A stretch of DNA of 60,465 nt from an uncultured Armatimonadota bacterium. Its GTDB lineage: Bacteria > Armatimonadota > Fimbriimonadia > Fimbriimonadales > Fimbriimonadaceae. Location: contig CAILEM010000137.1 of assembly GCA_903833215.1 (NCBI GenBank), positions 1-60,465 of the forward strand. Direction: 5' to 3'. The translations under genes and the position numbers were made by a program. Shown one piece after another: positions 1-60,465 of the stretch. The stretch's first letter is position 1. Each line of letters begins with the position of its first letter. The notes under the pieces are model-generated. The model was not told the DNA's origin, ran no database searches, and saw only the letters and a list, made by a program, of their open reading frames with translations.

Positions 1-110
1 CTATCAGCAGGTTCATCCGCTACTACAATGCGGAGAGAATGCACTCATCACTCAACTACATGAGCCCCGAAGAATTCGAGGAGTGGCTCAAGAAGAACGA
101 CCCATCTTGA
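1..110 (+). CDS. IS3-family transposase, C-terminal end (partial)
   Basis: The window opens inside this gene. Reading from base 3 gives 35 codons ending in TGA at 108-110. The peptide contains RFIRYYNAERMHSSLNYMSP followed by EEFEEW, the hallmark C-terminus of the rve/DDE integrase core of IS3-family OrfB transposases, where the conserved motif is YN..R.H.SL...SP..F. The catalytic DDE residues lie upstream of the window. The protein would mobilise the insertion sequence whose right end follows directly. Family assignment is firm; subgroup is not. Confidence 0.85.
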   Translation, partial: ISRFIRYYNAERMHSSLNYMSPEEFEEWLKKNDPS

Positions 111-139
111 TGTGTGTCCAACTTAAGGGTTGCATTCCA
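1..139 (+). mobile_element. Right end of an IS3-type insertion sequence
   Basis: The transposase stop at 108-110 is followed by TGTGTCCAACTTAAGGGTTG and then CATTCCA. This has the form of an IS3-family terminal repeat ending in CA at about 139. Beyond it, the minus-strand reading frame abruptly becomes a LuxR-type helix-turn-helix domain, so about 139/140 is the inferred junction between IS and host DNA. The left end and target duplication lie outside the window, so the exact boundary is inferred. Confidence 0.6.
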
Positions 140-254
140 AATATGTGTTAACTGTGCCCACACTCAACCCAAGCTTTATTGCGATCGCGTCGTTTGTTAA
201 GCCCTCTACGCAAAGCTCGACAATTTCTTCTTCTCGGGGAGATAGGTCACGCAT
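123..254 (-). pseudogene. LuxR/GerE-type HTH protein truncated by the IS
   Basis: From ATG at 254 the minus strand reads MRDLSPREEEIVELCVEG, then LTNDAIAIKLGLSVGTVNTY, and stops after 43 codons. This is most of a LuxR-type HTH (LSPRE opening, then recognition helix region GLSVGTVNTY). The next codons, ECNP and stop, come from the IS terminus. The start overlaps the stop of the preceding response-regulator gene by 8 bases (ATGCGTGA), so the two were translationally coupled. It resembles the HTH at 838-1428. The protein is probably non-functional because the end of the HTH is lost. Confidence 0.7.
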
Positions 255-666
255 TAACATTTTTGTTCACAGCAATCCAGTAATAGAGAAGTAGCCGAAG
301 CCGCGTCTCGAAGATCTCAAGGTCTTTGTCCTTTTGGACATAGCTATTTGCGTAAAGATCGAAGCAGCGGTCCACATCGGCAACCTCGCCCGACTGGGTG
401 AGGACAATCACAGGAATCCGCCGAGTGCGCTCGTTTGCGCGAATTTGCCTCAGCACTTCAAAGCCATCAAGCTTCGGAAGATTCAGTTCAAGCAAGACGA
501 TATCCGGGAGTGACTCCGACTTATCGAACAGCCTATTACAGGCTTCGACTCCATCTCGGGCGACCCAAACCGTGCAAGCAACTCCCGATTGGGTAATCGC
601 TTGCCTAGCTCGATTCTCCTCAATATCGTTGGGCTCCACGAGGAGCACTTTCGGTTGAAATCCCAT
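247..666 (-). CDS. Rcp1-like response regulator with altered phosphosite
   Basis: A single receiver (REC) domain of about 139 aa with no output domain, like Rcp1-type phytochrome partners. Conserved elements are VLLVE at the N-terminus, NLPKLDGFEVL after beta-3, Thr90 in VIVLT and Lys112 in SYVQKD. The usual phosphoacceptor Asp is Glu60 (VLLELNLP), and the acidic pair is E11-P12 rather than D/E-D. It may therefore be unphosphorylatable or a mimic of the phosphorylated state; this is inference. The start at 666 (MGFQPKVLL) is chosen because the REC fold begins there; an in-frame start at 714 is possible. It is coupled to the truncated LuxR fragment downstream. Confidence 0.8.
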   Translation of the reverse strand: MGFQPKVLLVEPNDIEENRARQAITQSGVACTVWVARDGVEACNRLFDKSESLPDIVLLELNLPKLDGFEVLRQIRANERTRRIPVIVLTQSGEVADVDRCFDLYANSYVQKDKDLEIFETRLRLLLYYWIAVNKNVNA

Positions 667-740
667 GACTTCATGATGCGACCTCCCGCCACAACAGTGA
701 AAGTCCAATTTCAAATGTCAGGAATCTATGTCGAATCTAG

Positions 741-820
741 TCTGACAGCAGATTCAGGTCATAAAAGATAGAGGCAAACATTCCGATACGCAGAACTACG
801 TATATACTAACACTGTCAGA
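741..820 (+). promoter_or_regulatory. Candidate promoter flanked by inverted octamers
   Basis: TATACT at 803-808 is a good -10 box about 30 bases before the TTG start at 838; the -35 is weak (near TTCCGA at 781). TCTGACAG at 741-748 and its exact inverse CTGTCAGA at 813-820 bracket the -10 and could be operator half-sites for a dimeric regulator. Only the sequence match supports this. Confidence 0.35.
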
Positions 821-837
821 GTTGCTAGGCCAATTAT

Positions 838-1428
838 TTGAAAACCGACCTGTCCGCTAGGGAACTTGCCGTACTGAATTTTGCGGCGAAGGGTTACACC
901 GATGACATGGTTGCCAGTGAGTTAGGCATCCAGACTGGCACAGTGAACAGCTATTGGGTCCGAATTCGAGGCAAGCTAGGTAACCTCAGCAGATCCGAAC
1001 TCGTCGCCCAATTTGTTCAAAAGAACGCAGACTCCCTTCATAAAGATTCGATCACAAAACTAGGCGAAGAGGCAGTCCGTCTTGCCGACGAGAATCGACA
1101 AATACTTGCCCTCGCCGACGAGGCGTACAAGACATTGACGGCTCGGACCCAGGCGACCGCAGACGCCCTCGCAGACCAGAATCGACATGATATCGAAGCA
1201 GCAGGTGCCGCTCATGAAGCTTATGTCCTTAGATCGGATAGTGCAGCCGCTTCGCTCGCCATTGAGAACCAGCAGATTCTTGCCCACGCCGACGCAATCC
1301 ACAACGCTTACGTGGTTAAGTCAGATGGTGACGCAGCATCGTTGGCCGACGAAAACAGTCACATTCTCGAGCTTGCGAATGCTGAAATCGAGCGTCTGAA
1401 AGCACTGCTAGTAAAGGCGAGCCAGTAA
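838..1428 (+). CDS. LuxR-type HTH protein with alanine-rich repeat tail
   Basis: Starts at TTG. Residues 4-62 form a GerE/LuxR helix-turn-helix (LSARELAVLNFAAKGYTDD, then LGIQTGTVNSYWVRIRGKL), so DNA binding is likely. From about residue 75 the protein consists of roughly 30-residue repeats built on a pattern like A.SLADEN..IL..ADA...AYV..SD, predicted to be helical or coiled coil. There is no receiver or ligand domain, and the HTH sits at the N-terminus instead of the usual C-terminus. It is related to the truncated HTH at 123-254. The function of the tail is unknown; oligomerisation is one possibility. Confidence 0.75.
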   Translation: MKTDLSARELAVLNFAAKGYTDDMVASELGIQTGTVNSYWVRIRGKLGNLSRSELVAQFVQKNADSLHKDSITKLGEEAVRLADENRQILALADEAYKTLTARTQATADALADQNRHDIEAAGAAHEAYVLRSDSAAASLAIENQQILAHADAIHNAYVVKSDGDAASLADENSHILELANAEIERLKALLVKASQ

Positions 1429-1453
1429 CGAAGGCCCACAGCATCACAGTAGG

Positions 1454-2002
1454 CTAGGCCCGAAATACTTGTGGGTTCAGCGCCGTAAATGAGTCAATCG
1501 ATACTGCGGGTGTATTCGCGAGGGCGGAGTGTGCGCGTTTTACGTCTCTCTCAGTCCCGTGAGCGAAAATAAGGAACCGCCCTAATTCGAGTGCCTGTTC
1601 ATATTTCTGAAGGCTGTGTTGAGGAACACCGATTCCCTCAAGCGCCACCCTAAGTGCAACCATATCCCCACCTGCGACGGCCCCCTCAAGGAGATTGACG
1701 AGCCATCCACCAAACATGATGGTATTGAGTCCGGGCACGAACAACATGGCCGATCCGAACAGCAGCCCTCTTGCCCGATCCGTCGCGCAAAGCTTTTCCC
1801 ATGACGAGGTCATACTCGATAGGTCTCCATAGCTCATGGGGCGATCTTCAGTTGAGAAGTTTCGGCTCACGATACTCACGTGCTTCACTTCGTGGCCACA
1901 GCTTCCGAGAAAGCGAATGGCTCCCTCGGCCTGGTCGCGCGTTTTATATACGGCAACGGTGTGATTGGAGAGTGGTGATCGTTCGAGTTTTGAGTCTTCC
2001 AT
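1454..2002 (-). CDS. General stress protein 17M-like, glycine-zipper protein
   Basis: 182 aa. The N-terminal half (HTVAVYKTRDQAEGAIRFL...GHEVKHVSIVSR) matches the pattern of the YflT/general stress protein 17M-type alpha-beta domain. It is followed by a hydrophobic Gly/Ala-rich segment (GLLFGSAMLFVPGLNTIMFG, then AVAGGDMVALRVAL) like DUF1269-type membrane-interacting segments. The C-terminus (YEQALELGRFLIFAHGTERDV) fits the same family. The role is probably stress-related; no catalytic residues are evident. It is transcribed convergently with the LuxR-like gene. Confidence 0.6.
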   Translation of the reverse strand: MEDSKLERSPLSNHTVAVYKTRDQAEGAIRFLGSCGHEVKHVSIVSRNFSTEDRPMSYGDLSSMTSSWEKLCATDRARGLLFGSAMLFVPGLNTIMFGGWLVNLLEGAVAGGDMVALRVALEGIGVPQHSLQKYEQALELGRFLIFAHGTERDVKRAHSALANTPAVSIDSFTALNPQVFRA

Positions 2003-2218
2003 GCGCCGAATCCACTCCTGGTCACGATTTGAACACCTTCAAATCGATGAGCCGGGAGGTGACTACAGTGTTCTCAGAACCAAAACATTCCGCCAGTCGA
2101 TAAAAAGGGAGACGGTCGATTGCTGTCTATGAGTTTGAGGACACTAAGTATTGGACTACCGGGCCAGCTGGATTGGGCTTACACTCATCGGGAACCGAAG
2201 ATACGCGCTAGGCAAACG

Positions 2219-2602
2219 ATGAATCTCATAGAATCGATTTCTCAATTCACGAGTTTTGTGCCCGAAGATACTTCTCTGGGAGATATCGCCTTCCTCCTCG
2301 CAGATTCCAGCGTGGGTGTCGTAGGAATCACTAGGGATGGACAGCCGGTAGGTACGATTTCCGACGTTGACATCGCTATCCGAGCCGAAGGGCTGGGTTT
2401 CGCTCTTTCGGATCTCAGGGCAACTGAAGTCATAGGTCAACGCCCCGTACTCGTGGAATGGCAATCTGACGACTCCGATCTCATCGATGCCGCTATCCTG
2501 ATGAGGAGAAATGAGTCCCGCCATGCCGTCGTCATGCGCGATGGCGCGCCCTTCGCAGTGCTATCGTTCGCTGCTTTGGCGCGCCATAACGTCGGAAACT
2601 AG
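2219..2602 (+). CDS. CBS-domain protein
   Basis: 127 aa forming one Bateman module of two CBS motifs. The first (TSLGDIAFLLADSSVGVVGI, then GQPVGTISDVDIAIRA) has the typical G.vG.isd.D pattern. The second covers about residues 75-120 (LIDAAILMRRNESRHAVVMR). Such modules usually sense adenosyl ligands. No effector domain is attached, so it may act in trans. The ATG at 2219 is chosen because the CBS fold starts there; an in-frame TTG at 2120 would add 33 residues without domain character. Confidence 0.8.
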   Translation: MNLIESISQFTSFVPEDTSLGDIAFLLADSSVGVVGITRDGQPVGTISDVDIAIRAEGLGFALSDLRATEVIGQRPVLVEWQSDDSDLIDAAILMRRNESRHAVVMRDGAPFAVLSFAALARHNVGN

Positions 2603-2628
2603 GCGCTTCCGACTAACGATAAACGACC

Positions 2629-3546
2629 CTATGGCAGCTTGTTGCCAGCACCACGATAGATCTCATACCAGTGAGGTCGGCTCAGTTCGATCTTGCACGC
2701 TTCGACGACTTCCTGAATTCTTGACGGGCTTGTCGTTCCGACTACCGATTGAATCTTGGCTGGGTGGCGTTGGATCCATGCGATCGCCATACCTGTCTTG
2801 GTCACCCCGTAGCTCGCGCAGATATCGTCAAGCACTTTGTTCAATTCAGCAAACTTAGGATTGTCGATAAACACACCCTCAAAGAAGCCAAATTGGAAAG
2901 GAGACCAAGCCTGAATCGTAATCTTCTTTAATCGGCAGTAGTCGAGGATGCCCCCATCGTGATCAACGGAGTTATCGAACTTGGTATTGGCACAAATCGC
3001 GCTGTCGATCATTCCGGTGTTGGTAATGCTGAATTGGAGCTGGTTGACATGCAACTTCATCGGCAAACTAGCCTGTAGCAGCTCGATCTGACCCGGCGTG
3101 AAATTACTGACACCGAAGTTTCGAACCATACCGCTATCGTGAAGTTGAGTAAACGCCTCGGCAACCTCTTCTGGCTCAATGAGGGTGTCTGGCCGGTGCA
3201 ACAACAGGATGTCGAGATAATCCGTCTCAAGCCGCTTCAGGATGCGCTCAACTGACCCCAAAATGTGTTCTTTACTGAAGTCGAAGAACCCTTGTCGGAT
3301 GCCGCACTTGCTCTGAAGGACTAACTCCTTGCGGTTGATACCGAGTCGAGCAATGGACTTCGCGAAAACTTCTTCGCATTTGCCCCCACCATAAATGTCG
3401 GCATGATCGTAAAAGTCGATGCCGGAATCGAACGATGTCTTGATCAATTGATCAAGGGCCGTGTTTTCCATCCCTCCGATGCGCATGCACCCGAGGGAGA
3501 CTTCGGAGACTTCCAGACTAGACGTACCGATCTTAAGTTTTTTCAT
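2629..3546 (-). CDS. Aldo/keto reductase, YdhF-like
   Basis: 305 aa NADPH-dependent oxidoreductase of the aldo/keto reductase superfamily, a cytosolic TIM barrel. The catalytic tetrad is complete: Asp47 and Tyr52 (DHADIYGGG), Lys80 (LVLQSKCG) and His117 (LDILLLHRPD). The sequence VRNFGVSNFTPGQIELLQ is also typical. The combination resembles E. coli YdhF; the substrate cannot be read. It is divergent from the S10 peptidase gene and its start abuts the intergenic promoter region. Confidence 0.9.
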   Translation of the reverse strand: MKKLKIGTSSLEVSEVSLGCMRIGGMENTALDQLIKTSFDSGIDFYDHADIYGGGKCEEVFAKSIARLGINRKELVLQSKCGIRQGFFDFSKEHILGSVERILKRLETDYLDILLLHRPDTLIEPEEVAEAFTQLHDSGMVRNFGVSNFTPGQIELLQASLPMKLHVNQLQFSITNTGMIDSAICANTKFDNSVDHDGGILDYCRLKKITIQAWSPFQFGFFEGVFIDNPKFAELNKVLDDICASYGVTKTGMAIAWIQRHPAKIQSVVGTTSPSRIQEVVEACKIELSRPHWYEIYRGAGNKLP

Positions 3547-3644
3547 GTTTGGAATTAATTGTAGACGAGCTATCCGGCTCGGAATATATTGAAGCGGAAT
3601 TCACGTACAAGCAGGAAGATTCGAAACAAAGGATAATCACAACT

Positions 3645-5093
3645 ATGAGTGACGCCGAACTGAGCCCAACGAAAAAGGCTGACGACAAGAAAGAGACCTA
3701 CGCGATCCAACCAGATGTTGCGCCTGTGGTCACTGACCATAACCTTGGCAACCTTAAGTACAAAGCCACGGTCGGCATGTTGCCCATCAAAGATTCTCTC
3801 GGCGAAACCAAAGCAGGGATTTTCTACACCGCTTACACCGTAGAGTCAAAGGAAAAGCGTCTGCTCACATTCAGTTTTAATGGCGGCCCAGGCAGTAGCT
3901 CTGTGTGGCTTCATTTAGGTGCTCTTGGGCCAAAACGAGTAAGACTGGGAGATGAAGGCGAGGCAGTCGATGCACCGTACGAACTCATCGACAACCCCGA
4001 ATCCTGGCTCCCCTTCACCGACCTCGTATTTATCGATCCGGTTGGAACCGGTTTCAGTCGAAGCGTCATCAAAGAGGACGAGAAGACCTTCTGGGGACTC
4101 AAGGGCGACGTCGACTCGATTGCTGAGTTCATCCGCAGCTACTTGACCCTCACCGAGCGATGGCTGAGCCCACTCTACATCGCGGGTGAATCCTATGGCA
4201 CCACACGCGCCGCCGGGCTAAGTGATGCCCTCATGGATCGTGGAATTGGGCTGAAAGGCTTGGTTCTGATCAGCAGCATCCTCAACTTCCAGACAGCCAG
4301 ATTCCAACGCGGCAACGATCTTCCATTTCTGCTCTTTCTGCCGACATACACCGCCACGGCGCACTACCACAAGAAGTTGACAGCAGACCTTCAGGCGAAG
4401 CCACTCGAAGAAGTACTCGCCGAAGTCGAAGCGTTCTGTGACGGCGAATACCTGTTGGCGCTGAACCAGGGCTCCGCTCTCGGGGCCGAAAAACGCACTG
4501 AAATCGTGGAAAAGCTTGCTCGTTACACGGGACTCGATCCGCAGTATGTTGATCTCACCGACTTGCGCATCAACATCCATCGGTTCTGTAAAGAGTTGCT
4601 ACGCAAAGAGGGCAGAACGGTCGGGCGGCTCGACTCTCGATACAAAGGCATTGATCCGATCGGAGTCTCCGAGCATCCCGAGTTCGATCCTGCGACCGTC
4701 ATTTCCCCGGCATACACGCATTGCCTGAATGACTATATTTACCGCGTTCTCGGATACAAATCAAATCTCCCCTACTACATCAGCAATCCGGATAGGCTAT
4801 GGGCAAGCTGGGTTTGGGGTGATGCAGGAGCCGGCTATCCAGACACCAGTGAAGCCCTGAGGCGAACGCTTAGCAAGAATAACTTCATGCGCGTGTTTAT
4901 CGCCAACGGCTACTATGACCTTGCCACCCCGTACTTCGCGACTCGGTACACGATCAACCACATGTCCCTCGATTCCACTCTGCACAAGAACATCGAAAAC
5001 GGATTCTACGAGTCCGGACACATGATGTACGTGCACGCTCAAGAACTCGCTCAACTCAAAACCGATGTTGAGAAGTTCTATTCCGGCGGCTAG
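3645..5093 (+). CDS. Serine carboxypeptidase-like protease, peptidase S10
   Basis: 482 aa from ATG 3645, which has AAAGGA about 11 bases upstream; an in-frame TTG at 3549 would add 32 residues with no signal peptide. The alpha/beta-hydrolase S10 motifs are all present: oxyanion region FNGGPGSSSVW, nucleophile Ser183 in GESYGTTRAAG, Asp425 in NGYYDLATP and His459 in YESGHMMY. It should cleave C-terminal residues from peptides or act as an acyltransferase. No export signal is visible, which is unusual for S10 enzymes. It lies 18 bases upstream of the PhyH-like gene, probably in one operon. Confidence 0.9.
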   Translation: MSDAELSPTKKADDKKETYAIQPDVAPVVTDHNLGNLKYKATVGMLPIKDSLGETKAGIFYTAYTVESKEKRLLTFSFNGGPGSSSVWLHLGALGPKRVRLGDEGEAVDAPYELIDNPESWLPFTDLVFIDPVGTGFSRSVIKEDEKTFWGLKGDVDSIAEFIRSYLTLTERWLSPLYIAGESYGTTRAAGLSDALMDRGIGLKGLVLISSILNFQTARFQRGNDLPFLLFLPTYTATAHYHKKLTADLQAKPLEEVLAEVEAFCDGEYLLALNQGSALGAEKRTEIVEKLARYTGLDPQYVDLTDLRINIHRFCKELLRKEGRTVGRLDSRYKGIDPIGVSEHPEFDPATVISPAYTHCLNDYIYRVLGYKSNLPYYISNPDRLWASWVWGDAGAGYPDTSEALRRTLSKNNFMRVFIANGYYDLATPYFATRYTINHMSLDSTLHKNIENGFYESGHMMYVHAQELAQLKTDVEKFYSGG

Positions 5094-5111
5094 GTCGCCA
5101 AGAGAACTACA

Positions 5112-5978
5112 ATGCCCATCCTAACATTTGATGCCAAAGAAGTTATCAATCAGTCAGCTTTAGCGCAAGCCGTTGAGGCGCTGGAGAGAGACGGAATCGT
5201 GGTCATCGAGAACGCGATTGATCTCGACCACCTCGCTGTTCTTCGCGAGCGATGCCTTGCCGACATTGAGCTACTGCTGAGTCGCCCGGACAAACCATTC
5301 AACTGGAATCCGGGCAACTTACAGCAAGACCCGCCGCCCTTTCCTCCTTATCTGTTCCGAGATGTGCTTGTGAACGACGCTGCGATTGCGGTGACAAAGG
5401 GCGTCCTTGGCTCCGGACTCAAGAGTGGATTCTATAGCGGTAACACGGCTCTTCCAAGCCCCCACCGCCAACCGGTTCATGCTGATTCCGGCCAACTGTG
5501 GCCCAACCTCAAGGTCGCCCATCCTGCTTACGCCATTGTCGTCAATGTACCGCTCGTGGACATGTGCGCCGAGAATGGAGTGACCGAAATGTGGCCGGGC
5601 TCTCATCTGGATACTTCCGTCGTGTTTCAGAACGGTGACATCAAGGTCAGCCCGGAAATGCTAGAAGCTCAAAGAGCTATCGAACCGCCGGTTCAGCCGA
5701 ACGTGAAATTAGGCAGCATTGTTTTGCGCGACATTCGAATGTGGCACGCAGGCATGCCCAACCACACTCAGAATCCCAGGCCAATGATCGCAATGATCCA
5801 CTTCGTTTCGTGGTGGCCCACTTCCCCACTGAAATTCCCGGTCGGGACCGAAGAAATATTCACTCATCCTGACTTAATCACCCACGCGGAGTTCGTCGAA
5901 AAGGCGGTCGATCATATTGCCGCGCCAGGATCCTACGAGTTCACTTCGGAAACATGCTGTCCTCCCAGCGAGGAGTAG
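5112..5978 (+). CDS. Phytanoyl-CoA dioxygenase (PhyH) family protein
   Basis: 288 aa Fe(II)/2-oxoglutarate oxygenase. The metal triad is readable as His123-x-Asp125 (QPVHADSGQLW) and a distal His212 (RMWHAGMPN), and Arg223 (NPRPM) is a candidate 2-oxoglutarate anchor. WPGSHLDTS is another characteristic PhyH segment. The substrate is unknown; the family hydroxylates lipids, amino acids and natural products. It follows the S10 peptidase by 18 bases. Confidence 0.85.
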   Translation: MPILTFDAKEVINQSALAQAVEALERDGIVVIENAIDLDHLAVLRERCLADIELLLSRPDKPFNWNPGNLQQDPPPFPPYLFRDVLVNDAAIAVTKGVLGSGLKSGFYSGNTALPSPHRQPVHADSGQLWPNLKVAHPAYAIVVNVPLVDMCAENGVTEMWPGSHLDTSVVFQNGDIKVSPEMLEAQRAIEPPVQPNVKLGSIVLRDIRMWHAGMPNHTQNPRPMIAMIHFVSWWPTSPLKFPVGTEEIFTHPDLITHAEFVEKAVDHIAAPGSYEFTSETCCPPSEE

Positions 5979-6089
5979 AACCAGAAACGAATCTTGGGGT
6001 GGTTAGGAAAAAACATCGAGATTACATAAGAGCCAGTCTGGACTCAGAAGTAACTCCTCAACCTGCAACGGCTACCGCCCTGAACAGCT

Positions 6090-6665
6090 ATGGCTAACAA
6101 TCGTCTCCTCATGGATGCCCTCATGGGCTATGCCGATTCCGGAAAATTAGTTGCCTTCTATAAATGGGAAGAGGGCGACTCACTTCTCGTCGGTTACGTT
6201 AAGGAAATCGGAATTTCCGAGGTTACGTTCAGCGAAATCGACTCACGCGGACAGCCCGATGGCGAAACGACGGTTCCGTTTGACTCCCTCTACCGCCTTG
6301 ATGAGGCCCCCGCGTACATGGAGCGTCTACGCCTATTTTCGACGATTTCCCCACCGTCTGAAAAGGTCCATAGTGCCACAACTCAATCGCCGAAGGTGAT
6401 CGCACGTCGTCTGCGAGAGGCGACTTCAACGGGCGAATGCGTTTCACTTCAATTGAAGGGTTCGTCGCGTCAAGACTTTCAGATTCTAAGGGCGGACGGC
6501 GGTTGGTTTGAAGTAGATGAATACGCAGACAACCCACTATGTCCAATGACAAGAACACAGTTGTGCCTCGGCCAGATCCAAGAAATGCGGTGGCGTGGGT
6601 ATGCCGAAAAGATGGTGACCGCACTTTGGCAGAAGCGCGACGAGTCATCTCTTACGACTCGATAA
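6090..6665 (+). CDS. Hypothetical protein with two similar beta-rich halves
   Basis: 191 aa, not recognised. Residues about 18-70 (KLVAFYKWEEGDSLLVGYVK...TTVPFDSLYRLD) and about 115-168 (ECVSLQLKGSSRQDFQILR...RTQLCLGQIQEMRW) look like two copies of a small beta-barrel (SH3-like or PilZ-like in pattern) joined by a Pro/Ser linker. There is no signal peptide or membrane segment, so it is likely cytosolic. Good codon structure and a free-standing position support it as a real gene. The upstream 111-base gap shows no clear promoter. Confidence 0.6.
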   Translation: MANNRLLMDALMGYADSGKLVAFYKWEEGDSLLVGYVKEIGISEVTFSEIDSRGQPDGETTVPFDSLYRLDEAPAYMERLRLFSTISPPSEKVHSATTQSPKVIARRLREATSTGECVSLQLKGSSRQDFQILRADGGWFEVDEYADNPLCPMTRTQLCLGQIQEMRWRGYAEKMVTALWQKRDESSLTTR

Positions 6666-6834
6666 GTGCGAACCTTCCTGACGAGGCTCGTCGAAAACAG
6701 CCTGATCGCTATAGGTTCAAATGCCTAACATTCGAAGGCCTGAATCTCCAATTGGCGTATTTTGAGTGGATGCCAAGAGGAAACTCGCAAGTTAACATAC
6801 CGATGCCTGCAGTGGCGGTTACTCTGAATGCAAT

Positions 6835-8139
6835 ATGAGCAAAGAATCTTCCTCCAAGGCGTTTGAAACTTTGGCGTTGCACGCCGGACAGTCGGTCGAC
6901 CCTACAACCAAGTCCCGAGCCGTTCCGATTTACCAAACGACGTCTTACGTGTTTGATGACACGGCTCATGCAGCTCGTCTATTTGGCCTCCAGGAATTTG
7001 GCAACATTTATACGCGGATCATGAATCCGACAACGGACGTCTTTGAGCAACGAATTGCCCAACTTGAAGGAGGAAGCGCGGCCGTCGCGACGGCGAGCGG
7101 TCAGGCAGCAGCAACGCTTGCGATCACGAATATCGCGAGTGCCGGAGATGAGATCATCGCTTCATCTTCGTTGTACGGCGGCACCTACAATCTGCTTCAC
7201 TACACACTGCCGAAGTACGGCATCACTGTACGATTCGTAGACCCCGCCGACCCATCATCTTTCGAAAAGGCAATCAACGAAAAGACCAAGCTGATCTATG
7301 GTGAGTCGGTTGGCAATCCCAAACTCGATACTTTCCCTTTCGCCGAAGTTTCAGCAATCGCCAAGGCGCACGGGCTACCCATCGTCATCGACAACACGCT
7401 GCCAACGCCCTATTTGCTAAAGCCGTTTGAGCATGGGGCAAATGTGATCGTTCATTCCGCGACGAAGTTCATTGGAGGCCACGGCACGACTATTGGCGGC
7501 GTGGTGATTGATGGTGGAAACTTTGACTGGGGCTCTGGCAGATTCCCAGGATTCACCGAGCCAGATGCTTCTTACCACGGCCTGAAGTACTGGGACGTGT
7601 TCGGGAATTTCCCTGGCCTCGGAAATGTGGCTTTCGGAATCAAGGCACGAGTTTCAGGACTCCGTGATACAGGTGCCGCGCTTTCGCCGTTCAACTCGTT
7701 CCTATTGCTCCAAGGCTTAGAGACACTTCACGTGAGACTTCAACGCCATTCGGAGAATGCGCTCAAGGTCGCTGAGTTCTTGAGCAACCATCCCAAAGTC
7801 GGGTGGGTGAACTATCCGGGACTTGAAGGCAGCCAAAGCTTTGAGGCAGCGAGTAAGTATCACTATCGGGGACTCTTCGGAGCCATCATTGGCTTCGGGA
7901 TTGAAGGCGGTTCGGAAGCAGCTCAGGCATTCATCGATCGTCTGAACATCTTCTCGTTGCTCGCAAACGTCGGCGATGCGAAGTCACTGGTCATTCATCC
8001 AGCTTCCACAACGCACCAGCAACTCACCGCCGAAGAACAGCTTTCTACAGGGGTAACGCCTGACTTCATTCGCCTATCCGTTGGAATTGAGAACGTCGAC
8101 GACCTTATCGCCGATCTCGATCAAGCTCTCAACTCTTAG
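6835..8139 (+). CDS. metY: O-acetylhomoserine sulfhydrylase (Cys/Met metabolism PLP enzyme)
   Basis: 434 aa, the usual length for MetY-type enzymes. It makes homocysteine from O-acetylhomoserine and sulfide using PLP. Markers are the opening [10 protein letters not shown], the YTRIMNPT motif, and Lys211 in [16 protein letters not shown] as the Schiff-base lysine. [20 protein letters not shown] is typical of MetY rather than cystathionine gamma-synthase. The final 11 bases overlap the end of the hybrid kinase gene on the other strand (convergent overlap). Confidence 0.9.
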
Positions 8140-11100
8140 CGGGTCGACCCCAGACCTTCAATTTCTGGAGGAGATCTCCGAAAATTACGGGTTTGGGCAA
8201 GTAATCATCCATACCGGCATCCAAGCAGAGTTGCCGGTCTCCTTCCATCGCGTGAGCCGTTACGGCGATGATCGGAATTCGGTTCCCCGAAGCCTGTTCG
8301 CGCCGTCGAATCTCAATAGTCGTTTCAAAACCATCAAGTTCTGGCATCGACACATCCATAAGGATCAGATCAAAGTGCTTTGTTTCCAGTGCCTTGAGGA
8401 CCTCAAAACCGGTCTCAGCCACCTTGCACGTACATCCCCAGTTTGATATCCTCTTGGTCTCCAAGAACGCGTTGACAGGGTTGTCTTCGGCCACGAGAAT
8501 GTTAAGTCCAAGGTCGACGACTTCCTTAGGAGTATGCTCAACGACCCTAACCTCGCAATTCTGCTGATGGAGGGCAAGCAAGAATGCGCTCTGTAAGCGT
8601 CGCATTTTGACGGGCCTTGCGACAACTGCAGCGAATTCAGAAGCGCCGGGGTCTTCAAAGTACTTGGATGTCTTGTTTGACGCAAGCAAGATAACCGGCG
8701 AGTGCTTTGTCGCATCGAATGTTCGAATTTCTGACAACATCTTCAAACCGTCCGGGTCATTCGATCGGGTTCCAAGAACGACCAAATCGAAATGTCCGGA
8801 GTCGTTTCCACTGCTCACCAATTCCGCGAGTCTGGCTGTATTTGCCACAGCGGTAACCCTGCATCCCCAACCGCGAACGTAATTGCCAACATTTGCACGG
8901 TCCGTCTCGTTTTCAACAATGATCAATGCCGATTTATCAATTAATTGAGGGACCGATGGAAGTTCAGACACTTGACCTATGGGCCTTTCAAATGGAATCT
9001 CCAACCAAAATTCACTACCCACCCCGACTTGGCTCTTCAACCCAATCGTTCCGCCCATAAGCTCGGTGATCTGCTTCGTGATGGTCAGGCCAAGACCGGT
9101 CCCGCCATGCTTTCGAGTCAGCGCTCCATCTGCTTGGGTAAAGCTCTCAAAAATGGATGAGTGTAGGTTTTCTGGAATCCCCATCCCAGTGTCATGGACT
9201 TCGATGCGAACCTTAACCGACTGAGGGGTTTCTTCAAGGCAGGCAAGACAAATCGAGACCTCTCCTGCCCGTGTAAACTTCACTGCGTTGCCTAAAAGGT
9301 TTGTCACGATCTGACGAACCCGATTTCCATCTCCAACAAGCCACTCGGGGAAATCGACCGGTATGTAGCAGTTCAAATCAACTGCTTCCGTATTCATGTG
9401 AGCGGTAACCAATTCGGTGACGTCTTCGATGCAATCCCGAATATTGAACAGATGCTTGCTTATCTTCAGCATCCCTGCTTCAAGGCTGGAAATGTTCAGA
9501 ACGTCGTCGATGATCGAAAGAAGGGCATCAGCACTTCGCTGAACAGCGCGGCAATACTCCAGCTGCTCCGAGGTGAGAGACGTTTGCATTAGGACAGACG
9601 TCATCCCGATGACGCCATTCATCGGAGTGCGAATTTCGTGACTCATATTTGCCAGAAATGCGCTTTTAATGCGAATTCCAGCGAGAGCTTGATCTCTCGC
9701 TTCTGTCAACTCATGAGTTTTCTGTAGAAGTTCTAGCTCAATTTCTCTGCGATGTTCAACTTCTGCATGCGCCGCCGCAAGAAGTCGACTCTTGTGGACA
9801 ACAACTGCAGCTTGACGAACCAATGGCAGGATCAGGTCGACCATCGAGGGGCTTAATTTTCGCTTGGTCAGAAGCATGTCAACGACGACAAAGCCAATCC
9901 AATCGGAACCAGTCCGCAACGGGATGAGCGCGTAGTGAACACCTTCGACAAAGGTGCCGTCAGAAAGTGGAACGGAGTGGCAATCATCAAGAATGTACGG
10001 CACATCTTCGGCCATACATTTAGCAAAGATCTCGGATCTGCCCGGAAGGACGAAACTCGCCTCGTGTTCGTCGACAGGTTGACCATCGTCGCCCGTACCC
10101 CATGTACCGAAAGCCATGTTGTCGGTGACCAAAAACACAGCGGCTCGGTCAACGATTTTTGTTTCAAGAATGGCGTCGCGAACCATCCTGAAGACCTTGT
10201 CGATGTCTACGTCCTCGGTGATGGCAACTGCAATCTCCATAAGCATCCTCTGTTGCTGGACCATCGCTTCTGTTTCAGCCAAGAGGCGAGACTTCTGAAC
10301 CGCCACCGCCGCCTGATCTGCGATTGCCACAACTGGTTGAAGCATCGCCGGTGTGATTTTTCGCCTGGTTATCGCCATATCAATGAAGACAATGCCAATA
10401 AGTTCCTCACCAACCCGAAGGGGCAGGAAGGCGTGCGGCACCTCTATCTCCAGGCCAGAACTGGCCTGGATGAGCCGGATCGTATCGATCACAAACGGCA
10501 TATCAGCACGATCGAAAGGTTCGTAGAACATGCCCCCTGGTTCGACTGCAAACGACATATCGTGTTCGTCTCGAGTAACGCCCGTTTGGTCCGTTCCCCA
10601 AGTTCCACGTGCAACCGAATCTTTAACCACCCATAGCGAAGCCCGATCCACACGGCTGACTTCAAGGATTGCGTTTCGAGCCATCCTAAAAACTTCATCT
10701 TGGTCATCGTTTCGGGTAATGGCCAGTGATATATCGATGACGCGCTGCAACTGCTTGATACTCTCGTCGTATCGAGAGCGCATCATGGCTTTGTGACTCA
10801 CCATTGCAGCAAAATCTGCAAATGGGATGAGTCTTTCAACCCATTCGTCGGTGATTTTTCTCCTCGAAAGTAAATTATCAAGCGTGATACAGCCGACGAG
10901 CTGACCGGATTCACGCATCAAAACGGTTGCAAAGTCACAGATGTCTGGCTCACCAGTCGTTGATTCGATACCACATATTTGGATATCCAAGGCCTCAACG
11001 AGATATCCCTTGGATTGAATATCTGCGGTCCATTGGTGACTATCAGCGAGTTCACCCATCACAAATCCCTGCCCAGATAAGTCTTCCAGATTGCCTTCAA

Positions 11101-11359
11101 AATCGGTTCCCCAGACACCTCTCATGAAGTCCGATACCGGGTCATAGGAAAACACACCGGCGCGATCGAAGCCGAACTCGCTTATTACGAGATCGCGAAC
11201 GATAAGCAAGATGTCGTCAAGAGGAAGCTCGGAATTTGAAGTGCCGATAAGTGCAACAATATATCTGCTTGAGTCAAAGAACTTTAGCGATTGTGATGGG
11301 TCGCCAACGGATGATGGCTGCGCGATATTAACACCATCAGCACTTTCCTGCTCATCCAT
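8129..11359 (-). CDS. Cytosolic hybrid histidine kinase: GAF x3-HisKA-HATPase-REC-REC
   Basis: 1076 aa with no membrane segments. Three GAF domains lie at about 30-190, 200-355 and 370-525, the last two clearly similar to each other (VDRA..., GTWGT..., RRKI/KRKL motifs). A helical linker leads to HisKA with His574 ([17 protein letters not shown]), HATPase_c with Asn690 and DTGMGIP, a first receiver at 809-925 that has lost its phospho-Asp (VVLGTRSND, Gly863), and an intact second receiver with Asp1002 ([15 protein letters not shown]) and the TAHAMEGD region. It starts at the base after the desaturase stop codon, so the two are co-expressed. The ligand of the GAF domains is unknown. Confidence 0.92.
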
Positions 11360-12424
11360 TTAGTATTGGACGTTTCGCCCAGTGGAAGGTTCGCCGTTCG
11401 CCGCGTTCGGAATTTCGGGAACGAACTGGAATGTGGGGTCAGTTTTCTGGCGCTTCAGAATCGAGCTAATCTCCTTCCATGTCGAGATGAGGCCATTGGG
11501 GCTTGGTGGGAGTTCAGCCTTGATAAGTCGATGCAATTTTGCCAGGTTATAACACGGAACACCGGCAAACATATGGTGCTCGGTGTGGTAATTCATGTGC
11601 CAGTAGAGGAATTGCAGGATCGGATTCAACGTAAAAGTCCTGCAACAGATCCTGAAGTCGGGATACTCATCGGTTAGGCCTATGTGCTGAGTCGCATTGC
11701 ACATGAACTGAATGCCGCCCCCAAAGAATCGGCCAAAGCTGACGGCAATGGCGACGGGCCAATAGCCCGTGCTAATGGACAAGATAGCAACCAACGTGTG
11801 TCCAACCAATACCGTCGCCGCCCATCTGTGTAGCGCTGGCCTCATTTCTGGCTTCTTCTTGGTAAACAGGTACGTATCCCATTCACCTCCTAGATGTCCC
11901 CTCGCTGATCGCAAGGTTCCAGGGATAACGTAGCGCAGACCATTCAAATCCACGATCCCAAACTTAAGAATCTGTTTGAGAGTGACTTGCTGAGGAAGAA
12001 CCACTTCCAAATCGTCGGGTGGATGCAGTGTAAATCGGTGATGTTCGGAATGACTTGCCCAAAATCCGATATGGTTGTACCAACCCAAAAAGCTAAAGAT
12101 CTTCAAAAAGAAGCGGTTGAGCCAGCGCGTCTTAAATACTGAGTCGTGAACAAGTTCATGGAAGCCGTTGATAAGGAAAGCACAGCAGGCACCGTGAAGA
12201 AACAATGCGGGTACGGCAAACCACGGCCAGTGAAAACAGGCGTACACGAACAACGTGCCGGTAGCGCAAAGCACCCCCAAATATCCGCCCGTCTGAAGAA
12301 AGCCCTTGAAGTCGCTTTTCCTATTCAGCCCAGCCAAAACGTCCTTATCGAGTTTTGGTCTGTACCAACGAATAGCAGTCCCTACGGGACGTTCTGGCTT
12401 GATCAAACGACACTGTTCTGACAT
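11360..12424 (-). CDS. Membrane fatty-acid desaturase
   Basis: 354 aa from ATG 12424, preceded by AAAGG at 7-base spacing; an in-frame upstream start at 12514 is less likely. The three histidine boxes of di-iron membrane desaturases are present (FHELVHDS, HSEHHRF, NYHTEHHMFAG), with hydrophobic segments between them. It would introduce a double bond into acyl chains or a related hydroxylation/ketolation, using reduced electron carriers. The stop TAA is followed immediately by the ATG of the hybrid kinase, suggesting that membrane-lipid modification and sensing are coupled. Exact regiospecificity is unknown. Confidence 0.85.
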   Translation of the reverse strand: MSEQCRLIKPERPVGTAIRWYRPKLDKDVLAGLNRKSDFKGFLQTGGYLGVLCATGTLFVYACFHWPWFAVPALFLHGACCAFLINGFHELVHDSVFKTRWLNRFFLKIFSFLGWYNHIGFWASHSEHHRFTLHPPDDLEVVLPQQVTLKQILKFGIVDLNGLRYVIPGTLRSARGHLGGEWDTYLFTKKKPEMRPALHRWAATVLVGHTLVAILSISTGYWPVAIAVSFGRFFGGGIQFMCNATQHIGLTDEYPDFRICCRTFTLNPILQFLYWHMNYHTEHHMFAGVPCYNLAKLHRLIKAELPPSPNGLISTWKEISSILKRQKTDPTFQFVPEIPNAANGEPSTGRNVQY

Positions 12425-12745
12425 TAACAAACCTTTGCTTCGACGCGACTTCATTTTAGCGCAAAGTTCGCCTGTATTCCGTTCACAGTTGCCCCTGAAT
12501 TCACTTACCGGCAAGGTCGAACAACGAGCTTATTCTCACAGCATTTCAGGTTCCTTGACTGTCTAATCAAGAGCATTAACCACAATATTTACCTACCCAA
12601 GAACGGCACTTACCCCTCCCATTTACCGTTCAAAAGAACCCTCCAATTCCTCATATCCAAAGTGGCGCAAGGAATAGAGGGTCAAGTACAAATTCCGCCA
12701 TCGTTTCACGGTTAAATTCGTCCTTCTTAATAAGCGTTCTGAAAG
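12425..12745. other. Divergent intergenic region, 321 bases
   Basis: This lies between the desaturase (leftward) and the exopolysaccharide module (rightward), so it should hold promoters for both. No confident -35/-10 pair, hairpin or repeat was found. AT-rich stretches occur around 12560-12600. Confidence 0.5.
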
Positions 12746-13300
12746 ATGATACAGCAGTCCCTATTTGATCGAGCACTTGATGAAGGCTGCCCGCGTTGCG
12801 GCGGCGCGGATGTCGTGTCGATGGAAGAGCTGGGCAAGATGATGTCGACTCCCGGATTTCATTGTCCGCCCGACCTTGCAGAATGGCTAAATCCGCCGGA
12901 AAGTCCCTCTCGGCCGGTGTCAACCCGACGCAGAATTGCTTCGAGGAACGCCATCGCTTTCGCAGTATCTTTGGTTCTGGTACTCACTGTGGCATTCTTC
13001 GCCCTTTCTGGCTCAATGCCTTCATGGCTAGTTGTGATTCCGATCCTCGCACTTGGTGGCGTAACCGGGGTTAGGACCTGGCGAACGGAAACCCGAATAG
13101 CCATCGAAGAAGAGACTCTCCAGCTTGATACCTACTGGGAGCTGTATCGGGCCTACCTGAGCCGACAGCAAATCTGGGAGCGTCTTCAGTACTGCTGTAA
13201 ATGTTCCGTGGTGGTTGACCCAACCACTCACCAAACACGATCGTTGTTTGAAATTCACGAACTTGCCAATCGCCGGACAAACGGAGCGAGCCTGCGCTGA
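12746..13300 (+). CDS. Zinc-ribbon membrane protein of the exopolysaccharide module
   Basis: 184 aa, not assigned to a named family. An N-terminal CPRCGG and a later CCKC look like the halves of a zinc ribbon. Two hydrophobic segments at about residues 68-88 and 93-110 (FAVSLVLVLTVAFFALSG, then WLVVIPILALGGVTGV) should form a membrane hairpin. A charged helical region follows (WELYRAYLSRQQIWERLQY). Its stop overlaps the proposed start of the BcsB-like gene, tying it to that system. It may be a scaffold or regulatory subunit; this is inference from context. Confidence 0.6.
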   Translation: MIQQSLFDRALDEGCPRCGGADVVSMEELGKMMSTPGFHCPPDLAEWLNPPESPSRPVSTRRRIASRNAIAFAVSLVLVLTVAFFALSGSMPSWLVVIPILALGGVTGVRTWRTETRIAIEEETLQLDTYWELYRAYLSRQQIWERLQYCCKCSVVVDPTTHQTRSLFEIHELANRRTNGASLR

Positions 13301-15255
13301 ACAAGGTTGTTGCCACCATATGTTTGATGGGTTCCTGCCTATCTGCTTTCGGATCTGATATTCAGATCCGACCGTTTTTTGCGGACAAGCCAATGCACTC
13401 AGAGGGGGGCCGCTGGACGTACTTCTTCCAGCTACCTCACGGACTGACTCTAACCGCGGATGGCTCTTTCGCAATCGACTACGATACATCACCGACCCTG
13501 GCCGCTCCAGATGAAAGCCTAACCGTCATCCTCAACGGCCAACCTGTTGACTCTAAGACCATCGTCGTCGCAAATCCAAATCCAGAACGCTGGGTTGTCA
13601 AACTGCCTCGAAAATACTGCAAGAGTGGTTTCAACGAATTGTCTGTGGTCGTGCGAAGCGTTTCACGGCTAGGACCGTGTAGCGAAGACGATGACATGAA
13701 GAACTGGGTTCGATTCAGAACCACTTCGGTGATTGGGTTACCGCTCGTCGAATTGCAGGCATGTCCTCTCAACGCTTATCCGTTTCCCTATCTCAACTGG
13801 CTTTCGGAACCCATTGGCACGGTGCCAATCGCAGTCGGTCCACTCGCAAAGGATGCAAGCATCTCCGCGGCACTCAATATTGCCGCAGGCTGGGGCCGTC
13901 GCATCACCGACCAGGCACTTATCCTGACCATGACGCGATCCGCATTGAACGTGCCTGCCGTTCATGTTGGGACTCCAGCAGAATTAGGCATCCGGAAACC
14001 GGATGCAGAAATTGAGGTTCATCGCGGCGATCTGTATATCACTGGCCCTGATAAGGCTGTTCTCGATGCCTCCGTCACATCGCTAAACAATCCTGAGGTT
14101 GCCTCACAGATGAGTGGGCTGAGTGCCAGCCCAATGGAAATCAAGGCCAAACAGACTGAAGCGGGCCCCCGGTTGGGAGCCACCACCTTTGAAGAACTTG
14201 GTTACCCATCCATTCGACTTGCTGGAGTCGGCAGCCAGGGCACAGCCATCGTGCTGCGACGGCCACTGCTCGTCAAAATCGGCCGTGGTGGGCAGCTTCG
14301 GCTGCGGTTCCGGCATGCCGCCACCCTCATCAAAACGCACTCGATGCTCTCTGTGGCGATCAACGGCCAGCAAATCGGCAGTTCGCTTCTCACGCCAGAA
14401 AACTCGAACGACGGTGATTTGGTCTGCCCGCTCCCGATCAACCTCGCGGATGCGAACCAGTGGAATATCGAGATCACGGCACATAACGAATTGGCTAATG
14501 TCGACTGCTCCAAGCGCTATGAGGATATCGCTTGGACAACGATCCTTGGAATGTCTGACTTTGAACTCCAAGAAGGGACATTGCCGAACACGCCTTTTCT
14601 TGAGGGATTTCCGTATTTCCGATCAATCGATGGTGCTCTGCCTCACTCCCTAACCGTTAATGTCGGAACAAAGCCAAGCACTGAGCTTCTCTCGTTTACG
14701 GCAACAATCGTCGCCCGCGCTGCTCAAACAAACCATGGCGTTCCCATTTGGCATGCGTCGTCGGAAGAGATCACGGGTAACGAAGACCTTGTCGTCGGCC
14801 TGTTCCGCCAGGAACAGCGATTCAGTCGCATCCTTTCCAATCTTTTGGTGGCTCCGTCCAAATCAGGAGTCCCAACGGTAACCCGTGGGCTACCCATTCT
14901 TCCATCGAGCCTTGTCGGTGCCGTCATCGTACAAGCCGTACCGAAGCCGTCGGGCGGCGTCATGTACGTCATCCTTGCTGCGTCCAATAATGCCCTACAG
15001 AAATTCACTCAGTTCCTTGCCAACCCTGAGGTAGGCGGCATGCTGAAGGGACAGATTGCGGTCTTCACGCAGGAAGGCGAAATTTTCGCCTTCGACACCA
15101 TGTCTGAGGCTGAAAAGCGAGCAGCTGAGGCAGCTGAGATGAGGAGATATAAGCCTGAGATGATCCTCTGGATGACAACGGCGCTCATTGCGCTTGCCGT
15201 CTTGGTAGGATTCATGGGTAGTAAGTTCGTCAAGAAGAAGAGTGCAAAGAAGTAG
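13297..15255 (+). CDS. BcsB-like periplasmic polysaccharide synthase subunit
   Basis: About 652 aa. The body resembles cellulose synthase regulatory subunit BcsB: repeated carbohydrate-binding and flavodoxin-like modules (TYFFQLPHGLTLTADGSFAI, ESLTVILNGQPVDS, SMLSVAINGQQIGSS, DCSKRYEDIAWTTI) and a C-terminal membrane anchor (ILWMTTALIALAVLVGF) followed by KKKSAKK. The usual starts TTG 13324 or ATG 13327 would cut the signal peptide short. Reading from CTG at 13297 gives NKVVATICLMGSCLSAFG, a complete signal peptide, with GGAG 10 bases upstream and a CTGA overlap with the previous stop. The start is therefore proposed, not certain. It would guide a nascent glycan across the periplasm. Confidence 0.75.
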   Translation: MNKVVATICLMGSCLSAFGSDIQIRPFFADKPMHSEGGRWTYFFQLPHGLTLTADGSFAIDYDTSPTLAAPDESLTVILNGQPVDSKTIVVANPNPERWVVKLPRKYCKSGFNELSVVVRSVSRLGPCSEDDDMKNWVRFRTTSVIGLPLVELQACPLNAYPFPYLNWLSEPIGTVPIAVGPLAKDASISAALNIAAGWGRRITDQALILTMTRSALNVPAVHVGTPAELGIRKPDAEIEVHRGDLYITGPDKAVLDASVTSLNNPEVASQMSGLSASPMEIKAKQTEAGPRLGATTFEELGYPSIRLAGVGSQGTAIVLRRPLLVKIGRGGQLRLRFRHAATLIKTHSMLSVAINGQQIGSSLLTPENSNDGDLVCPLPINLADANQWNIEITAHNELANVDCSKRYEDIAWTTILGMSDFELQEGTLPNTPFLEGFPYFRSIDGALPHSLTVNVGTKPSTELLSFTATIVARAAQTNHGVPIWHASSEEITGNEDLVVGLFRQEQRFSRILSNLLVAPSKSGVPTVTRGLPILPSSLVGAVIVQAVPKPSGGVMYVILAASNNALQKFTQFLANPEVGGMLKGQIAVFTQEGEIFAFDTMSEAEKRAAEAAEMRRYKPEMILWMTTALIALAVLVGFMGSKFVKKKSAKK

Positions 15256-15266
15256 AGGAAGATGTC

Positions 15267-17300
15267 TTGACACTTAACTCATACGACTTCATGCTCATGA
15301 TTCGCGATTTCTTCGTCGGCATGACGTGGATCGTTGCCGTGGTTTACTTTCTGAGCGGAACCCAAGATCTCGTCTACGATATCGGTGCCTATTGGCTCCG
15401 GTTTTGGCGACAGTTCACCTATCGCCAAAAGCCTCGCCTGACTCTTGAGCGCTTACGTGCCCGCGAACAACAGAGAATCGCTGTCATGGTTCCCGCATGG
15501 AACGAAGGTGAGGTCGTGGCCAGCATGGTCGACAACATCATCAAGCGGGTTGAATACGACAACTACTCGATTTTTGTTGGTACCTACCCCAACGACATGG
15601 CGACCCAAAACTGCGTCGACCGCCTTGCCAAAGAGTATCCACAGATCCTCAAGGTCGTCACAGCAAGACCCGGACCCACCACGAAGGCCGACTGTTTGCA
15701 TAATGTTTTGGCCTCAATTCGACTCTTTGAGGAGGCCAATCGAGTCAACTTCGACATCATTTTGATGCACGACGCTGAGGACTGGGTGCATCCCCAAGAG
15801 TTCTTGCTCCACAACTATTTGATCCCCCAGATCGACGTCGTCCAGATTCCGATCTTGCCCTTCCCCACAACTTGGCATAAGTGGGTGCATTGGATCTACG
15901 CCGACGAGTTCAGCGAAAATCACATGAAGGACGTGCCTGTGCGGGAGAAGATCTCCGGGTTTGTCCCCTATGCCGGAACCGGAACCGGGTTTTCGCGCAA
16001 AGTCATCGAGTACCTCTCAGACGAGCATGGCGGGCACGTGTTTAACGAAAGCTCCATGACGGAGGACTACTCGATGTCCAAAAAGATCCGCGAGGCGGGC
16101 CTGAAATCGGTGTTTGTCAACGTCGTGCTTGGCGATGATAAGTCTCCCTGGTGGAAGCCCCTTTGCCAACGCCCGATGTTCATCTCGAACTGGTCGTACT
16201 TCCCAATGGACTGGACCCGGTCGGTTCGACAGAAGTCGCGGTGGATTATCGGCATCTCCCTACAGGAGTGGGAGCAGACGGGCTGGGAAGGCAACTGGTT
16301 GATGAAGGAGAACTTCATCAAAGACCGTAAGGTATTTGTAGCAGCTTTTGCCTCTATGCTTGGATATATCCTCCTCATCTACAACATTTTCTATGTGTTG
16401 GGATATCTTGGATGGGTTCCTTTCAGGCTCTTGCCGACGCTCACCGTCGGCGGTTCCCTCACGAATCTGGTGACCTTCTGCACGTTCTTCATGGCCCTCA
16501 GAATCACCCAGCGTATTGTTTGGGTTGGGCTCACCTACGGGCTTGCCGCAGGCCTGATGGCCGTCCCTCGTCTGATCGTAGGCAACGTCCTTAATGGACT
16601 CGCATCCATGCGTGCCCTCAAGGTTTTCGCGGACTCTCGAAGCGGAAAAGCGGCGGTTAAGTGGGACAATACCCAGCACCTGGAAGGTATCGGGGACATG
16701 GATGCCCCCACCCAGCAAAAGGAAACCATTGTCCTTCAGGGAATCCCACGCGATCAGGTTCTTGCTGGACTACGCTCGGGAGACCCACAGCGAATTGCGA
16801 ATGCACTACGGGTTATTCGCCCAGAACTCACCGAAGTGGATCGCGCCGAAATCGTCGCATGCATGCGTTATCTCGCGGATCATCGCGAATTGGCAGTTCG
16901 AGCCGCTCTAGCCCAATCACTTGGGAAGCTACTATGGCCAGAACTGAATCCAACGCTTTTCCTGCTCCTTAACGATCACGAATCGGCAGTTGTAGTGAAT
17001 GCAGCGAGAGCACTGTTCCAAAGGCGCACGATCGGTGCTCTCCTCGAACATGCCTTCACAATTTCTAGTCCGAAGGCGATTGAAACTCTTATTCGCGTCA
17101 TCGAGCAAGACCGACGCCGTCAAAAGCATGTCTTTGAACTGATCGACCTAGAAATGCTCCTCGTGACGCGAATGCGTGTATTGGGCGTTTCTCCCATCCT
17201 GAGAAAGCGATACCTGAAGTACATCGACGCAGGCACAACTGACCTTCACAGCCTTCAAGCAACCCTAAATTTTGACAATCCGATGCCGGAAGTCATTTAG
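15267..17300 (+). CDS. NfrB-like membrane glycosyltransferase 2 with HEAT-like C-terminus
   Basis: 677 aa from TTG with GAGGAA at 6-base spacing. An N-terminal membrane helix (residues 16-31) precedes a processive GT-A domain: VPAWNEGE at about 76, HDAED at 168-172, TED at 265-267 and the QKSRW motif at 322-326. Several membrane helices follow at about 350-450. The overall arrangement is like NfrB (phage N4 receptor glycan synthase) and bacterial cellulose synthases. The tail (about 490-650) has HEAT-like helical repeats (DPQRIANALRVIRP, LAVRAALAQSLGKL, SAVVVNAARALFQR) instead of PilZ or MshEN c-di-GMP domains. It probably polymerises and exports a glycan with the BcsB-like partner. Confidence 0.85.
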   Translation: MTLNSYDFMLMIRDFFVGMTWIVAVVYFLSGTQDLVYDIGAYWLRFWRQFTYRQKPRLTLERLRAREQQRIAVMVPAWNEGEVVASMVDNIIKRVEYDNYSIFVGTYPNDMATQNCVDRLAKEYPQILKVVTARPGPTTKADCLHNVLASIRLFEEANRVNFDIILMHDAEDWVHPQEFLLHNYLIPQIDVVQIPILPFPTTWHKWVHWIYADEFSENHMKDVPVREKISGFVPYAGTGTGFSRKVIEYLSDEHGGHVFNESSMTEDYSMSKKIREAGLKSVFVNVVLGDDKSPWWKPLCQRPMFISNWSYFPMDWTRSVRQKSRWIIGISLQEWEQTGWEGNWLMKENFIKDRKVFVAAFASMLGYILLIYNIFYVLGYLGWVPFRLLPTLTVGGSLTNLVTFCTFFMALRITQRIVWVGLTYGLAAGLMAVPRLIVGNVLNGLASMRALKVFADSRSGKAAVKWDNTQHLEGIGDMDAPTQQKETIVLQGIPRDQVLAGLRSGDPQRIANALRVIRPELTEVDRAEIVACMRYLADHRELAVRAALAQSLGKLLWPELNPTLFLLLNDHESAVVVNAARALFQRRTIGALLEHAFTISSPKAIETLIRVIEQDRRRQKHVFELIDLEMLLVTRMRVLGVSPILRKRYLKYIDAGTTDLHSLQATLNFDNPMPEVI

Positions 17301-17320
17301 GTAACGACCGTCAAGATCCG

Positions 17321-18424
17321 TTAAGGGTGCTTAAACAAAACCGAAACCGGCAAAGGCAGATCTATGATCGATGCCTCCGCATGGAGTGCACCTGTTGCCT
17401 GATCAATCTTCAGAGAAGCCAGATTGCTGCTTCGCTGGCCACCAACAACAATCCAGTTGCCAGTCGGGTCGACTGCAAAACCGCGCGGTTCGTGGACTTT
17501 CAGGCGGTGTATTTCGATCAATGTCAAGCGGCCTGCCGGGCCAACTTCGTAACAGGCGATACTGTCGTGTCCTCGATTGGAGACGTAAAGCCACTTACCA
17601 TTTGGATGAATTACTATTTCGGCAGTGGTGTTCTGCCCCGCATAGTCGCCAGGTAGCGTGGGGAGATTCTGGATCTCATTCATCGGGCCCGTTCGTGCAC
17701 CCACGCCAAAAACGCTTACTGTGTTCTTAAGTTCGTTGTTGACGTACAGGAACTTGCCCTTCGCATCCATGACGGCATGGCGGGGACCGCTTCCCGCCGG
17801 AGACTTCACTCGACGCGGACTGAGCATGGAGGGCGTTCCTGCGCGTTTGTCAAATGGAAAAACCAGAATTTCATCGGTTCCTAGATCACATGCATAGACA
17901 AATCGCCGCAACGGATCTGCCGCGATGTCGTGCATATGTGGGCCCTCCTGCCGACCCGAATTAGGTCCCGACCCTTGATTTTGGAATTCACCCGTTGCAG
18001 CGGCCAACTTACCGGAGGTCTCAATCGGAAAGGTGGTTACATTGCCTTTGCTGTAGTTGGCAACCAAAACCGCTTTGTTCCCCGGTGCAACAGAAAGGTG
18101 GCAGGGGTCACTCCCCTTTGTGGATTGATGGTTGAGATACGTGAGCTTCTTGTCGGCTCCAACCGCATAAGCCCAAACCTCTCCTTGACTTGATTCGTTG
18201 ACGGCATATAGAAATCGTCCGGTGGAATCGAGAGCCAAATAGCTTGGATTCGTGATCTCTGCTGCGACAACTGGCTGCGTTAGGGTTCCAGTGTCCGTGT
18301 TCAAAACGACGTGGTAGATTCCCTTGCTGCGATGGTCCGTGGTATAGGTGCCGATGTAGAGGTCCACGTCGGGAGTAGGAGCAGGGATGGAATTCAGGGC
18401 AAAAAGGAGTGGAAGGATCATCAT
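17321..18424 (-). CDS. Lactonase-family beta-propeller (6-phosphogluconolactonase type), exported
   Basis: 367 aa with a short signal peptide (MMILPLLFALNSIPA) and a seven-bladed beta-propeller of the COG2706 lactonase family. Typical blades are YIGTYTTDHRSKGIYHV, NPSYLALDSTGRFLYAVNE, GSGPRHAVMDAKGKFLYVNN and WLYVSNRGHDSI. Cytosolic relatives hydrolyse 6-phosphogluconolactone; exported members act on unknown lactones or muconolactones. It is convergent with the glycosyltransferase, with a 20-base gap and no clear terminator. Confidence 0.85.
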   Translation of the reverse strand: MMILPLLFALNSIPAPTPDVDLYIGTYTTDHRSKGIYHVVLNTDTGTLTQPVVAAEITNPSYLALDSTGRFLYAVNESSQGEVWAYAVGADKKLTYLNHQSTKGSDPCHLSVAPGNKAVLVANYSKGNVTTFPIETSGKLAAATGEFQNQGSGPNSGRQEGPHMHDIAADPLRRFVYACDLGTDEILVFPFDKRAGTPSMLSPRRVKSPAGSGPRHAVMDAKGKFLYVNNELKNTVSVFGVGARTGPMNEIQNLPTLPGDYAGQNTTAEIVIHPNGKWLYVSNRGHDSIACYEVGPAGRLTLIEIHRLKVHEPRGFAVDPTGNWIVVGGQRSSNLASLKIDQATGALHAEASIIDLPLPVSVLFKHP

Positions 18425-18474
18425 AAGCCTGGACGCGTGGAAGTGCCATTACACTACCACGCGTGTTTGATTCC

Positions 18475-20319
18475 TCATCCCTTTTGCGTGCTAATCGTGA
18501 GATTCTCCGACTTCGAAACTCCGCCCGCTGTTGCGGTGATTTGTACCGTCAGCCTAGATGTGACCACCAAGGTCGTTACTGCAAATGTCGCCGCATTCTG
18601 GCCGGCTGGCACGGTAACGGTTGCAGGAACAACGGCTGAAGGCGAGTTACTCACCAAAGTCACCACCAAGCCACCGACAGGTGCGTATCCGTTCAGTGAT
18701 ATCGTTCCAGTCGCGTTGCTGCCTCCAAGCACTCGGTCCGGATGAAGAATAAGACCATGAAGGGCAGATGGGTTCAGCGTGAGGCTCGCTGACTTCGAAG
18801 TTCCGCCCAACGAAGCTGTGATCGTAACCGTGATTGGGCTTGCGACTGCTGACGCAGCGATGCTGAAGGAAGCACTGCTGTGTCCTGCTGGGACGGTAAC
18901 CGTCGCTGGAACCGTTGCCGCAGCGTTGTCGCTCGCGATTGAAACAACGACTCCTCCGACTCCGGCCGGACTGTTTAACTCGACGACTCCGGTCGCTGCC
19001 TTTCCTTCTCGGCCGTTTCCAGCGTGCACAGCCAACGAAGCCAAACCAAGTGGGTTCACGGTCAAAGCCGCGGTTTGAGTGGCAGATTCGTACGATGCCG
19101 TTATCGTCACAGCAGTTGAAGTGGTAACCGGTGTCGTCGCGACTGCGAAAGTTGCCGACATCTGACCTGCAGGAATCTTTACGCTTGTCTGAACTTGTGC
19201 GATCGTTAAGCTGCTGGCCAAGTTAACCAATGCCCCGCCTTGGGGTGCAGCACCGGAAAGAGTCACCAAGCCCGTCGTCGAAGCACCACCACCCACTCCA
19301 TTTGGGTCAAGGGTAACGGAAACCAAAGTCGCCGGAGAAACGTTTAGAGTCGTGTTGGCGGATGCATTTCCGATGGAAGCGGTTATCGTAACCGCTGTCG
19401 GAGCAGCAACACCTTGGGTTCGCAGATCAAAATCCACCGTCGTTGTTCCGTGCTTTACTTTCACCTCCCGTTCAACCTGGACAGCGTTGCTGCTGCTGAC
19501 AAGCTTCACTTCCAAACCATTGGGAGGAGCTGGAGAACTCAAAGTGAGAGTGCCCACTGCCTTTGCCCCACCAACAACGGTGGCAGGATTCACGGTAACC
19601 GAGACGGATTCCGAGGGGCTCACCACGAGTTGTGCACTCTCTGACGAATTGGCGAGATTCGCCTTGATTCGCAATTCGACTTGCTTAGTCACGGCGGTCG
19701 TACTGACGGCAAAATTGACAGAAGATTGTCCGACATCCACGGTCGCCATTGCCGGGACCGAGGCAGTAGGAGAACTGCTCGATAGACTCAGGACGACTCC
19801 TCCGGTTGGGGCTACCCCGTTGAGGGTCACCGTGGCCGTGGAGCCTTCTCCACCCGTTACAGTGGCCGGAGACAATGTAAGGGACTTGACGCCAAGACCC
19901 AAGACTACAAGCTGAGTGTGCCTGGAATGAGTTCCCAACGTCGCCGTGATCGACGCAACCGATCTTGATCCAACAATGGTGGTAGCAACCGAAAACGTTG
20001 CTTGCTTAAAGCCGGCGGCAACCGTAATCGAACCTGGAACTGTAACCGCGGCACTATCGCTTGTCAAAGAAATGACTGCTCCGGCCACAGGAGCCGGTCC
20101 ACTCAAGGTGACTGTCCCTGCGGCGATACCGCCTCCGAAGATGGAATCTGGATGGATACTAACAGCCTCTAGATGGACCTCTTGAGCCCTAAGTCCTCTC
20201 GCATGGCCAGAATATGCGTAGGCAGCAAGAGAGCAACACATCAGTGCGACCAACCATAAGCCTTTTGCGATCCTGGCGAAATTGAGTTGGGATTTTTTAG
20301 GGGTGAAATTAGGATCCAT
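18475..20319 (-). CDS. Secreted surface protein with six Ig-like repeats
   Basis: About 614 aa from ATG 20319, which has GGAG at 6-base spacing; in-frame starts exist further upstream. An N-terminal signal (LWLVALMCCSLAAYAYS) is followed by six repeats of about 90 aa with a pattern like L.PATV.GG..ATGTVTLSG.AP.GG, then VPA.VTVPAG...ATF.V. The sequence is rich in Ser, Thr, Ala and Val and poor in Cys. This is a common layout for bacterial cell-surface or adhesive proteins. There is no sortase motif, catalytic domain or C-terminal anchor. It faces a GH5 enzyme and follows the polysaccharide module, so a cell-envelope or matrix role fits. Confidence 0.7.
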   Translation of the reverse strand: MDPNFTPKKSQLNFARIAKGLWLVALMCCSLAAYAYSGHARGLRAQEVHLEAVSIHPDSIFGGGIAAGTVTLSGPAPVAGAVISLTSDSAAVTVPGSITVAAGFKQATFSVATTIVGSRSVASITATLGTHSRHTQLVVLGLGVKSLTLSPATVTGGEGSTATVTLNGVAPTGGVVLSLSSSSPTASVPAMATVDVGQSSVNFAVSTTAVTKQVELRIKANLANSSESAQLVVSPSESVSVTVNPATVVGGAKAVGTLTLSSPAPPNGLEVKLVSSSNAVQVEREVKVKHGTTTVDFDLRTQGVAAPTAVTITASIGNASANTTLNVSPATLVSVTLDPNGVGGGASTTGLVTLSGAAPQGGALVNLASSLTIAQVQTSVKIPAGQMSATFAVATTPVTTSTAVTITASYESATQTAALTVNPLGLASLAVHAGNGREGKAATGVVELNSPAGVGGVVVSIASDNAAATVPATVTVPAGHSSASFSIAASAVASPITVTITASLGGTSKSASLTLNPSALHGLILHPDRVLGGSNATGTISLNGYAPVGGLVVTLVSNSPSAVVPATVTVPAGQNAATFAVTTLVVTSRLTVQITATAGGVSKSENLTISTQKG

Positions 20320-20356
20320 GTAACACTCCATATACGTGGATTGTAGGGCCTCTGAC

Positions 20357-20599
20357 CTAAGCGAACCAGACCTTAGACTTACTGACTCTCCTATTTGAAC
20401 GAGAAAACCCCGTATAAGTTTCAGGTTCGGCAAAATTCGGTGCTCTCCCTGCGTTCATTTTCCAGGCGATTCGAACCGCATGTGCCCATGCCAGATTTGT
20501 TTCTGTGGAATACGCCTTTGACTCCTTAACAACTGCATCGAGGATCCTTTTTCTCTGCTGACTTGAAAGCCAACCACTCCAGAGTAAGGTCATCATGCC
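20357..20599 (-). CDS. Possible small hypothetical protein
   Basis: About 80 aa (MMTLLWSGWLSSQQRKRIL and onwards, rich in helix-forming residues) ending 37 bases before the surface-protein start and in the same direction. It is not recognised. It could be a small operon member or a chance open frame; the basic, evenly mixed composition is protein-like, but no clear ribosome site was found. An in-frame start at 20677 would overlap the divergent GH5 promoter. Confidence 0.3.
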   Translation of the reverse strand, partial: GMMTLLWSGWLSSQQRKRILDAVVKESKAYSTETNLAWAHAVRIAWKMNAGRAPNFAEPETYTGFSRSNRRVSKSKVWFA

Positions 20600-20677
20600 A
20601 TTGGGCGAACGCGTTAACTTATTTCCTTGCCTTTCAGGGACTGCAGGGATACAATTTGGTCTGACACCGAGGTCCAA

Positions 20678-21763
20678 ATGTCACTGAAGAACTTGAGTCT
20701 CTCCACTGTGCTGCTCTCCGCAGCCATCGTCATCGCAACGCCCACACAATCTGAGAAACCCACAACTCAGCTGCCGCAACTGCATACCAAGGGCAATCTG
20801 ATTCTCGACAGCAGTGGAAACAAGGTGCGTCTATGTGGGGTGAACTGCGCCGCCCTTGAATGGAGTTCAGATGGTGAGGGCCATATCCTCGACACCGTTC
20901 GGGTCGCGATCCATGACTGGAACTCGAACATCGTGCGAATACCCCTGGCGCAGGACCGATGGTTTGGCGTTACTCCTGAGCAGAAAGATAAGGGCATTGC
21001 TTATCGGGCACTCGTCAAGCAGGTCGTTGATTACTGTGCAACCAACCGATGCTACGTGATGCTCGATCTCCATTGGAATAATTGCAACGTTTGGGGAGCG
21101 AATATCGGTCAGCACGTGATGCCCGATATGAACAGTATCACGTTCTGGAGAAGTTGTGCGCGCGAGTACCGAAACAACCCTGCCGTCCTTTTTGACCTCT
21201 ACAATGAACCGCATAACACAACTTGGGATATCTGGCTCAAGGGAGGAGTGATCTCCGAAAACAATGGAGCCGGGGCCCGACAAGGAAGGTTCGTTCCTGT
21301 GAAGTACCAGACCCCTGGCATGCAAGCGATGCTTGATGCGGTTAGGTCGACCGGTGCCGAGAACGTGATCATTTGCGGTGGACTCGATTGGGCCTACGAC
21401 CTATCCGGGTTCCTAAAGGGATACCAACTGAAAGATCCCCTTGGTAACGGGGTGATCTACGCATGTCATGCCTACAATAACAAGGGCGAAACCATCGACA
21501 AGTGGCTCTCTCATCTTGACGCCGCCCTTCCCCACATCCCGGTGATCATGAGCGAGTTTGGTGGTCAAAACCGTGGAACGACAGTCAATCAACCCAACGC
21601 CTGGGTAGATCGCGTGATCAAGGAAATGGATAAGCGGAACTGCAACTACACCGCTTGGGACCTCCACCCTGCCGCTGGTCCCACCCTCATATCAGATTGG
21701 ACCTACAAGCCCACCCCGTCGTTTGGAGCCCTTGTGAAAGCATCGCTCGCCAAGCGAAAATAA
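20678..21763 (+). CDS. Secreted GH5-family glycoside hydrolase (cellulase-like)
   Basis: 361 aa from ATG 20678, with GAGG at 6-base spacing. The signal peptide spans residues 1 to about 22 (LSLSTVLLSAAIVIATPTQS). The GH5 TIM barrel shows the general acid/base Glu177 in DLYNEPH and the nucleophile Glu293 in VIMSEFGGQN; DLHWNN is a typical substrate-cleft segment. It should hydrolyse beta-1,4 glucan or mannan, working outside the cytoplasm. Cellulose operons usually carry a glycanase (bcsZ); this enzyme lies about 3.4 kb from the BcsB/GT2 module, which makes a link to that glycan plausible. Confidence 0.88.
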   Translation: MSLKNLSLSTVLLSAAIVIATPTQSEKPTTQLPQLHTKGNLILDSSGNKVRLCGVNCAALEWSSDGEGHILDTVRVAIHDWNSNIVRIPLAQDRWFGVTPEQKDKGIAYRALVKQVVDYCATNRCYVMLDLHWNNCNVWGANIGQHVMPDMNSITFWRSCAREYRNNPAVLFDLYNEPHNTTWDIWLKGGVISENNGAGARQGRFVPVKYQTPGMQAMLDAVRSTGAENVIICGGLDWAYDLSGFLKGYQLKDPLGNGVIYACHAYNNKGETIDKWLSHLDAALPHIPVIMSEFGGQNRGTTVNQPNAWVDRVIKEMDKRNCNYTAWDLHPAAGPTLISDWTYKPTPSFGALVKASLAKRK

Positions 21764-21780
21764 CGGCGCTGCGTGTCTCG

Positions 21781-21819
21781 CTTCTTGCTGCCGCTGTGAC
21801 TGACCAACGTTGGGTTAGC
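21781..21819 (+). repeat. Dispersed palindromic repeat, copy 1
   Basis: A 39-base sequence starting CTTCTTGCTGCCGCTG and ending GTTGGGTTAGC. It is identical to the copy at 21867-21905, 86 bases further on. The core also recurs in inverse orientation at about 28743-28790 and 29531-29576. Confidence 0.85.
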
Positions 21820-21866
21820 AGAGTTGCGGCCTGTCCGAATCCGGTGTGAGGGCGAGGCGTGCCTGG

Positions 21867-21905
21867 CTTCTTGCTGCCGCTGTGACTGACCAACGTTGGG
21901 TTAGC
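21867..21905 (+). repeat. Dispersed palindromic repeat, copy 2
   Basis: An exact second copy of 21781-21819. Its flanks (GCGTGCC before, GGGGCACGCCCCGCCCCTAC after) recur beside the other copies, so the full unit is longer than 39 bases, about 60-75. Confidence 0.85.
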
Positions 21906-21934
21906 GGGGCACGCCCCGCCCCTACACCGGAAAA

Positions 21935-21974
21935 TACAAAGTGGCCCGTCTCGTATGAGACGGGCCACTTTGTA
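21935..21974. terminator. Bidirectional hairpin terminator
   Basis: A perfect 18-bp inverted repeat (TACAAAGTGGCCCGTCTC, loop GTAT, then the exact inverse). On the minus strand it is followed by TTTTCC. It sits between the converging GH5 and RRM genes and probably ends both transcripts. Confidence 0.85.
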
Positions 21975-21996
21975 TTTGTTCAGTTAGCTGAACAAA

Positions 21997-22359
21997 TTAC
22001 CAGCGGTTGCCGCTGGATCGACCGCCGCCGTAGCTGCTGCCGCCGCCGCTCGATCGGCCGCCACCGCCGCCGCCGTAACCACCACCGCTGCCGCCTGGGC
22101 GACCGCCACCACCACCGCCGCCGGTGCGGTTCTCACGAGGCTTGGCCTCGTTAACGGTCAGAGTTCGACCGTCCATCTGGACAGAATTCTTGTCAGCAAT
22201 AGCTGTTTCCATCTGCTCGGCATCAACGTCAACGAAGCCGAAACCACGACCCTCGACGATGCGAGCGTTGGTTGCGCCGTAGTTGGCGAAGTGAGCTGTG
22301 AGCTGCGACTCAGTCGCTGAGTAAGGCAGGTTGCCTACATAAAGTGTTTTGATAGCCAT
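21997..22359 (-). CDS. RRM-type glycine-rich RNA-binding protein
   Basis: 120 aa. Residues 1-75 form one RNA-recognition motif with RNP2 (TLYVGNLPY) and RNP1 (GRGFGFVDV). The remainder is a Gly/Arg/Ser-rich tail with GGYGGGGGG-type runs, as in cyanobacterial and other bacterial Rbp proteins. It should bind single-stranded RNA, and relatives are often cold-induced. The start is well supported by GGAGA 9 bases upstream. It ends at the strong terminator 21935-21974. The long upstream gap may include a leader, but no structure is convincing. Confidence 0.92.
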   Translation of the reverse strand: MAIKTLYVGNLPYSATESQLTAHFANYGATNARIVEGRGFGFVDVDAEQMETAIADKNSVQMDGRTLTVNEAKPRENRTGGGGGGGRPGGSGGGYGGGGGGRSSGGGSSYGGGRSSGNRW

Positions 22360-22849
22360 GTGACTTGTATCTCCCGATATTCAATTGTTCCGGTTCAAGA
22401 GCAGAAGGGCAAAGTAGAGAACCGGCCAGGAGGCGGGAGCCAAACGAAGTCCGTACCGTTGGATCGTAACGGCCAATAATACCCGAATGCGGAAGGTGCA
22501 TGGGAAAATTACCTGGAAATGACGGATCTGGCCGGTGATTCTTGACGGTCAGATCCACATCGATCGACCGCTATTTCTTTGACCTTAGGCGGACAACCGT
22601 GATCGAGAAGGCAGGAAAGTTATGCTGAAATCCCCCGTCACCGACTTCAATCTTGATTGCTTGGGACCAACTTTCTTAGGTGCATGAATGGAGTTCAATT
22701 CCTACGGTTCCCCAACCATTTGCTCAAGGTCAGCAACCGATTGCAGTTGTTGTGTTCCACTCAAATTCACACGAGTTTCATTTGATCTCGAAGGAACGAA
22801 CCCCAAGACGAAGTGGAGCAGATTCGTCTTGGGCATCCGTGATCGCTAG
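22360..22849. other. Intergenic region, 490 bases
   Basis: Upstream of the RRM gene and downstream of the nucleotidase gene, both leftward. It should hold the RRM promoter and an untranslated leader. TATTAT occurs around 22477 on the minus strand as a weak -10 candidate. No repeats or conserved coding region were recognised. Confidence 0.4.
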
Positions 22850-24388
22850 CTACTGTACGTGCACTCGATTTGGCGACTCGGCCTTTACGGGAGTGTGAGG
22901 TTTGACGTAATCAATGAGTGCGTCAAGGTCGATTAGCCCCGTCTCCAAACGTGCCCCTTTGGCAGCCTTCAACACGTTATGCGCATCTCCACCGTTGGCG
23001 GTGAAGTTCAGCAAGGTCACTTTGTAGGTTTTCGCGAGATCAAGGGACTGACCGTCAATCTTGATGTCAGAAACTCGTGCCCCTGCTGGTTTGCTTCGAT
23101 CCATCGAATAAGAACTTCCCTTCGAAGGTGTGAGTGACCCGCCCGTTCCGATACCTTCCTCAATCGCACCCTTGATCTCTTCACCTGTAAGGTCGAGAAC
23201 AACCAAGGTGTTGCCAAAAGGCTCTATCGAAATAAGCTGCCCATACGTGATCTTCCCTGGCTCAAGAGCTCCACGGACGCCACCAGAGTTGATGAAGGCG
23301 ACCTGCGATCCGCTCTTTGCGGTGGCCGATTGCATCGCATCGGCAATGACGTCTGCCATCGGGCTATCGCTGCCGCCTGGTGCCTCCTTTGACAATCCCG
23401 TCGAAGTCTGGCCGATTGGTTGACCCTCTAGTGCTGTGATCGGGCGCTTAAACGCAGCGACCATAGAGGCGACGTCCTTATCCTCGGGGATGGATGAATC
23501 CATGACGATCGGTTTCGCGTTGCTCCACTTCTTGAGGTGCCCTTTTGCGTCGAACTCAAGCGTGATGTGGCCAAACACCTTCCCCCACTCCCAAACCTGT
23601 ACGATCGGCACATCAATGCCATCCGCGTTCTTTACGATTGTCGGATACTGCCCCTGCGACTTGGGCCAACCTGGAAGATCTGGCGTGCCAAGCGGCGTGT
23701 GCGAGTGCCCCCCAACAACGAAGCAAACTCCGTGCAGCGTTTTGACGAGCGCCTGGTCCTCGTCATAGCCGATGTGCGTCACCAGCAGAATCTTGTGAAT
23801 GCCTTGAGCCTGGAGTGCATTGATGGAACTCTGTACCGAGTCGTGCAGGTCCTTTAGCTTGACCGTCGGGCCTGGTGAACTTATGTTCAAGACTGTTGGC
23901 GTAGTCGCCCCCACGATGCCAAATCTCTCTCCTCCAATGGTTACCACAGCCGAGTCGTGAATCGTGTCTTTCAGAGCGGGCTCGCCAGTCAGATCCAGAT
24001 TTGAACTCAACAAGGGAAAATTCGCCATCGAAGCAAAGGTGCCCAACGGCTTGGGTCCGCGATCGAATTCATGATTGCCAACCGCCATTGCGTCGTAGTG
24101 GACAGCATTCATAAACGCAACGTCAGCAAGACCCTCATACGTGTTAAAGAAGAGCGTGCCCTGAAATGTATCGCCCCCGTTAAGCAGCAGAACATTCGGC
24201 TCCGTCGCACGGGCTCGTTTGATGATCGTAGCCTGTCGCGCGTAGCTGCCATAGCCTTGGCCTTTGATCTTCGTGGCTTCGATGTGAGCGTGAAGGTCGT
24301 TGCTGTGAAGCAAGGTGATCGTGATCGGCTTGTCGGCAAGCGCAAGAGACGAGGCAAACAAAGAGAGAGCTACTACCCAACGGCGCAT
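22850..24388 (-). CDS. UshA-like 5'-nucleotidase / metallophosphatase, exported
   Basis: 512 aa. The signal peptide is MRRWVVALSLFASSLALA. The N-terminal metallophosphatase domain carries HSNDLHAH, NGGDTFQG, GNHEFDRG and a late GGHSHTPLG, all metal-binding motifs. The C-terminal 5'-nucleotidase domain (about 320-500) has INSGGVRGAL and the substrate-stacking segment NFTANGGDAHNVL. It should dephosphorylate nucleotides or cyclic nucleotides outside the cytoplasm for phosphate or nucleoside salvage. The gene stands alone, with the DinB-like gene diverging upstream. Confidence 0.92.
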   Translation of the reverse strand: MRRWVVALSLFASSLALADKPITITLLHSNDLHAHIEATKIKGQGYGSYARQATIIKRARATEPNVLLLNGGDTFQGTLFFNTYEGLADVAFMNAVHYDAMAVGNHEFDRGPKPLGTFASMANFPLLSSNLDLTGEPALKDTIHDSAVVTIGGERFGIVGATTPTVLNISSPGPTVKLKDLHDSVQSSINALQAQGIHKILLVTHIGYDEDQALVKTLHGVCFVVGGHSHTPLGTPDLPGWPKSQGQYPTIVKNADGIDVPIVQVWEWGKVFGHITLEFDAKGHLKKWSNAKPIVMDSSIPEDKDVASMVAAFKRPITALEGQPIGQTSTGLSKEAPGGSDSPMADVIADAMQSATAKSGSQVAFINSGGVRGALEPGKITYGQLISIEPFGNTLVVLDLTGEEIKGAIEEGIGTGGSLTPSKGSSYSMDRSKPAGARVSDIKIDGQSLDLAKTYKVTLLNFTANGGDAHNVLKAAKGARLETGLIDLDALIDYVKPHTPVKAESPNRVHVQ

Positions 24389-24516
24389 GGCATTGATTCT
24401 GACTGGTTAAAGCGATGAAGAAACTGGAAAAAACACCGAATTCGGGTGTTGCAGAAATTTGAAGCGTCTGCGATAATAGTCGACATGCGTCTACTATATA
24501 AACGCACGAGGAAAAC

Positions 24517-24993
24517 ATGAGAATTCAAGACTCCATTATTGAAAACACACAAGCTGCGGCCAACGAAGCCTTTCGTTACGCCGCCGCCGTTCCTAGCGAA
24601 AAGCTCAATTGGTCTCCACTGGATGTCGGTCGATCTGTTCTCGACCAGATTCAAGAGCTAGCAAAATGCCCCGACTGGGCATACACGCTCGTATCGGGTG
24701 AAGATATGCCAGAGATGAACGAGGAATCTATGGCCGCTTACAAAGCTGAGATCGCAACATGGGACACGGTTGACGTCTGCAAAGCCGAATGCCAGAAGCG
24801 CCTAGAGAAATTGTTCGAACTCTACCGAAACTTGCCCGACGAGAGGCTTGCCGAAACCAAGTGGCTACCGTACGGCGGGGGGAAAGACTTTACGATGGAA
24901 GAAATGATGTCGTACCCCCACTGGAACTTCACCTACCACGCCGGCCAGATCGCATACATCCAAACGCTCTACGGCGACAAAGAGATGTACTGA
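24517..24993 (+). CDS. DinB-like four-helix protein
   Basis: 158 aa, preceded by GAGG at 6-base spacing. Helical throughout, with SEKLNWSPLDVGRSVLDQIQ near the N-terminus and YPHWNFTYHAGQIAYIQTL near the C-terminus, which is the DinB/YfiT signature in which an H-x3-H cluster binds a metal. One of the usual N-terminal histidines appears to be replaced (QIQEL). The family includes thiol transferases and proteins of unknown activity, so no reaction is assigned. Confidence 0.75.
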   Translation: MRIQDSIIENTQAAANEAFRYAAAVPSEKLNWSPLDVGRSVLDQIQELAKCPDWAYTLVSGEDMPEMNEESMAAYKAEIATWDTVDVCKAECQKRLEKLFELYRNLPDERLAETKWLPYGGGKDFTMEEMMSYPHWNFTYHAGQIAYIQTLYGDKEMY

Positions 24994-25049
24994 TATTGGG
25001 TCTTGCATGAACTGAGTCACTGAGTAATCGGAAGTGACAGCACCTGATC

Positions 25050-25075
25050 CGTAGTCGGCGGTGATCGTACCGACG
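25050..25075 (+). repeat. REP-like 26-base repeat, copy A
   Basis: Contains GTAGTCGGCGGTGATCGTAC then CGACG. Five copies occur in the window (also 34858, 34955, 36625 and 51036), all between genes and in both orientations. Confidence 0.8.
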
Positions 25076-25193
25076 TCCGGAACGTGTAATGGGTTATGCG
25101 CTGATGTTTCCAGCCCAGGCCGTAGATAGAGGCTGGAGGCTTCGGCGCTGGGTGGTGCCGCTCGGGGCGAAGGTTGTGCGCTAAACTCCCGTC

Positions 25194-26255
25194 GTGGACC
25201 CAGTACGAATTGGCTTCGTCGGTGTCGGGAATATGGGACAAGCCGCCCATCTTCGGAACTATGCTTCTATTGATGGCTGCGAGGTCGTCGCGATTGCCGA
25301 ACCCAGGCCGAACTTGGCGGCTGAAGTTGCCGCCAAGTTTGCCGTTAAGAACACTTATCCAGACGCCGACTCGATGATGGCGAACGAGCAAATTGATGCG
25401 CTCGTCGCCATCCAACCGTTCGACAGACACGGTTCGATCGTCAAGCCGCTGTATCGATTCGGCAAGCCGATTCTCACGGAAAAGCCTTTGGCCTCATCGC
25501 TCGAAGTCGCAACTGAAATGCTCGACGCCCTCAAACTGGGCGGCTCTTTTCACATGGTCGGCTACCACAAGCGAAGCGATCCTGCCACCGAAGCCGCCAA
25601 AGCCGAAATTGACCGTTTGAAGACCACCGGTGAACTTGGTCGGATGAGATACATCCGAATCACCATGCCAGAAGGAGACTGGATTGCTTCGGGCTTCAAT
25701 GAACTGATTCATTCTGACGAAGCCATTCCGGTGACAGATGCAGATAGGCGTCCGTCAGACATGGCCCGAGAGACATTCTCCGAATACGTTTCCTTCGTGA
25801 ACTATTACATTCACCAAGTGAATCTCCTCAGGCACCTGTTTGGAGAACTGTATCGAGTGACCTATGCCGAAGCCAGTGGCGTTCTCATGGCCGTAGAGAC
25901 CGTGTCGGGCATCGCGGGAACTCTGGAAATGACTCCCTACCGAACCCTAACCGATTGGCAAGAATCCGCACTCGTCGGATTTGATCACGGGTACGTAAAG
26001 TTGAATCTTCCGGCCCCCCTTGCCCTCAATCGCCCTGGGAGCTTGGAGATCATGCGAGATCGACCCGGTCAGGTGAGTCAAATCATCCATCCCCAACTAC
26101 CCTGGGTTCACGCCATGAGGCGACAAGCCGAGAACTTCATCGCATCGGTACAAGGAGTCCGCCCCCCACCGTGTGAGGCGGCCGAAGCCCTTGAGGATCT
26201 GCGCATGGCCAAACAGTATGTAGAATTGAGGAACCGCGCCAAAGCTAGCGGCTGA
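25194..26255 (+). CDS. Gfo/Idh/MocA-family oxidoreductase
   Basis: 353 aa from GTG. The N-terminal Rossmann fold has GFVGVGNMGQAAHLRNY and CEVVAIAEPR, typical NAD(P)-binding elements; EKPLA is the conserved lysine motif of the family. The C-terminal alpha/beta domain follows from about residue 125. It is probably a sugar or cyclitol dehydrogenase of the cytosol. It converges on dppA with a two-base gap between stops. Confidence 0.88.
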   Translation: MDPVRIGFVGVGNMGQAAHLRNYASIDGCEVVAIAEPRPNLAAEVAAKFAVKNTYPDADSMMANEQIDALVAIQPFDRHGSIVKPLYRFGKPILTEKPLASSLEVATEMLDALKLGGSFHMVGYHKRSDPATEAAKAEIDRLKTTGELGRMRYIRITMPEGDWIASGFNELIHSDEAIPVTDADRRPSDMARETFSEYVSFVNYYIHQVNLLRHLFGELYRVTYAEASGVLMAVETVSGIAGTLEMTPYRTLTDWQESALVGFDHGYVKLNLPAPLALNRPGSLEIMRDRPGQVSQIIHPQLPWVHAMRRQAENFIASVQGVRPPPCEAAEALEDLRMAKQYVELRNRAKASG

Positions 26256-26257
26256 AA

Positions 26258-27082
26258 CTACACCGTATAGTCCCAAACCTGGTTCCAAGCCGTCATCCAA
26301 TCGGAACCTCGACTGACGACCGTCAGCGGGTCGGGAAATTCGACGCCGGGTCTTCCCTTCCATTTGGCGGCATGGTCGACGGTTCCAATCTCAATCGTAA
26401 TGGATGTCGGCTTTGCGGGAACATAGGGCATCACGTTCTTACGATTCTCAATCGCCTCCTTGGCACCTCGCTCGATCATTTGTCGGGCTCGGACCGGTGG
26501 TATCTGGCGCGCTGAATACCGCGTCAGCCCCTTCTTGACGGCGACAGTCGTGAGACCAGGTCCGATCAACGCAGCGGACTCAATGCACGTGGCCGTATCG
26601 CCGGTGACAAGGACGCACGGCACACCGTAATGTCCACAGAGGGCAGCATTTATTCCGACTTCACCGACGTAGGTGTCGTTGAACCGAAGGTGTCGCCACT
26701 GGGTCGTCGAAATGGTGTGGCACAGAACACCATCGGGAGTAGCAGCGCGCGCATGCATTCCGACGAGCAAACATGCATCGCAACCAGTTTCCAGCATGTC
26801 AACATACCGAGACCACGGATGGTGGGCAACCCATTCGCAATCCGGGTCCAGCAGCTCGGGGATCAGCGAGTTGAACGTCCAACCACCACCCGCGCCGTGA
26901 CAATCGACAACGTGGATCTCTGTCGCCCCCGCGGCTTTGGCACCGCGAACGGCAGCATTGATCTCTTCCGTATACAGTCTTCGGCACTCTTCAAACATCG
27001 GATCGCCACCGGTGACCTGGTTCCAGACCACAATTCCCGAGACGCCTTCCATGTCGGTCATGATCAAAACTCGCATAAGCAT
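26258..27082 (-). CDS. dppA: D-aminopeptidase, M55 family (DppA-like)
   Basis: 274 aa, the normal length for DppA. The zinc-binding N-terminus (RVLIMTDMEGVSGIV) and EIHVVDCHGAGGGWTFNSL match the M55 pattern of D.EG and the later H/N ligands; LLVGMHARA is also conserved. It should release D-amino acids from the N-terminus of peptides, for example peptidoglycan fragments. It is cytosolic, with no signal peptide. Confidence 0.88.
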   Translation of the reverse strand: MLMRVLIMTDMEGVSGIVVWNQVTGGDPMFEECRRLYTEEINAAVRGAKAAGATEIHVVDCHGAGGGWTFNSLIPELLDPDCEWVAHHPWSRYVDMLETGCDACLLVGMHARAATPDGVLCHTISTTQWRHLRFNDTYVGEVGINAALCGHYGVPCVLVTGDTATCIESAALIGPGLTTVAVKKGLTRYSARQIPPVRARQMIERGAKEAIENRKNVMPYVPAKPTSITIEIGTVDHAAKWKGRPGVEFPDPLTVVSRGSDWMTAWNQVWDYTV

Positions 27083-27179
27083 TAGGCTAGCCGAATCGCC
27101 CTCATAAAATCCTCATGTTGATCCTCGAAACTATCGTGCATTCGGGCCACTGGCCAAACTCAAAAAGGAACGACAAACC

Positions 27180-28718
27180 ATGATCGCTAGCATTCTTCTC
27201 ACACTGCTACTGGGTACCCACTCTGAAGCCGCGACCAATCTCGTTTCAAATCCGAATTTCGATAGAGCGGATGCCACGGGCAAAGCTCCTGCTGGTTACG
27301 AACTCACAGGAAACGCACGTTGGGCTTGGTGTGGCTACTCCGATGAAATCACCACCAAGGGTATTTCGCTCAACGGCTTTGATGCCAAAGGGAGTTCGGC
27401 AGGCTCCGTGAGCCAGCTCGTAACAGGAATTCAACCAAAGAACGGCAAATGGCTCAAGTTCCGATTTCGTGGCCGCGCCGAGGATGGATTTACGGTTGGA
27501 AACGACTTAGTTGGGATGAAAATGGGCTTTTACAGCAACGGCGGAACCAACTACCTTGATTCTGGCCAGCGCCTCATCTATCGTGAGATCCTAAAGGATC
27601 GTAAAGACTTCGCCGTCAACGGCAACGATGGGAAAAATGGTGCGACCGCCTGGAGGTCCTACGAATTCGAAGAGATGCTGCCTTTTGCCGAAGTCGACGC
27701 TGTAAAACTGACGGTGGAGTTCAAGAATGGGAACGCCACTCAAAACAAGTTCTCCTCGTTCTACATCACCGACTTCTCACTCCAACAAAGTGCCAAATCA
27801 TCGGATGGCCGAGTCGCTCCGACCGCGAAACAAAGCGCACAGGTGTCTCCAGAATCGACGGCCGGAATGCTGCCTCTTGGCGGTAGGTGGTTCTATCGAC
27901 CGGCTCAAGGCGAGTCGGTGCCCATCGACACAGCCGGACACCTTTCCGGCGACCTCAACGTCACCGAGGCGAATTCTGCTCGCCTGTTCTACCAAGACGA
28001 ACGACTTGAAAATCCGTTTGCGGGAAACATGACGGCTTGGCTTCGCAAGGGAAACCTCGATGTCAATCGACAATTAGTGAATGAGGATCGGTATTTAACC
28101 GACAACGTGACCATCACGTTCAATGCTTCGGGATACATGGCCTTACACGTCCGAAACATCCCAAATCATCCAACCGCGAAGTTTCCCGATACCGTAGGGA
28201 CCCAAGGCTACAACCCCAGCTATATCCAGGAACACAATGACACTTATTACCTTCCCGTCAACCCTGTGAAAAATCCCAACGCAGTCGCTATGACCGATCG
28301 AGATGCCAACGGAGCACTCAATATGGGGCCGGTTGGTTTGGCGGTCAATGGCGTTGTGTTCTACAACCCATACGACGCCAACATGGTCGATGCCTCAAAT
28401 ATCATGGACCGATGCTGCGGTCACCCTAGCCCCGACAACCGGTACCACTATCACAAATATCCCATATGTGTGAACACTCCGTTCGTCGACAAGGGTGAAT
28501 CCCATTCGCCGATCATCGGTTTCGCCCTCGACGGCTTTCCCGTCTACGGTCCATACGAGCGGTCAGGCGAAATGGCAAAAGACGACAAGGAACGCCCCTT
28601 GAACGCATTCAACGCCCATTTCGATGACGTCAGAGGATGGCACTACCACGTCACCCCCGGCAAATTCCCCTACATCATCGGGGGATACATGGGCAATCGT
28701 CCACAAAGGTCGAGATGA
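27180..28718 (+). CDS. Secreted YHYH-domain protein
   Basis: 512 aa. The signal peptide is MIASILLTLLLGTHSEAA. An N-terminal beta-sandwich resembling a carbohydrate-binding module (about 20-200) is followed by a C-terminal YHYH domain carrying NRYHYHKYP and IIGFALDGFPVYGPYE, the features that define the family. A Cys pair (MDRCCGHPSP) lies before the motif. The family function is not established; the His cluster suggests metal binding. Transcribed alone. Confidence 0.8.
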   Translation: MIASILLTLLLGTHSEAATNLVSNPNFDRADATGKAPAGYELTGNARWAWCGYSDEITTKGISLNGFDAKGSSAGSVSQLVTGIQPKNGKWLKFRFRGRAEDGFTVGNDLVGMKMGFYSNGGTNYLDSGQRLIYREILKDRKDFAVNGNDGKNGATAWRSYEFEEMLPFAEVDAVKLTVEFKNGNATQNKFSSFYITDFSLQQSAKSSDGRVAPTAKQSAQVSPESTAGMLPLGGRWFYRPAQGESVPIDTAGHLSGDLNVTEANSARLFYQDERLENPFAGNMTAWLRKGNLDVNRQLVNEDRYLTDNVTITFNASGYMALHVRNIPNHPTAKFPDTVGTQGYNPSYIQEHNDTYYLPVNPVKNPNAVAMTDRDANGALNMGPVGLAVNGVVFYNPYDANMVDASNIMDRCCGHPSPDNRYHYHKYPICVNTPFVDKGESHSPIIGFALDGFPVYGPYERSGEMAKDDKERPLNAFNAHFDDVRGWHYHVTPGKFPYIIGGYMGNRPQRSR

Positions 28719-28742
28719 AAGTACCGCCTTCCCTAGTGCCCT

Positions 28743-28803
28743 GCTAACCCGCGTTGGTGGCCCCGGCGGTAGCAAGAAGCGAGGCATGCCACGCCCCTAC
28801 ACC
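28743..28803 (-). repeat. Dispersed palindromic repeat, copy 3 (inverse)
   Basis: Reverse-complement relative of 21867-21924: GCTAACCCGCGTTGG, then AGCAAGAAGCGAGGC and CACGCCCCTACA. It is diverged at several positions and lies between the YHYH gene and the LolA-like gene. Confidence 0.7.
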
Positions 28804-28808
28804 CTGGA

Positions 28809-29423
28809 CTATTTAGTGAATTTCGCAGCGGGAATCGGCTTATTGATGATCGGCTGGCCGTATTCGATATCGATTTGGAAACCCATGACCTTCGCATTGG
28901 TGCGCACCAAGAAGAAGGTCTTGCGGTCAATCCACACCGAAGTTTTGAGTTCTCCCTTGTCTTCCAGGCGGTAGCAATCTCGTCCATTTTGCTTCTCTTC
29001 AACCACCTTTGATTTCTTGAGATCTGGCGATAGCGAACCCCATGCCGTGTGAAGGAGAAGCGATGAAACATTGGTGATGGCACTGCCAGAGGTACCGGTC
29101 AACGTCGCGACACCCATCTCAGCCGTGTCTGCAGTCTGCCACTTATCGGCGCTGTAGACATTCACAACCTTGTTCTTGATGAGCAGGTCGTACTTGGTGC
29201 CAAATGTGGTTCGCCCCGTTACACGGAATTTACCGGGGCGTGCAAAGTAGAAGTGCGCCGTGGTAGGCGTCTTACCCGTGAGTGCATTGACGACTACTTC
29301 GAGTGTCTGCACCGAATCATAAGCCTTCTGACACCGTGCCACGATCTGCGCAGATGAGGGCTTTTGGACGTGGGTCAAGCTGACGAGAGACAAGGCGATG
29401 GTGAGTGCTGATGAGATAGCCAT
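28809..29423 (-). CDS. LolA-like / DUF2092-type exported protein
   Basis: About 204 aa from ATG 29423, where the signal peptide begins (MAISSALTIALSLVSLT); an in-frame start at 29477 adds a non-signal extension. The body has LolA/DUF2092 features: FARPGKFRVTG early, the central NKVVNVYSADKWQTAD, and the late DRKTFFLVRTNAKVMG then IDIEYGQPIINKPI. These half-barrel proteins bind lipids or lipoproteins in the periplasm. The ligand is unknown. Confidence 0.65.
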   Translation of the reverse strand: MAISSALTIALSLVSLTHVQKPSSAQIVARCQKAYDSVQTLEVVVNALTGKTPTTAHFYFARPGKFRVTGRTTFGTKYDLLIKNKVVNVYSADKWQTADTAEMGVATLTGTSGSAITNVSSLLLHTAWGSLSPDLKKSKVVEEKQNGRDCYRLEDKGELKTSVWIDRKTFFLVRTNAKVMGFQIDIEYGQPIINKPIPAAKFTK

Positions 29424-29514
29424 TTTGGGATTTGTTACGAATTCAAGTTCGCGGGCCGATGAATAGATGCCACCCAAAGTCTACTGATATTCACGTAAGT
29501 ACGCACCCTCCGTT

Positions 29515-29584
29515 GTAGGGGCAGTGCGTGCCGTGCTTACCAAACGTTGATAAGTCACGGCGGCAGCAAGAAGCGAGGCGTGCC
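29515..29584 (-). repeat. Dispersed palindromic repeat, copy 4 (inverse)
   Basis: GTAGGGGC at 29515, then AACGTTGATAAGTCACGGCG and GCAGCAAGAAGCGAGGCG. It is the same family as 21781/21867 in the other orientation. Its right end forms the left arm of the inverted-repeat element 29569-29759. Confidence 0.75.
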
Positions 29585-29759
29585 TTGATGTCAAACAGTT
29601 TTGGTATTTCAAAAACCGCCGTAGCCGCCAGGTGGCTTGTACCGGCGTTCGGACCGTTCGCCAAGACCAAAAATGGGTTCAAGCCGCGAGCTGGGTGCGC
29701 GGCCACAAACCATGCCACGGCTACAGAACAAGTTTGACATTAAGGCACGCCTCGCTTCT
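29569..29759. mobile_element. MITE-like element with 28-bp inverted ends
   Basis: The left arm 29569-29596 (AGAAGCGAGGCGTGCC, then TTGATGTCAAAC) and right arm 29732-29759 are inverse complements at 27 of 28 positions. The interior of about 135 bases has further pairing (GTAGCCG with CGGCTAC) and no convincing gene. The outer parts of the arms equal the end of the dispersed repeat family. The right arm overlaps the last two bases of the helicase stop codon. It looks like a non-autonomous element or a large RNA hairpin. Confidence 0.7.
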
Positions 29760-32700
29760 ACTCTTTGGCCAACACCCACTGAAGGTCTTCGGACGTGAGG
29801 GTTCGGATACCCTCGGCGTCGTCAGTGAGGATGCTTCGAGCAATGTCGCCTTTACGCGCTTGCATCTCGAGCATTTTCTCTTCGATGGTGCCGGATGCCA
29901 CTAATTTGTACACGATTACAGCCTTATCCTGACCAATTCGGTGAGCCCGGTCAATCGCCTGATTCTCGACGGCGGGGTTCCACCATGGGTCATAGAGGAT
30001 CACGGTATCCGCAGCAGTGAGGTTTAGACCAGTACCTCCAGCCTTCAAGCTGATGATGAACAACGGAACTTCGCCGGCTTGGAATTGCTGAACAGGTGTC
30101 TCGCGGTCGATGGTGTCGCCACTGATACGCACCCACTTGATGCCATCTGCCTTCAGCCGCTCTTCGATCAGGTTGAGCATAGAGGTGAACTGCGAGAACA
30201 GAAGGATCTTTCGTCCATCTTCGAGCAGCACGCCGAGCATTTCCAGCAACCGGTCGAGCTTGGCCGACTCTGTTACCGATCGAGCCGAGGCCAGCTTCAC
30301 CAAGCGTGGGTCACAGCAAACCTGTCGCAACTTGAGAAGTGCATCCAGGATCTGGAATCGACTCTTCTCGAAACCTTGGGCGGCAATGAGGCTTCTCACC
30401 TGCTCATCCATCGACATTCGGATGGCTTCGTACAAGTCGCGCTGGGCTTCATCGAACTCAATCGTTTCGATAATTTCCGTCTTCGGCGGCAGTTCCTTAA
30501 CGACCTGCCCCTTGGTACGACGCAACATAAACGGCCGAATCCGCCGCGACAGTTTGTCACGAGCTCCCACGTCCGCCTGCTTCTCGATCGGTCCTCGGAA
30601 ACGCCGTTTGAAGTCGGCATCCGTACCTAAGAAGCCGGGCATGAGGAACTGGAACAGCGACCACAACTCTCCAAGGTGGTTTTCCACTGGGGTACCGCTC
30701 ATGCAGATCCGATGTCGGCCCCTAAGTTCGCGTGCAGCCTTCGCCGCCGCCGTGGCAGGGTTCTTCACGTTTTGCGCTTCGTCTAGGACAATGATGTGAT
30801 AACTGACCCCCGACAACAGACCCTTGTCTCGAGCAAGTAACGGATAGGTCGTCAAGGCGATATCGACATCCTTCAGGTCGCTAAATCGACCCGAACGGCC
30901 CGCTCCCTGAAGTGTCAAAACGGTGAGGTTGGGTACGAATCGTTCGCACTCTCGACGCCAGTTCGGAATCGTACTGGTAGGTGCGACGATCAGGCAAGGT
31001 CGATCCAGTCGCCCTGCGTTCTTCTCGGCCTGAATGTGGGCAAGAACCTGGACGGTCTTTCCCAATCCCATGTCGTCGGCCAAAACTCCACCAAAATCGT
31101 ACTCGCGGAGGAACTGGAGCCAGGCAAGGCCCTCCTTTTGGTAGCCACGTAACTCGCCGCTAAAGCCCTCTGGCTCCGGTAGCGGCTCAAGATGGTCGAA
31201 AGCAGCGAACCGGTTACTCAAGCGCGCGAGTTCGTCGTTTGATTTCCAACCGACTCCTGCTGCTTCGATTGTCTCACGGAAGGCTCCAGCCTCCGAGAGT
31301 AAAGAGCGTGGCAACTTGAGTTCATCCGGCCACTCCACTGCGCCACCGAATATCTCAACTAACGGCTGCAATATCGCCGAGAGGCGTTGTCGAGATAGAC
31401 GGATCACCTGACCATCAGGACCAAATACGAAGAAGTCATCCGACTTACGACTTCGAGCCACCGAAGCTCCCGGTACGCCAGCTTCGCCGAGTTCCTTGAA
31501 CAAAGTTGACAACACCGGCCTGAGGTCGTACGGCTTCCCTTCGACTTTGATGCCGAGCTGGAATTCAAACCAGTCGATTCCCGAACCACCGTCAACGCCG
31601 ATATTCCACTCAATTTCGGAATCGGGCACGAAGCGGTACGACTGATCTACATGAATCTTCCAGCCAGCGGAAATCAACTTGGGACCGTTGTTTTTCGCGA
31701 ATGCTGCAACCCGCTCGATCGGCTCGAGCAGTCGCGTGGTGTCGGAGGGCACCATGCAAAACGATGCTTCGCGCCCTTTGGGAATAACCCAGCCACTGTA
31801 TTTGGGATCCTCCCAACCGGCCTTGATGAGGTAATCCTTCGCTATCGCTTCCGCCGTCGGGTTACGTCGGAAAACCACAACCTCATCGCCCTCAAAGACG
31901 CGAACATCGGCGGAGTCACCCACTGCCTTGTGGCCCTCGTACTCAAACGACAACTTGGCAAATGCGATCGGTGCCGAGATGCGTTGCTTGGTCCAATAAT
32001 CCTTGTCCCGTTCACAAGCCTCAAAATCGACGTCAAGACACGGCACGGGGAGCGGCGCTCGGACATGAAGCGACTTCGTGGGTGTCGGCAAGTAATTGCC
32101 GGTCAATCCAAGCGACTTTAAATAATCGCGAACCGCCTCAACATACTCCGGTGCCACATCTCCTGATTGAACGAGTGTGCTCGCCAACTCAGGCTCCATA
32201 TCGAATGATAGAGGACCACACTGCAGAGCCTGGATATCCACGTACCATGGATGCGGCGTGTACAAGACTTTCCCAGATCCTGCGAATGTGACGCGGGCTC
32301 GAATCGCAGTCTTCTTGGTTCCTGTCTCCCAAACGATCTTTCCAGGCTTGTTCTTGCCCAGGGTCAGAAAAGGACCGCCTTCCCAAATGCAGCGCTCAGA
32401 CCGGATGATCGTCTCGATCAGCCGTGAGCCGTGCTTGCCGTCCAACCGGAACTCGGCGCGTTCGTAATTCATCCGCTGGGCATTCGCATCTAGGTCGTTC
32501 ACGACGTCACAGTCGAACACCGTGCATGCCTTAGGATAGGTTCGGCTCTTGATCGCCGGGTTCTTGAATTCGATCAACGATCCCCAGCCACCTGACTTGA
32601 GCACGGTTCGCGTTACCGGGGTGACGGTCGGAATATCGACTCCCGATGCGTTCGTCGTTACCTTTAGGACATAGAAAACGCGTGCATTTGATTCAGGGTC

Positions 32701-33138
32701 CCAATCGGTTCCCGACTTCGCAGCGATTTCAACCTTGTGAAGCCATGAAACCAACTCGGGAGGCAGCGCAAGCTCGACCTTCACTTCCGGAGCCTGAGGA
32801 AGAGAAATTGCTTTGTCGACCACCAGCGCATCTTCGCCTGGCTGAAGCTTTCGAACTTCGTGGGCTATCGCGTGGAGCGCTAGCGCGGCAGCATGCTTAC
32901 ACTGATAGCCATAAGGGCAAGAGCACTCAGTATCGAGGTTGACAAAGCGCCCGACCTTTTGGAATGAGATCTTCACCACATAGGGTTTGGACTCGGTTCC
33001 TTGTACGGTGCCAAATAAATCGCCTTTGTCGTTGTACCAAGCATCAAGCACTCTGCGCATTCGCAGATAATCGGTCCCGCGAACCACAATTGTCTTGCTA
33101 AAAGTGTGGTCAACGTCTTTACGGTCAAAAATTGGCAC
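29758..33138 (-). CDS. SWIM-SNF2 DNA translocase (helicase superfamily 2)
   Basis: 1126 aa. The N-terminal SWIM zinc finger is C72-x-C74-x5-C80-x-H82 (ECSCPYGYQCKH). A long middle region resembling the SNF2-associated bacterial domain precedes two RecA-like lobes: motif I DDMGLGKTVQ, motif II VLDEAQNVKN, motif III MSGTPVENH, motif V LKAGGTGLNL and motif VI DRAHRIGQ. These enzymes move along duplex DNA and remodel protein-DNA complexes using ATP. Length and order fit the bacterial SWIM-SNF2 group. It is divergent from rplA. Confidence 0.93.
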   Translation of the reverse strand: MPIFDRKDVDHTFSKTIVVRGTDYLRMRRVLDAWYNDKGDLFGTVQGTESKPYVVKISFQKVGRFVNLDTECSCPYGYQCKHAAALALHAIAHEVRKLQPGEDALVVDKAISLPQAPEVKVELALPPELVSWLHKVEIAAKSGTDWDPESNARVFYVLKVTTNASGVDIPTVTPVTRTVLKSGGWGSLIEFKNPAIKSRTYPKACTVFDCDVVNDLDANAQRMNYERAEFRLDGKHGSRLIETIIRSERCIWEGGPFLTLGKNKPGKIVWETGTKKTAIRARVTFAGSGKVLYTPHPWYVDIQALQCGPLSFDMEPELASTLVQSGDVAPEYVEAVRDYLKSLGLTGNYLPTPTKSLHVRAPLPVPCLDVDFEACERDKDYWTKQRISAPIAFAKLSFEYEGHKAVGDSADVRVFEGDEVVVFRRNPTAEAIAKDYLIKAGWEDPKYSGWVIPKGREASFCMVPSDTTRLLEPIERVAAFAKNNGPKLISAGWKIHVDQSYRFVPDSEIEWNIGVDGGSGIDWFEFQLGIKVEGKPYDLRPVLSTLFKELGEAGVPGASVARSRKSDDFFVFGPDGQVIRLSRQRLSAILQPLVEIFGGAVEWPDELKLPRSLLSEAGAFRETIEAAGVGWKSNDELARLSNRFAAFDHLEPLPEPEGFSGELRGYQKEGLAWLQFLREYDFGGVLADDMGLGKTVQVLAHIQAEKNAGRLDRPCLIVAPTSTIPNWRRECERFVPNLTVLTLQGAGRSGRFSDLKDVDIALTTYPLLARDKGLLSGVSYHIIVLDEAQNVKNPATAAAKAARELRGRHRICMSGTPVENHLGELWSLFQFLMPGFLGTDADFKRRFRGPIEKQADVGARDKLSRRIRPFMLRRTKGQVVKELPPKTEIIETIEFDEAQRDLYEAIRMSMDEQVRSLIAAQGFEKSRFQILDALLKLRQVCCDPRLVKLASARSVTESAKLDRLLEMLGVLLEDGRKILLFSQFTSMLNLIEERLKADGIKWVRISGDTIDRETPVQQFQAGEVPLFIISLKAGGTGLNLTAADTVILYDPWWNPAVENQAIDRAHRIGQDKAVIVYKLVASGTIEEKMLEMQARKGDIARSILTDDAEGIRTLTSEDLQWVLAKE

Positions 33139-33150
33139 GGGTGCCTTAAA

Positions 33151-33180
33151 TTATGGGCGACTTGAGACCCTAGGTATACT
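33151..33180 (+). promoter_or_regulatory. Candidate rplA promoter
   Basis: TTATGG at 33151-33156 and TATACT at 33175-33180 are separated by 18 bases. Transcription would start near 33187 and give a leader of about 45 bases that includes the hairpin 33195-33223. The -10 is good and the -35 weak. Confidence 0.45.
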
Positions 33181-33194
33181 GCCATCTCCAATCA

Positions 33195-33223
33195 GTGGGA
33201 GGACGCGAACCGTCCGCCTGCAC
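33195..33223 (+). promoter_or_regulatory. Possible L1 autoregulatory leader hairpin
   Basis: GGACG (33201-33205) pairs with CGTCC (33211-33215) around loop CGAAC. GTG (33195) pairs with CAC (33221), leaving an asymmetric internal loop GGA/GCCTG. L1 is known to repress its own mRNA by binding a helix with an asymmetric loop that mimics its 23S site, so the position and shape fit. No binding consensus was checked. Confidence 0.4.
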
Positions 33224-33228
33224 CACAG

Positions 33229-33957
33229 GTGAATGAATTGAGACAAAACGTTAAGAAGAATCCGCACTCGCCACGTTTCGTGGCCATCGCCAAAACCGTC
33301 GATAAGGACACCACGCTTGAGGTGCATTTGGCCCTCGCTGAAGTCAAAAAGACCGCTACTGCCAAGTTTGTCGAAAGCGTCGACCTCGCTGTAAAGCTCG
33401 GTATCGACCCTAAGAAGGGCGACCAGAACGTTCGTGGTATCACCAATTTGCCCCACGGAACTGGAAAAGTTCGAAAAGTTGCCGTTCTTGCAAAAGGCGA
33501 TCTCGCAGCTCAGGCTGAAGAGGCGGGTGCCGACACGGTTGGCGCTGATGACCTGATCGCTAAGATTCAGGCTGGCTTCCGAGATTTCGATGTTCTGTTG
33601 GCCACTGAAGAAATGGCACCACAGATCGGAAAGATTGGTCGTATCCTCGGCCCACGAACTCCGAACAAGAGAAACGGCACCGTTACCAACAACGTCGCAA
33701 CCGCTGTTAAAGAAATCAAGGGTGCAACCCGTGTTGAGTACCGCGCCGACAAAGCTGGCATCGTCCACATGTCCATTGGCAAGGTCAGTTTCACCGACGA
33801 GCAGCTCCTTGAGAACTTCAAGGCTGGACTCGGTGCCCTTATCAAGGCCAAACCAGCGTCCGCCAAAGGCAAGTACGTTCGATCCATTACGGTCAGCGCC
33901 ACCATGGGCCCTGGCATCCCGATCGACACAAACACCGCTTCCAAGCTTGCTGGCTAA
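33229..33957 (+). CDS. rplA: 50S ribosomal protein L1
   Basis: 242 aa. It binds the L1 stalk of 23S rRNA and helps release E-site tRNA. Characteristic stretches are TATAKFVESVDLAVKLGID, the NLPHGTGK motif and GPRTPNKRNGTVTNNV near the RNA-binding face. GTG at 33229 has no ribosome site. TTG at 33238, three codons later, has AGGTGA at suitable spacing and may be the true start. rplK is normally directly upstream and rplJL downstream, but neither is here: a SNF2 gene diverges and a terminator follows at once. The stand-alone setting is unusual. Confidence 0.95.
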   Translation: MNELRQNVKKNPHSPRFVAIAKTVDKDTTLEVHLALAEVKKTATAKFVESVDLAVKLGIDPKKGDQNVRGITNLPHGTGKVRKVAVLAKGDLAAQAEEAGADTVGADDLIAKIQAGFRDFDVLLATEEMAPQIGKIGRILGPRTPNKRNGTVTNNVATAVKEIKGATRVEYRADKAGIVHMSIGKVSFTDEQLLENFKAGLGALIKAKPASAKGKYVRSITVSATMGPGIPIDTNTASKLAG

Positions 33958-33982
33958 AAACTGTTCAGCGTAAAGAAAGCCT

Positions 33983-34031
33983 CAATAGGCCGAATGATTC
34001 AAGTCATTCGGCCTATTGTGCTTTTCTCTTA
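33983..34031 (+). terminator. rplA rho-independent terminator
   Basis: CAATAGGCCGAATGA (33983-33997), loop TTCAAG, exact inverse TCATTCGGCCTATTG (34004-34018), then TGCTTTTCTCTT. A 15-bp perfect stem with a T-rich tail, 25 bases after the rplA stop. Confidence 0.92.
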
Positions 34032-34068
34032 ACACAGAACGTGGTACCTTGTACTCTTACGGGGGACT

Positions 34069-34305
34069 ATGAGAATAACATTTCGGCTTTTGGCACCGTT
34101 GAGCATTCTAGCGACTGCTCTGTACCTCGCCTTTTTGGCAGGACGGCCCTCACAGCAGAATTCAATTTCAGAGTCGAATTTGAATACCCACGACCTGTAC
34201 CTGACGACCAGTCTAGATTCCAGCCCGAAGAACTCCGCAGAAAAAACTGCAAAAGATTCCAAGACGAAGAACTTGACTGCCGCTAACAACACAATTCATC
34301 CGTAA
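34069..34305 (+). CDS. Small hypothetical protein with N-terminal signal/anchor
   Basis: 78 aa after a GGGGG ribosome site. One hydrophobic helix at residues 5-24 (FRLLAPLSILATALYLAFLA) is followed by a hydrophilic, Ser/Asn/Lys-rich tail. It is not recognised. It could be a small membrane-anchored or secreted peptide; it lies 15 bases upstream of msrB and may share its transcript. Confidence 0.5.
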   Translation: MRITFRLLAPLSILATALYLAFLAGRPSQQNSISESNLNTHDLYLTTSLDSSPKNSAEKTAKDSKTKNLTAANNTIHP

Positions 34306-34320
34306 GAAATACGTATTGCT

Positions 34321-34815
34321 ATGCGTATTTTCACGAATCTACTCGTTGCCGTAGTGGCCATTGGCCTCCTCGGCTGTATTTCTGTAGCGGCACCGGCGCA
34401 GAAAGCTCAACAGAAATACGAGATCACCCATACGCTTGCGGAGTGGCACAAACTGCTTTCTCCGCAAGCGTTTTATGTTTTGCGGGAGTCCGGCACGGAG
34501 CGATCGTTCACTGGAAAGCTCCTTGACGTTCACGACAAAGGAACGTTCGTGTGCGCTGGCTGCGGCCAAAAGCTGTTCCGCTCCGAAACCAAATTCGAAT
34601 CCGGCACCGGCTGGCCCAGCTTTTACGCACCCATCAAAGCAAAAGCCGTCGACCAAATTGAGGACGACAGCGACGGCATGGTGCGCACCGAAGTCAAGTG
34701 CAGCAAATGCGGCGGCCACCTAGGCCACGTCTTCGACGACGGCCCCAAACCCACCGGCCTCCGCTACTGCATGAACTCCGTTGCGATGAAGTTCACGCCA
34801 GACGCAAAGAAGTAG
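34321..34815 (+). CDS. msrB: Exported methionine-R-sulfoxide reductase MsrB
   Basis: 164 aa. It reduces methionine-R-sulfoxide in proteins. Zinc is held by two CxxC pairs (CAGC and CSKC), and the catalytic Cys is in [22 protein letters not shown] and [12 protein letters not shown] are conserved family segments. An N-terminal signal ending in GLLGC suggests a lipoprotein or secreted form that repairs oxidised envelope proteins. No ribosome site is obvious, so translation may depend on the preceding small gene. Confidence 0.93.
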
Positions 34816-34857
34816 GAACGCCGCGGCATCGCTTTGGGAAGGCCCACCCGCAGCCAA

Positions 34858-34883
34858 CGTAGTCGGCGGTGATCGTACCGACG
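34858..34883 (+). repeat. REP-like 26-base repeat, copy B
   Basis: Same unit as 25050-25075 (GGTGATCGTACCGACG core). It faces copy C at 34955-34980 in inverse orientation, forming a 123-base paired structure downstream of msrB. Confidence 0.8.
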
Positions 34884-34954
34884 CAACCACCTTCGGAACG
34901 AGGACGAATCTGGTTCACACAACACCCAATGAGGGCGTGATCCTTCCTGCCGTT

Positions 34955-34980
34955 CGTCGGTACGATCCCCGCCGGCTATA
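34955..34980 (-). repeat. REP-like 26-base repeat, copy C
   Basis: Inverse copy (CGTCGGTACGATCCCCGCCG) with a few changes relative to copy B. The B-C pair resembles the paired REP units called BIMEs. Confidence 0.75.
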
Positions 34981-35037
34981 AGAGCTTCGCGGTGTAGGCG
35001 ACTACAATAAGTCACAAACCGAAATGGCCAAGGAACC

Positions 35038-35469
35038 ATGAATTCAGACGATGATGAGATGCTCGTTCTGCTGCGCGGGGTCCTATGGTACGTTGCTCCC
35101 CTAGGCCTATTCGCCATCGGCATTCTCGGCATGGTCGCAATGGCCGCGGAATCATCGTGGCGACATCACAGCATGTCACCAATTTGGTTCTTATTCTTTC
35201 GCCCGGGCTGGGGCCATGTCGTTATAGCCATTCATGTCCTCCGCATCATCTGCCTCTTTCGCTCCACGATCTCGGTCGGCATGACCTTCGCTTTATGGCT
35301 CATCACGATGCCGCTGGTTGGGGGAATGTCGATGTTCATCTACGAAGTACTCGAGGATTCGCCGTTTCAAGGAAATGCAGCTTTTGCGGCATTCTTCAAC
35401 TGTTGGGCTACCGGAGTTGCCTTGTCGATCTTCATTCCGCGTGGTAAGCCGTCGCTCACTCCAAAGTAG
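35038..35469 (+). CDS. Hypothetical four-helix membrane protein
   Basis: 143 aa. About four membrane segments are visible (WYVAPLGLFAIGILGMVAM, VVIAIHVLRIICLF, FALWLITMPLVGGMSMFIY, AAFFNCWATGVALSIFI), with short polar ends. No charged catalytic motif or family signature is recognised. It stands alone between REP repeats and the toxin-antitoxin region. Confidence 0.55.
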   Translation: MNSDDDEMLVLLRGVLWYVAPLGLFAIGILGMVAMAAESSWRHHSMSPIWFLFFRPGWGHVVIAIHVLRIICLFRSTISVGMTFALWLITMPLVGGMSMFIYEVLEDSPFQGNAAFAAFFNCWATGVALSIFIPRGKPSLTPK

Positions 35470-35562
35470 GATGCAGATCTACAAATCAATGATCGCGGAT
35501 GCTCTTTGAAGCGGTGTTAACATCACTGAACCGGTTGCTCGATGTAGCGCGGATTCCCAGGA

Positions 35563-35803
35563 TCAATCATTCAACGATAGAACGGATCGGAAATCTTCCG
35601 GGGTGTCAAAAATCTGAAGCAAACGCATCTTTGGCTTGCTGGGCTTTCGGGCGCCCTGCTCCCAACTTTGAAGTGTCTTCACGTTTACAGCCAATAGATT
35701 TCGCGAACCGAGCCTGACTCATCTGCCGACGGTTCCGAATCGCTGCGACCACGTCGCCTGTAAAAGATCGGCCGTGCGGCACGATGGTTGTGGCAAGACT
35801 CAA
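35563..35803 (-). pseudogene. Second XRE-family antitoxin, frameshifted
   Basis: The first frame begins at TTG 35803, next to the stop of the preceding antitoxin, and reads up to MSQARFAKSIGCK. It then leaves the family pattern and stops at 35606. In the next frame the sequence continues KTLQSWEQGARKPSKPKMRL, then LQIFDTPEDFRSVLSLND, and stops at 35563: the classical XRE/HigA C-terminus. Removing one C from AAAC at the junction restores the whole domain. Either a real single-base insertion or an assembly error is possible. Confidence 0.75.
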
Positions 35804-36175
35804 TTACGCTATAGCCTTTTGTAGCGCCTCACCGTTTGTGACGAGTCGATGCTCAAGGCCAAATCGCTGGATATCCTCTGGGGTCAAGATGGCGATGCTT
35901 CCGCTCAGTAACTCGACCATCTGGAGCAGGCTGTCGACACTCAGCGGCGCTTGACCACGCTCAAGTTGACTGATACGGGCTTGCGAAACCTTCATTCTCT
36001 CCGCGAGTTGCTGCTGAGACATGTGCTGCGACTTGCGGATCGAACATAGAAGACTCATGAGCTCCTGGCGCTTCTCCAACTCCTTCGCAAGGTGAAGCTC
36101 TTCCTCCTCGAATGCAGCGCGGTACTTGGGGTTCTCCGCCATCTTCTTAGCGATTCTTCGTTCTGTGTACGTCAC
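35804..36175 (-). CDS. XRE-family antitoxin (HigA-like)
   Basis: 123 aa. The HTH at about residues 45-95 (SIRKSQHMSQQQLAERMKV, then SQARISQLERGQAPLSVDSL) follows a charged helical N-terminus. It overlaps the toxin stop by 4 bases, the usual toxin-first order of HigBA modules. It should neutralise the toxin and repress the operon. Followed by the frameshifted second antitoxin. Confidence 0.85.
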   Translation of the reverse strand: MTYTERRIAKKMAENPKYRAAFEEEELHLAKELEKRQELMSLLCSIRKSQHMSQQQLAERMKVSQARISQLERGQAPLSVDSLLQMVELLSGSIAILTPEDIQRFGLEHRLVTNGEALQKAIA

Positions 36176-36552
36176 TTCTTCCTCTCTCCCTGTTTCCGTT
36201 TCGTCAGGTCAGCCTTCATCCGTTTCTCTGCTAATTTCACAATGGACTGCGGCGTCTTCTGCGTCTGCTTACGAAACACCACCAGCATCACCATCTCCTC
36301 TGTTCCTTTGGGGAATTTTGGAATGTAGAAGAGTAGCCGCCCCTTGTAATCGCCTTTGATGTGCCGAAGCTCCAAGAATCCCTCATCAAACGACTCGACT
36401 AAGGCAGGGCTTGGGTTCTCCTTCGGGCTCACTTGCTCGTACCTCCTAATACAAAAGTCGAGTTTTGCCAAGTCGGAGATTGACGCCTTCTCAAGCGCGT
36501 CCAGTTCCTCCTCGATCGCATCCTCATCGAACGCAACGAACTCACGAGCCAA
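36172..36552 (-). CDS. RelE/HigB-type toxin (phage Gp49-like)
   Basis: 126 aa. The segment LFYIPKFPKGTEEMVMLVVF followed by RKQTQKTPQSIVKLAEKRM matches Gp49/HigB-type toxins, in which a helical N-terminus is followed by a beta-sheet and a final amphipathic helix. These toxins cleave mRNA at the ribosome. The neighbour and 4-base overlap with an XRE antitoxin support the call. A REP-like repeat lies just upstream. Confidence 0.82.
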   Translation of the reverse strand: MAREFVAFDEDAIEEELDALEKASISDLAKLDFCIRRYEQVSPKENPSPALVESFDEGFLELRHIKGDYKGRLLFYIPKFPKGTEEMVMLVVFRKQTQKTPQSIVKLAEKRMKADLTKRKQGERKK

Positions 36553-36624
36553 GCCTGAATTATAACCTATACCTTATAACATCAAAGCTTGCCCTCTTGG
36601 TTCCTAGAGCTTTCACCTGCCGTT

Positions 36625-36650
36625 CGTCGGTACGATCACCGCCGGCTACG
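36625..36650 (-). repeat. REP-like 26-base repeat, copy D
   Basis: CGTCGGTACGATCACCGCCG then GCTACG. Between the toxin gene and the VOC gene. Confidence 0.8.
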
Positions 36651-36711
36651 TGGTGGGTTGAGTTTTGTATTGGGCGGTTGCCTTTGGAAACGGGTTGTTC
36701 CGACTCGGTCT

Positions 36712-37098
36712 CTATAACGGCGCGAAGAGGTCGATGATGTTGCCGTCGGGGTCTTGGACTTGGGCGTAGCGTTGGCCCCAGAAGGCGTCCCAGGGTGGGG
36801 TTTGGGATTTGAAGCCAGCGCCTAAAATTCGCTGGTAGGTTGCGTCGACGTGAGCGGGATTGTCGCAGAGGAAGGCGATGCCGGTGCGATGACCTTTGGG
36901 TTCTTCCCAATCGGGGTTGATCTGCTTCATCAGTGCCAAGGTGTCCCAGGCGATGCGCAGGCCGTTCTCGAGGATTGCCTCAACATGGTCGTCATCGGGA
37001 CCGGGTTCGGGGATTTCAATCTCGAGCAGGCGGTAGAAGCGCAATGCTTCTCCCATATCCGCAACTGTGATTCCGATCATGTCTAGCTTGATTGCCAT
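36712..37098 (-). CDS. VOC (glyoxalase/bleomycin-resistance) superfamily protein
   Basis: 128 aa single VOC domain: KLDMIGITVADMGEALRFYR at the start, then EILENGLRIAWDT-like and WGQRYAQVQDPDGNIIDLF at the end. The last segment is the family's metal/substrate loop, with Asp before PDGN. Activity can be lyase, dioxygenase or binding; the substrate is unknown. It is 18 bases downstream of the AlkZ-like gene's start side and transcribed in the same direction. Confidence 0.85.
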   Translation of the reverse strand: MAIKLDMIGITVADMGEALRFYRLLEIEIPEPGPDDDHVEAILENGLRIAWDTLALMKQINPDWEEPKGHRTGIAFLCDNPAHVDATYQRILGAGFKSQTPPWDAFWGQRYAQVQDPDGNIIDLFAPL

Positions 37099-37116
37099 AT
37101 TTCTCTCTCCTCGCTC

Positions 37117-37932
37117 CTAGTCGTTTGTGCTGACTACCAGTCCTTCGTACCTAGTTGCCAAGCCTGCCGACACAAGATTCTCAATCGCATCGTTGAGCAA
37201 CTTCGCGTCGAGCCTTAGGTGCTTTCCGAAAACCTTGGGGTCCAGATAGATGGATTGGGTGATGTACCGCGCCAAGAACTTCTGTAGAGCCTCTTCTGCA
37301 TGCAGTGCCAACGATTCGTCCACCTGCTTGGCGTACTTAATCCTTACCAACGAATGCGACATATCGTCGCCTTCCCCGCCCACGTCGAAGGTCTTGGCCA
37401 AGAACATGTGGGAGTCGAGTTCCTCGACCGCCTTCAAATAGGCGGCACGCTCTGCCTTCCCCGTCGGGAACCCAGCACGTTGCCGTAACTCCTTGGTGGA
37501 CAAGGTTCCTGAGGTGCCTTCGAAAGCGCGAATGACTCTTATCGCACCGTTTGAAAGTTGACCATCGGCGTACAACTCGTCTGGATCGCGCCGATCCATG
37601 GCGAAACACAGAACAAGAGGCAAGATCTCGTAGGAGATCCATGTAGGCTTCTTCGCAACAAGAGCCCCGTAGAACGCAGCATCTGCACGGCCAAGATCCC
37701 AGCGCCAGGTATACACTTCTCCCGAGGGGCTATTCCATTCGGGCACACCTTTCACTCCTTCTTCGCTGACGTATGCCCAAAACAAGTTAGGAACCTCGGG
37801 CGAAGCTGAATAGTGGGTCACGATCCCTTGTCGATTGATGAACTGCGCTGCTGCCGTTGGGTCTGGCACCCGGTCGATTCCGTTTTGACACCAAGACTGA
37901 AGTCGCCGCATCTTAAGTTGTTCGAGATCCAT
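37117..37932 (-). CDS. AlkZ-related winged-helix protein
   Basis: 271 aa. It resembles proteins related to the AlkZ/YcaQ DNA glycosylase fold: QSWCQNGIDRVPDPTAAAQF, the LFWAYVSEEGVKG block, YTWRWDLGRADAAFYGALV, and STKELRQRAGFPTGKAERAA, which looks like a winged helix. The catalytic QxQ or QxD signature of true AlkZ enzymes was not identified, so a glycosylase role is not claimed. Cytosolic. Confidence 0.5.
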   Translation of the reverse strand: MDLEQLKMRRLQSWCQNGIDRVPDPTAAAQFINRQGIVTHYSASPEVPNLFWAYVSEEGVKGVPEWNSPSGEVYTWRWDLGRADAAFYGALVAKKPTWISYEILPLVLCFAMDRRDPDELYADGQLSNGAIRVIRAFEGTSGTLSTKELRQRAGFPTGKAERAAYLKAVEELDSHMFLAKTFDVGGEGDDMSHSLVRIKYAKQVDESLALHAEEALQKFLARYITQSIYLDPKVFGKHLRLDAKLLNDAIENLVSAGLATRYEGLVVSTND

Positions 37933-38000
37933 CGCACAACAGCTTAACGACCCGCCGGTGACAACTGCTTGTCACTGTTTAGAAAATCTTAGAAGATTTC

Positions 38001-38906
38001 TCAGACATACAGTTCAAGCAGAGCTGATGCTCGGCCTTTGATACGACTTCGTAGTTCCTCGGGCTCCATCACCAACGCATCTGCCCCCATTCCCCCAAAG
38101 TAGATTGCATACCAATCGAGTTCGGAAGGCGGACAACGAAACTCCAGGATTTGCTCGTCCAGCGTGACGTCAATACTTGATCCAAGGTGGGGTTCGCGTT
38201 GAACTTTTCTCGCCCCACGGCGTGTGAGCTTGACTCGCACGAGTGGATGGGCAGGGTCGTGATAGCTAGGCGGCTCTTCGATCACACTCGGCGCTTCAGC
38301 CGAACCAACGCCGCGGATTCGATCTATTCGAAACGTCCGCGAAGTGCTCTCAGCTAAGCCGACGAGATACCAAAGTCCACTTTCGGCATAGACCCGATCG
38401 GGCCGCACGGTAATCGTTTTGATCCCCTCGGCGGCGTCGTATTCCAAATTCAGCCAAGTGCCAGACCCGACAACTTCTACGATAGCATCCAGCATGGGCG
38501 CTCGCATCTGCCTCTCGGGCACCTCAAGCGTGACCGACTCACGCAATCCCTCAAGCCGTTCCAAATGTCGATGCGGAATCAGCGGTCGAAGCTTGGCCAC
38601 CAACGAACTTCTCTCGGCGGAAAACGGCGAATCCGACAGCCTAGAGAGACCATCCAACGCCATGATGAGCAGCAACGCTTCCTGCCAACTTAGTTCCAGC
38701 GGCTGAATGCCGTAGTGCGGCGACAGTGAATAGCCGCCACCAACGCCGTCGCGCGACAACACGGGGATGCCCATCTCGCACAGGGCTTGGACGTCGCGCA
38801 TCACCGTCCGGCGAGAGACTTCGAGAGCTCGGGCGATTTCATCGCAACTTCGGCCCCGCTCCTGGAGGAGCAGGACTTCCGCCATCATTCGCTCGATGCG
38901 CGTCAT
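38001..38906 (-). CDS. WYL-domain transcriptional regulator
   Basis: 301 aa from ATG 38906 (MTRIERMMAEVLLLQERG). The N-terminal HTH_11/DeoR-type winged helix (CDEIARALEVSRRTVMRDVQ, then GGYSLSPHYG) is followed by the WYL sensor region (GLWYLVGLAESTSRTFRIDR, then a C-terminal WCX part with DWYAIYFGGMGADALVMEPE). Such regulators sense nucleic acid or nucleotides and control stress or defence genes. It lies 7 bases after the nitrilase stop, probably co-transcribed. Confidence 0.88.
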   Translation of the reverse strand: MTRIERMMAEVLLLQERGRSCDEIARALEVSRRTVMRDVQALCEMGIPVLSRDGVGGGYSLSPHYGIQPLELSWQEALLLIMALDGLSRLSDSPFSAERSSLVAKLRPLIPHRHLERLEGLRESVTLEVPERQMRAPMLDAIVEVVGSGTWLNLEYDAAEGIKTITVRPDRVYAESGLWYLVGLAESTSRTFRIDRIRGVGSAEAPSVIEEPPSYHDPAHPLVRVKLTRRGARKVQREPHLGSSIDVTLDEQILEFRCPPSELDWYAIYFGGMGADALVMEPEELRSRIKGRASALLELYV

Positions 38907-38913
38907 TTTGAAA

Positions 38914-39777
38914 TCAGAAGTCGGACTTCGCGACGAGTCGACGCACGTCTTCCCACACACTTTGCAGGTCGGACAGCAGCGGTGATTGGGCTCGAGACAC
39001 GGCGACCAGATACGGATCGATGTCAGCCAACAGCAGATGCTCTTCAGAGACAGGGCCTTCAGCCAGCACTTTGCCAAACGGATCAACGATCATCGAGCCG
39101 CCGATGAACCCTTTGCCGCCCTCAAATCCGCAAAGCTGGGCGCTCGCGCAGAACAGTCCATGCTCCTCGCAGATTCCCCGGAAAAGTCGTCGATAACGAT
39201 CATGGTTTTCGACATCCTGACCAGAAAAACCTCGTCCCGGCGACGCTGCAGGGACAAGGATGAGTTGTGCACCATTGACGGCACACAGCGTCGGTAAGAG
39301 GCCGTGCCACACGTCTTCGCAGATAAGCACCGCGATCTTGCCAAATCTTGTTTCAAACACCCCGAGTTCCCGCCCTCGGTTGACGAACCGCTCTTCATCA
39401 AAAACCCCGTAAGTGGGCAGGAAGAACTTTCGATAGACTCCGACCAATCGCGGCCCGTTCTGAGAGAGTTCGATATACGCAGCGCTGTTGTACAGAGTGC
39501 CTTCGTTGTTTTCGTAAAAGCCAAGAACTACGTCGACGGTTCCAGTAAGTCCCTTGCCCATCCGCTTCCATAGCGCCGCCATCAACTGGGTTGCGGTGAG
39601 CGAAGACTCAAGGACGCCACCTTCGAGGAAGTACCCGCTGGTAGAAGCTTCAGGCAGAAGAACCAAGTCAGCCCCTTCGGCGTGAGCTTGTAACACGATC
39701 TCGGAAATTCGATCCAGATTCCGATCGACTTCGGCCTTGAAGGGAGCAAATTGTGCGCAAGCGACCTTAAAGGCCAT
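38914..39777 (-). CDS. Nitrilase-superfamily carbon-nitrogen hydrolase
   Basis: 287 aa. The Glu-Lys-Cys triad is readable: Glu in LVLLPEASTSGYF, Lys in YRKFFLPTYGVFDE, and Cys in AVLICEDVWHGLLP. It also has ENHDRYRRLFRG and GGSMIVDPFGKVL. It hydrolyses a C-N bond in an amide or nitrile; the closest pattern is NAD synthetase-associated or amidase branches. It is followed by a WYL regulator and preceded by the AddA-like helicase gene ending 10 bases away. Confidence 0.85.
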   Translation of the reverse strand: MAFKVACAQFAPFKAEVDRNLDRISEIVLQAHAEGADLVLLPEASTSGYFLEGGVLESSLTATQLMAALWKRMGKGLTGTVDVVLGFYENNEGTLYNSAAYIELSQNGPRLVGVYRKFFLPTYGVFDEERFVNRGRELGVFETRFGKIAVLICEDVWHGLLPTLCAVNGAQLILVPAASPGRGFSGQDVENHDRYRRLFRGICEEHGLFCASAQLCGFEGGKGFIGGSMIVDPFGKVLAEGPVSEEHLLLADIDPYLVAVSRAQSPLLSDLQSVWEDVRRLVAKSDF

Positions 39778-39787
39778 GCCGTGAAGT

Positions 39788-42094
39788 TTACTCGCGAATC
39801 TTAACTCCCGGCATCTGAGCCGGGTCGATTACTCCCGCAATCAACTTCGATACGGTTGGGACGCTTGTGACGGGAGACAAGCAAATGCAAAGTCGGGACT
39901 TGGCCCGGGTAAGCGCCACGTACAAAACGCGCTTCTCCTCTTCGTCGTCCAACCGCTTCCGCTTTTCGGTGAGCATCTTGTGCATCAATGCTTGGCCCTT
40001 TGAGAACTTCGTCGCGACAAGCCCGAGCGAGGGTTCGACGACGACGTCGCGTGCTCGCCCCGACAGTCTTTTATCGGTCTGTGGGATCACTACCACCGGC
40101 CACTCAAGCCCCTTTGCCTTGTGGATCGTCATGATCTTCACCAGGTCGGCGGCATCATCGTCGGCAGGAGCGTCTCCCTCTTTGTGGCGAAGATCCTGAA
40201 TCTCCCGAATCCGCTCTGCAAACTCCAATGGCCCAAGTTCAGGCTCTTGAGCGGCGAGCGTCAGAAGCTTCCGGGCATTGGCAAGCAAGTGATCGGCTCG
40301 GTTACGCCTGGCCAAAGCTGGCAAATAGTCCGACTTCGCAAATATTTCCGAAAGCACTTCCCATGCCGACAGTCGGTCCGCGTGTTGCCGCAAGGGACTG
40401 TACCAAGCCAGGAATGCGCTCAATCTTGGAATATCCTCCACGAGCGGCGGCTCGAAGGTCGCCAATTGCTCAATGACAGGAGAGTTCAGGCCGAGCAACG
40501 TAATGCTATCCAGCGTGAGACCAACCATCGGACTCCGCAGCATCGCCAACATGGAAAAGTCATCGTAGGGATCAGCGAGAGCTCGGAGGGTATTCGCCAA
40601 GTCCCGAACCTCAAGTCTCGTATAAAACTTCTCCGAGCCACCTGCGATTCGATTCGGAATTCCAGCATCGGTTAGCGATTGTTGAATCGCCAAAGCACCC
40701 ATGCTGTCTCGAACGAGGACGGCGATGTCGCTTCGACTTACGTTCTCTCGCTCGATGAGTTGCTGGATGAATCGGGCCGTCGTCCGCGTATCCTTCGGCC
40801 CCTGTCGCCAAATCTCAACCCCCTCAAACGATGTCTGCTCGTCGGCGTCAAAGTCCATTGGCCCTGTATTCAGGTTCATGGGCTTGTAGTCCGGCCCCCA
40901 CAGGCGGCTGAAAACAAGGTCGACGAAATTCAAGATGCCAGGCACCGACCTCCAGTTCTTGGCGAGTCGTTTGGTGGACGTCGCCTCTGAACGTTGTTTG
41001 AACAAACGCACATCCGCCTGTCGAAATCCGTAGATCGACTGTTGGGCATCACCGACCATCATGATCCGTTCCGAACCGAGGAGGTTCAGCAACTGATATT
41101 GAATCGGATTGACGTCCTGCGACTCGTCTACCATGACGACCAGATATTGGTTTCGAAGCCGTTGTCGGGTGACCTCGGACCGCTTTAGGAGCCGCTCGGC
41201 GCGAATCTCTAGTGCGGCAAAGTCAAGCGATTGCCGCCGTAGCATCTCCCGGTCCATGCGCCACCAGGCAGCGCATGCAAGTTGGACAAGGCCGCAAGTA
41301 TGGCGTACCGCCTCGTCCTCTGCGACAAGATCGATCTTTCCTTTCGCCCAGGCCGGAACGGGCACCCCAGCCGCCTTACATGACAATTGGGTACGTGTGT
41401 TGAGGTCGGCGGACCCATCGGCATCAAATAGCGCCAGTGCCTTCTCTGGCACTTCAGCTCGAACTCGATCCTCCCAGAATGCGCGTAGGCTTGTTGCGTT
41501 GGCATACCACCGAGTGACCGACTCGCGGTCGAATGGGCTGCTTCTCAATTCCTGAAGAACGCGTTCGACCGCTGTTTCTAGAATGCCGTACGGAGATTTG
41601 TTGTCACCAAACCCATGGCGCTTTCCTGCGAGATAGCGCATGAGTCCCTCGGCTTCGGGCTCGTCTTCTAGGGATGATGCCAGGGCCTCTCGCACGCATT
41701 CAACAGTGAGTCGCGTGGACTGCGCCTCGCTCATGATTTCAAACTGCGGATCGAGCCCCGCCTCCAGCGAATTCTCACGAAGGAGCCTTTCACAGAAAGA
41801 GTGAATCGTTTGGATTGGTCCGGTTTCTGCAACTTGAGCGTGGTCATACAGCCCTTTGGCCCGAAGCCGACCGACGATACGCTCTTTCATCTCGGCCGCA
41901 GCCTTTTTCGTGAACGTGATGGTCAGGATCTGGTCTGGGCCAAGTCGCTCCTCTTCGACGTGGCGCAGGTACCGTTCGACAAGCACGAACGTCTTGCCTG
42001 CTCCCGCAGCGGCGATCACCGTGAACACCTTTTCTGGCGAGGTGATCACCGTATTCTGCTCGTCGGTGGGTTTTCGCACTTCGAGATTAGCCAT
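39788..42094 (-). CDS. AddA-like UvrD helicase without nuclease domain
   Basis: 768 aa from ATG 42094, which overlaps the AddB-like stop by 8 bases. Superfamily 1 motifs are present: Walker A AAAGAGKT (Lys34), ITFTKKAAAEMKERI, Walker B MVDESQDVNPIQY, GDAQQSIYGFRQAD, KIMTIHKAKGLEWPVV, and motif VI YVALTRAKSRL. The protein ends about 35 residues after motif VI. AddA normally runs to about 1200 aa with a C-terminal PD-(D/E)XK nuclease, which is absent here. It should translocate on single-stranded DNA in double-strand-break repair. Confidence 0.85.
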   Translation of the reverse strand: MANLEVRKPTDEQNTVITSPEKVFTVIAAAGAGKTFVLVERYLRHVEEERLGPDQILTITFTKKAAAEMKERIVGRLRAKGLYDHAQVAETGPIQTIHSFCERLLRENSLEAGLDPQFEIMSEAQSTRLTVECVREALASSLEDEPEAEGLMRYLAGKRHGFGDNKSPYGILETAVERVLQELRSSPFDRESVTRWYANATSLRAFWEDRVRAEVPEKALALFDADGSADLNTRTQLSCKAAGVPVPAWAKGKIDLVAEDEAVRHTCGLVQLACAAWWRMDREMLRRQSLDFAALEIRAERLLKRSEVTRQRLRNQYLVVMVDESQDVNPIQYQLLNLLGSERIMMVGDAQQSIYGFRQADVRLFKQRSEATSTKRLAKNWRSVPGILNFVDLVFSRLWGPDYKPMNLNTGPMDFDADEQTSFEGVEIWRQGPKDTRTTARFIQQLIERENVSRSDIAVLVRDSMGALAIQQSLTDAGIPNRIAGGSEKFYTRLEVRDLANTLRALADPYDDFSMLAMLRSPMVGLTLDSITLLGLNSPVIEQLATFEPPLVEDIPRLSAFLAWYSPLRQHADRLSAWEVLSEIFAKSDYLPALARRNRADHLLANARKLLTLAAQEPELGPLEFAERIREIQDLRHKEGDAPADDDAADLVKIMTIHKAKGLEWPVVVIPQTDKRLSGRARDVVVEPSLGLVATKFSKGQALMHKMLTEKRKRLDDEEEKRVLYVALTRAKSRLCICLSPVTSVPTVSKLIAGVIDPAQMPGVKIRE

Positions 42095-44972
42095 CTTCGG
42101 GCTCCATTTCCGTGTCGAACGGTGAGTCTTCCTCGCCAAATCCCCGAGACCGGCGACACAGCTCACCGAAGTCGCACCAATCGCAGTGGTCGCCTTTGAT
42201 CGCATCTACCCGGGCATCCACGATGTTTCGCATGGCATCGGAAAGAGCCAGCTTCACTTTTTCAAAAAACACTTTTTTCGAGACGCCCGCGTCATCTTCG
42301 GTAGCCAAATCCACGACCTGTAAACCATCGCTGGCGCTGGAGGGCAAAGGTTCAGATGCTTTGCGCCCCATGATTACCAAAGAACGCTTGCCCGCCATCC
42401 CCTCGACTTCCAACGCCCCCTCCCTGCCTGGCTCATGAATTGCCAAAAGGTGAAGGCCGAGATACAACTGGTCGGCTTCGGAAAGCCCTTTAGCGGAATC
42501 GATGGGCGAGCCATAAAGGTGAACGACATTGTAGGAATTCAGTCGCGAGATTCCAGGGACTACGCCTTCCAACTTCACGTCTCCCGGCATATTCGACCGA
42601 ACGCCATGGGTGCCAAACGCGACGTTCGACTTAACCGACCCAGAGGTTTTGGGCCATTGCTCTCGTGAACGTGATTCGCGCTGCAGCCAATCCCTTATCA
42701 GTCGTTGACCACCGGCACGTAATAGGCGCATTTCCCATTCGGGCACCTCGGCATATAGTAAATCGAGTTGGGAATCGAGTGCGATGATCATCGCCCGCTC
42801 TGCATCCGCCATGTCATCTTTGGTAAGAAGCTGAGAAACTTGGGGAAGCCGCCTAAGTGTGCTCCATCTTGCCGGTTGGCGCTTGACTCGGACCTTCAGC
42901 ACATGCCTTGCCAAATACTGAAATGGGCATTGTAGGGCATCCCGCAAGACATTGGGTTGAAACGCAGCATCGATCGAGGGTCGAATCGCACTTCGTGCTG
43001 GTTCTGATTCGAGTCCAATTGCCAATGGAGATTCCCTTGGTCCTTCGTAGGCACGCCGTAAGTTGATATCCGCTTCAGCCAGGCACTTCTCAATGGCTGG
43101 AGCGAGTTCGGGTCTTGGGTAGTTATGCGATTCGATCTTGCCATGGGCTCGTTCGACTTCGCTCAAATAGAAGGCAGGGATATTGTCTTTTTGGTCGTCA
43201 GCCAGCGGGTAGCTAAAAACAATGGATCGATTGGCAGCAGCACAAACGCGATAGAACTCATCCCTCTCAGCCTGCGCCTTGGATCGTGAGTCAGGCAGAG
43301 GCGGTTGGTCAGGGCGAAGTGCACTGATCTCGGCTCGTTCGACATCTGTAAGAATAGGGTCCTCAGATCGTCGTCTTGGGAATACGCCTTCGAGCATCCC
43401 GAGAACAAACAAATGGTCCACGTCACCAATCACATTTGGGTCCGAAGTGACACGCACGCCATTCTCGGCAAACGGGATGCTAACGTCACCGTCGGTCCAG
43501 AGCTTTTCGCAAAGGGCAACAAACTCCTTCAGGGACATCGAACTCGACTGGGTGACGTCATCTACCGAGATGTGGTTGACGAGAAGACGCTCCATTTGGT
43601 TGAGTGCACGTCGATCACGCTCATCCATGAGCCCGCCCTTGTTTTCAAGTGTTACCCAAGGTAGCTTCTGCTCGCGGTTCAATTCCTTTAGGATCCCGAA
43701 CCATTCGGGCAACCTAAGCGATCCACTGACAGCTTTGCGGCGCCAATCGAGAAGCGCTTTTAGCCATTCGTGAGCCTCAGAATTCTCTTGAACCCAGTCT
43801 TCGAGAGCCTGCCACTGACCATCGCGTTTGAGGTAGCAGTCGCGCAGTCGCATATCCAATCCATGCTGATCGGAACCTGAAAGATGCAGGTAACTGCTCC
43901 TCAAAACGGGAGCAAGCGTTCGGACGTCTTTCGAAGCGCAGAACTTCAAGGCAGATAATGTTAGGCGTCCGAATGAATTAGTTAGGAGGGGCGCCCTTCT
44001 TGCCATGCGGATCGGAACGTTGAAACGCTTCGCCGCCGATTCAATCAACGGGGCATACGATTCTAGGTCGCGCACATAAATTCCCACCCGGCTGAACTCT
44101 CCCGCCGCCACGCAACCACGCAAAGCCCACTCCGCTTCGGCAAGAGGATCGGCAGTGCTCACTTTGGATACTGAAATCTTCGGCCCATCGTGTTCGGCCC
44201 CCGAGAACAGGTTCCGAGCGAGCTTGTTTCCATCCCCCATATCGATAGGGCGAGCTTTCAGTAGTGCAATCGATCGAGCAGCTCCGGCAAAGATAGGGGC
44301 GTCGGTGGCATGTCGATCGAACACGACCGTCACGTCGACACCATAATCGGCGATCCACTTCAGCCACCGAATTCTTAGCGGATCCTCTTCACTCCCAACG
44401 AATACAAGCAATCTTTCGAGACTGTCTTCCAACTCAAGCGTGGATTCGAAACAAGAGAGCATTTGGTCTGTGTGAAGCTGCCTACCAAGGTTCTTCAGGA
44501 TATCGAGAAGACTTCGGTCCAACTCGGCGAGTTCCTTGAGCTTGGTTGAGAGCCGCGTACCCGTCTTCTCGGCTAGGTCGTCCATCGCATCCGCATCAAT
44601 GCCCCAGTGACGAAGCTCGTCCAGAGTGCTCCCGATGGCGGCATGGAATCCAGGAAAACCAGAGGAGGCAGAAAACGGGGACTCGTCAGTGAACTCTCCG
44701 CAGGCATGAGAGATTGCTGCGGTTCTTTGTCCCCCCTGTGCCAACGGCATCGCCTCCTCTCCGCAAAGGACAAGGATGTTGCGCACGACTTCACCGAACG
44801 ACATCACGTCAAGGGTCGAGTCGTCGCCAAGCATCTGTTTGCATACTGGCAAAAGCGAATCGGCAAACGCAGTGACGGTGCCGCCTTTTCTTTTTTCGAA
44901 GTCACGAAGGATCGGTCCAAGGCTCGTGGAACCTGGGATCGCTCGTAGAACCTTAATGCGACCTTTCGCCAT
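42087..44972 (-). CDS. AddB-like protein with Fe-S cysteines, catalytic motifs lost
   Basis: 961 aa from ATG 44972. The N-terminus (VLRAIPGSTSLGPIL) occupies the place of AddB's Walker A but lacks GxGK[ST]. Later helicase-like segments (LFVLGMLEGVFPRR, EFYRVCAAANRSIVFSYP) match AddB. Four Fe-S cysteines are retained: one in ALQCPFQYLARH and Cx2Cx5C in HCDWCDFGELCRR. The nuclease core expected as G.iDR.D...viDYKTG reads GVVPGISRL...NVVHLYGSP, so the acidic and Lys residues are gone. It is probably a structural or DNA-binding partner of the helicase. Confidence 0.78.
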   Translation of the reverse strand: MAKGRIKVLRAIPGSTSLGPILRDFEKRKGGTVTAFADSLLPVCKQMLGDDSTLDVMSFGEVVRNILVLCGEEAMPLAQGGQRTAAISHACGEFTDESPFSASSGFPGFHAAIGSTLDELRHWGIDADAMDDLAEKTGTRLSTKLKELAELDRSLLDILKNLGRQLHTDQMLSCFESTLELEDSLERLLVFVGSEEDPLRIRWLKWIADYGVDVTVVFDRHATDAPIFAGAARSIALLKARPIDMGDGNKLARNLFSGAEHDGPKISVSKVSTADPLAEAEWALRGCVAAGEFSRVGIYVRDLESYAPLIESAAKRFNVPIRMARRAPLLTNSFGRLTLSALKFCASKDVRTLAPVLRSSYLHLSGSDQHGLDMRLRDCYLKRDGQWQALEDWVQENSEAHEWLKALLDWRRKAVSGSLRLPEWFGILKELNREQKLPWVTLENKGGLMDERDRRALNQMERLLVNHISVDDVTQSSSMSLKEFVALCEKLWTDGDVSIPFAENGVRVTSDPNVIGDVDHLFVLGMLEGVFPRRRSEDPILTDVERAEISALRPDQPPLPDSRSKAQAERDEFYRVCAAANRSIVFSYPLADDQKDNIPAFYLSEVERAHGKIESHNYPRPELAPAIEKCLAEADINLRRAYEGPRESPLAIGLESEPARSAIRPSIDAAFQPNVLRDALQCPFQYLARHVLKVRVKRQPARWSTLRRLPQVSQLLTKDDMADAERAMIIALDSQLDLLYAEVPEWEMRLLRAGGQRLIRDWLQRESRSREQWPKTSGSVKSNVAFGTHGVRSNMPGDVKLEGVVPGISRLNSYNVVHLYGSPIDSAKGLSEADQLYLGLHLLAIHEPGREGALEVEGMAGKRSLVIMGRKASEPLPSSASDGLQVVDLATEDDAGVSKKVFFEKVKLALSDAMRNIVDARVDAIKGDHCDWCDFGELCRRSRGFGEEDSPFDTEMEPEDG

Positions 44973-44990
44973 CCGCTTTTGGAGTGTATC

Positions 44991-45596
44991 ATGCCCCTGG
45001 TGGCTGTAACTGTTTGGAGTACGCGAAGAAAGTGGTTGGGGAACCTTATTCCGGCCGTTTTTTGGCTGCCCCCTGCCGTTGCTGGCATTTATCAGATAGC
45101 AGCAAAGGGCCAACTCATCGGCCTTGGTCTGTGGCTCCTCATTGCGTCCACAGTTCTCGGTTGGCTCGCCGTGAATTTCTTTGGGTTCTTTGAGAACGCG
45201 AAGATGCGCGCTTCTCTTGAGCGAATTCTAACCACGGAAGGCAAGAGCCTCGCTGGAGAGAAGGTGTTCGTAGGATTCGCCACACCGAAATACTCCAGCA
45301 TGCTAGACGCGCATGAGGATGTCGGATTCCTTCGCATCCTGTCTGATAAGCTCATCTTTGTCTCCGAGTCACGAACGATTGAGATTCAGAAGGCAGACGT
45401 CCACGGCGTCCGTTTCCGCCCAAACGTCCACAGCGTGCTTCTGCTAGGCCGCTGGGTCAGTGTCGAGGCAAAAGTCGGCGATCAGCAGATTCGGCTGTTG
45501 GTCGAACCCCGCGAGAAACCCACGCTCGTCGGTAACCGCTTCTACGGCAAGAAACTCTTGGCTACTCTCCGCGCTTGGGTACCTACACTGAAATAA
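44991..45596 (+). CDS. Hypothetical membrane protein with PH-like domain
   Basis: 201 aa from ATG 44991, with GGAG at 6-base spacing. Two membrane helices (NLIPAVFWLPPAVAGIYQI and GLGLWLLIASTVLGWLAVNF) are followed by a soluble beta-rich part (GFLRILSDKLIFVSESRTIE, IQKADVHGVRFRP) that resembles bacterial PH-like domains. No enzyme motif. Divergent from the AddB-like gene with only 18 bases between starts, so their promoters overlap each other's coding sequence. Confidence 0.55.
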   Translation: MPLVAVTVWSTRRKWLGNLIPAVFWLPPAVAGIYQIAAKGQLIGLGLWLLIASTVLGWLAVNFFGFFENAKMRASLERILTTEGKSLAGEKVFVGFATPKYSSMLDAHEDVGFLRILSDKLIFVSESRTIEIQKADVHGVRFRPNVHSVLLLGRWVSVEAKVGDQQIRLLVEPREKPTLVGNRFYGKKLLATLRAWVPTLK

Positions 45597-45626
45597 GGCC
45601 AGCCCAGTCCCGGTATCCTCTTTCGC

Positions 45627-46511
45627 ATGACCACATTTCTCGCGACGTGGCGCGAACCTGGAAAGACGGCAGTTGAGACAGCATGGAGCGAAAGGCTTAA
45701 GGGCGGTGACCTCAAGACGTGTCTTGAGATGGGACTGGCTGCTTGTGAACTCGACCCCGCATTCCTCGCGATCGGCCTAGGCGCACTGCCAAATGCAGAA
45801 GGCGAGATTGAACTCGACGCATCCATCATGGATGGCGCTGACCTCTCAGCAGGTGCCGTTTGCTCGGTTCAGAACATCGTGCCGGTGATCTCGGTAGCCC
45901 GCAAGGTCATGGAAGAAACTCCTCATGTGATGCTCGCCGGCGAACAAGCCAAGCGTTTTGCCATCTCCAAGGGATTTGAACCGAGGAACTTGATGACACC
46001 GGAGTCGATCAAGTGGCTCGACGAGTGGAAGGCAGGCAATGCACCCTACAAGTACGTTCACGTGACCGATGACCACATTCACGGTGACACCGTCACGATG
46101 ATTGGCTTGGAAGAACCAGGTCACCTGGTGGCGGCCAGTTCCACCAGCGGTATCGCTTGGAAGGTGCCGGGGCGTGTGGGGGATTCTCCCATCATTGGCG
46201 CGGGCATCTATGCTGACGACGAAGTCGGAGCCGCTGGAGCTACAGGGCTCGGAGAAGAGCTTTGGAAAGCATGTGCGTCATTCCGTACCGTCGAGTGCAT
46301 GCGACGCGGCATGACCCCTCAGGAAGCCTGTGAGGATACGATCCGCCACATGCTCCGCCGGCAATCCCATTCCACAGAACACGCTTGCGTGGTGTTTGCG
46401 ATGAACAAAGAGGGCGCGTACGGTGCAGCAACCACTGACGGAGTGTTCCACCTCTGGATTTGTCAAGACGGGGCTATAACGGTTGAGGAATTCACGGGGC
46501 TAACTGCGTAG
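45627..46511 (+). CDS. N4-(beta-N-acetylglucosaminyl)-L-asparaginase-family Ntn hydrolase
   Basis: 294 aa. Ntn-hydrolase of the glycosylasparaginase/isoaspartyl peptidase family, autoprocessed at the Thr of HGDTVTMIG (Thr155 as the likely nucleophile). The region DASIMDGADLSAGAVCSVQN and the later GAGIYADDEVGAAGATGLGE are diagnostic, the latter binding the substrate carboxylate. It cleaves GlcNAc-Asn or related beta-aspartyl bonds. No signal peptide is seen, so the mature enzyme may be cytosolic. Confidence 0.9.
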   Translation: MTTFLATWREPGKTAVETAWSERLKGGDLKTCLEMGLAACELDPAFLAIGLGALPNAEGEIELDASIMDGADLSAGAVCSVQNIVPVISVARKVMEETPHVMLAGEQAKRFAISKGFEPRNLMTPESIKWLDEWKAGNAPYKYVHVTDDHIHGDTVTMIGLEEPGHLVAASSTSGIAWKVPGRVGDSPIIGAGIYADDEVGAAGATGLGEELWKACASFRTVECMRRGMTPQEACEDTIRHMLRRQSHSTEHACVVFAMNKEGAYGAATTDGVFHLWICQDGAITVEEFTGLTA

Positions 46512-46517
46512 CAATGA

Positions 46518-46548
46518 TGTGGGCCATGCTTAAGCGGTATGGCCCACA
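46518..46548 (+). other. Perfect 10-bp hairpin between asparaginase and SelB-like genes
   Basis: TGTGGGCCAT (46518-46527) and ATGGCCCACA (46539-46548) pair exactly around an 11-base loop. It is followed by A-rich sequence on this strand, so it is a poor terminator here, but the minus strand has TTTTTG after it. It could be an mRNA element in the leader of the downstream gene. Confidence 0.6.
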
Positions 46549-46566
46549 AAAACGAAAAGGCGATAA

Positions 46567-47331
46567 ATGCAACAAGAGATTGAGGACACGATCCTTCAGA
46601 TGGTGTCCGATGATGCGAACGGCGTAACGACAGAGCGGATCTGTCGATTCACCCGCAAAACTCCTCAGGAACTCGGGGATATCTTTGAACGGCTGATTCA
46701 AGAAGGAAAACTGCTCGGATTCGCAGGGCTATGGATGGCTCCCGACAAGTACCGAGAGGCCGGGGAGAAGTTCTGTACCGCCCTCAAGGAAATTCATGAA
46801 GCCAACCCGTCGGCTTCTGCTATCGACGGTCGGCAAGCCGTGGTAGCGTCTGGATTTCCTTGGTCCGGTAAGCAACTCGACCGAATTCTGGCAAAGCTAT
46901 CGGCAGATGGTCTGATCGAAATCTATCCAAACGGCCTCAGCCTGAAGTCATTTTTGATTCAGCCGACTTTAAGGCAGAGAACTCTTTTGGACCGCGTTGT
47001 CGCACACCTGGAACTGGAGACGATCAACACCCCGAACCCCCAGCAGATTGCTCAAGCCCTCGGTATCCCTCGCCAAGCGATCGAGGAGATACTACGCCTT
47101 GGATGTCGCGCCAGTGAAGTTATCCAGGTTTCCGAAGTCGTGTTCTACACGCCAAAGCAGATCGAGGCGCTCAAACAAAAAGTCGCCGAATTCGCTCAAG
47201 GACACCCCTTCTCCGCCAACGACCTCCGCGACGCCCTTGAATCCACGCGCAAATACACGCAGCCCCTGCTGGACTATCTCGATGAGTCTGGGTTTACGGT
47301 CAAAGAAGGCTCTACAAGGCGTCTGATCTAG
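46567..47331 (+). CDS. Stand-alone SelB C-terminal-like winged-helix protein
   Basis: 254 aa built of winged-helix repeats. The end, HPFSANDLRDALESTRKY then TQPLLDYLDESGFTVKE, matches the last winged helix of selenocysteine elongation factor SelB (pattern F...LRD.L..SRKY..PLL.YLD..G.T). Earlier parts (DRVVAHLELETINTPNPQQI, RQAIEEILRLGCRASEVIQV) fit the preceding winged helices. The EF-Tu-like GTPase part of SelB is absent here, and the upstream gene is unrelated. It may bind RNA hairpins or DNA in another role. Confidence 0.7.
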   Translation: MQQEIEDTILQMVSDDANGVTTERICRFTRKTPQELGDIFERLIQEGKLLGFAGLWMAPDKYREAGEKFCTALKEIHEANPSASAIDGRQAVVASGFPWSGKQLDRILAKLSADGLIEIYPNGLSLKSFLIQPTLRQRTLLDRVVAHLELETINTPNPQQIAQALGIPRQAIEEILRLGCRASEVIQVSEVVFYTPKQIEALKQKVAEFAQGHPFSANDLRDALESTRKYTQPLLDYLDESGFTVKEGSTRRLI

Positions 47332-47335
47332 CACA

Positions 47336-47698
47336 TCAGCGGTCCAGATCTCTGCCGCGATTGCGATCGCCGCGCTGCCGCCTCGGCTCCTCGGACCGGT
47401 TCCTTTCGTCGTTGAATTCTCGCCGGGTGCGATTGCCGCCTTCAGCATCGAGGGGATCCTCGTTTGCGGGTAGAACCTGCGCTCGGCGGCGGGTGATGTC
47501 GGGTTTGGCGTTATCATTCGCCGCCGGTGGGGTCTGGGTGTCTTCAAGCCTTGCAGGCAGGATTTGCGTGATAGCGTCTGTGCGAGCCAGGTTTCTTGCC
47601 ATTCTTCGGACGGCCTGGCGCTCTTCATTTCGCTCCTGGACGTCGCGGTTGTAATCGCCCAGACGGATGCCTGGGTTCGGAGACTGCTTAGTGAGCAC
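47336..47698 (-). CDS. Arg/Asp-rich disordered hypothetical protein
   Basis: 120 aa from GTG 47698. Strongly charged and low-complexity, with a C-terminus such as RREFNDERNRSEEPRRQRG followed by DRNRGRDLDR; probably disordered. No domain recognised. It fits tightly between the SelB-like stop and the next gene region. An overlapping frame (47092-47703) reads into the SelB-like gene and is less likely. Confidence 0.45.
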   Translation of the reverse strand: MLTKQSPNPGIRLGDYNRDVQERNEERQAVRRMARNLARTDAITQILPARLEDTQTPPAANDNAKPDITRRRAQVLPANEDPLDAEGGNRTRREFNDERNRSEEPRRQRGDRNRGRDLDR

Positions 47699-47808
47699 CT
47701 CACGCGAGACCGGGATAGGGCTCTGTTTGGACTTGAGCCTCTATAGCTGGGTACCTCCGTGCACTAACGCGTCACCAGCTTTAAAGGCTCCTGACAATGG
47801 GACGCTAA

Positions 47809-48768
47809 TTACGGCGTAATGGGCCTGATGTGTGAAGCGTCCTTCTTCCCCGTCGCCTTCCGGACTATCTCGGCGAAGAAACTACTGTGCCCCCCCGGGG
47901 GCAAAAAGGAAACGAAGGTTGCAGCAAGTTTTCTAGCTGCCGAATATTGGCCTCTTTGCCAGTATTCGAACACAGCACTCTTTGCGATATACGCATTGTG
48001 CGGATCCAACTCCAGTGCGACCTCCAAATAGCGCGGCTCGTGGTTTCTAATCCCTAGGGCCAGGCTACTGGCAGCAAGGATTGACGTAGACTGTTTTGTG
48101 AAGCGCACATCGTCCCCGATCGTATTACCGTGATCGGCAAACTGCTTTGTTCGCAGTTGCCGCTCGACGAACTCCAGTTGTCCCGGATATGTCTCACCTA
48201 AGCCGGCAGCAGCCATCGATAGCTGAACGTACCGGTCTGCCTGGCCATCATCGTCTAGGTGTGTTGGCATCGCCAATTCCCTGACAAGTTCGTCGTATGC
48301 CTCTCGGTAATTCTTCGTCAGAAGTGATGTCTCGATCGCGAGCAGGTGTGTAGCGATCCATGTGTCCGGATGCTTTGCTTGATAACTCCAAATGTAGGAG
48401 TGCGCACCATCGTAATCTTGCTCATAAATAAGTTTCTTTGCAGCAAGGACTGCCTCGGTCGCTTCTTTGAGGGCTTGAGCCACTTCCAGCGGCACCAAAG
48501 TGGGATGCGCACCAACTGTGCCGAGGGTCCCGCCACTCCCTCGCTGACCAGGCTCCTTATGGGCGGAATCGCCCAAATGCGAGGAGGCATTGCTCGCTGC
48601 AACAAGCGCTAATTTGCCGTGCTTGCTGCCGAACAGTTGATCGACCCATTTCTCGTGGGCTGAATTCTGGGACGCCAATGCGGCACCGGAAGTCCCAAGC
48701 GCCACTGCCGCCGCGACGAAGAGTGAGTAGAACGACGAAGACTGCAGGAAAATTTTTCGCAGAACCAT
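47809..48768 (-). CDS. Exported TPR-like hypothetical protein
   Basis: 319 aa. The signal peptide is MVLRKIFLQSSSFYSLFVAA then AVALGTSGAALA. Residues about 95-310 are helical and TPR-like (EAVLAAKKLIYEQDYDGAHS, LLTKNYREAYDELVREL, EPRYLEVALELDPHNAYIAK). The start has a strong site (GGAGGT, 9 bases). It lies 13 bases downstream of the restored end of the surface-protein gene, so the two form an operon. The role may be scaffolding or binding at the cell surface. Confidence 0.65.
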   Translation of the reverse strand: MVLRKIFLQSSSFYSLFVAAAVALGTSGAALASQNSAHEKWVDQLFGSKHGKLALVAASNASSHLGDSAHKEPGQRGSGGTLGTVGAHPTLVPLEVAQALKEATEAVLAAKKLIYEQDYDGAHSYIWSYQAKHPDTWIATHLLAIETSLLTKNYREAYDELVRELAMPTHLDDDGQADRYVQLSMAAAGLGETYPGQLEFVERQLRTKQFADHGNTIGDDVRFTKQSTSILAASSLALGIRNHEPRYLEVALELDPHNAYIAKSAVFEYWQRGQYSAARKLAATFVSFLPPGGHSSFFAEIVRKATGKKDASHIRPITP

Positions 48769-48781
48769 TTTTTCTTACCTC

Positions 48782-50235
48782 CTACCAAGTGGGCCACGCC
48801 GAAGGCGCAGGATTGTCCGAAGCGGTGCCCCAACCGGAGCCAGTGTCGGACTGGAGCCAAGGTCCGCCGCTTTGGCTCTCAGAACATTGTCCTTTGGCAT
48901 TCCAAACCTGAAGACGGATTGGGACATAGATAGACGAGCCAGCACTGTCGGGTGGTGCCAAGTAGAATGTCCAGAGATTGAATGTGCCATTGAGACCCAA
49001 CGAAACGGGAACGGCCCGGGGGCCATCGGATTAAATCCAGGTGCGTCTCTGAATGCCCTCATGGTTCCTCCGTCTGCTGACGTCCATGTGGACCCTCGCA
49101 AGGAGTCCGTGTAAGGGAAGAGGCCGCCATCAAGCCCGGTCTTGACGGTCGGGCTGCCGTTAATTGTGTAGGTTGCGTTCAACGTCTGAACATATCCCCA
49201 CTGTCCCGAGCCTGATGTCACACACGCAGGGTCTTGCAGGGTGTCAATCTGGTAAACCCCGCCGCTAGTTGAAAGAATAATAACCCCCCACAGGTCGAAC
49301 GCAGATGGAGGCGTCCCTCGAAGCTGCATTGAGCCAATTGAATGATAGACCTGACTTCTAGTCAGCCCTTGGATTATCACGGCCTTAGTCAAACTGACCG
49401 AGATGTTCGCTGTTTTGCTGTAGTAAGTACAGTTAAACGTTGCCGTTCCTGTTGTGCCGAAGTAACAGTCCATATTCGACGAATTCGCGGGCGGCAAGCT
49501 AACATCACTGGGACTAGCACAACCTGAAGCAGAAGGAGAGTAACCGCCAATCGGATTACAGCCCGAAGGAGCGCTCCAGGTATAGGTGTCATCTTTCCCT
49601 CCCATACCGTTCACGTTAGCCGTAACATGTTGTCCAACGGCTGCAACATAGCTCGTTCCGGACAGTACCGCACCTCCTAAATCAATACTTATTGGCGTGG
49701 GAGTTACTGTGACGTTGACGCCACCACCGCCGGAAGGAACAGAAAATGACACGTTAGGCACACTGTAGCTTAATGTCGTCCCGCTAACAGCCTGCAGGAT
49801 GTAGTGCGTTCCGCTGCTACTGGTTACGGAAAAAGGAAACGGGCAAGAAATCGGGTCTCCAAATCCGTCGCTTACCTGCCCCCCCATTCCTGAGGCGGTC
49901 GCGCTAGCGGTTATCGTGAAAATCACATAAGGAGGTGCCGGGTTTGGGCCAGTCCAAGCCCACTGCCAGGAAAGCGTGCCACTGCACCCGGCTCCCGCAG
50001 GTGGTCCTCCTCCTGCACTACCGGATCTCGTAGATCCGGTAGTTGTGTAACCGCCAGTTCCAGCTGTGACGGCTCCGCCCGAAGGGGAGTTTGAATTAAG
50101 CACAAAATCGGCACGGGAAATCGCCATGCTGCATATCATGACGAGCGGCAATAGGATGAGTTTCAGAAGTTGCCTTTTGAAAAGTAGGGCGTGAACTCGA
50201 CGCTGGCGCCATCGGCGTACCGCGACGCAACGCAT
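48782..50235 (-). CDS. Secreted surface protein with single-base frameshift
   Basis: About 485 residues from ATG 50235 (signal LLKLILLPLVMICSMAIS). It is Gly/Ser/Thr-rich and carries a cluster of Ig/PKD-like beta segments and a few Cys pairs. At a five-base C run (minus strand of 49018-49022) the frame shifts. Read straight on, the protein gains an unrelated basic tail and stops at 48775. One extra C gives MAPRAVPVSLGLNGTFNLWT and a clean end PAPSAWPTW at 48782, 13 bases before the next gene, whose ribosome site follows directly. The intact version is therefore the likely ancestral gene; the indel may be an assembly error. Confidence 0.7.
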
Positions 50236-50628
50236 GTGACTAGATTGAGAGCCAAACCGAAAGAGAGACTTCCTGGCATTGTCCAGATTACACCACCGTC
50301 CAGAAGATATTTTTCCTCGCACTATTACTTTTTTTCAGCACTGATCTGCTACAGGCACTTGTACCTGACCATATCGAGCCAACTAGTTCCATACTACGAA
50401 TTGAAGAACGCGTACAGACTGCTCTTAATCCTTGCCGATATTCAACTATGCCGGTTGTAGATTGGTGCGTACTCGTACCTCAGAGAACACAAGTAAGACA
50501 CCAAGCTAACAAGTAAGTAGCATCGGTGGATTCAAAAGCCGGCATTGAAAATGGGAGTTGCTTAGAGACCCATTAGATGGTTCTGCCGATGGATGGGACG
50601 TCAGCTACCTGACCTAAGCGGCGGAATT
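50236..50628. other. AT-rich intergenic region, 393 bases
   Basis: It lies upstream of the leftward surface-protein gene, so it should contain that promoter. No confident promoter, terminator or repeat was identified, and no protein-like frame was seen. Confidence 0.4.
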
Positions 50629-50879
50629 CTAGCTTTCGATGAGCGCGCAATGTTCTGCGAAGCTGGCGGCAACGGGCCGGCCAAGTTCCCGGATGAGGTC
50701 GACCAGGTCGATCACTTCAACTCCGAGGACGCCAGTCTCGATCCTCACGAGGAAGTTGTACGGCTGGCCCAGGCGAGCCGACAACTCGCGCTGGCTTAAG
50801 CCCGCCTCGGCCACCAGCGGGCAATGAGCTGCCGCAGGGCGTCATGCTCTTTGCGATCGACTGCATTTACTAAACCCAC
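50629..50879 (-). pseudogene. XRE-family HTH protein with frameshift
   Basis: The second part reads VAEAGLSQRELSARLGQPYN, then FLVRIETGVLGVEVIDLVDL and IRELGRPVAASF, a standard XRE fold. Upstream, in another frame, GTG 50879 opens MGLVNAVDRKEHDALRQLI then AR, which is the expected N-terminal helix, but it runs into a stop. Adding one base at CGCTGGTGGCC (about 50815) would give IARLVAEAGLSQREL and join the two parts. Either a decayed antitoxin-like gene or a sequencing indel. Confidence 0.7.
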
Positions 50880-51035
50880 AAATCAAAACTGCCTTTTTGA
50901 GTGGTACCCATATGTTACCGTAGTCTCGTTTTGATCTGGTGGTTTATGAGAAGTTGTGGATTTACTCCCCATGGAGACGTCGTCTACGGGGCTGGTTGGT
51001 GCTTCAGAATTTCGATTACGTTCATTCGGCCGTTG

Positions 51036-51061
51036 CGTCGGTACGATCACCGCCGACTACG
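51036..51061 (-). repeat. REP-like 26-base repeat, copy E
   Basis: CGTCGGTACGATCACCGCCG then ACTACG, the exact inverse of the unit at 25050-25075. It lies in the gap between the frameshifted XRE gene and the ABC ATPase operon end. Confidence 0.82.
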
Positions 51062-51125
51062 GGTCTGGTCGGTGTTTGTGATTTTCGATTACTTTCATGC
51101 GGCTAATGAAAGCCTTTGAGGGATG

Positions 51126-51953
51126 CTAGAACAACGACAGTAGCGCTTCCTCCAACGTGGAGGGGCGCGAGATGACGAACTGGATGTCGCCGTAGCCTTC
51201 AAGCAGTAACTTCGCCGCCAGCTGTTGCCCTTCGGGGGTATCGAACTGGATTCCATCGGGCGTCTGGCTGACATTCACTTGGAACGGCGCTACGAGCGCT
51301 CGCACGCCTTGCTGATGTTCAGTTGTTACCTGCACGGTGTGTGAGGGCCCCAAACGCTTGAGATCCTCAATCGAACCAGCGAATCGAACCTGTTTGTCTT
51401 TCAAAACGATCACTGCGTCGAACTGCGCAAGCAACTCTGGCCTATTAGTAGCAGCAACAAAGGATACGCCTTTTCCTTGAAGGCTATGGATGATTTCCAT
51501 TGCGTCGCGCAAAGCCCAAGGGTCCAGCTGGTCAAGTTGTCCATCGATAAGGATCAAATTTGAATCGCTGATCAGCGGACCCAACAGCTCGTATGCGGCT
51601 AACTGACCGGGGGTCAGGTCGCCTATCTGCTTGAACCGTGCCTCGCCAAGACGCATCTTGTAGAGTAACTCGGCGACACGCAAACCTCTAGAAGTCATAT
51701 CTCCTCGAGGGATCAGTGACTGAACCTTTGTGCGGCGAGAAACGCCTTCGGCTGAAGCCACCGCAAAGTTGCCGTGGATGCGAACGGAACCTTGAGCAGG
51801 TTTCTCAATTCCTGCAACGACCTGCAAGAAGTGCGTCTTTCCGCTTGAGGATGGACCAACTATTGCGAGTGAATGCCCAGCTCGAACGCTCAAGGAGAGC
51901 GTCGGCCCGCTGGGCACAATTGCCATATGCTCAAGCGAAAGGACCTCTGTCAT
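51126..51953 (-). CDS. ABC-type ATPase with degenerate catalytic motifs
   Basis: 275 aa. Walker A GPSSSGKT is intact, but the signature reads LTPGQ, the Walker B reads LILIDGQLDQLDP (Gly in place of the catalytic Glu) and the switch His is Asn (FVAATNRPE). The C-terminal segment (SRPSTLEEALLSLF) is typical of drug/antibiotic-type ABC subunits. It may bind ATP but hydrolyse poorly, so a regulatory or structural role is possible. Its ATG overlaps the M24 peptidase stop by 4 bases. No permease gene is adjacent. Confidence 0.8.
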   Translation of the reverse strand: MTEVLSLEHMAIVPSGPTLSLSVRAGHSLAIVGPSSSGKTHFLQVVAGIEKPAQGSVRIHGNFAVASAEGVSRRTKVQSLIPRGDMTSRGLRVAELLYKMRLGEARFKQIGDLTPGQLAAYELLGPLISDSNLILIDGQLDQLDPWALRDAMEIIHSLQGKGVSFVAATNRPELLAQFDAVIVLKDKQVRFAGSIEDLKRLGPSHTVQVTTEHQQGVRALVAPFQVNVSQTPDGIQFDTPEGQQLAAKLLLEGYGDIQFVISRPSTLEEALLSLF

Positions 51954-53026
51954 GCCAAGGGCAGAATCGTCAGTTCCTTGGGCGAGTGGGTTAGAATCTC
52001 GATGCCGTCCTCGGTGATCAGCACGTCGTCCTCAATGCGAACTCCGCCGAGACCTTCGATGTATACACCCGGTTCAATGGTCCAGATCTGCCCAGGGGAG
52101 ATCACGTCGTTGCTCGAACCACTGAGTCGACCGCCGTCGTGAACGACGCGTCCGAGACCATGACCGAGGCCATGTCCGAAATACTTCGCTAAACCAAACT
52201 TGTCGAGAATTGCCCGGGAACCGGCGTCGATATCGCGCGCCATTTTGCCCGCTCGAATCGCGTCGATCGACCACAGTTGGGCTTCCAGCACAGCTGCGTA
52301 AATCTCTTGATGGCGAGGGGATGCTTCACCCACAACGACGGTTCGAGTGATATCCGAGTTGTACCCTTCATAGCGAGCGCCGAAATCCATGGTCACGAAA
52401 TCTCCGATCTCAAGCTTCTTCTCGCTGGGCTTGCCATGAGGACGGGCGCTTCGCTCGCCACTGACGACAATCGAAGGAAACGCCACGTCGGCACCCTGCC
52501 TTCGCATGAAGAACTCAAGATCCAAGCAGATATCCATCTCGGTGACACCAGGCTGGATCATTCGGGTGATGTGGTCGTACGCTGCGTCAGCGATGCCGCA
52601 TGCAACGCGGATTTTGGCAACCTCTTCGTCGGACTTCTTCATCCGAAGCTCTGAGAAGATGTCTGGAATAGGTAGGAGTTCCACACCCTCCATCTTTTCT
52701 GAAGTGCGCTTCCACTGGGAATACGTGGTCGTAGCCGACTCAAACCCGAGTTGAGTCACACCAAGAGCTTTTGCCTGTTCGCCAACAAACACATCACCGT
52801 CAGTTGGTGTGGCAAACGTCGCCGACGGCATCTCGGTGACCTCTTCTTTCGCCTGAATGACATATCGACTGTCGGTGACAAAGATCGCGTCAGCCTGAGT
52901 TACGATCACTCGGCCAAACGTGCCACTAAAACCTGTCAGCCACCCTACATTTACGGGATCGGAGACGAGTACAGCTGCAATTCTGTCAGCCTCCATCCTC
53001 TCACGCAGTCTTACGAGGGCACTCAT
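51950..53026 (-). CDS. M24-family aminopeptidase (Xaa-Pro peptidase-like)
   Basis: 358 aa. The creatinase-type N-domain (residues 1-125) is followed by the pita-bread domain with metal ligands Asp in TMDFGARYEGYNSDITRT (two Asp), His in GHGLGHGLG, Glu in TIEPGVYIEG and Glu in RIEDDVL. It removes N-terminal residues before proline in the cytosol. Its start shares one base with the aroQ stop (TAATG), indicating coupling. Confidence 0.92.
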   Translation of the reverse strand: MSALVRLRERMEADRIAAVLVSDPVNVGWLTGFSGTFGRVIVTQADAIFVTDSRYVIQAKEEVTEMPSATFATPTDGDVFVGEQAKALGVTQLGFESATTTYSQWKRTSEKMEGVELLPIPDIFSELRMKKSDEEVAKIRVACGIADAAYDHITRMIQPGVTEMDICLDLEFFMRRQGADVAFPSIVVSGERSARPHGKPSEKKLEIGDFVTMDFGARYEGYNSDITRTVVVGEASPRHQEIYAAVLEAQLWSIDAIRAGKMARDIDAGSRAILDKFGLAKYFGHGLGHGLGRVVHDGGRLSGSSNDVISPGQIWTIEPGVYIEGLGGVRIEDDVLITEDGIEILTHSPKELTILPLA

Positions 53027-53481
53027 TACACAACCTCCTTATCGAAGTTCACCAGCGCGGTGAGGGCCATGATGTATCCGTATCCACCGAAGCCAACGAC
53101 CTGCCCTATCGAAATCGGGGCAACCACGCTATGTCGACGAAATTCCTCACGGGCATGAACGTTGCTTAAGTGCACCTCGATGACCGGCAGACGTACACTG
53201 ACCAGTGCGTCTCTCAGGGCGATGGAGTAGTGGGTGAGTCCGCCTGGGTTAATCACGATGGCCGTCGCCCAAGTGCGATGCTCGTGAATCGTGTCAATGA
53301 GTACGCCCTCAGAGTTCGATTGGAGAATCCGAATCCCAATCCCCATCGACTCCGCCGCTGCCGAAATATCACTGTCCAATTCCTCAAGTGACTTCTTGCC
53401 ATAGACATCCGTCTCTCGAAAGCCGGTCATGTTGAGATTGGGTCCGTGCAGGACCAGTACCTTGATCGAACTAGTTGCCAC
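53026..53481 (-). CDS. aroQ: Type II 3-dehydroquinate dehydratase
   Basis: 151 aa, the usual length. It converts 3-dehydroquinate to 3-dehydroshikimate in aromatic amino acid synthesis. Diagnostic parts: VLHGPNLNMTGFRETDVYG, with the catalytic Tyr near its end; LQSNSEGVLIDTIHE; INPGGLTHYSIALRDAL; and EVHLSNVHAREEFR, with the catalytic His. GGLTHYS replaces the usual GAYTHTS. It is in a tight operon with a Trm112-like gene and an M24 peptidase. Confidence 0.95.
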   Translation of the reverse strand: MATSSIKVLVLHGPNLNMTGFRETDVYGKKSLEELDSDISAAAESMGIGIRILQSNSEGVLIDTIHEHRTWATAIVINPGGLTHYSIALRDALVSVRLPVIEVHLSNVHAREEFRRHSVVAPISIGQVVGFGGYGYIMALTALVNFDKEVV

Positions 53482-53665
53482 TCAGTAATTCCTTGAGTTT
53501 TTCCTCGGGGATGACATCTTCAGGAAGAAGATGGGGGATGCCATTGACGACGGGAAATCCGTGTCCAGCGACGGTGCAGACAAGATAATCGCCTTGCTGC
53601 GTGAATGGGGGACGCTCGGGGTGCAGAGGACAGCCCAGAATCTTAAGAAAATCCGAATCAATCAT
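53471..53665 (-). CDS. Trm112-like / UPF0434 small protein
   Basis: 64 aa. LKILGCPLHPERPP at the start and VNGIPHLLPEDVIP near the end are the signature of Trm112/UPF0434 small beta-barrel proteins, which often activate methyltransferases in other organisms. Only one of the usual zinc cysteines is obvious. Overlaps the GT4 stop by 4 bases and the aroQ start by 11. Confidence 0.75.
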   Translation of the reverse strand: MIDSDFLKILGCPLHPERPPFTQQGDYLVCTVAGHGFPVVNGIPHLLPEDVIPEEKLKELLSGN

Positions 53666-54771
53666 TTGGCAACCGCTCGATACACGTCAAACGTCGTCTG
53701 GGCTGTCTGTGCCCAAGAGTACGCCTTCTCTCGCTCAAGACCGCGCTCTCGCAAGGTTTGGAGTTTACTCGGATCATCAACCAGCTTCGTAAGTGTTCCT
53801 GTCCAGTCGGACGCGCTCCAAGATCTTTCGACTACCGCCGCATCGCCTGCGACTTCTGGCAAGGCGCCACCCGAGCTACAAAGCACGGGACAACCACAGC
53901 GAAACGCCTCAAGTAATGGAATGCCGAAGCCCTCATGCCGACTAGGAGCGAGGTAAATCTCAGCGGCTGAGTAAAGACACGAAAGCGCATCCGTATCGAC
54001 GTAACCGACGGCTTGGCCCCTTGCTCCAAGTTGAAGTTCGCCCCAACCTGGTTTACCGGTAATAACGAGACGGTGTGGATAGCGATCCCCCAAATTGCTA
54101 ACGGCGTCCACTGCAAGCTGCATGTTCTTTCGCGGCCATCGCGTCCCTACTGTTAGAAAGTACGGTTGCTGCACGCCGAGCGAATCCGCAACCATCTTCG
54201 CAGCAATATTACGATCCACACGCTGAATCCATGACGGACACGCATTGGGGGTTACCACGGTCTTCCCCACTGCGGACGGAATGTAGCTCTCAATCTCTTT
54301 ACGACATGTTTCCGAAACGGCTAAGACTCTTGCTGCACGACGAATTGAACTGGGAACGGTTCGCGACAGAATGATCCGATCCTTCGCCGAGAACCATTCT
54401 GGTCCGATAAGAAACGATACGTCGTGGACAGTGGTGACGCCACGCTTCCCCACCATCGGACTCAAGCTGTATTGAGTGTGAATGACGTTTGCCCCCATCC
54501 GTCGAGCCGCCATCGGGAAGCTGACAAAGCTCCACCACCGAGAAGTCCTAGAAGGAATTTCCACCCACTCAAATCGACTATCCAGACTCAAATCAACTGG
54601 TTTGGGGTCTCTTGAGAACAGCAGGAATCGAGCCTTGACATCCAGGTTTGAGAAACCTTCGAGTAGCCCCGACCAATAGGTGCTGTCCCCAGTGCTGGTT
54701 CCTTGGACCAAGCGAGCATCTAACGCGACAACGAGATCTTGGGCTGCCCTCATCTTGCTCAATTCATGCAC
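53662..54771 (-). CDS. GT4-family glycosyltransferase
   Basis: 369 aa GT-B enzyme. The donor-binding region carries TVGTRWPRKNMQLAVDAV and APSRHEGFGIPLLEAFRCGC, the E-x7-E motif of GT4. The N-domain has VIHTQYSLSPMVGKRGVTTV then HDVSF. It transfers a sugar from a nucleotide donor to an envelope or secreted glycan. First gene of the overlapping operon; divergent from the small protein at 54851. Confidence 0.9.
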   Translation of the reverse strand: MHELSKMRAAQDLVVALDARLVQGTSTGDSTYWSGLLEGFSNLDVKARFLLFSRDPKPVDLSLDSRFEWVEIPSRTSRWWSFVSFPMAARRMGANVIHTQYSLSPMVGKRGVTTVHDVSFLIGPEWFSAKDRIILSRTVPSSIRRAARVLAVSETCRKEIESYIPSAVGKTVVTPNACPSWIQRVDRNIAAKMVADSLGVQQPYFLTVGTRWPRKNMQLAVDAVSNLGDRYPHRLVITGKPGWGELQLGARGQAVGYVDTDALSCLYSAAEIYLAPSRHEGFGIPLLEAFRCGCPVLCSSGGALPEVAGDAAVVERSWSASDWTGTLTKLVDDPSKLQTLRERGLEREKAYSWAQTAQTTFDVYRAVAK

Positions 54772-54850
54772 TCCAACATCTGGGAACTCAGAATAGCGTC
54801 TAGATGGTTCACAATAACGTGAGTCATTATTATTTGGTGCTTAGATTGTC

Positions 54851-55204
54851 ATGAAAAAACAGAAGAAGCCGATCATTCTCATTTTGCTGCTTGCCCTACT
54901 CGTAGGAGGCGCGGCATTCATGAACAAAGGGCCGTCTAGTCCTGAGCAGCCAACGCCGCAACCTTCGGCAAAGGAAGCTGAACCAGAATCGAAGGAAAAG
55001 GTCGGTGGCGATGTTGCCAGCAAGATGAAAGAAGACAAGCCGGCACCTCCTCCCGAAGCTTCCGTTAACAAGCCGCGAAAGCCAGGTATGCCGGGATTCG
55101 AGGGCCCTTCAATCATCAAGCGAAAGATTGCACCTTACAAGCCGAAGCCAAACGACAGCGCAACTTCGACTCAGTGGTACACCGAAGCATCTCCTCGCAA
55201 GTAG
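54851..55204 (+). CDS. Small membrane-anchored Pro/Lys-rich protein
   Basis: 117 aa. MKKQKKP, then one hydrophobic helix (IILILLLALLVGGAAFM), then a Pro/Lys/Glu-rich soluble tail (SKEKVGGDVASKMKEDKPAP, then KPRKPGMPGFEG). It is predicted to be anchored in the inner membrane with a disordered outside part. No family recognised. Divergent from the GT4 gene. Confidence 0.65.
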   Translation: MKKQKKPIILILLLALLVGGAAFMNKGPSSPEQPTPQPSAKEAEPESKEKVGGDVASKMKEDKPAPPPEASVNKPRKPGMPGFEGPSIIKRKIAPYKPKPNDSATSTQWYTEASPRK

Positions 55205-55225
55205 TCCATTGAGGCTGCTAAACCC

Positions 55226-56002
55226 CTATCGCCTTGCCTCTGGAAAGACGGCAAGGCGACCGGAATCGAGCCACGAGCGTTGGAACTTCACGTTGTACGC
55301 CTCATCCAATAGCTCGCTTTCCAAAACCTCCTGCATCGGCGCATCCAAGCCGATCTTTCCCTCGTGAAGCAGCACGGCCCTCTCTCCAACTAAAGGCGCG
55401 AGATTAAGGTCGTGAATCGCAACCACGGTTGCGCGCCCTGTGTTCGCCAGCTTATTCACCAATTGCGCCACAACAAGTTGGTGTTCGATATCCAAGTGCG
55501 ATGTCGGTTCATCAAATAGCATCAACGGTGCGCCTTGGGCCAATGCTCTGGCAATAAGAACCCTCTGCTTTTCGCCACCACTGAGTTCCATGACCGACCG
55601 ATCGGCGAGATACAGGCAGTCAGCTTCTCGCATGGCTTCTGTCGCGGCGACTGCATCCTCCGGCGTATCCCACAGCGAATCCGAGATAGGCAGTCGGCCC
55701 ATCGTGACGACATCCCGCACCAGGAAATCGAAGCGGAAACTCTCTTCCTGGGGGACGAAGGCTGCGCACTGCGCGACCTCACGATGAGACATTGAGTGCA
55801 GTTCCTTGCCAGATAGCGCGATATGCCCACTCGATGCCTTCAAGGTTTTCGATATCGACTTCAATAAGGTCGATTTTCCGCTTCCATTGGGACCGAGCAA
55901 AACCAAGGTTTCACCGGGGCGAACCACGAGATTGATGTCCTTGAGCACTAAAGAGCCCTCATATCCGCAGTTTAGGTCTCGACACTCAAGTAGATTTGGC
56001 AT
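55226..56002 (-). CDS. FecE/BtuD-type ABC transporter ATPase
   Basis: 258 aa. All motifs intact: Walker A GPNGSGKST, signature ELSGGEKQR, Walker B LMLFDEPTSHLD, and AIHDLNLAP with the switch His. The C-terminus resembles iron-siderophore/cobalamin importers. No cognate permease or binding protein is next to it, so its partners are elsewhere or it works with the exporter gene 8 bases upstream. Confidence 0.9.
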   Translation of the reverse strand: MPNLLECRDLNCGYEGSLVLKDINLVVRPGETLVLLGPNGSGKSTLLKSISKTLKASSGHIALSGKELHSMSHREVAQCAAFVPQEESFRFDFLVRDVVTMGRLPISDSLWDTPEDAVAATEAMREADCLYLADRSVMELSGGEKQRVLIARALAQGAPLMLFDEPTSHLDIEHQLVVAQLVNKLANTGRATVVAIHDLNLAPLVGERAVLLHEGKIGLDAPMQEVLESELLDEAYNVKFQRSWLDSGRLAVFPEARR

Positions 56003-56010
56003 AACCGCTT

Positions 56011-58026
56011 CTACTCCAACAGTCCGCCGCTGAACGCCCTGAATAGGCCCGCATAGGCACCGTCTTTCTCCATCAGTTCCGCATGGCTACCTAGTTCGAT
56101 CGCCTTGCCGTGACTCAGAACAAGGATGCGATCGGCTCTGGCTGCAGTCGTCAAGCGGTGGGCGATGTACAGCGTTGTGCGCTCTTTCATGATCACATCC
56201 AGCGCCTCGGTAACCGCTTTCTCGCTCGTAGCGTCGAGGGCAGAAGTCGCTTCGTCGAGAAGCAAGATGGCAGGCTCGCGGACAAGAGCTCGGGCAATGG
56301 CAATCCTTTGCCGCTGCCCGCCGCTCAGGCGTACACCGCTCTCACCCATCTGGGCACCGTAACCACCTTCCATCGTCACGATGAATTCTTCGGCGTAGGC
56401 AGATATCGCCGCCTTGCGAATCTGCTCCTCAGTAGCGTCCTCTTTGCCCAACCGAATGTTGTCGGAGACCGAACCAGCAAACAGGAATGTCTGCTGCGGC
56501 ACCACGCCAATCTGATTTCGAAGCCAGGAAATCTGGAGGTCACGAACGTCGACCCCATCCAGCAGGATCTGGCCAGACGTTGGATCGTAGAACCGCAGGA
56601 GTAGGTCCGCAATCGTGCTCTTGCCCGCCCCGCTCGGCCCCACGAGCGCCAGCGAAGTACCCGGCTCGATCGTGAAGCTCACGTTCGAGAGCGCTTCCGT
56701 GCCATCAGGGTAGGAGAACGTCACGTCGCGAAATTCGATCTGCCCAGCAACGTTCGGCAACGTCTTGCCTGCAAGTTGGTCGACAACCTGATCCGGAACG
56801 TCTAGTACTTCGCGGTAGATACGATCGGATGCTGCTTCTACCTGCTTATAGGTATTGCTGACTCCACCCAGGGATTTGAGAGACTGGTTGATACGGTCAA
56901 GACAGAACATCAAGCCCGCAATGATCGGGAGATTGAGATCATCATTGTAAGCCAAGACGCCGCATACAAAGAGTACTGTTGCGATCGCTCCTGCGCCGAT
57001 CAACTCGACCAGAGGCCGAAGCGAAGCCAGAATTCTCGCGGCCCGCATCTGACTCTCAAAACTTGTCTCGACTTCCTTGCTATATGAAGTCTCAATTCGC
57101 TCTTCGGCAGAGAACGCTTTGATGACGCGTGTCCCTTGTAGGGCTTCCGCGGTCACTGCGCTGAGTTCAGACAGGTCATTCTGAACCGACGCCTGCGACT
57201 GCTTCATGCGTTTGCCGTTCTTCTGGATCGCGCTAATCATTGGTGGCAAGAACAGAAGGGCAACCAATGCCAAACGCCATTCCCAATAGAGGACGAACCC
57301 AAGGGAAATTACCGCCGTGATCGGTGCGTTGATGCTGTCGCGTAAGACCGCCACCGCCAACTGGTACACATTGACGTCGTTGGTCAGAACGCTTTGTATC
57401 GCGCCGGCCCGCTTGTCGGAGAAATAGGCCACGGGCAAGCGCTGCAATTTCTTGAATAGCCGCATCCTGAGGTCACTCGTGAGCCGCGCCGATGCGCGCG
57501 AGAGGTAATAAACCTGACCCCGAATAAACCAATAACGGCAGCCGTACAACACGATGACCAAACCGCAGCAGATAGCAAGTTCAATTAGCTTGTCGAGCTT
57601 GCCTGATGCCTTGCCTTTGATATTGCCAACCGCGTCGCGAACTTTGAACTTATCAAGCTTGAGTTCCTTGGCAAGAAGGTCCGAGGTTTGGTTGATGTCT
57701 CCTTCATAGATTTGTGATTCAATGTTGTGGAACGCTCTTTGAACATCCTTGACTTCAACACCCAACTTCGGGCCGATTTTCTCCGACTGCTTATCGAGTT
57801 TTTCCCTAAGCTGGACAAGCTGAGCTTCCTTCACCAGGTGAATGGGAGCCGCTTCGGAGATGAGTGAGATGCTCCTCGTGATGAGCGGAACGAACATGCC
57901 GTCGAACAACGCCCCGATGACGACGCAAGTAAGACCAATCAGGATTGCTTTGCGTTGTTGACGCAATTCCGCCGCGAGTCGGGGGTCAAACTTGCGAAAA
58001 AACTTCAGCTTGGCGAGATTCTTCAA
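56011..58026 (-). CDS. MsbA-like ABC exporter with large loop insertion
   Basis: 671 aa, one membrane domain fused to one ATPase. Between the first membrane helix (residues 28-50) and the second (about 150-170) lies a charged helical insertion of roughly 90 aa (HLVKEAQLVQLREKLDKQSE, then FHNIESQIYEGDINQTSDLL). The ATPase has GPSGAGKST, RLSGGQRQRIAIARAL, LLLDEATSALD and IAHRLTTAARAD. It should export lipid, glycolipid or peptide as a dimer. The FecE-type ATPase follows 8 bases after its stop. Confidence 0.9.
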   Translation of the reverse strand: MKNLAKLKFFRKFDPRLAAELRQQRKAILIGLTCVVIGALFDGMFVPLITRSISLISEAAPIHLVKEAQLVQLREKLDKQSEKIGPKLGVEVKDVQRAFHNIESQIYEGDINQTSDLLAKELKLDKFKVRDAVGNIKGKASGKLDKLIELAICCGLVIVLYGCRYWFIRGQVYYLSRASARLTSDLRMRLFKKLQRLPVAYFSDKRAGAIQSVLTNDVNVYQLAVAVLRDSINAPITAVISLGFVLYWEWRLALVALLFLPPMISAIQKNGKRMKQSQASVQNDLSELSAVTAEALQGTRVIKAFSAEERIETSYSKEVETSFESQMRAARILASLRPLVELIGAGAIATVLFVCGVLAYNDDLNLPIIAGLMFCLDRINQSLKSLGGVSNTYKQVEAASDRIYREVLDVPDQVVDQLAGKTLPNVAGQIEFRDVTFSYPDGTEALSNVSFTIEPGTSLALVGPSGAGKSTIADLLLRFYDPTSGQILLDGVDVRDLQISWLRNQIGVVPQQTFLFAGSVSDNIRLGKEDATEEQIRKAAISAYAEEFIVTMEGGYGAQMGESGVRLSGGQRQRIAIARALVREPAILLLDEATSALDATSEKAVTEALDVIMKERTTLYIAHRLTTAARADRILVLSHGKAIELGSHAELMEKDGAYAGLFRAFSGGLLE

Positions 58027-58085
58027 CTAGCCCACAAGTTTGACAGAAACCGTGCCCGTACGGTGAACGCTACCGAGACCTAAGG

Positions 58086-59324
58086 TCACAAGATCTCCTC
58101 AAAGGCGGCGATCAAGCGTTCAATCTCGTCCATCGTGTTGTAGTGCACCAAACTTACGCGGACAACTCCTTCGGCAAGGTCAATTTCTAGAGCCTCGCAA
58201 AGGCGAACTGCGTACATGTGCCCGTAGCGAATACCGATGGCGCGAGTGTCGATTTTCGCTACGATTTCCGAACTCGTCATTCGCTCGTGGACAAAGCTGA
58301 TGGTCCCGACACTTTGATCCCCTTCGTCGGCAAGGCCAATTAGTCTGACGGCGGCTTTCGACCTCAAATAAGAGATCAAACGATTCTTAAGGGGAAGCTC
58401 CAATGCCTCCATGGCTTCAAATGCCTTCACGATCGTATGACGATTCTTGTCTTCAGTGCCGGCCAAGAACTGCAAGTAGGGCCAGAGTGCCAATAGTCCC
58501 GCGCATCCTTCGTGAGAAATCGAGCCCAGTTCGAACTTATAGGGAACGAAATCTTTGGGAATGAAGAAGTGGTTCGGCCCTGTCAACGGTTCAAAAGAAT
58601 CGAAGGTGCCAAACAGGGCAGCCATGTGGGGGCCATAAACTTTGTAGGTGGAATACACATACCAATCGACTCCCCACTCCGCCACATCAATGGCCCGGTG
58701 AGGTGCGTAGGCGACTCCGTCGACGACCACCTTGGCCCCGTGCCGGTGAACAAGCTCGGTGATTGCTTTGACATCCACAACTTCACCTAGCAAGTTCGAA
58801 ACGTGGGGGAAGGCTACGATTTTCGTGCGCTCCGTCATCAACGACTCAAGGGATTCGAGATCGCATTGGAACGTCGCCGGGTTGACTGGCCATGTCTTGA
58901 TGACAATCCCCTGTTTTTCGAGCTTCACCCATGGCCCCGCGTTTGCCTCGTGGTTTGTTTCGGCAATGATGACCTCATCACCCGACTCCCAGACTTCGGC
59001 GTAGGCATTCGCCAGAATGTGCAGAAGCGCCGTCGTGGAGTTCCCCAAAACGACCTTACCGATGCCGGTCGCGTTCATAGAGAGTTCAATAAACGCGTGC
59101 GCGTCGGCAACGCTGGCGGTGGCTCGAATCGACTGGGAATAACCCGCACCAAGTTGCACGTAATCCGACAGCATGTAATCGTGAATGGCATCCGCAACGA
59201 CACGCGGGACTTGCGATCCACCCGCATTTTCTAGGAAAGCGAATTCAGAGGCAAGCGCAGGGAACCAGGATCGAATCACTTCTCGATCTGGCAAAGTCCC
59301 CTCGCGGGAGGATTGGCTCGGCAT
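58086..59324 (-). CDS. Class V aminotransferase / cysteine desulfurase-like PLP enzyme
   Basis: 412 aa. Fold-type I PLP enzyme of the NifS/CsdA branch: FLENAGGSQVPRVVADAIHD at the N-terminus, NTTALLHILAN-like PLP-phosphate region (VLGNSTTALLHILANA), EVIIAETNHEANAGPW, and the PLP lysine in YVYSTYKVYGPHMAALFG. The active Cys of true desulfurases was not identified, so it may be another lyase or transferase of the class. Followed closely by the ABC exporter. Confidence 0.85.
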   Translation of the reverse strand: MPSQSSREGTLPDREVIRSWFPALASEFAFLENAGGSQVPRVVADAIHDYMLSDYVQLGAGYSQSIRATASVADAHAFIELSMNATGIGKVVLGNSTTALLHILANAYAEVWESGDEVIIAETNHEANAGPWVKLEKQGIVIKTWPVNPATFQCDLESLESLMTERTKIVAFPHVSNLLGEVVDVKAITELVHRHGAKVVVDGVAYAPHRAIDVAEWGVDWYVYSTYKVYGPHMAALFGTFDSFEPLTGPNHFFIPKDFVPYKFELGSISHEGCAGLLALWPYLQFLAGTEDKNRHTIVKAFEAMEALELPLKNRLISYLRSKAAVRLIGLADEGDQSVGTISFVHERMTSSEIVAKIDTRAIGIRYGHMYAVRLCEALEIDLAEGVVRVSLVHYNTMDEIERLIAAFEEIL

Positions 59325-59333
59325 TTGAAGATG

Positions 59334-60188
59334 TTAGACCGAAAGTGCGTGGTAGTGTCGAGCCATCGCTGCCACAAGGCGGGTCAATGCGACTTCGCTC
59401 TGGGCAAGAAACAGAGTTGGCTCTATTAGTTCAAGTTCAGAAAGCAACCATTCACCGCTTGCCGACTTCATTAAATCAACCCGCGCGTAAAGCCAGGGCT
59501 CGGCAATGGTAGCAATCACTTTGGCCGCCGCCTTGGCAATATCTGGAGTTGGCGGGAATCCAACAGACACCGACTCATCACTCCCCGCGAATCGTGGTTC
59601 CTTCACCACGCAGTGAGTAAGCTCACCGTCAATGTGGACCACGGCAACCTCACCGCCATGGTTCACACTCTCGATATACGGCTGCACCATCGCCTGCCGC
59701 TGATTAAGGATTTGGGCCGCAAACACCTTGGCCTCTTCCATCTGGCCGCGATGAAACCTCTGGGTCATGTACGAACCGGCTGAAATGATGGGCTTGACGA
59801 CGAAATCATCGCTGCCGATTCTCGCGACTTGATCCTCAAACCCGTTTATCCGCCGCACAAACTCTGTGGGGACAATTGGGATCCCAACCCCCGCAAGCTC
59901 GCGAAGGTAGCCCTTCTCGATATTCGCCCAGGCGAGTTCGGTTGGATTCCAAAACTTTGTCTTGGTCGAAGCTCGATCCATCCAGGCCAAAAACGCGGCC
60001 GGGTTTTCGTAGTAGTTCCAGCAGGAATGAAACTTCGCAAAGCGAAACCTTGACCAGTCCACGTCGGGATCATCCCAAGCCGCCATCTCAACTGGCAATC
60101 CGGCTACACGACAGGCCTCCAACAATATCTCCTGATCCGGATCCGGTTCAGGCAAGGTTTGGCAAGTAACAATCGCAATCGCAGACAC
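59334..60188 (-). CDS. ATP-grasp family ligase-like protein
   Basis: 284 aa from GTG 60188 (VSAIAIVTCQTLPEPDPDQE); an ATG at 60227 would overlap the preceding stop. ATP-grasp features: NPTELAWANIEKGYLRELAG, DDFVVKPIISAGSYMTQRF with the ATP-binding Lys, and WLLSELELIEPTLFL with metal-binding acids. The family joins a carboxylate to an amine or thiol; the substrate is unknown, and relatives include glutathione synthetase-like proteins. Co-directional with the PLP enzyme 9 bases downstream, perhaps making a peptide-like product exported by the ABC gene. Confidence 0.8.
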   Translation of the reverse strand: MSAIAIVTCQTLPEPDPDQEILLEACRVAGLPVEMAAWDDPDVDWSRFRFAKFHSCWNYYENPAAFLAWMDRASTKTKFWNPTELAWANIEKGYLRELAGVGIPIVPTEFVRRINGFEDQVARIGSDDFVVKPIISAGSYMTQRFHRGQMEEAKVFAAQILNQRQAMVQPYIESVNHGGEVAVVHIDGELTHCVVKEPRFAGSDESVSVGFPPTPDIAKAAAKVIATIAEPWLYARVDLMKSASGEWLLSELELIEPTLFLAQSEVALTRLVAAMARHYHALSV

Positions 60189-60223
60189 GCCCCAAATTAT
60201 GCCGGTCCAGGGGTGTCCAGGTT

Positions 60224-60465
60224 TCAAACTTCGCGCTTGGTATTTTTGAATGCTTCAAGACCGATAAAGTCGTCGCCAAGAATCTGACCACCCGCAGGGT
60301 CCGGAATAGGAAAGTCCAACTCGTCTCTCCCCGACGTCCATAATCGTCGCCGTTCGCTCGCCGCTGGGCATTCAGCACGATCCTGTTTGAGCGCGAAGGC
60401 GCGAGTTGATCGTGCGCCCTGCGGTGACGAACGATTCAGCGACGGTTCGGGACATCGGGGAGAGA
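60224..60465 (-). CDS. C-terminal end of an unidentified gene (partial)
   Basis: Reads without a stop from the window edge to TGA at 60226-60224, ending RDELDFPIPDPAGGQILGDD then FIGLEAFKNTKREV. The last 45 codons have good coding composition. The preceding 47 codons lie within a 142-base palindrome, yet the frame stays open. Not recognised. Co-directional with the ATP-grasp gene, 36 bases upstream of its proposed start. Confidence 0.45.
   Translation of the reverse strand, partial: SPRCPEPSLNRSSPQGARSTRAFALKQDRAECPAASERRRLWTSGRDELDFPIPDPAGGQILGDDFIGLEAFKNTKREV
60324..60465. repeat. Large imperfect palindrome at the window end
   Basis: TCTCTCCCCGA at 60324-60334 is exactly inverse to TCGGGGAGAGA at 60455-60465, and GCACGATC at 60375-60382 to GATCGTGC at 60408-60415, with weaker pairing between. 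A small GCGC/GCGC hairpin lies at the centre. The repeat may extend past the window. Confidence 0.75.

Follow-up and report, generated by a model that had tools for sequence, protein, structure and literature searches.

To our knowledge, each of the bacterial break-processing complexes studied so far (RecBCD, AddAB and AdnAB) has at least one nuclease. Neither AddB in AddAB nor RecC in RecBCD serves as a motor, and an inactive helicase part is the normal state of AddB. AddAB (also named RexAB; PDB entries 3u44 and 3u4q) combines the SF1 motor AddA with AddB, which consists of this inactive helicase part and a C-terminal nuclease-type domain with an Fe-S cluster. In the studied AddAB enzymes the nucleases of both subunits are active (PMC4824097), and the Fe-S cluster is, according to the work cited there (Yeeles 2009), essential for the binding of broken DNA. 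RecC is a DNA-guiding scaffold in which an inactivated helicase part is found together with a PD-(D/E)xK domain without metal ligands (Rigden 2005, PMC1185551). An active helicase with a dead nuclease is known from Escherichia coli RecB1080CD, where RecJ and RecFOR take over the trimming and the loading of RecA (PMC3375238). AddA of Thermus thermophilus HB27 has 857 aa (PMC9751324), a length that would be too short for a helicase plus a nuclease domain. Among the papers searched, none contained the whole word Armatimonad together with the whole word AddA.

Here, we describe two overlapping genes in a stretch of 60,465 nucleotides (the window, contig C137) from the genome of an uncultured Armatimonadota bacterium (6.2 Mb, 99.97 percent complete). 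They encode an AddAB-like pair in which neither of the two nucleases of the studied enzymes is present. We consider it fairly probable, from comparative sequence analysis, that the pair represents a naturally nuclease-free AddAB, i.e., an end-binding helicase with the strands being cut in trans.

The AddA-type SF1 helicase (39788..42094, minus strand, 768 aa) overlaps with its start the end of the AddB-like gene by a few bases. Its motor motifs (Walker A, DExQD, QxxR and motif VI) are complete, as already described in a first-pass annotation, and they are invariant in the helicases; the Pfam families UvrD-helicase (2.3e-58) and UvrD_C (2.9e-32) are both recognized. The top PDB match is AddA of AddAB (3u44/3u4q, 1.2e-44). 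AddA is also the top NCBIfam model (TIGR02785), with a score of 267.8 bits that is far under the equivalog cut-off of 707.65 and a match that reaches position 875 of the 1234 profile positions. The protein ends about 30 residues past the final UvrD_C match and a Pfam search over its 768 residues gave no PDDEXK match, which confirms that the C-terminal PD-(D/E)xK nuclease domain of AddA is missing. Such a domain is not hidden by a frameshift after 39788 either, because the stop codon (TAA at 39790-39788) is followed 10 bases further by the ATG (39777) of a carbon-nitrogen hydrolase gene (38914..39777, minus strand; Pfam CN_hydrolase).

The AddB-like scaffold subunit (42087..44972, minus strand, 961 aa) is labelled P0002, and residue positions are given here in the numbering of this label. 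The gene span assumes the ATG at 44972; an upstream TTG at 45113 is likewise open. The matches to ADDB_N (17 bits) and to TIGR02773 addB (50 bits) lie under the Pfam and the curated cut-off, respectively. Relatives from the families f4 and f5 score 43-49 and 126-145 bits with these models, and AddB homology over the helicase-like part is unbroken from P0002 to their proteins. With phmmer against the PDB, AddB was retrieved at an E-value of 0.98 only, and the NCBIfam search of P0002 revealed no match to a recC model. The helicase-like part is inactive: at the site where relatives read, e.g., GLPGAGKS, the sequence is AIPGSTSLG and the Walker A motif is lost. This absence had been noted before and stands, but its interpretation as the unusual loss of one motor does not, as AddB/RecC does not act as a motor in AddAB or RecBCD.

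The inactivated PD-(D/E)xK-type domain of this protein is located at 42144..42971 on the minus strand (about residues 715-990, both ends approximate). It matches PF12705 (PDDEXK_1) with 27 bits, yet the match spans the entire profile (5-247 of 247). The alignment comprised 65 AddB-like proteins and, from the window genome, the complete AddB. The 28 intact relatives show H, D, RxD, DYK, Q and Y at 100 percent, whereas P0002 has Q, P, GxS, GSP, Y and H; its catalytic positions 758, 853, 856, 868-870, 884 and 888 are occupied by Q, P, S, GSP, Y and H. The full active-site set is kept by no protein of the families f1 and f2 (all 35 sampled are dead, the 28 intact ones being found elsewhere), and in f2 the first Asp alone survives. 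A replacement [DE]xK sought in the columns of the f1 alignment is not conserved anywhere, the commonest column having it in 4 of 29 proteins. Cysteines 729, 977, 980 and 986 are retained at 100 percent in f1, in f2 and in the intact relatives. Thus, both the replaced nuclease core and the four Fe-S cysteines proposed in the first-pass annotation are supported by the alignment. A motif RExxxRxxW (residues 812-820) is invariant in the nuclease-dead proteins of f1 and f2. Of its residues, R817 and W820 show no conservation among intact relatives, a pattern that suggests a new role of the dead domain. AlphaFold predictions with two-row alignments gave mean pLDDT values of 37.0 and 34.9 for the two proteins of the pair, too low to be of use.

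Like RecC, P0002 unites a dead helicase part and a dead nuclease domain in one scaffold, and the loss in AddB reached this RecC-like condition independently. There are also clear differences. RecC is without the Fe-S cysteines, which are kept in the window AddB. The partner RecB is a nuclease whereas the window helicase has no nuclease domain, and P0002 is not a member of the recC family.

Nuclease loss is not peculiar to the window genome. Of the 113 genomes of the host's order, 111 have a relative of P0002 and 111 one of the helicase, and both genes are present as single copies in all 88 good genomes. They overlap in the window, are adjacent in most f1 and f2 genomes and separated in most f3 genomes. 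Comparison with the AddB homologues of related genomes shows that the loss is fixed in the two sister families f1 and f2, so that the suspected combination of one active motor, an Fe-S scaffold and no nuclease applies to both families. RecB1080CD, in contrast, is a laboratory point mutant with lower fitness, whereas the state in the window is natural and fixed. In a tree of AddB built without the nuclease region, i.e., from the part before this domain, all f1 and f2 sequences are on one side of a fully supported branch; hence a single loss of the active site, in their common ancestor, is probable. A second, independent loss concerns the AddB of a family f13 genome (locus L069, G157:C1, 6206-9496), where H is replaced by R, K by T, Q by R and Y by M while both D are kept. 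This genome is a single contig of 3.44 Mb with a short helicase and a free nuclease.

An intact or almost intact Walker A is found in the AddB-like proteins of f4, f5, f12 and f24 and in most of those from f13 and the outgroup; the motif is degenerate throughout f1 and f2 and in six of eight f3 proteins. As this distribution over the families differs from that of nuclease loss, the two were separate steps. Short helicases are found across the phylum in f1-f5, f12, f13, f19 and f24, whereas full-length AddA occurs in f8, f21, f32-f35, f41-f43 and most of f20; for the order relatives the absence of the nuclease was judged by protein length, and the full-length outgroup AddA of locus L081 does contain the PF12705 domain. 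Since short AddA is spread wider than the dead AddB active site, a stepwise loss can be deduced from the distribution, in which the AddA nuclease would have gone before that of AddB. Close f1 genome pairs with unsaturated synonymous sites gave dN/dS values of 0.05-0.06 for AddB (two pairs) and 0.05-0.10 for the helicase (three pairs). Taken by itself, the dead nuclease-like domain (0.07-0.08, two pairs) is as constrained as the rest of AddB. With values of 0.05-0.10, indicating strong purifying selection, these genes are not decaying.

A search of the window genome for a separate RecB-type nuclease was successful. On contig C106 a free RecB/Cas4-type nuclease (PF12705, 261 aa) is encoded, with an intact active site (GRLDRVD...VVDYKSG) and Fe-S-type cysteines. 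It is homologous over its length to the dead AddB domain (hhalign probability 96.8) and also shares Fe-S cysteines with it, but its DYK is intact and it is encoded alone. The gene occurs in 108 of the 113 genomes of the order and in all 88 good ones. In G088, G060, G034 and G085, four f1 genomes that are near-complete and consist of one or two contigs, it encodes the sole PDDEXK_1 protein above the Pfam cut-off; G015 and G012 have just one further PDDEXK_1 match, the AddB-like protein. Outside the order, it was detected in 22 of the 27 genomes whose AddA is short versus 2 of the 22 whose AddA is full-length (Fisher 4e-7, a value inflated by common descent as relatives are not independent). Within family f12 the presence of short AddA and free nuclease coincides (3/3 versus 1/9). 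In three of ten f19 genomes with AddB (completeness 80-93 percent) the free nuclease was not found. Concerning gene proximity, a single gene separates it from addB in G112, where both are on one strand, and all three genes lie inside 13 kb in G110 but far apart in G098. The families f10 and f11 commonly have the free nuclease while the AddB-like pair is absent. A helper-protein search covering RecJ and RecO detected both in the window genome with 514 and 110 bits, respectively. The need for an outside nuclease, one of the two options named in the first-pass annotation, is thus plausible, with the free RecB-type enzyme and RecJ both being encoded.

The search for a second AddA was positive as well. 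Contig C146 of the window genome contains a complete AddAB with both PD-(D/E)xK domains (locus L123, G000:C146, 1-10633), so the nuclease-free pair is not the sole end processor there. Directly downstream of this AddAB and in the same orientation lies a type II CRISPR system, with cas9 (1009 aa), cas1, cas2 and an array whose repeats are spaced at 66 nt. As a general replacement of the pair it was rejected, since AddB of this type occurs in 4 of the 113 genomes of the order and the copy in G018 does not adjoin cas genes; the nuclease-free pair is therefore the only AddAB found in most relatives. Two further loci of the window genome, L003 (G000:C163, 432-2475) and L004 (G000:C10, 3-1995), show a transposase-like gene overlapping a RecB/Cas4-type PD-(D/E)xK gene and possibly represent a mobile element with its own nuclease.

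As for the neighbourhood of the pair, the CN_hydrolase gene is conserved directly behind the helicase gene in 10 or more of 20 f1 loci; it has no obvious link to DNA repair and is possibly a mere neighbour. A divergent gene at 44979-45596 encodes a 205-aa protein without significant Pfam family, and roughly half of the f1 loci have a similar gene upstream of their AddB-like gene. When the f1 neighbourhoods were inspected for a nuclease gene beside the pair, just these two genes were seen. A reading as defence system was rejected: the PADLOC matches of the helicase to GajB and to a DRT helicase reflect shared UvrD homology, and for the AddB-like protein PADLOC gave no matches.

Several other explanations of the pair have to be considered. 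Decaying genes, or a sequencing artefact with a nuclease hidden by a frameshift, have nothing in their favour except the missing motifs. This explanation has next to no probability left and is already refuted by the comparison with relatives: the same state is seen in 35 proteins of separate assemblies, the pair is intact and under the purifying selection given above, and the next gene follows after 10 bases. It is very unlikely, too, that the AddB-like domain is still a nuclease with non-standard residues. The fold can be recognized in full length by PF12705, and the acidic E902 as well as R910 are conserved in f1; against this, none of the residues H, D (either one), K, Q and Y is left, a [DE]xK is shared by at most 4 of 29 proteins in any column, and the column of E902 aligns outside the catalytic set of the intact relatives.

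More weight, though still little, can be given to a change of job, in which the pair left break processing for recombination and would act as a motor-plus-clamp elsewhere, for instance in stalled-fork remodelling, in protein stripping or on incoming DNA, with breaks being processed by RecQ, RecJ and SbcCD alone. The defining activity is gone with both nucleases, and the invariant R817 and W820 gained by f1 and f2 could be signs of altered function. Yet both genes are kept together in every good genome, and the Fe-S cysteines are invariant in proteins whose AddAB counterpart is described to need the cluster for binding broken DNA (Yeeles 2009, as cited in PMC4824097). A three-gene split AddAB, with the cutting moved to the separate RecB/Cas4-type nuclease that would dock on or follow the helicase complex, is a tentative reading that we regard as possible but doubtful. 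It is supported because the free nuclease accompanies short AddA in nearly every lineage and is mostly missing where AddA is full-length, as well as by the coincidence of presence within f12, the gene proximity in G112 and G110 and the sole PDDEXK_1 protein of four f1 genomes. It is weakened because f10 and f11 hold the free nuclease without the pair.

In a nuclease-free AddAB acting with enzymes in trans, which we prefer, the AddA subunit would be the sole motor, by homology a 3'-5' SF1 translocase, and the AddB subunit a RecC-like scaffold. The dead domain of AddB may have been kept because its Fe-S cluster would grip the DNA end and shape a strand channel. The pair would form a complex, bind the end of a break and unwind the DNA from it. 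As all cutting sites are lost and the pair is nevertheless kept, cutting would be the task of a separate enzyme, or would not occur. We infer a hand-over to a nuclease in trans, for which RecB1080CD with RecJ and RecFOR offers a precedent: RecJ may trim the 5' strand, the free RecB/Cas4-type nuclease, a candidate partner of the pair, may act together with or instead of it, and RecA would be loaded next, probably by RecFOR.

Beyond the initial observation in the window, the loss of the nuclease sites is fixed in two sister families, apparently stepwise and RecC-like, and a detached nuclease exists that plausibly takes part. A natural complex without any nuclease would part unwinding from cutting, in the manner of Sgs1-Dna2 resection in eukaryotes, and the intermediates found inside this one phylum illustrate a route from AddB to a RecC-like scaffold. 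The pair makes it testable what purpose an Fe-S cluster and a nuclease fold serve once cutting is gone, and how resection is controlled in such bacteria.
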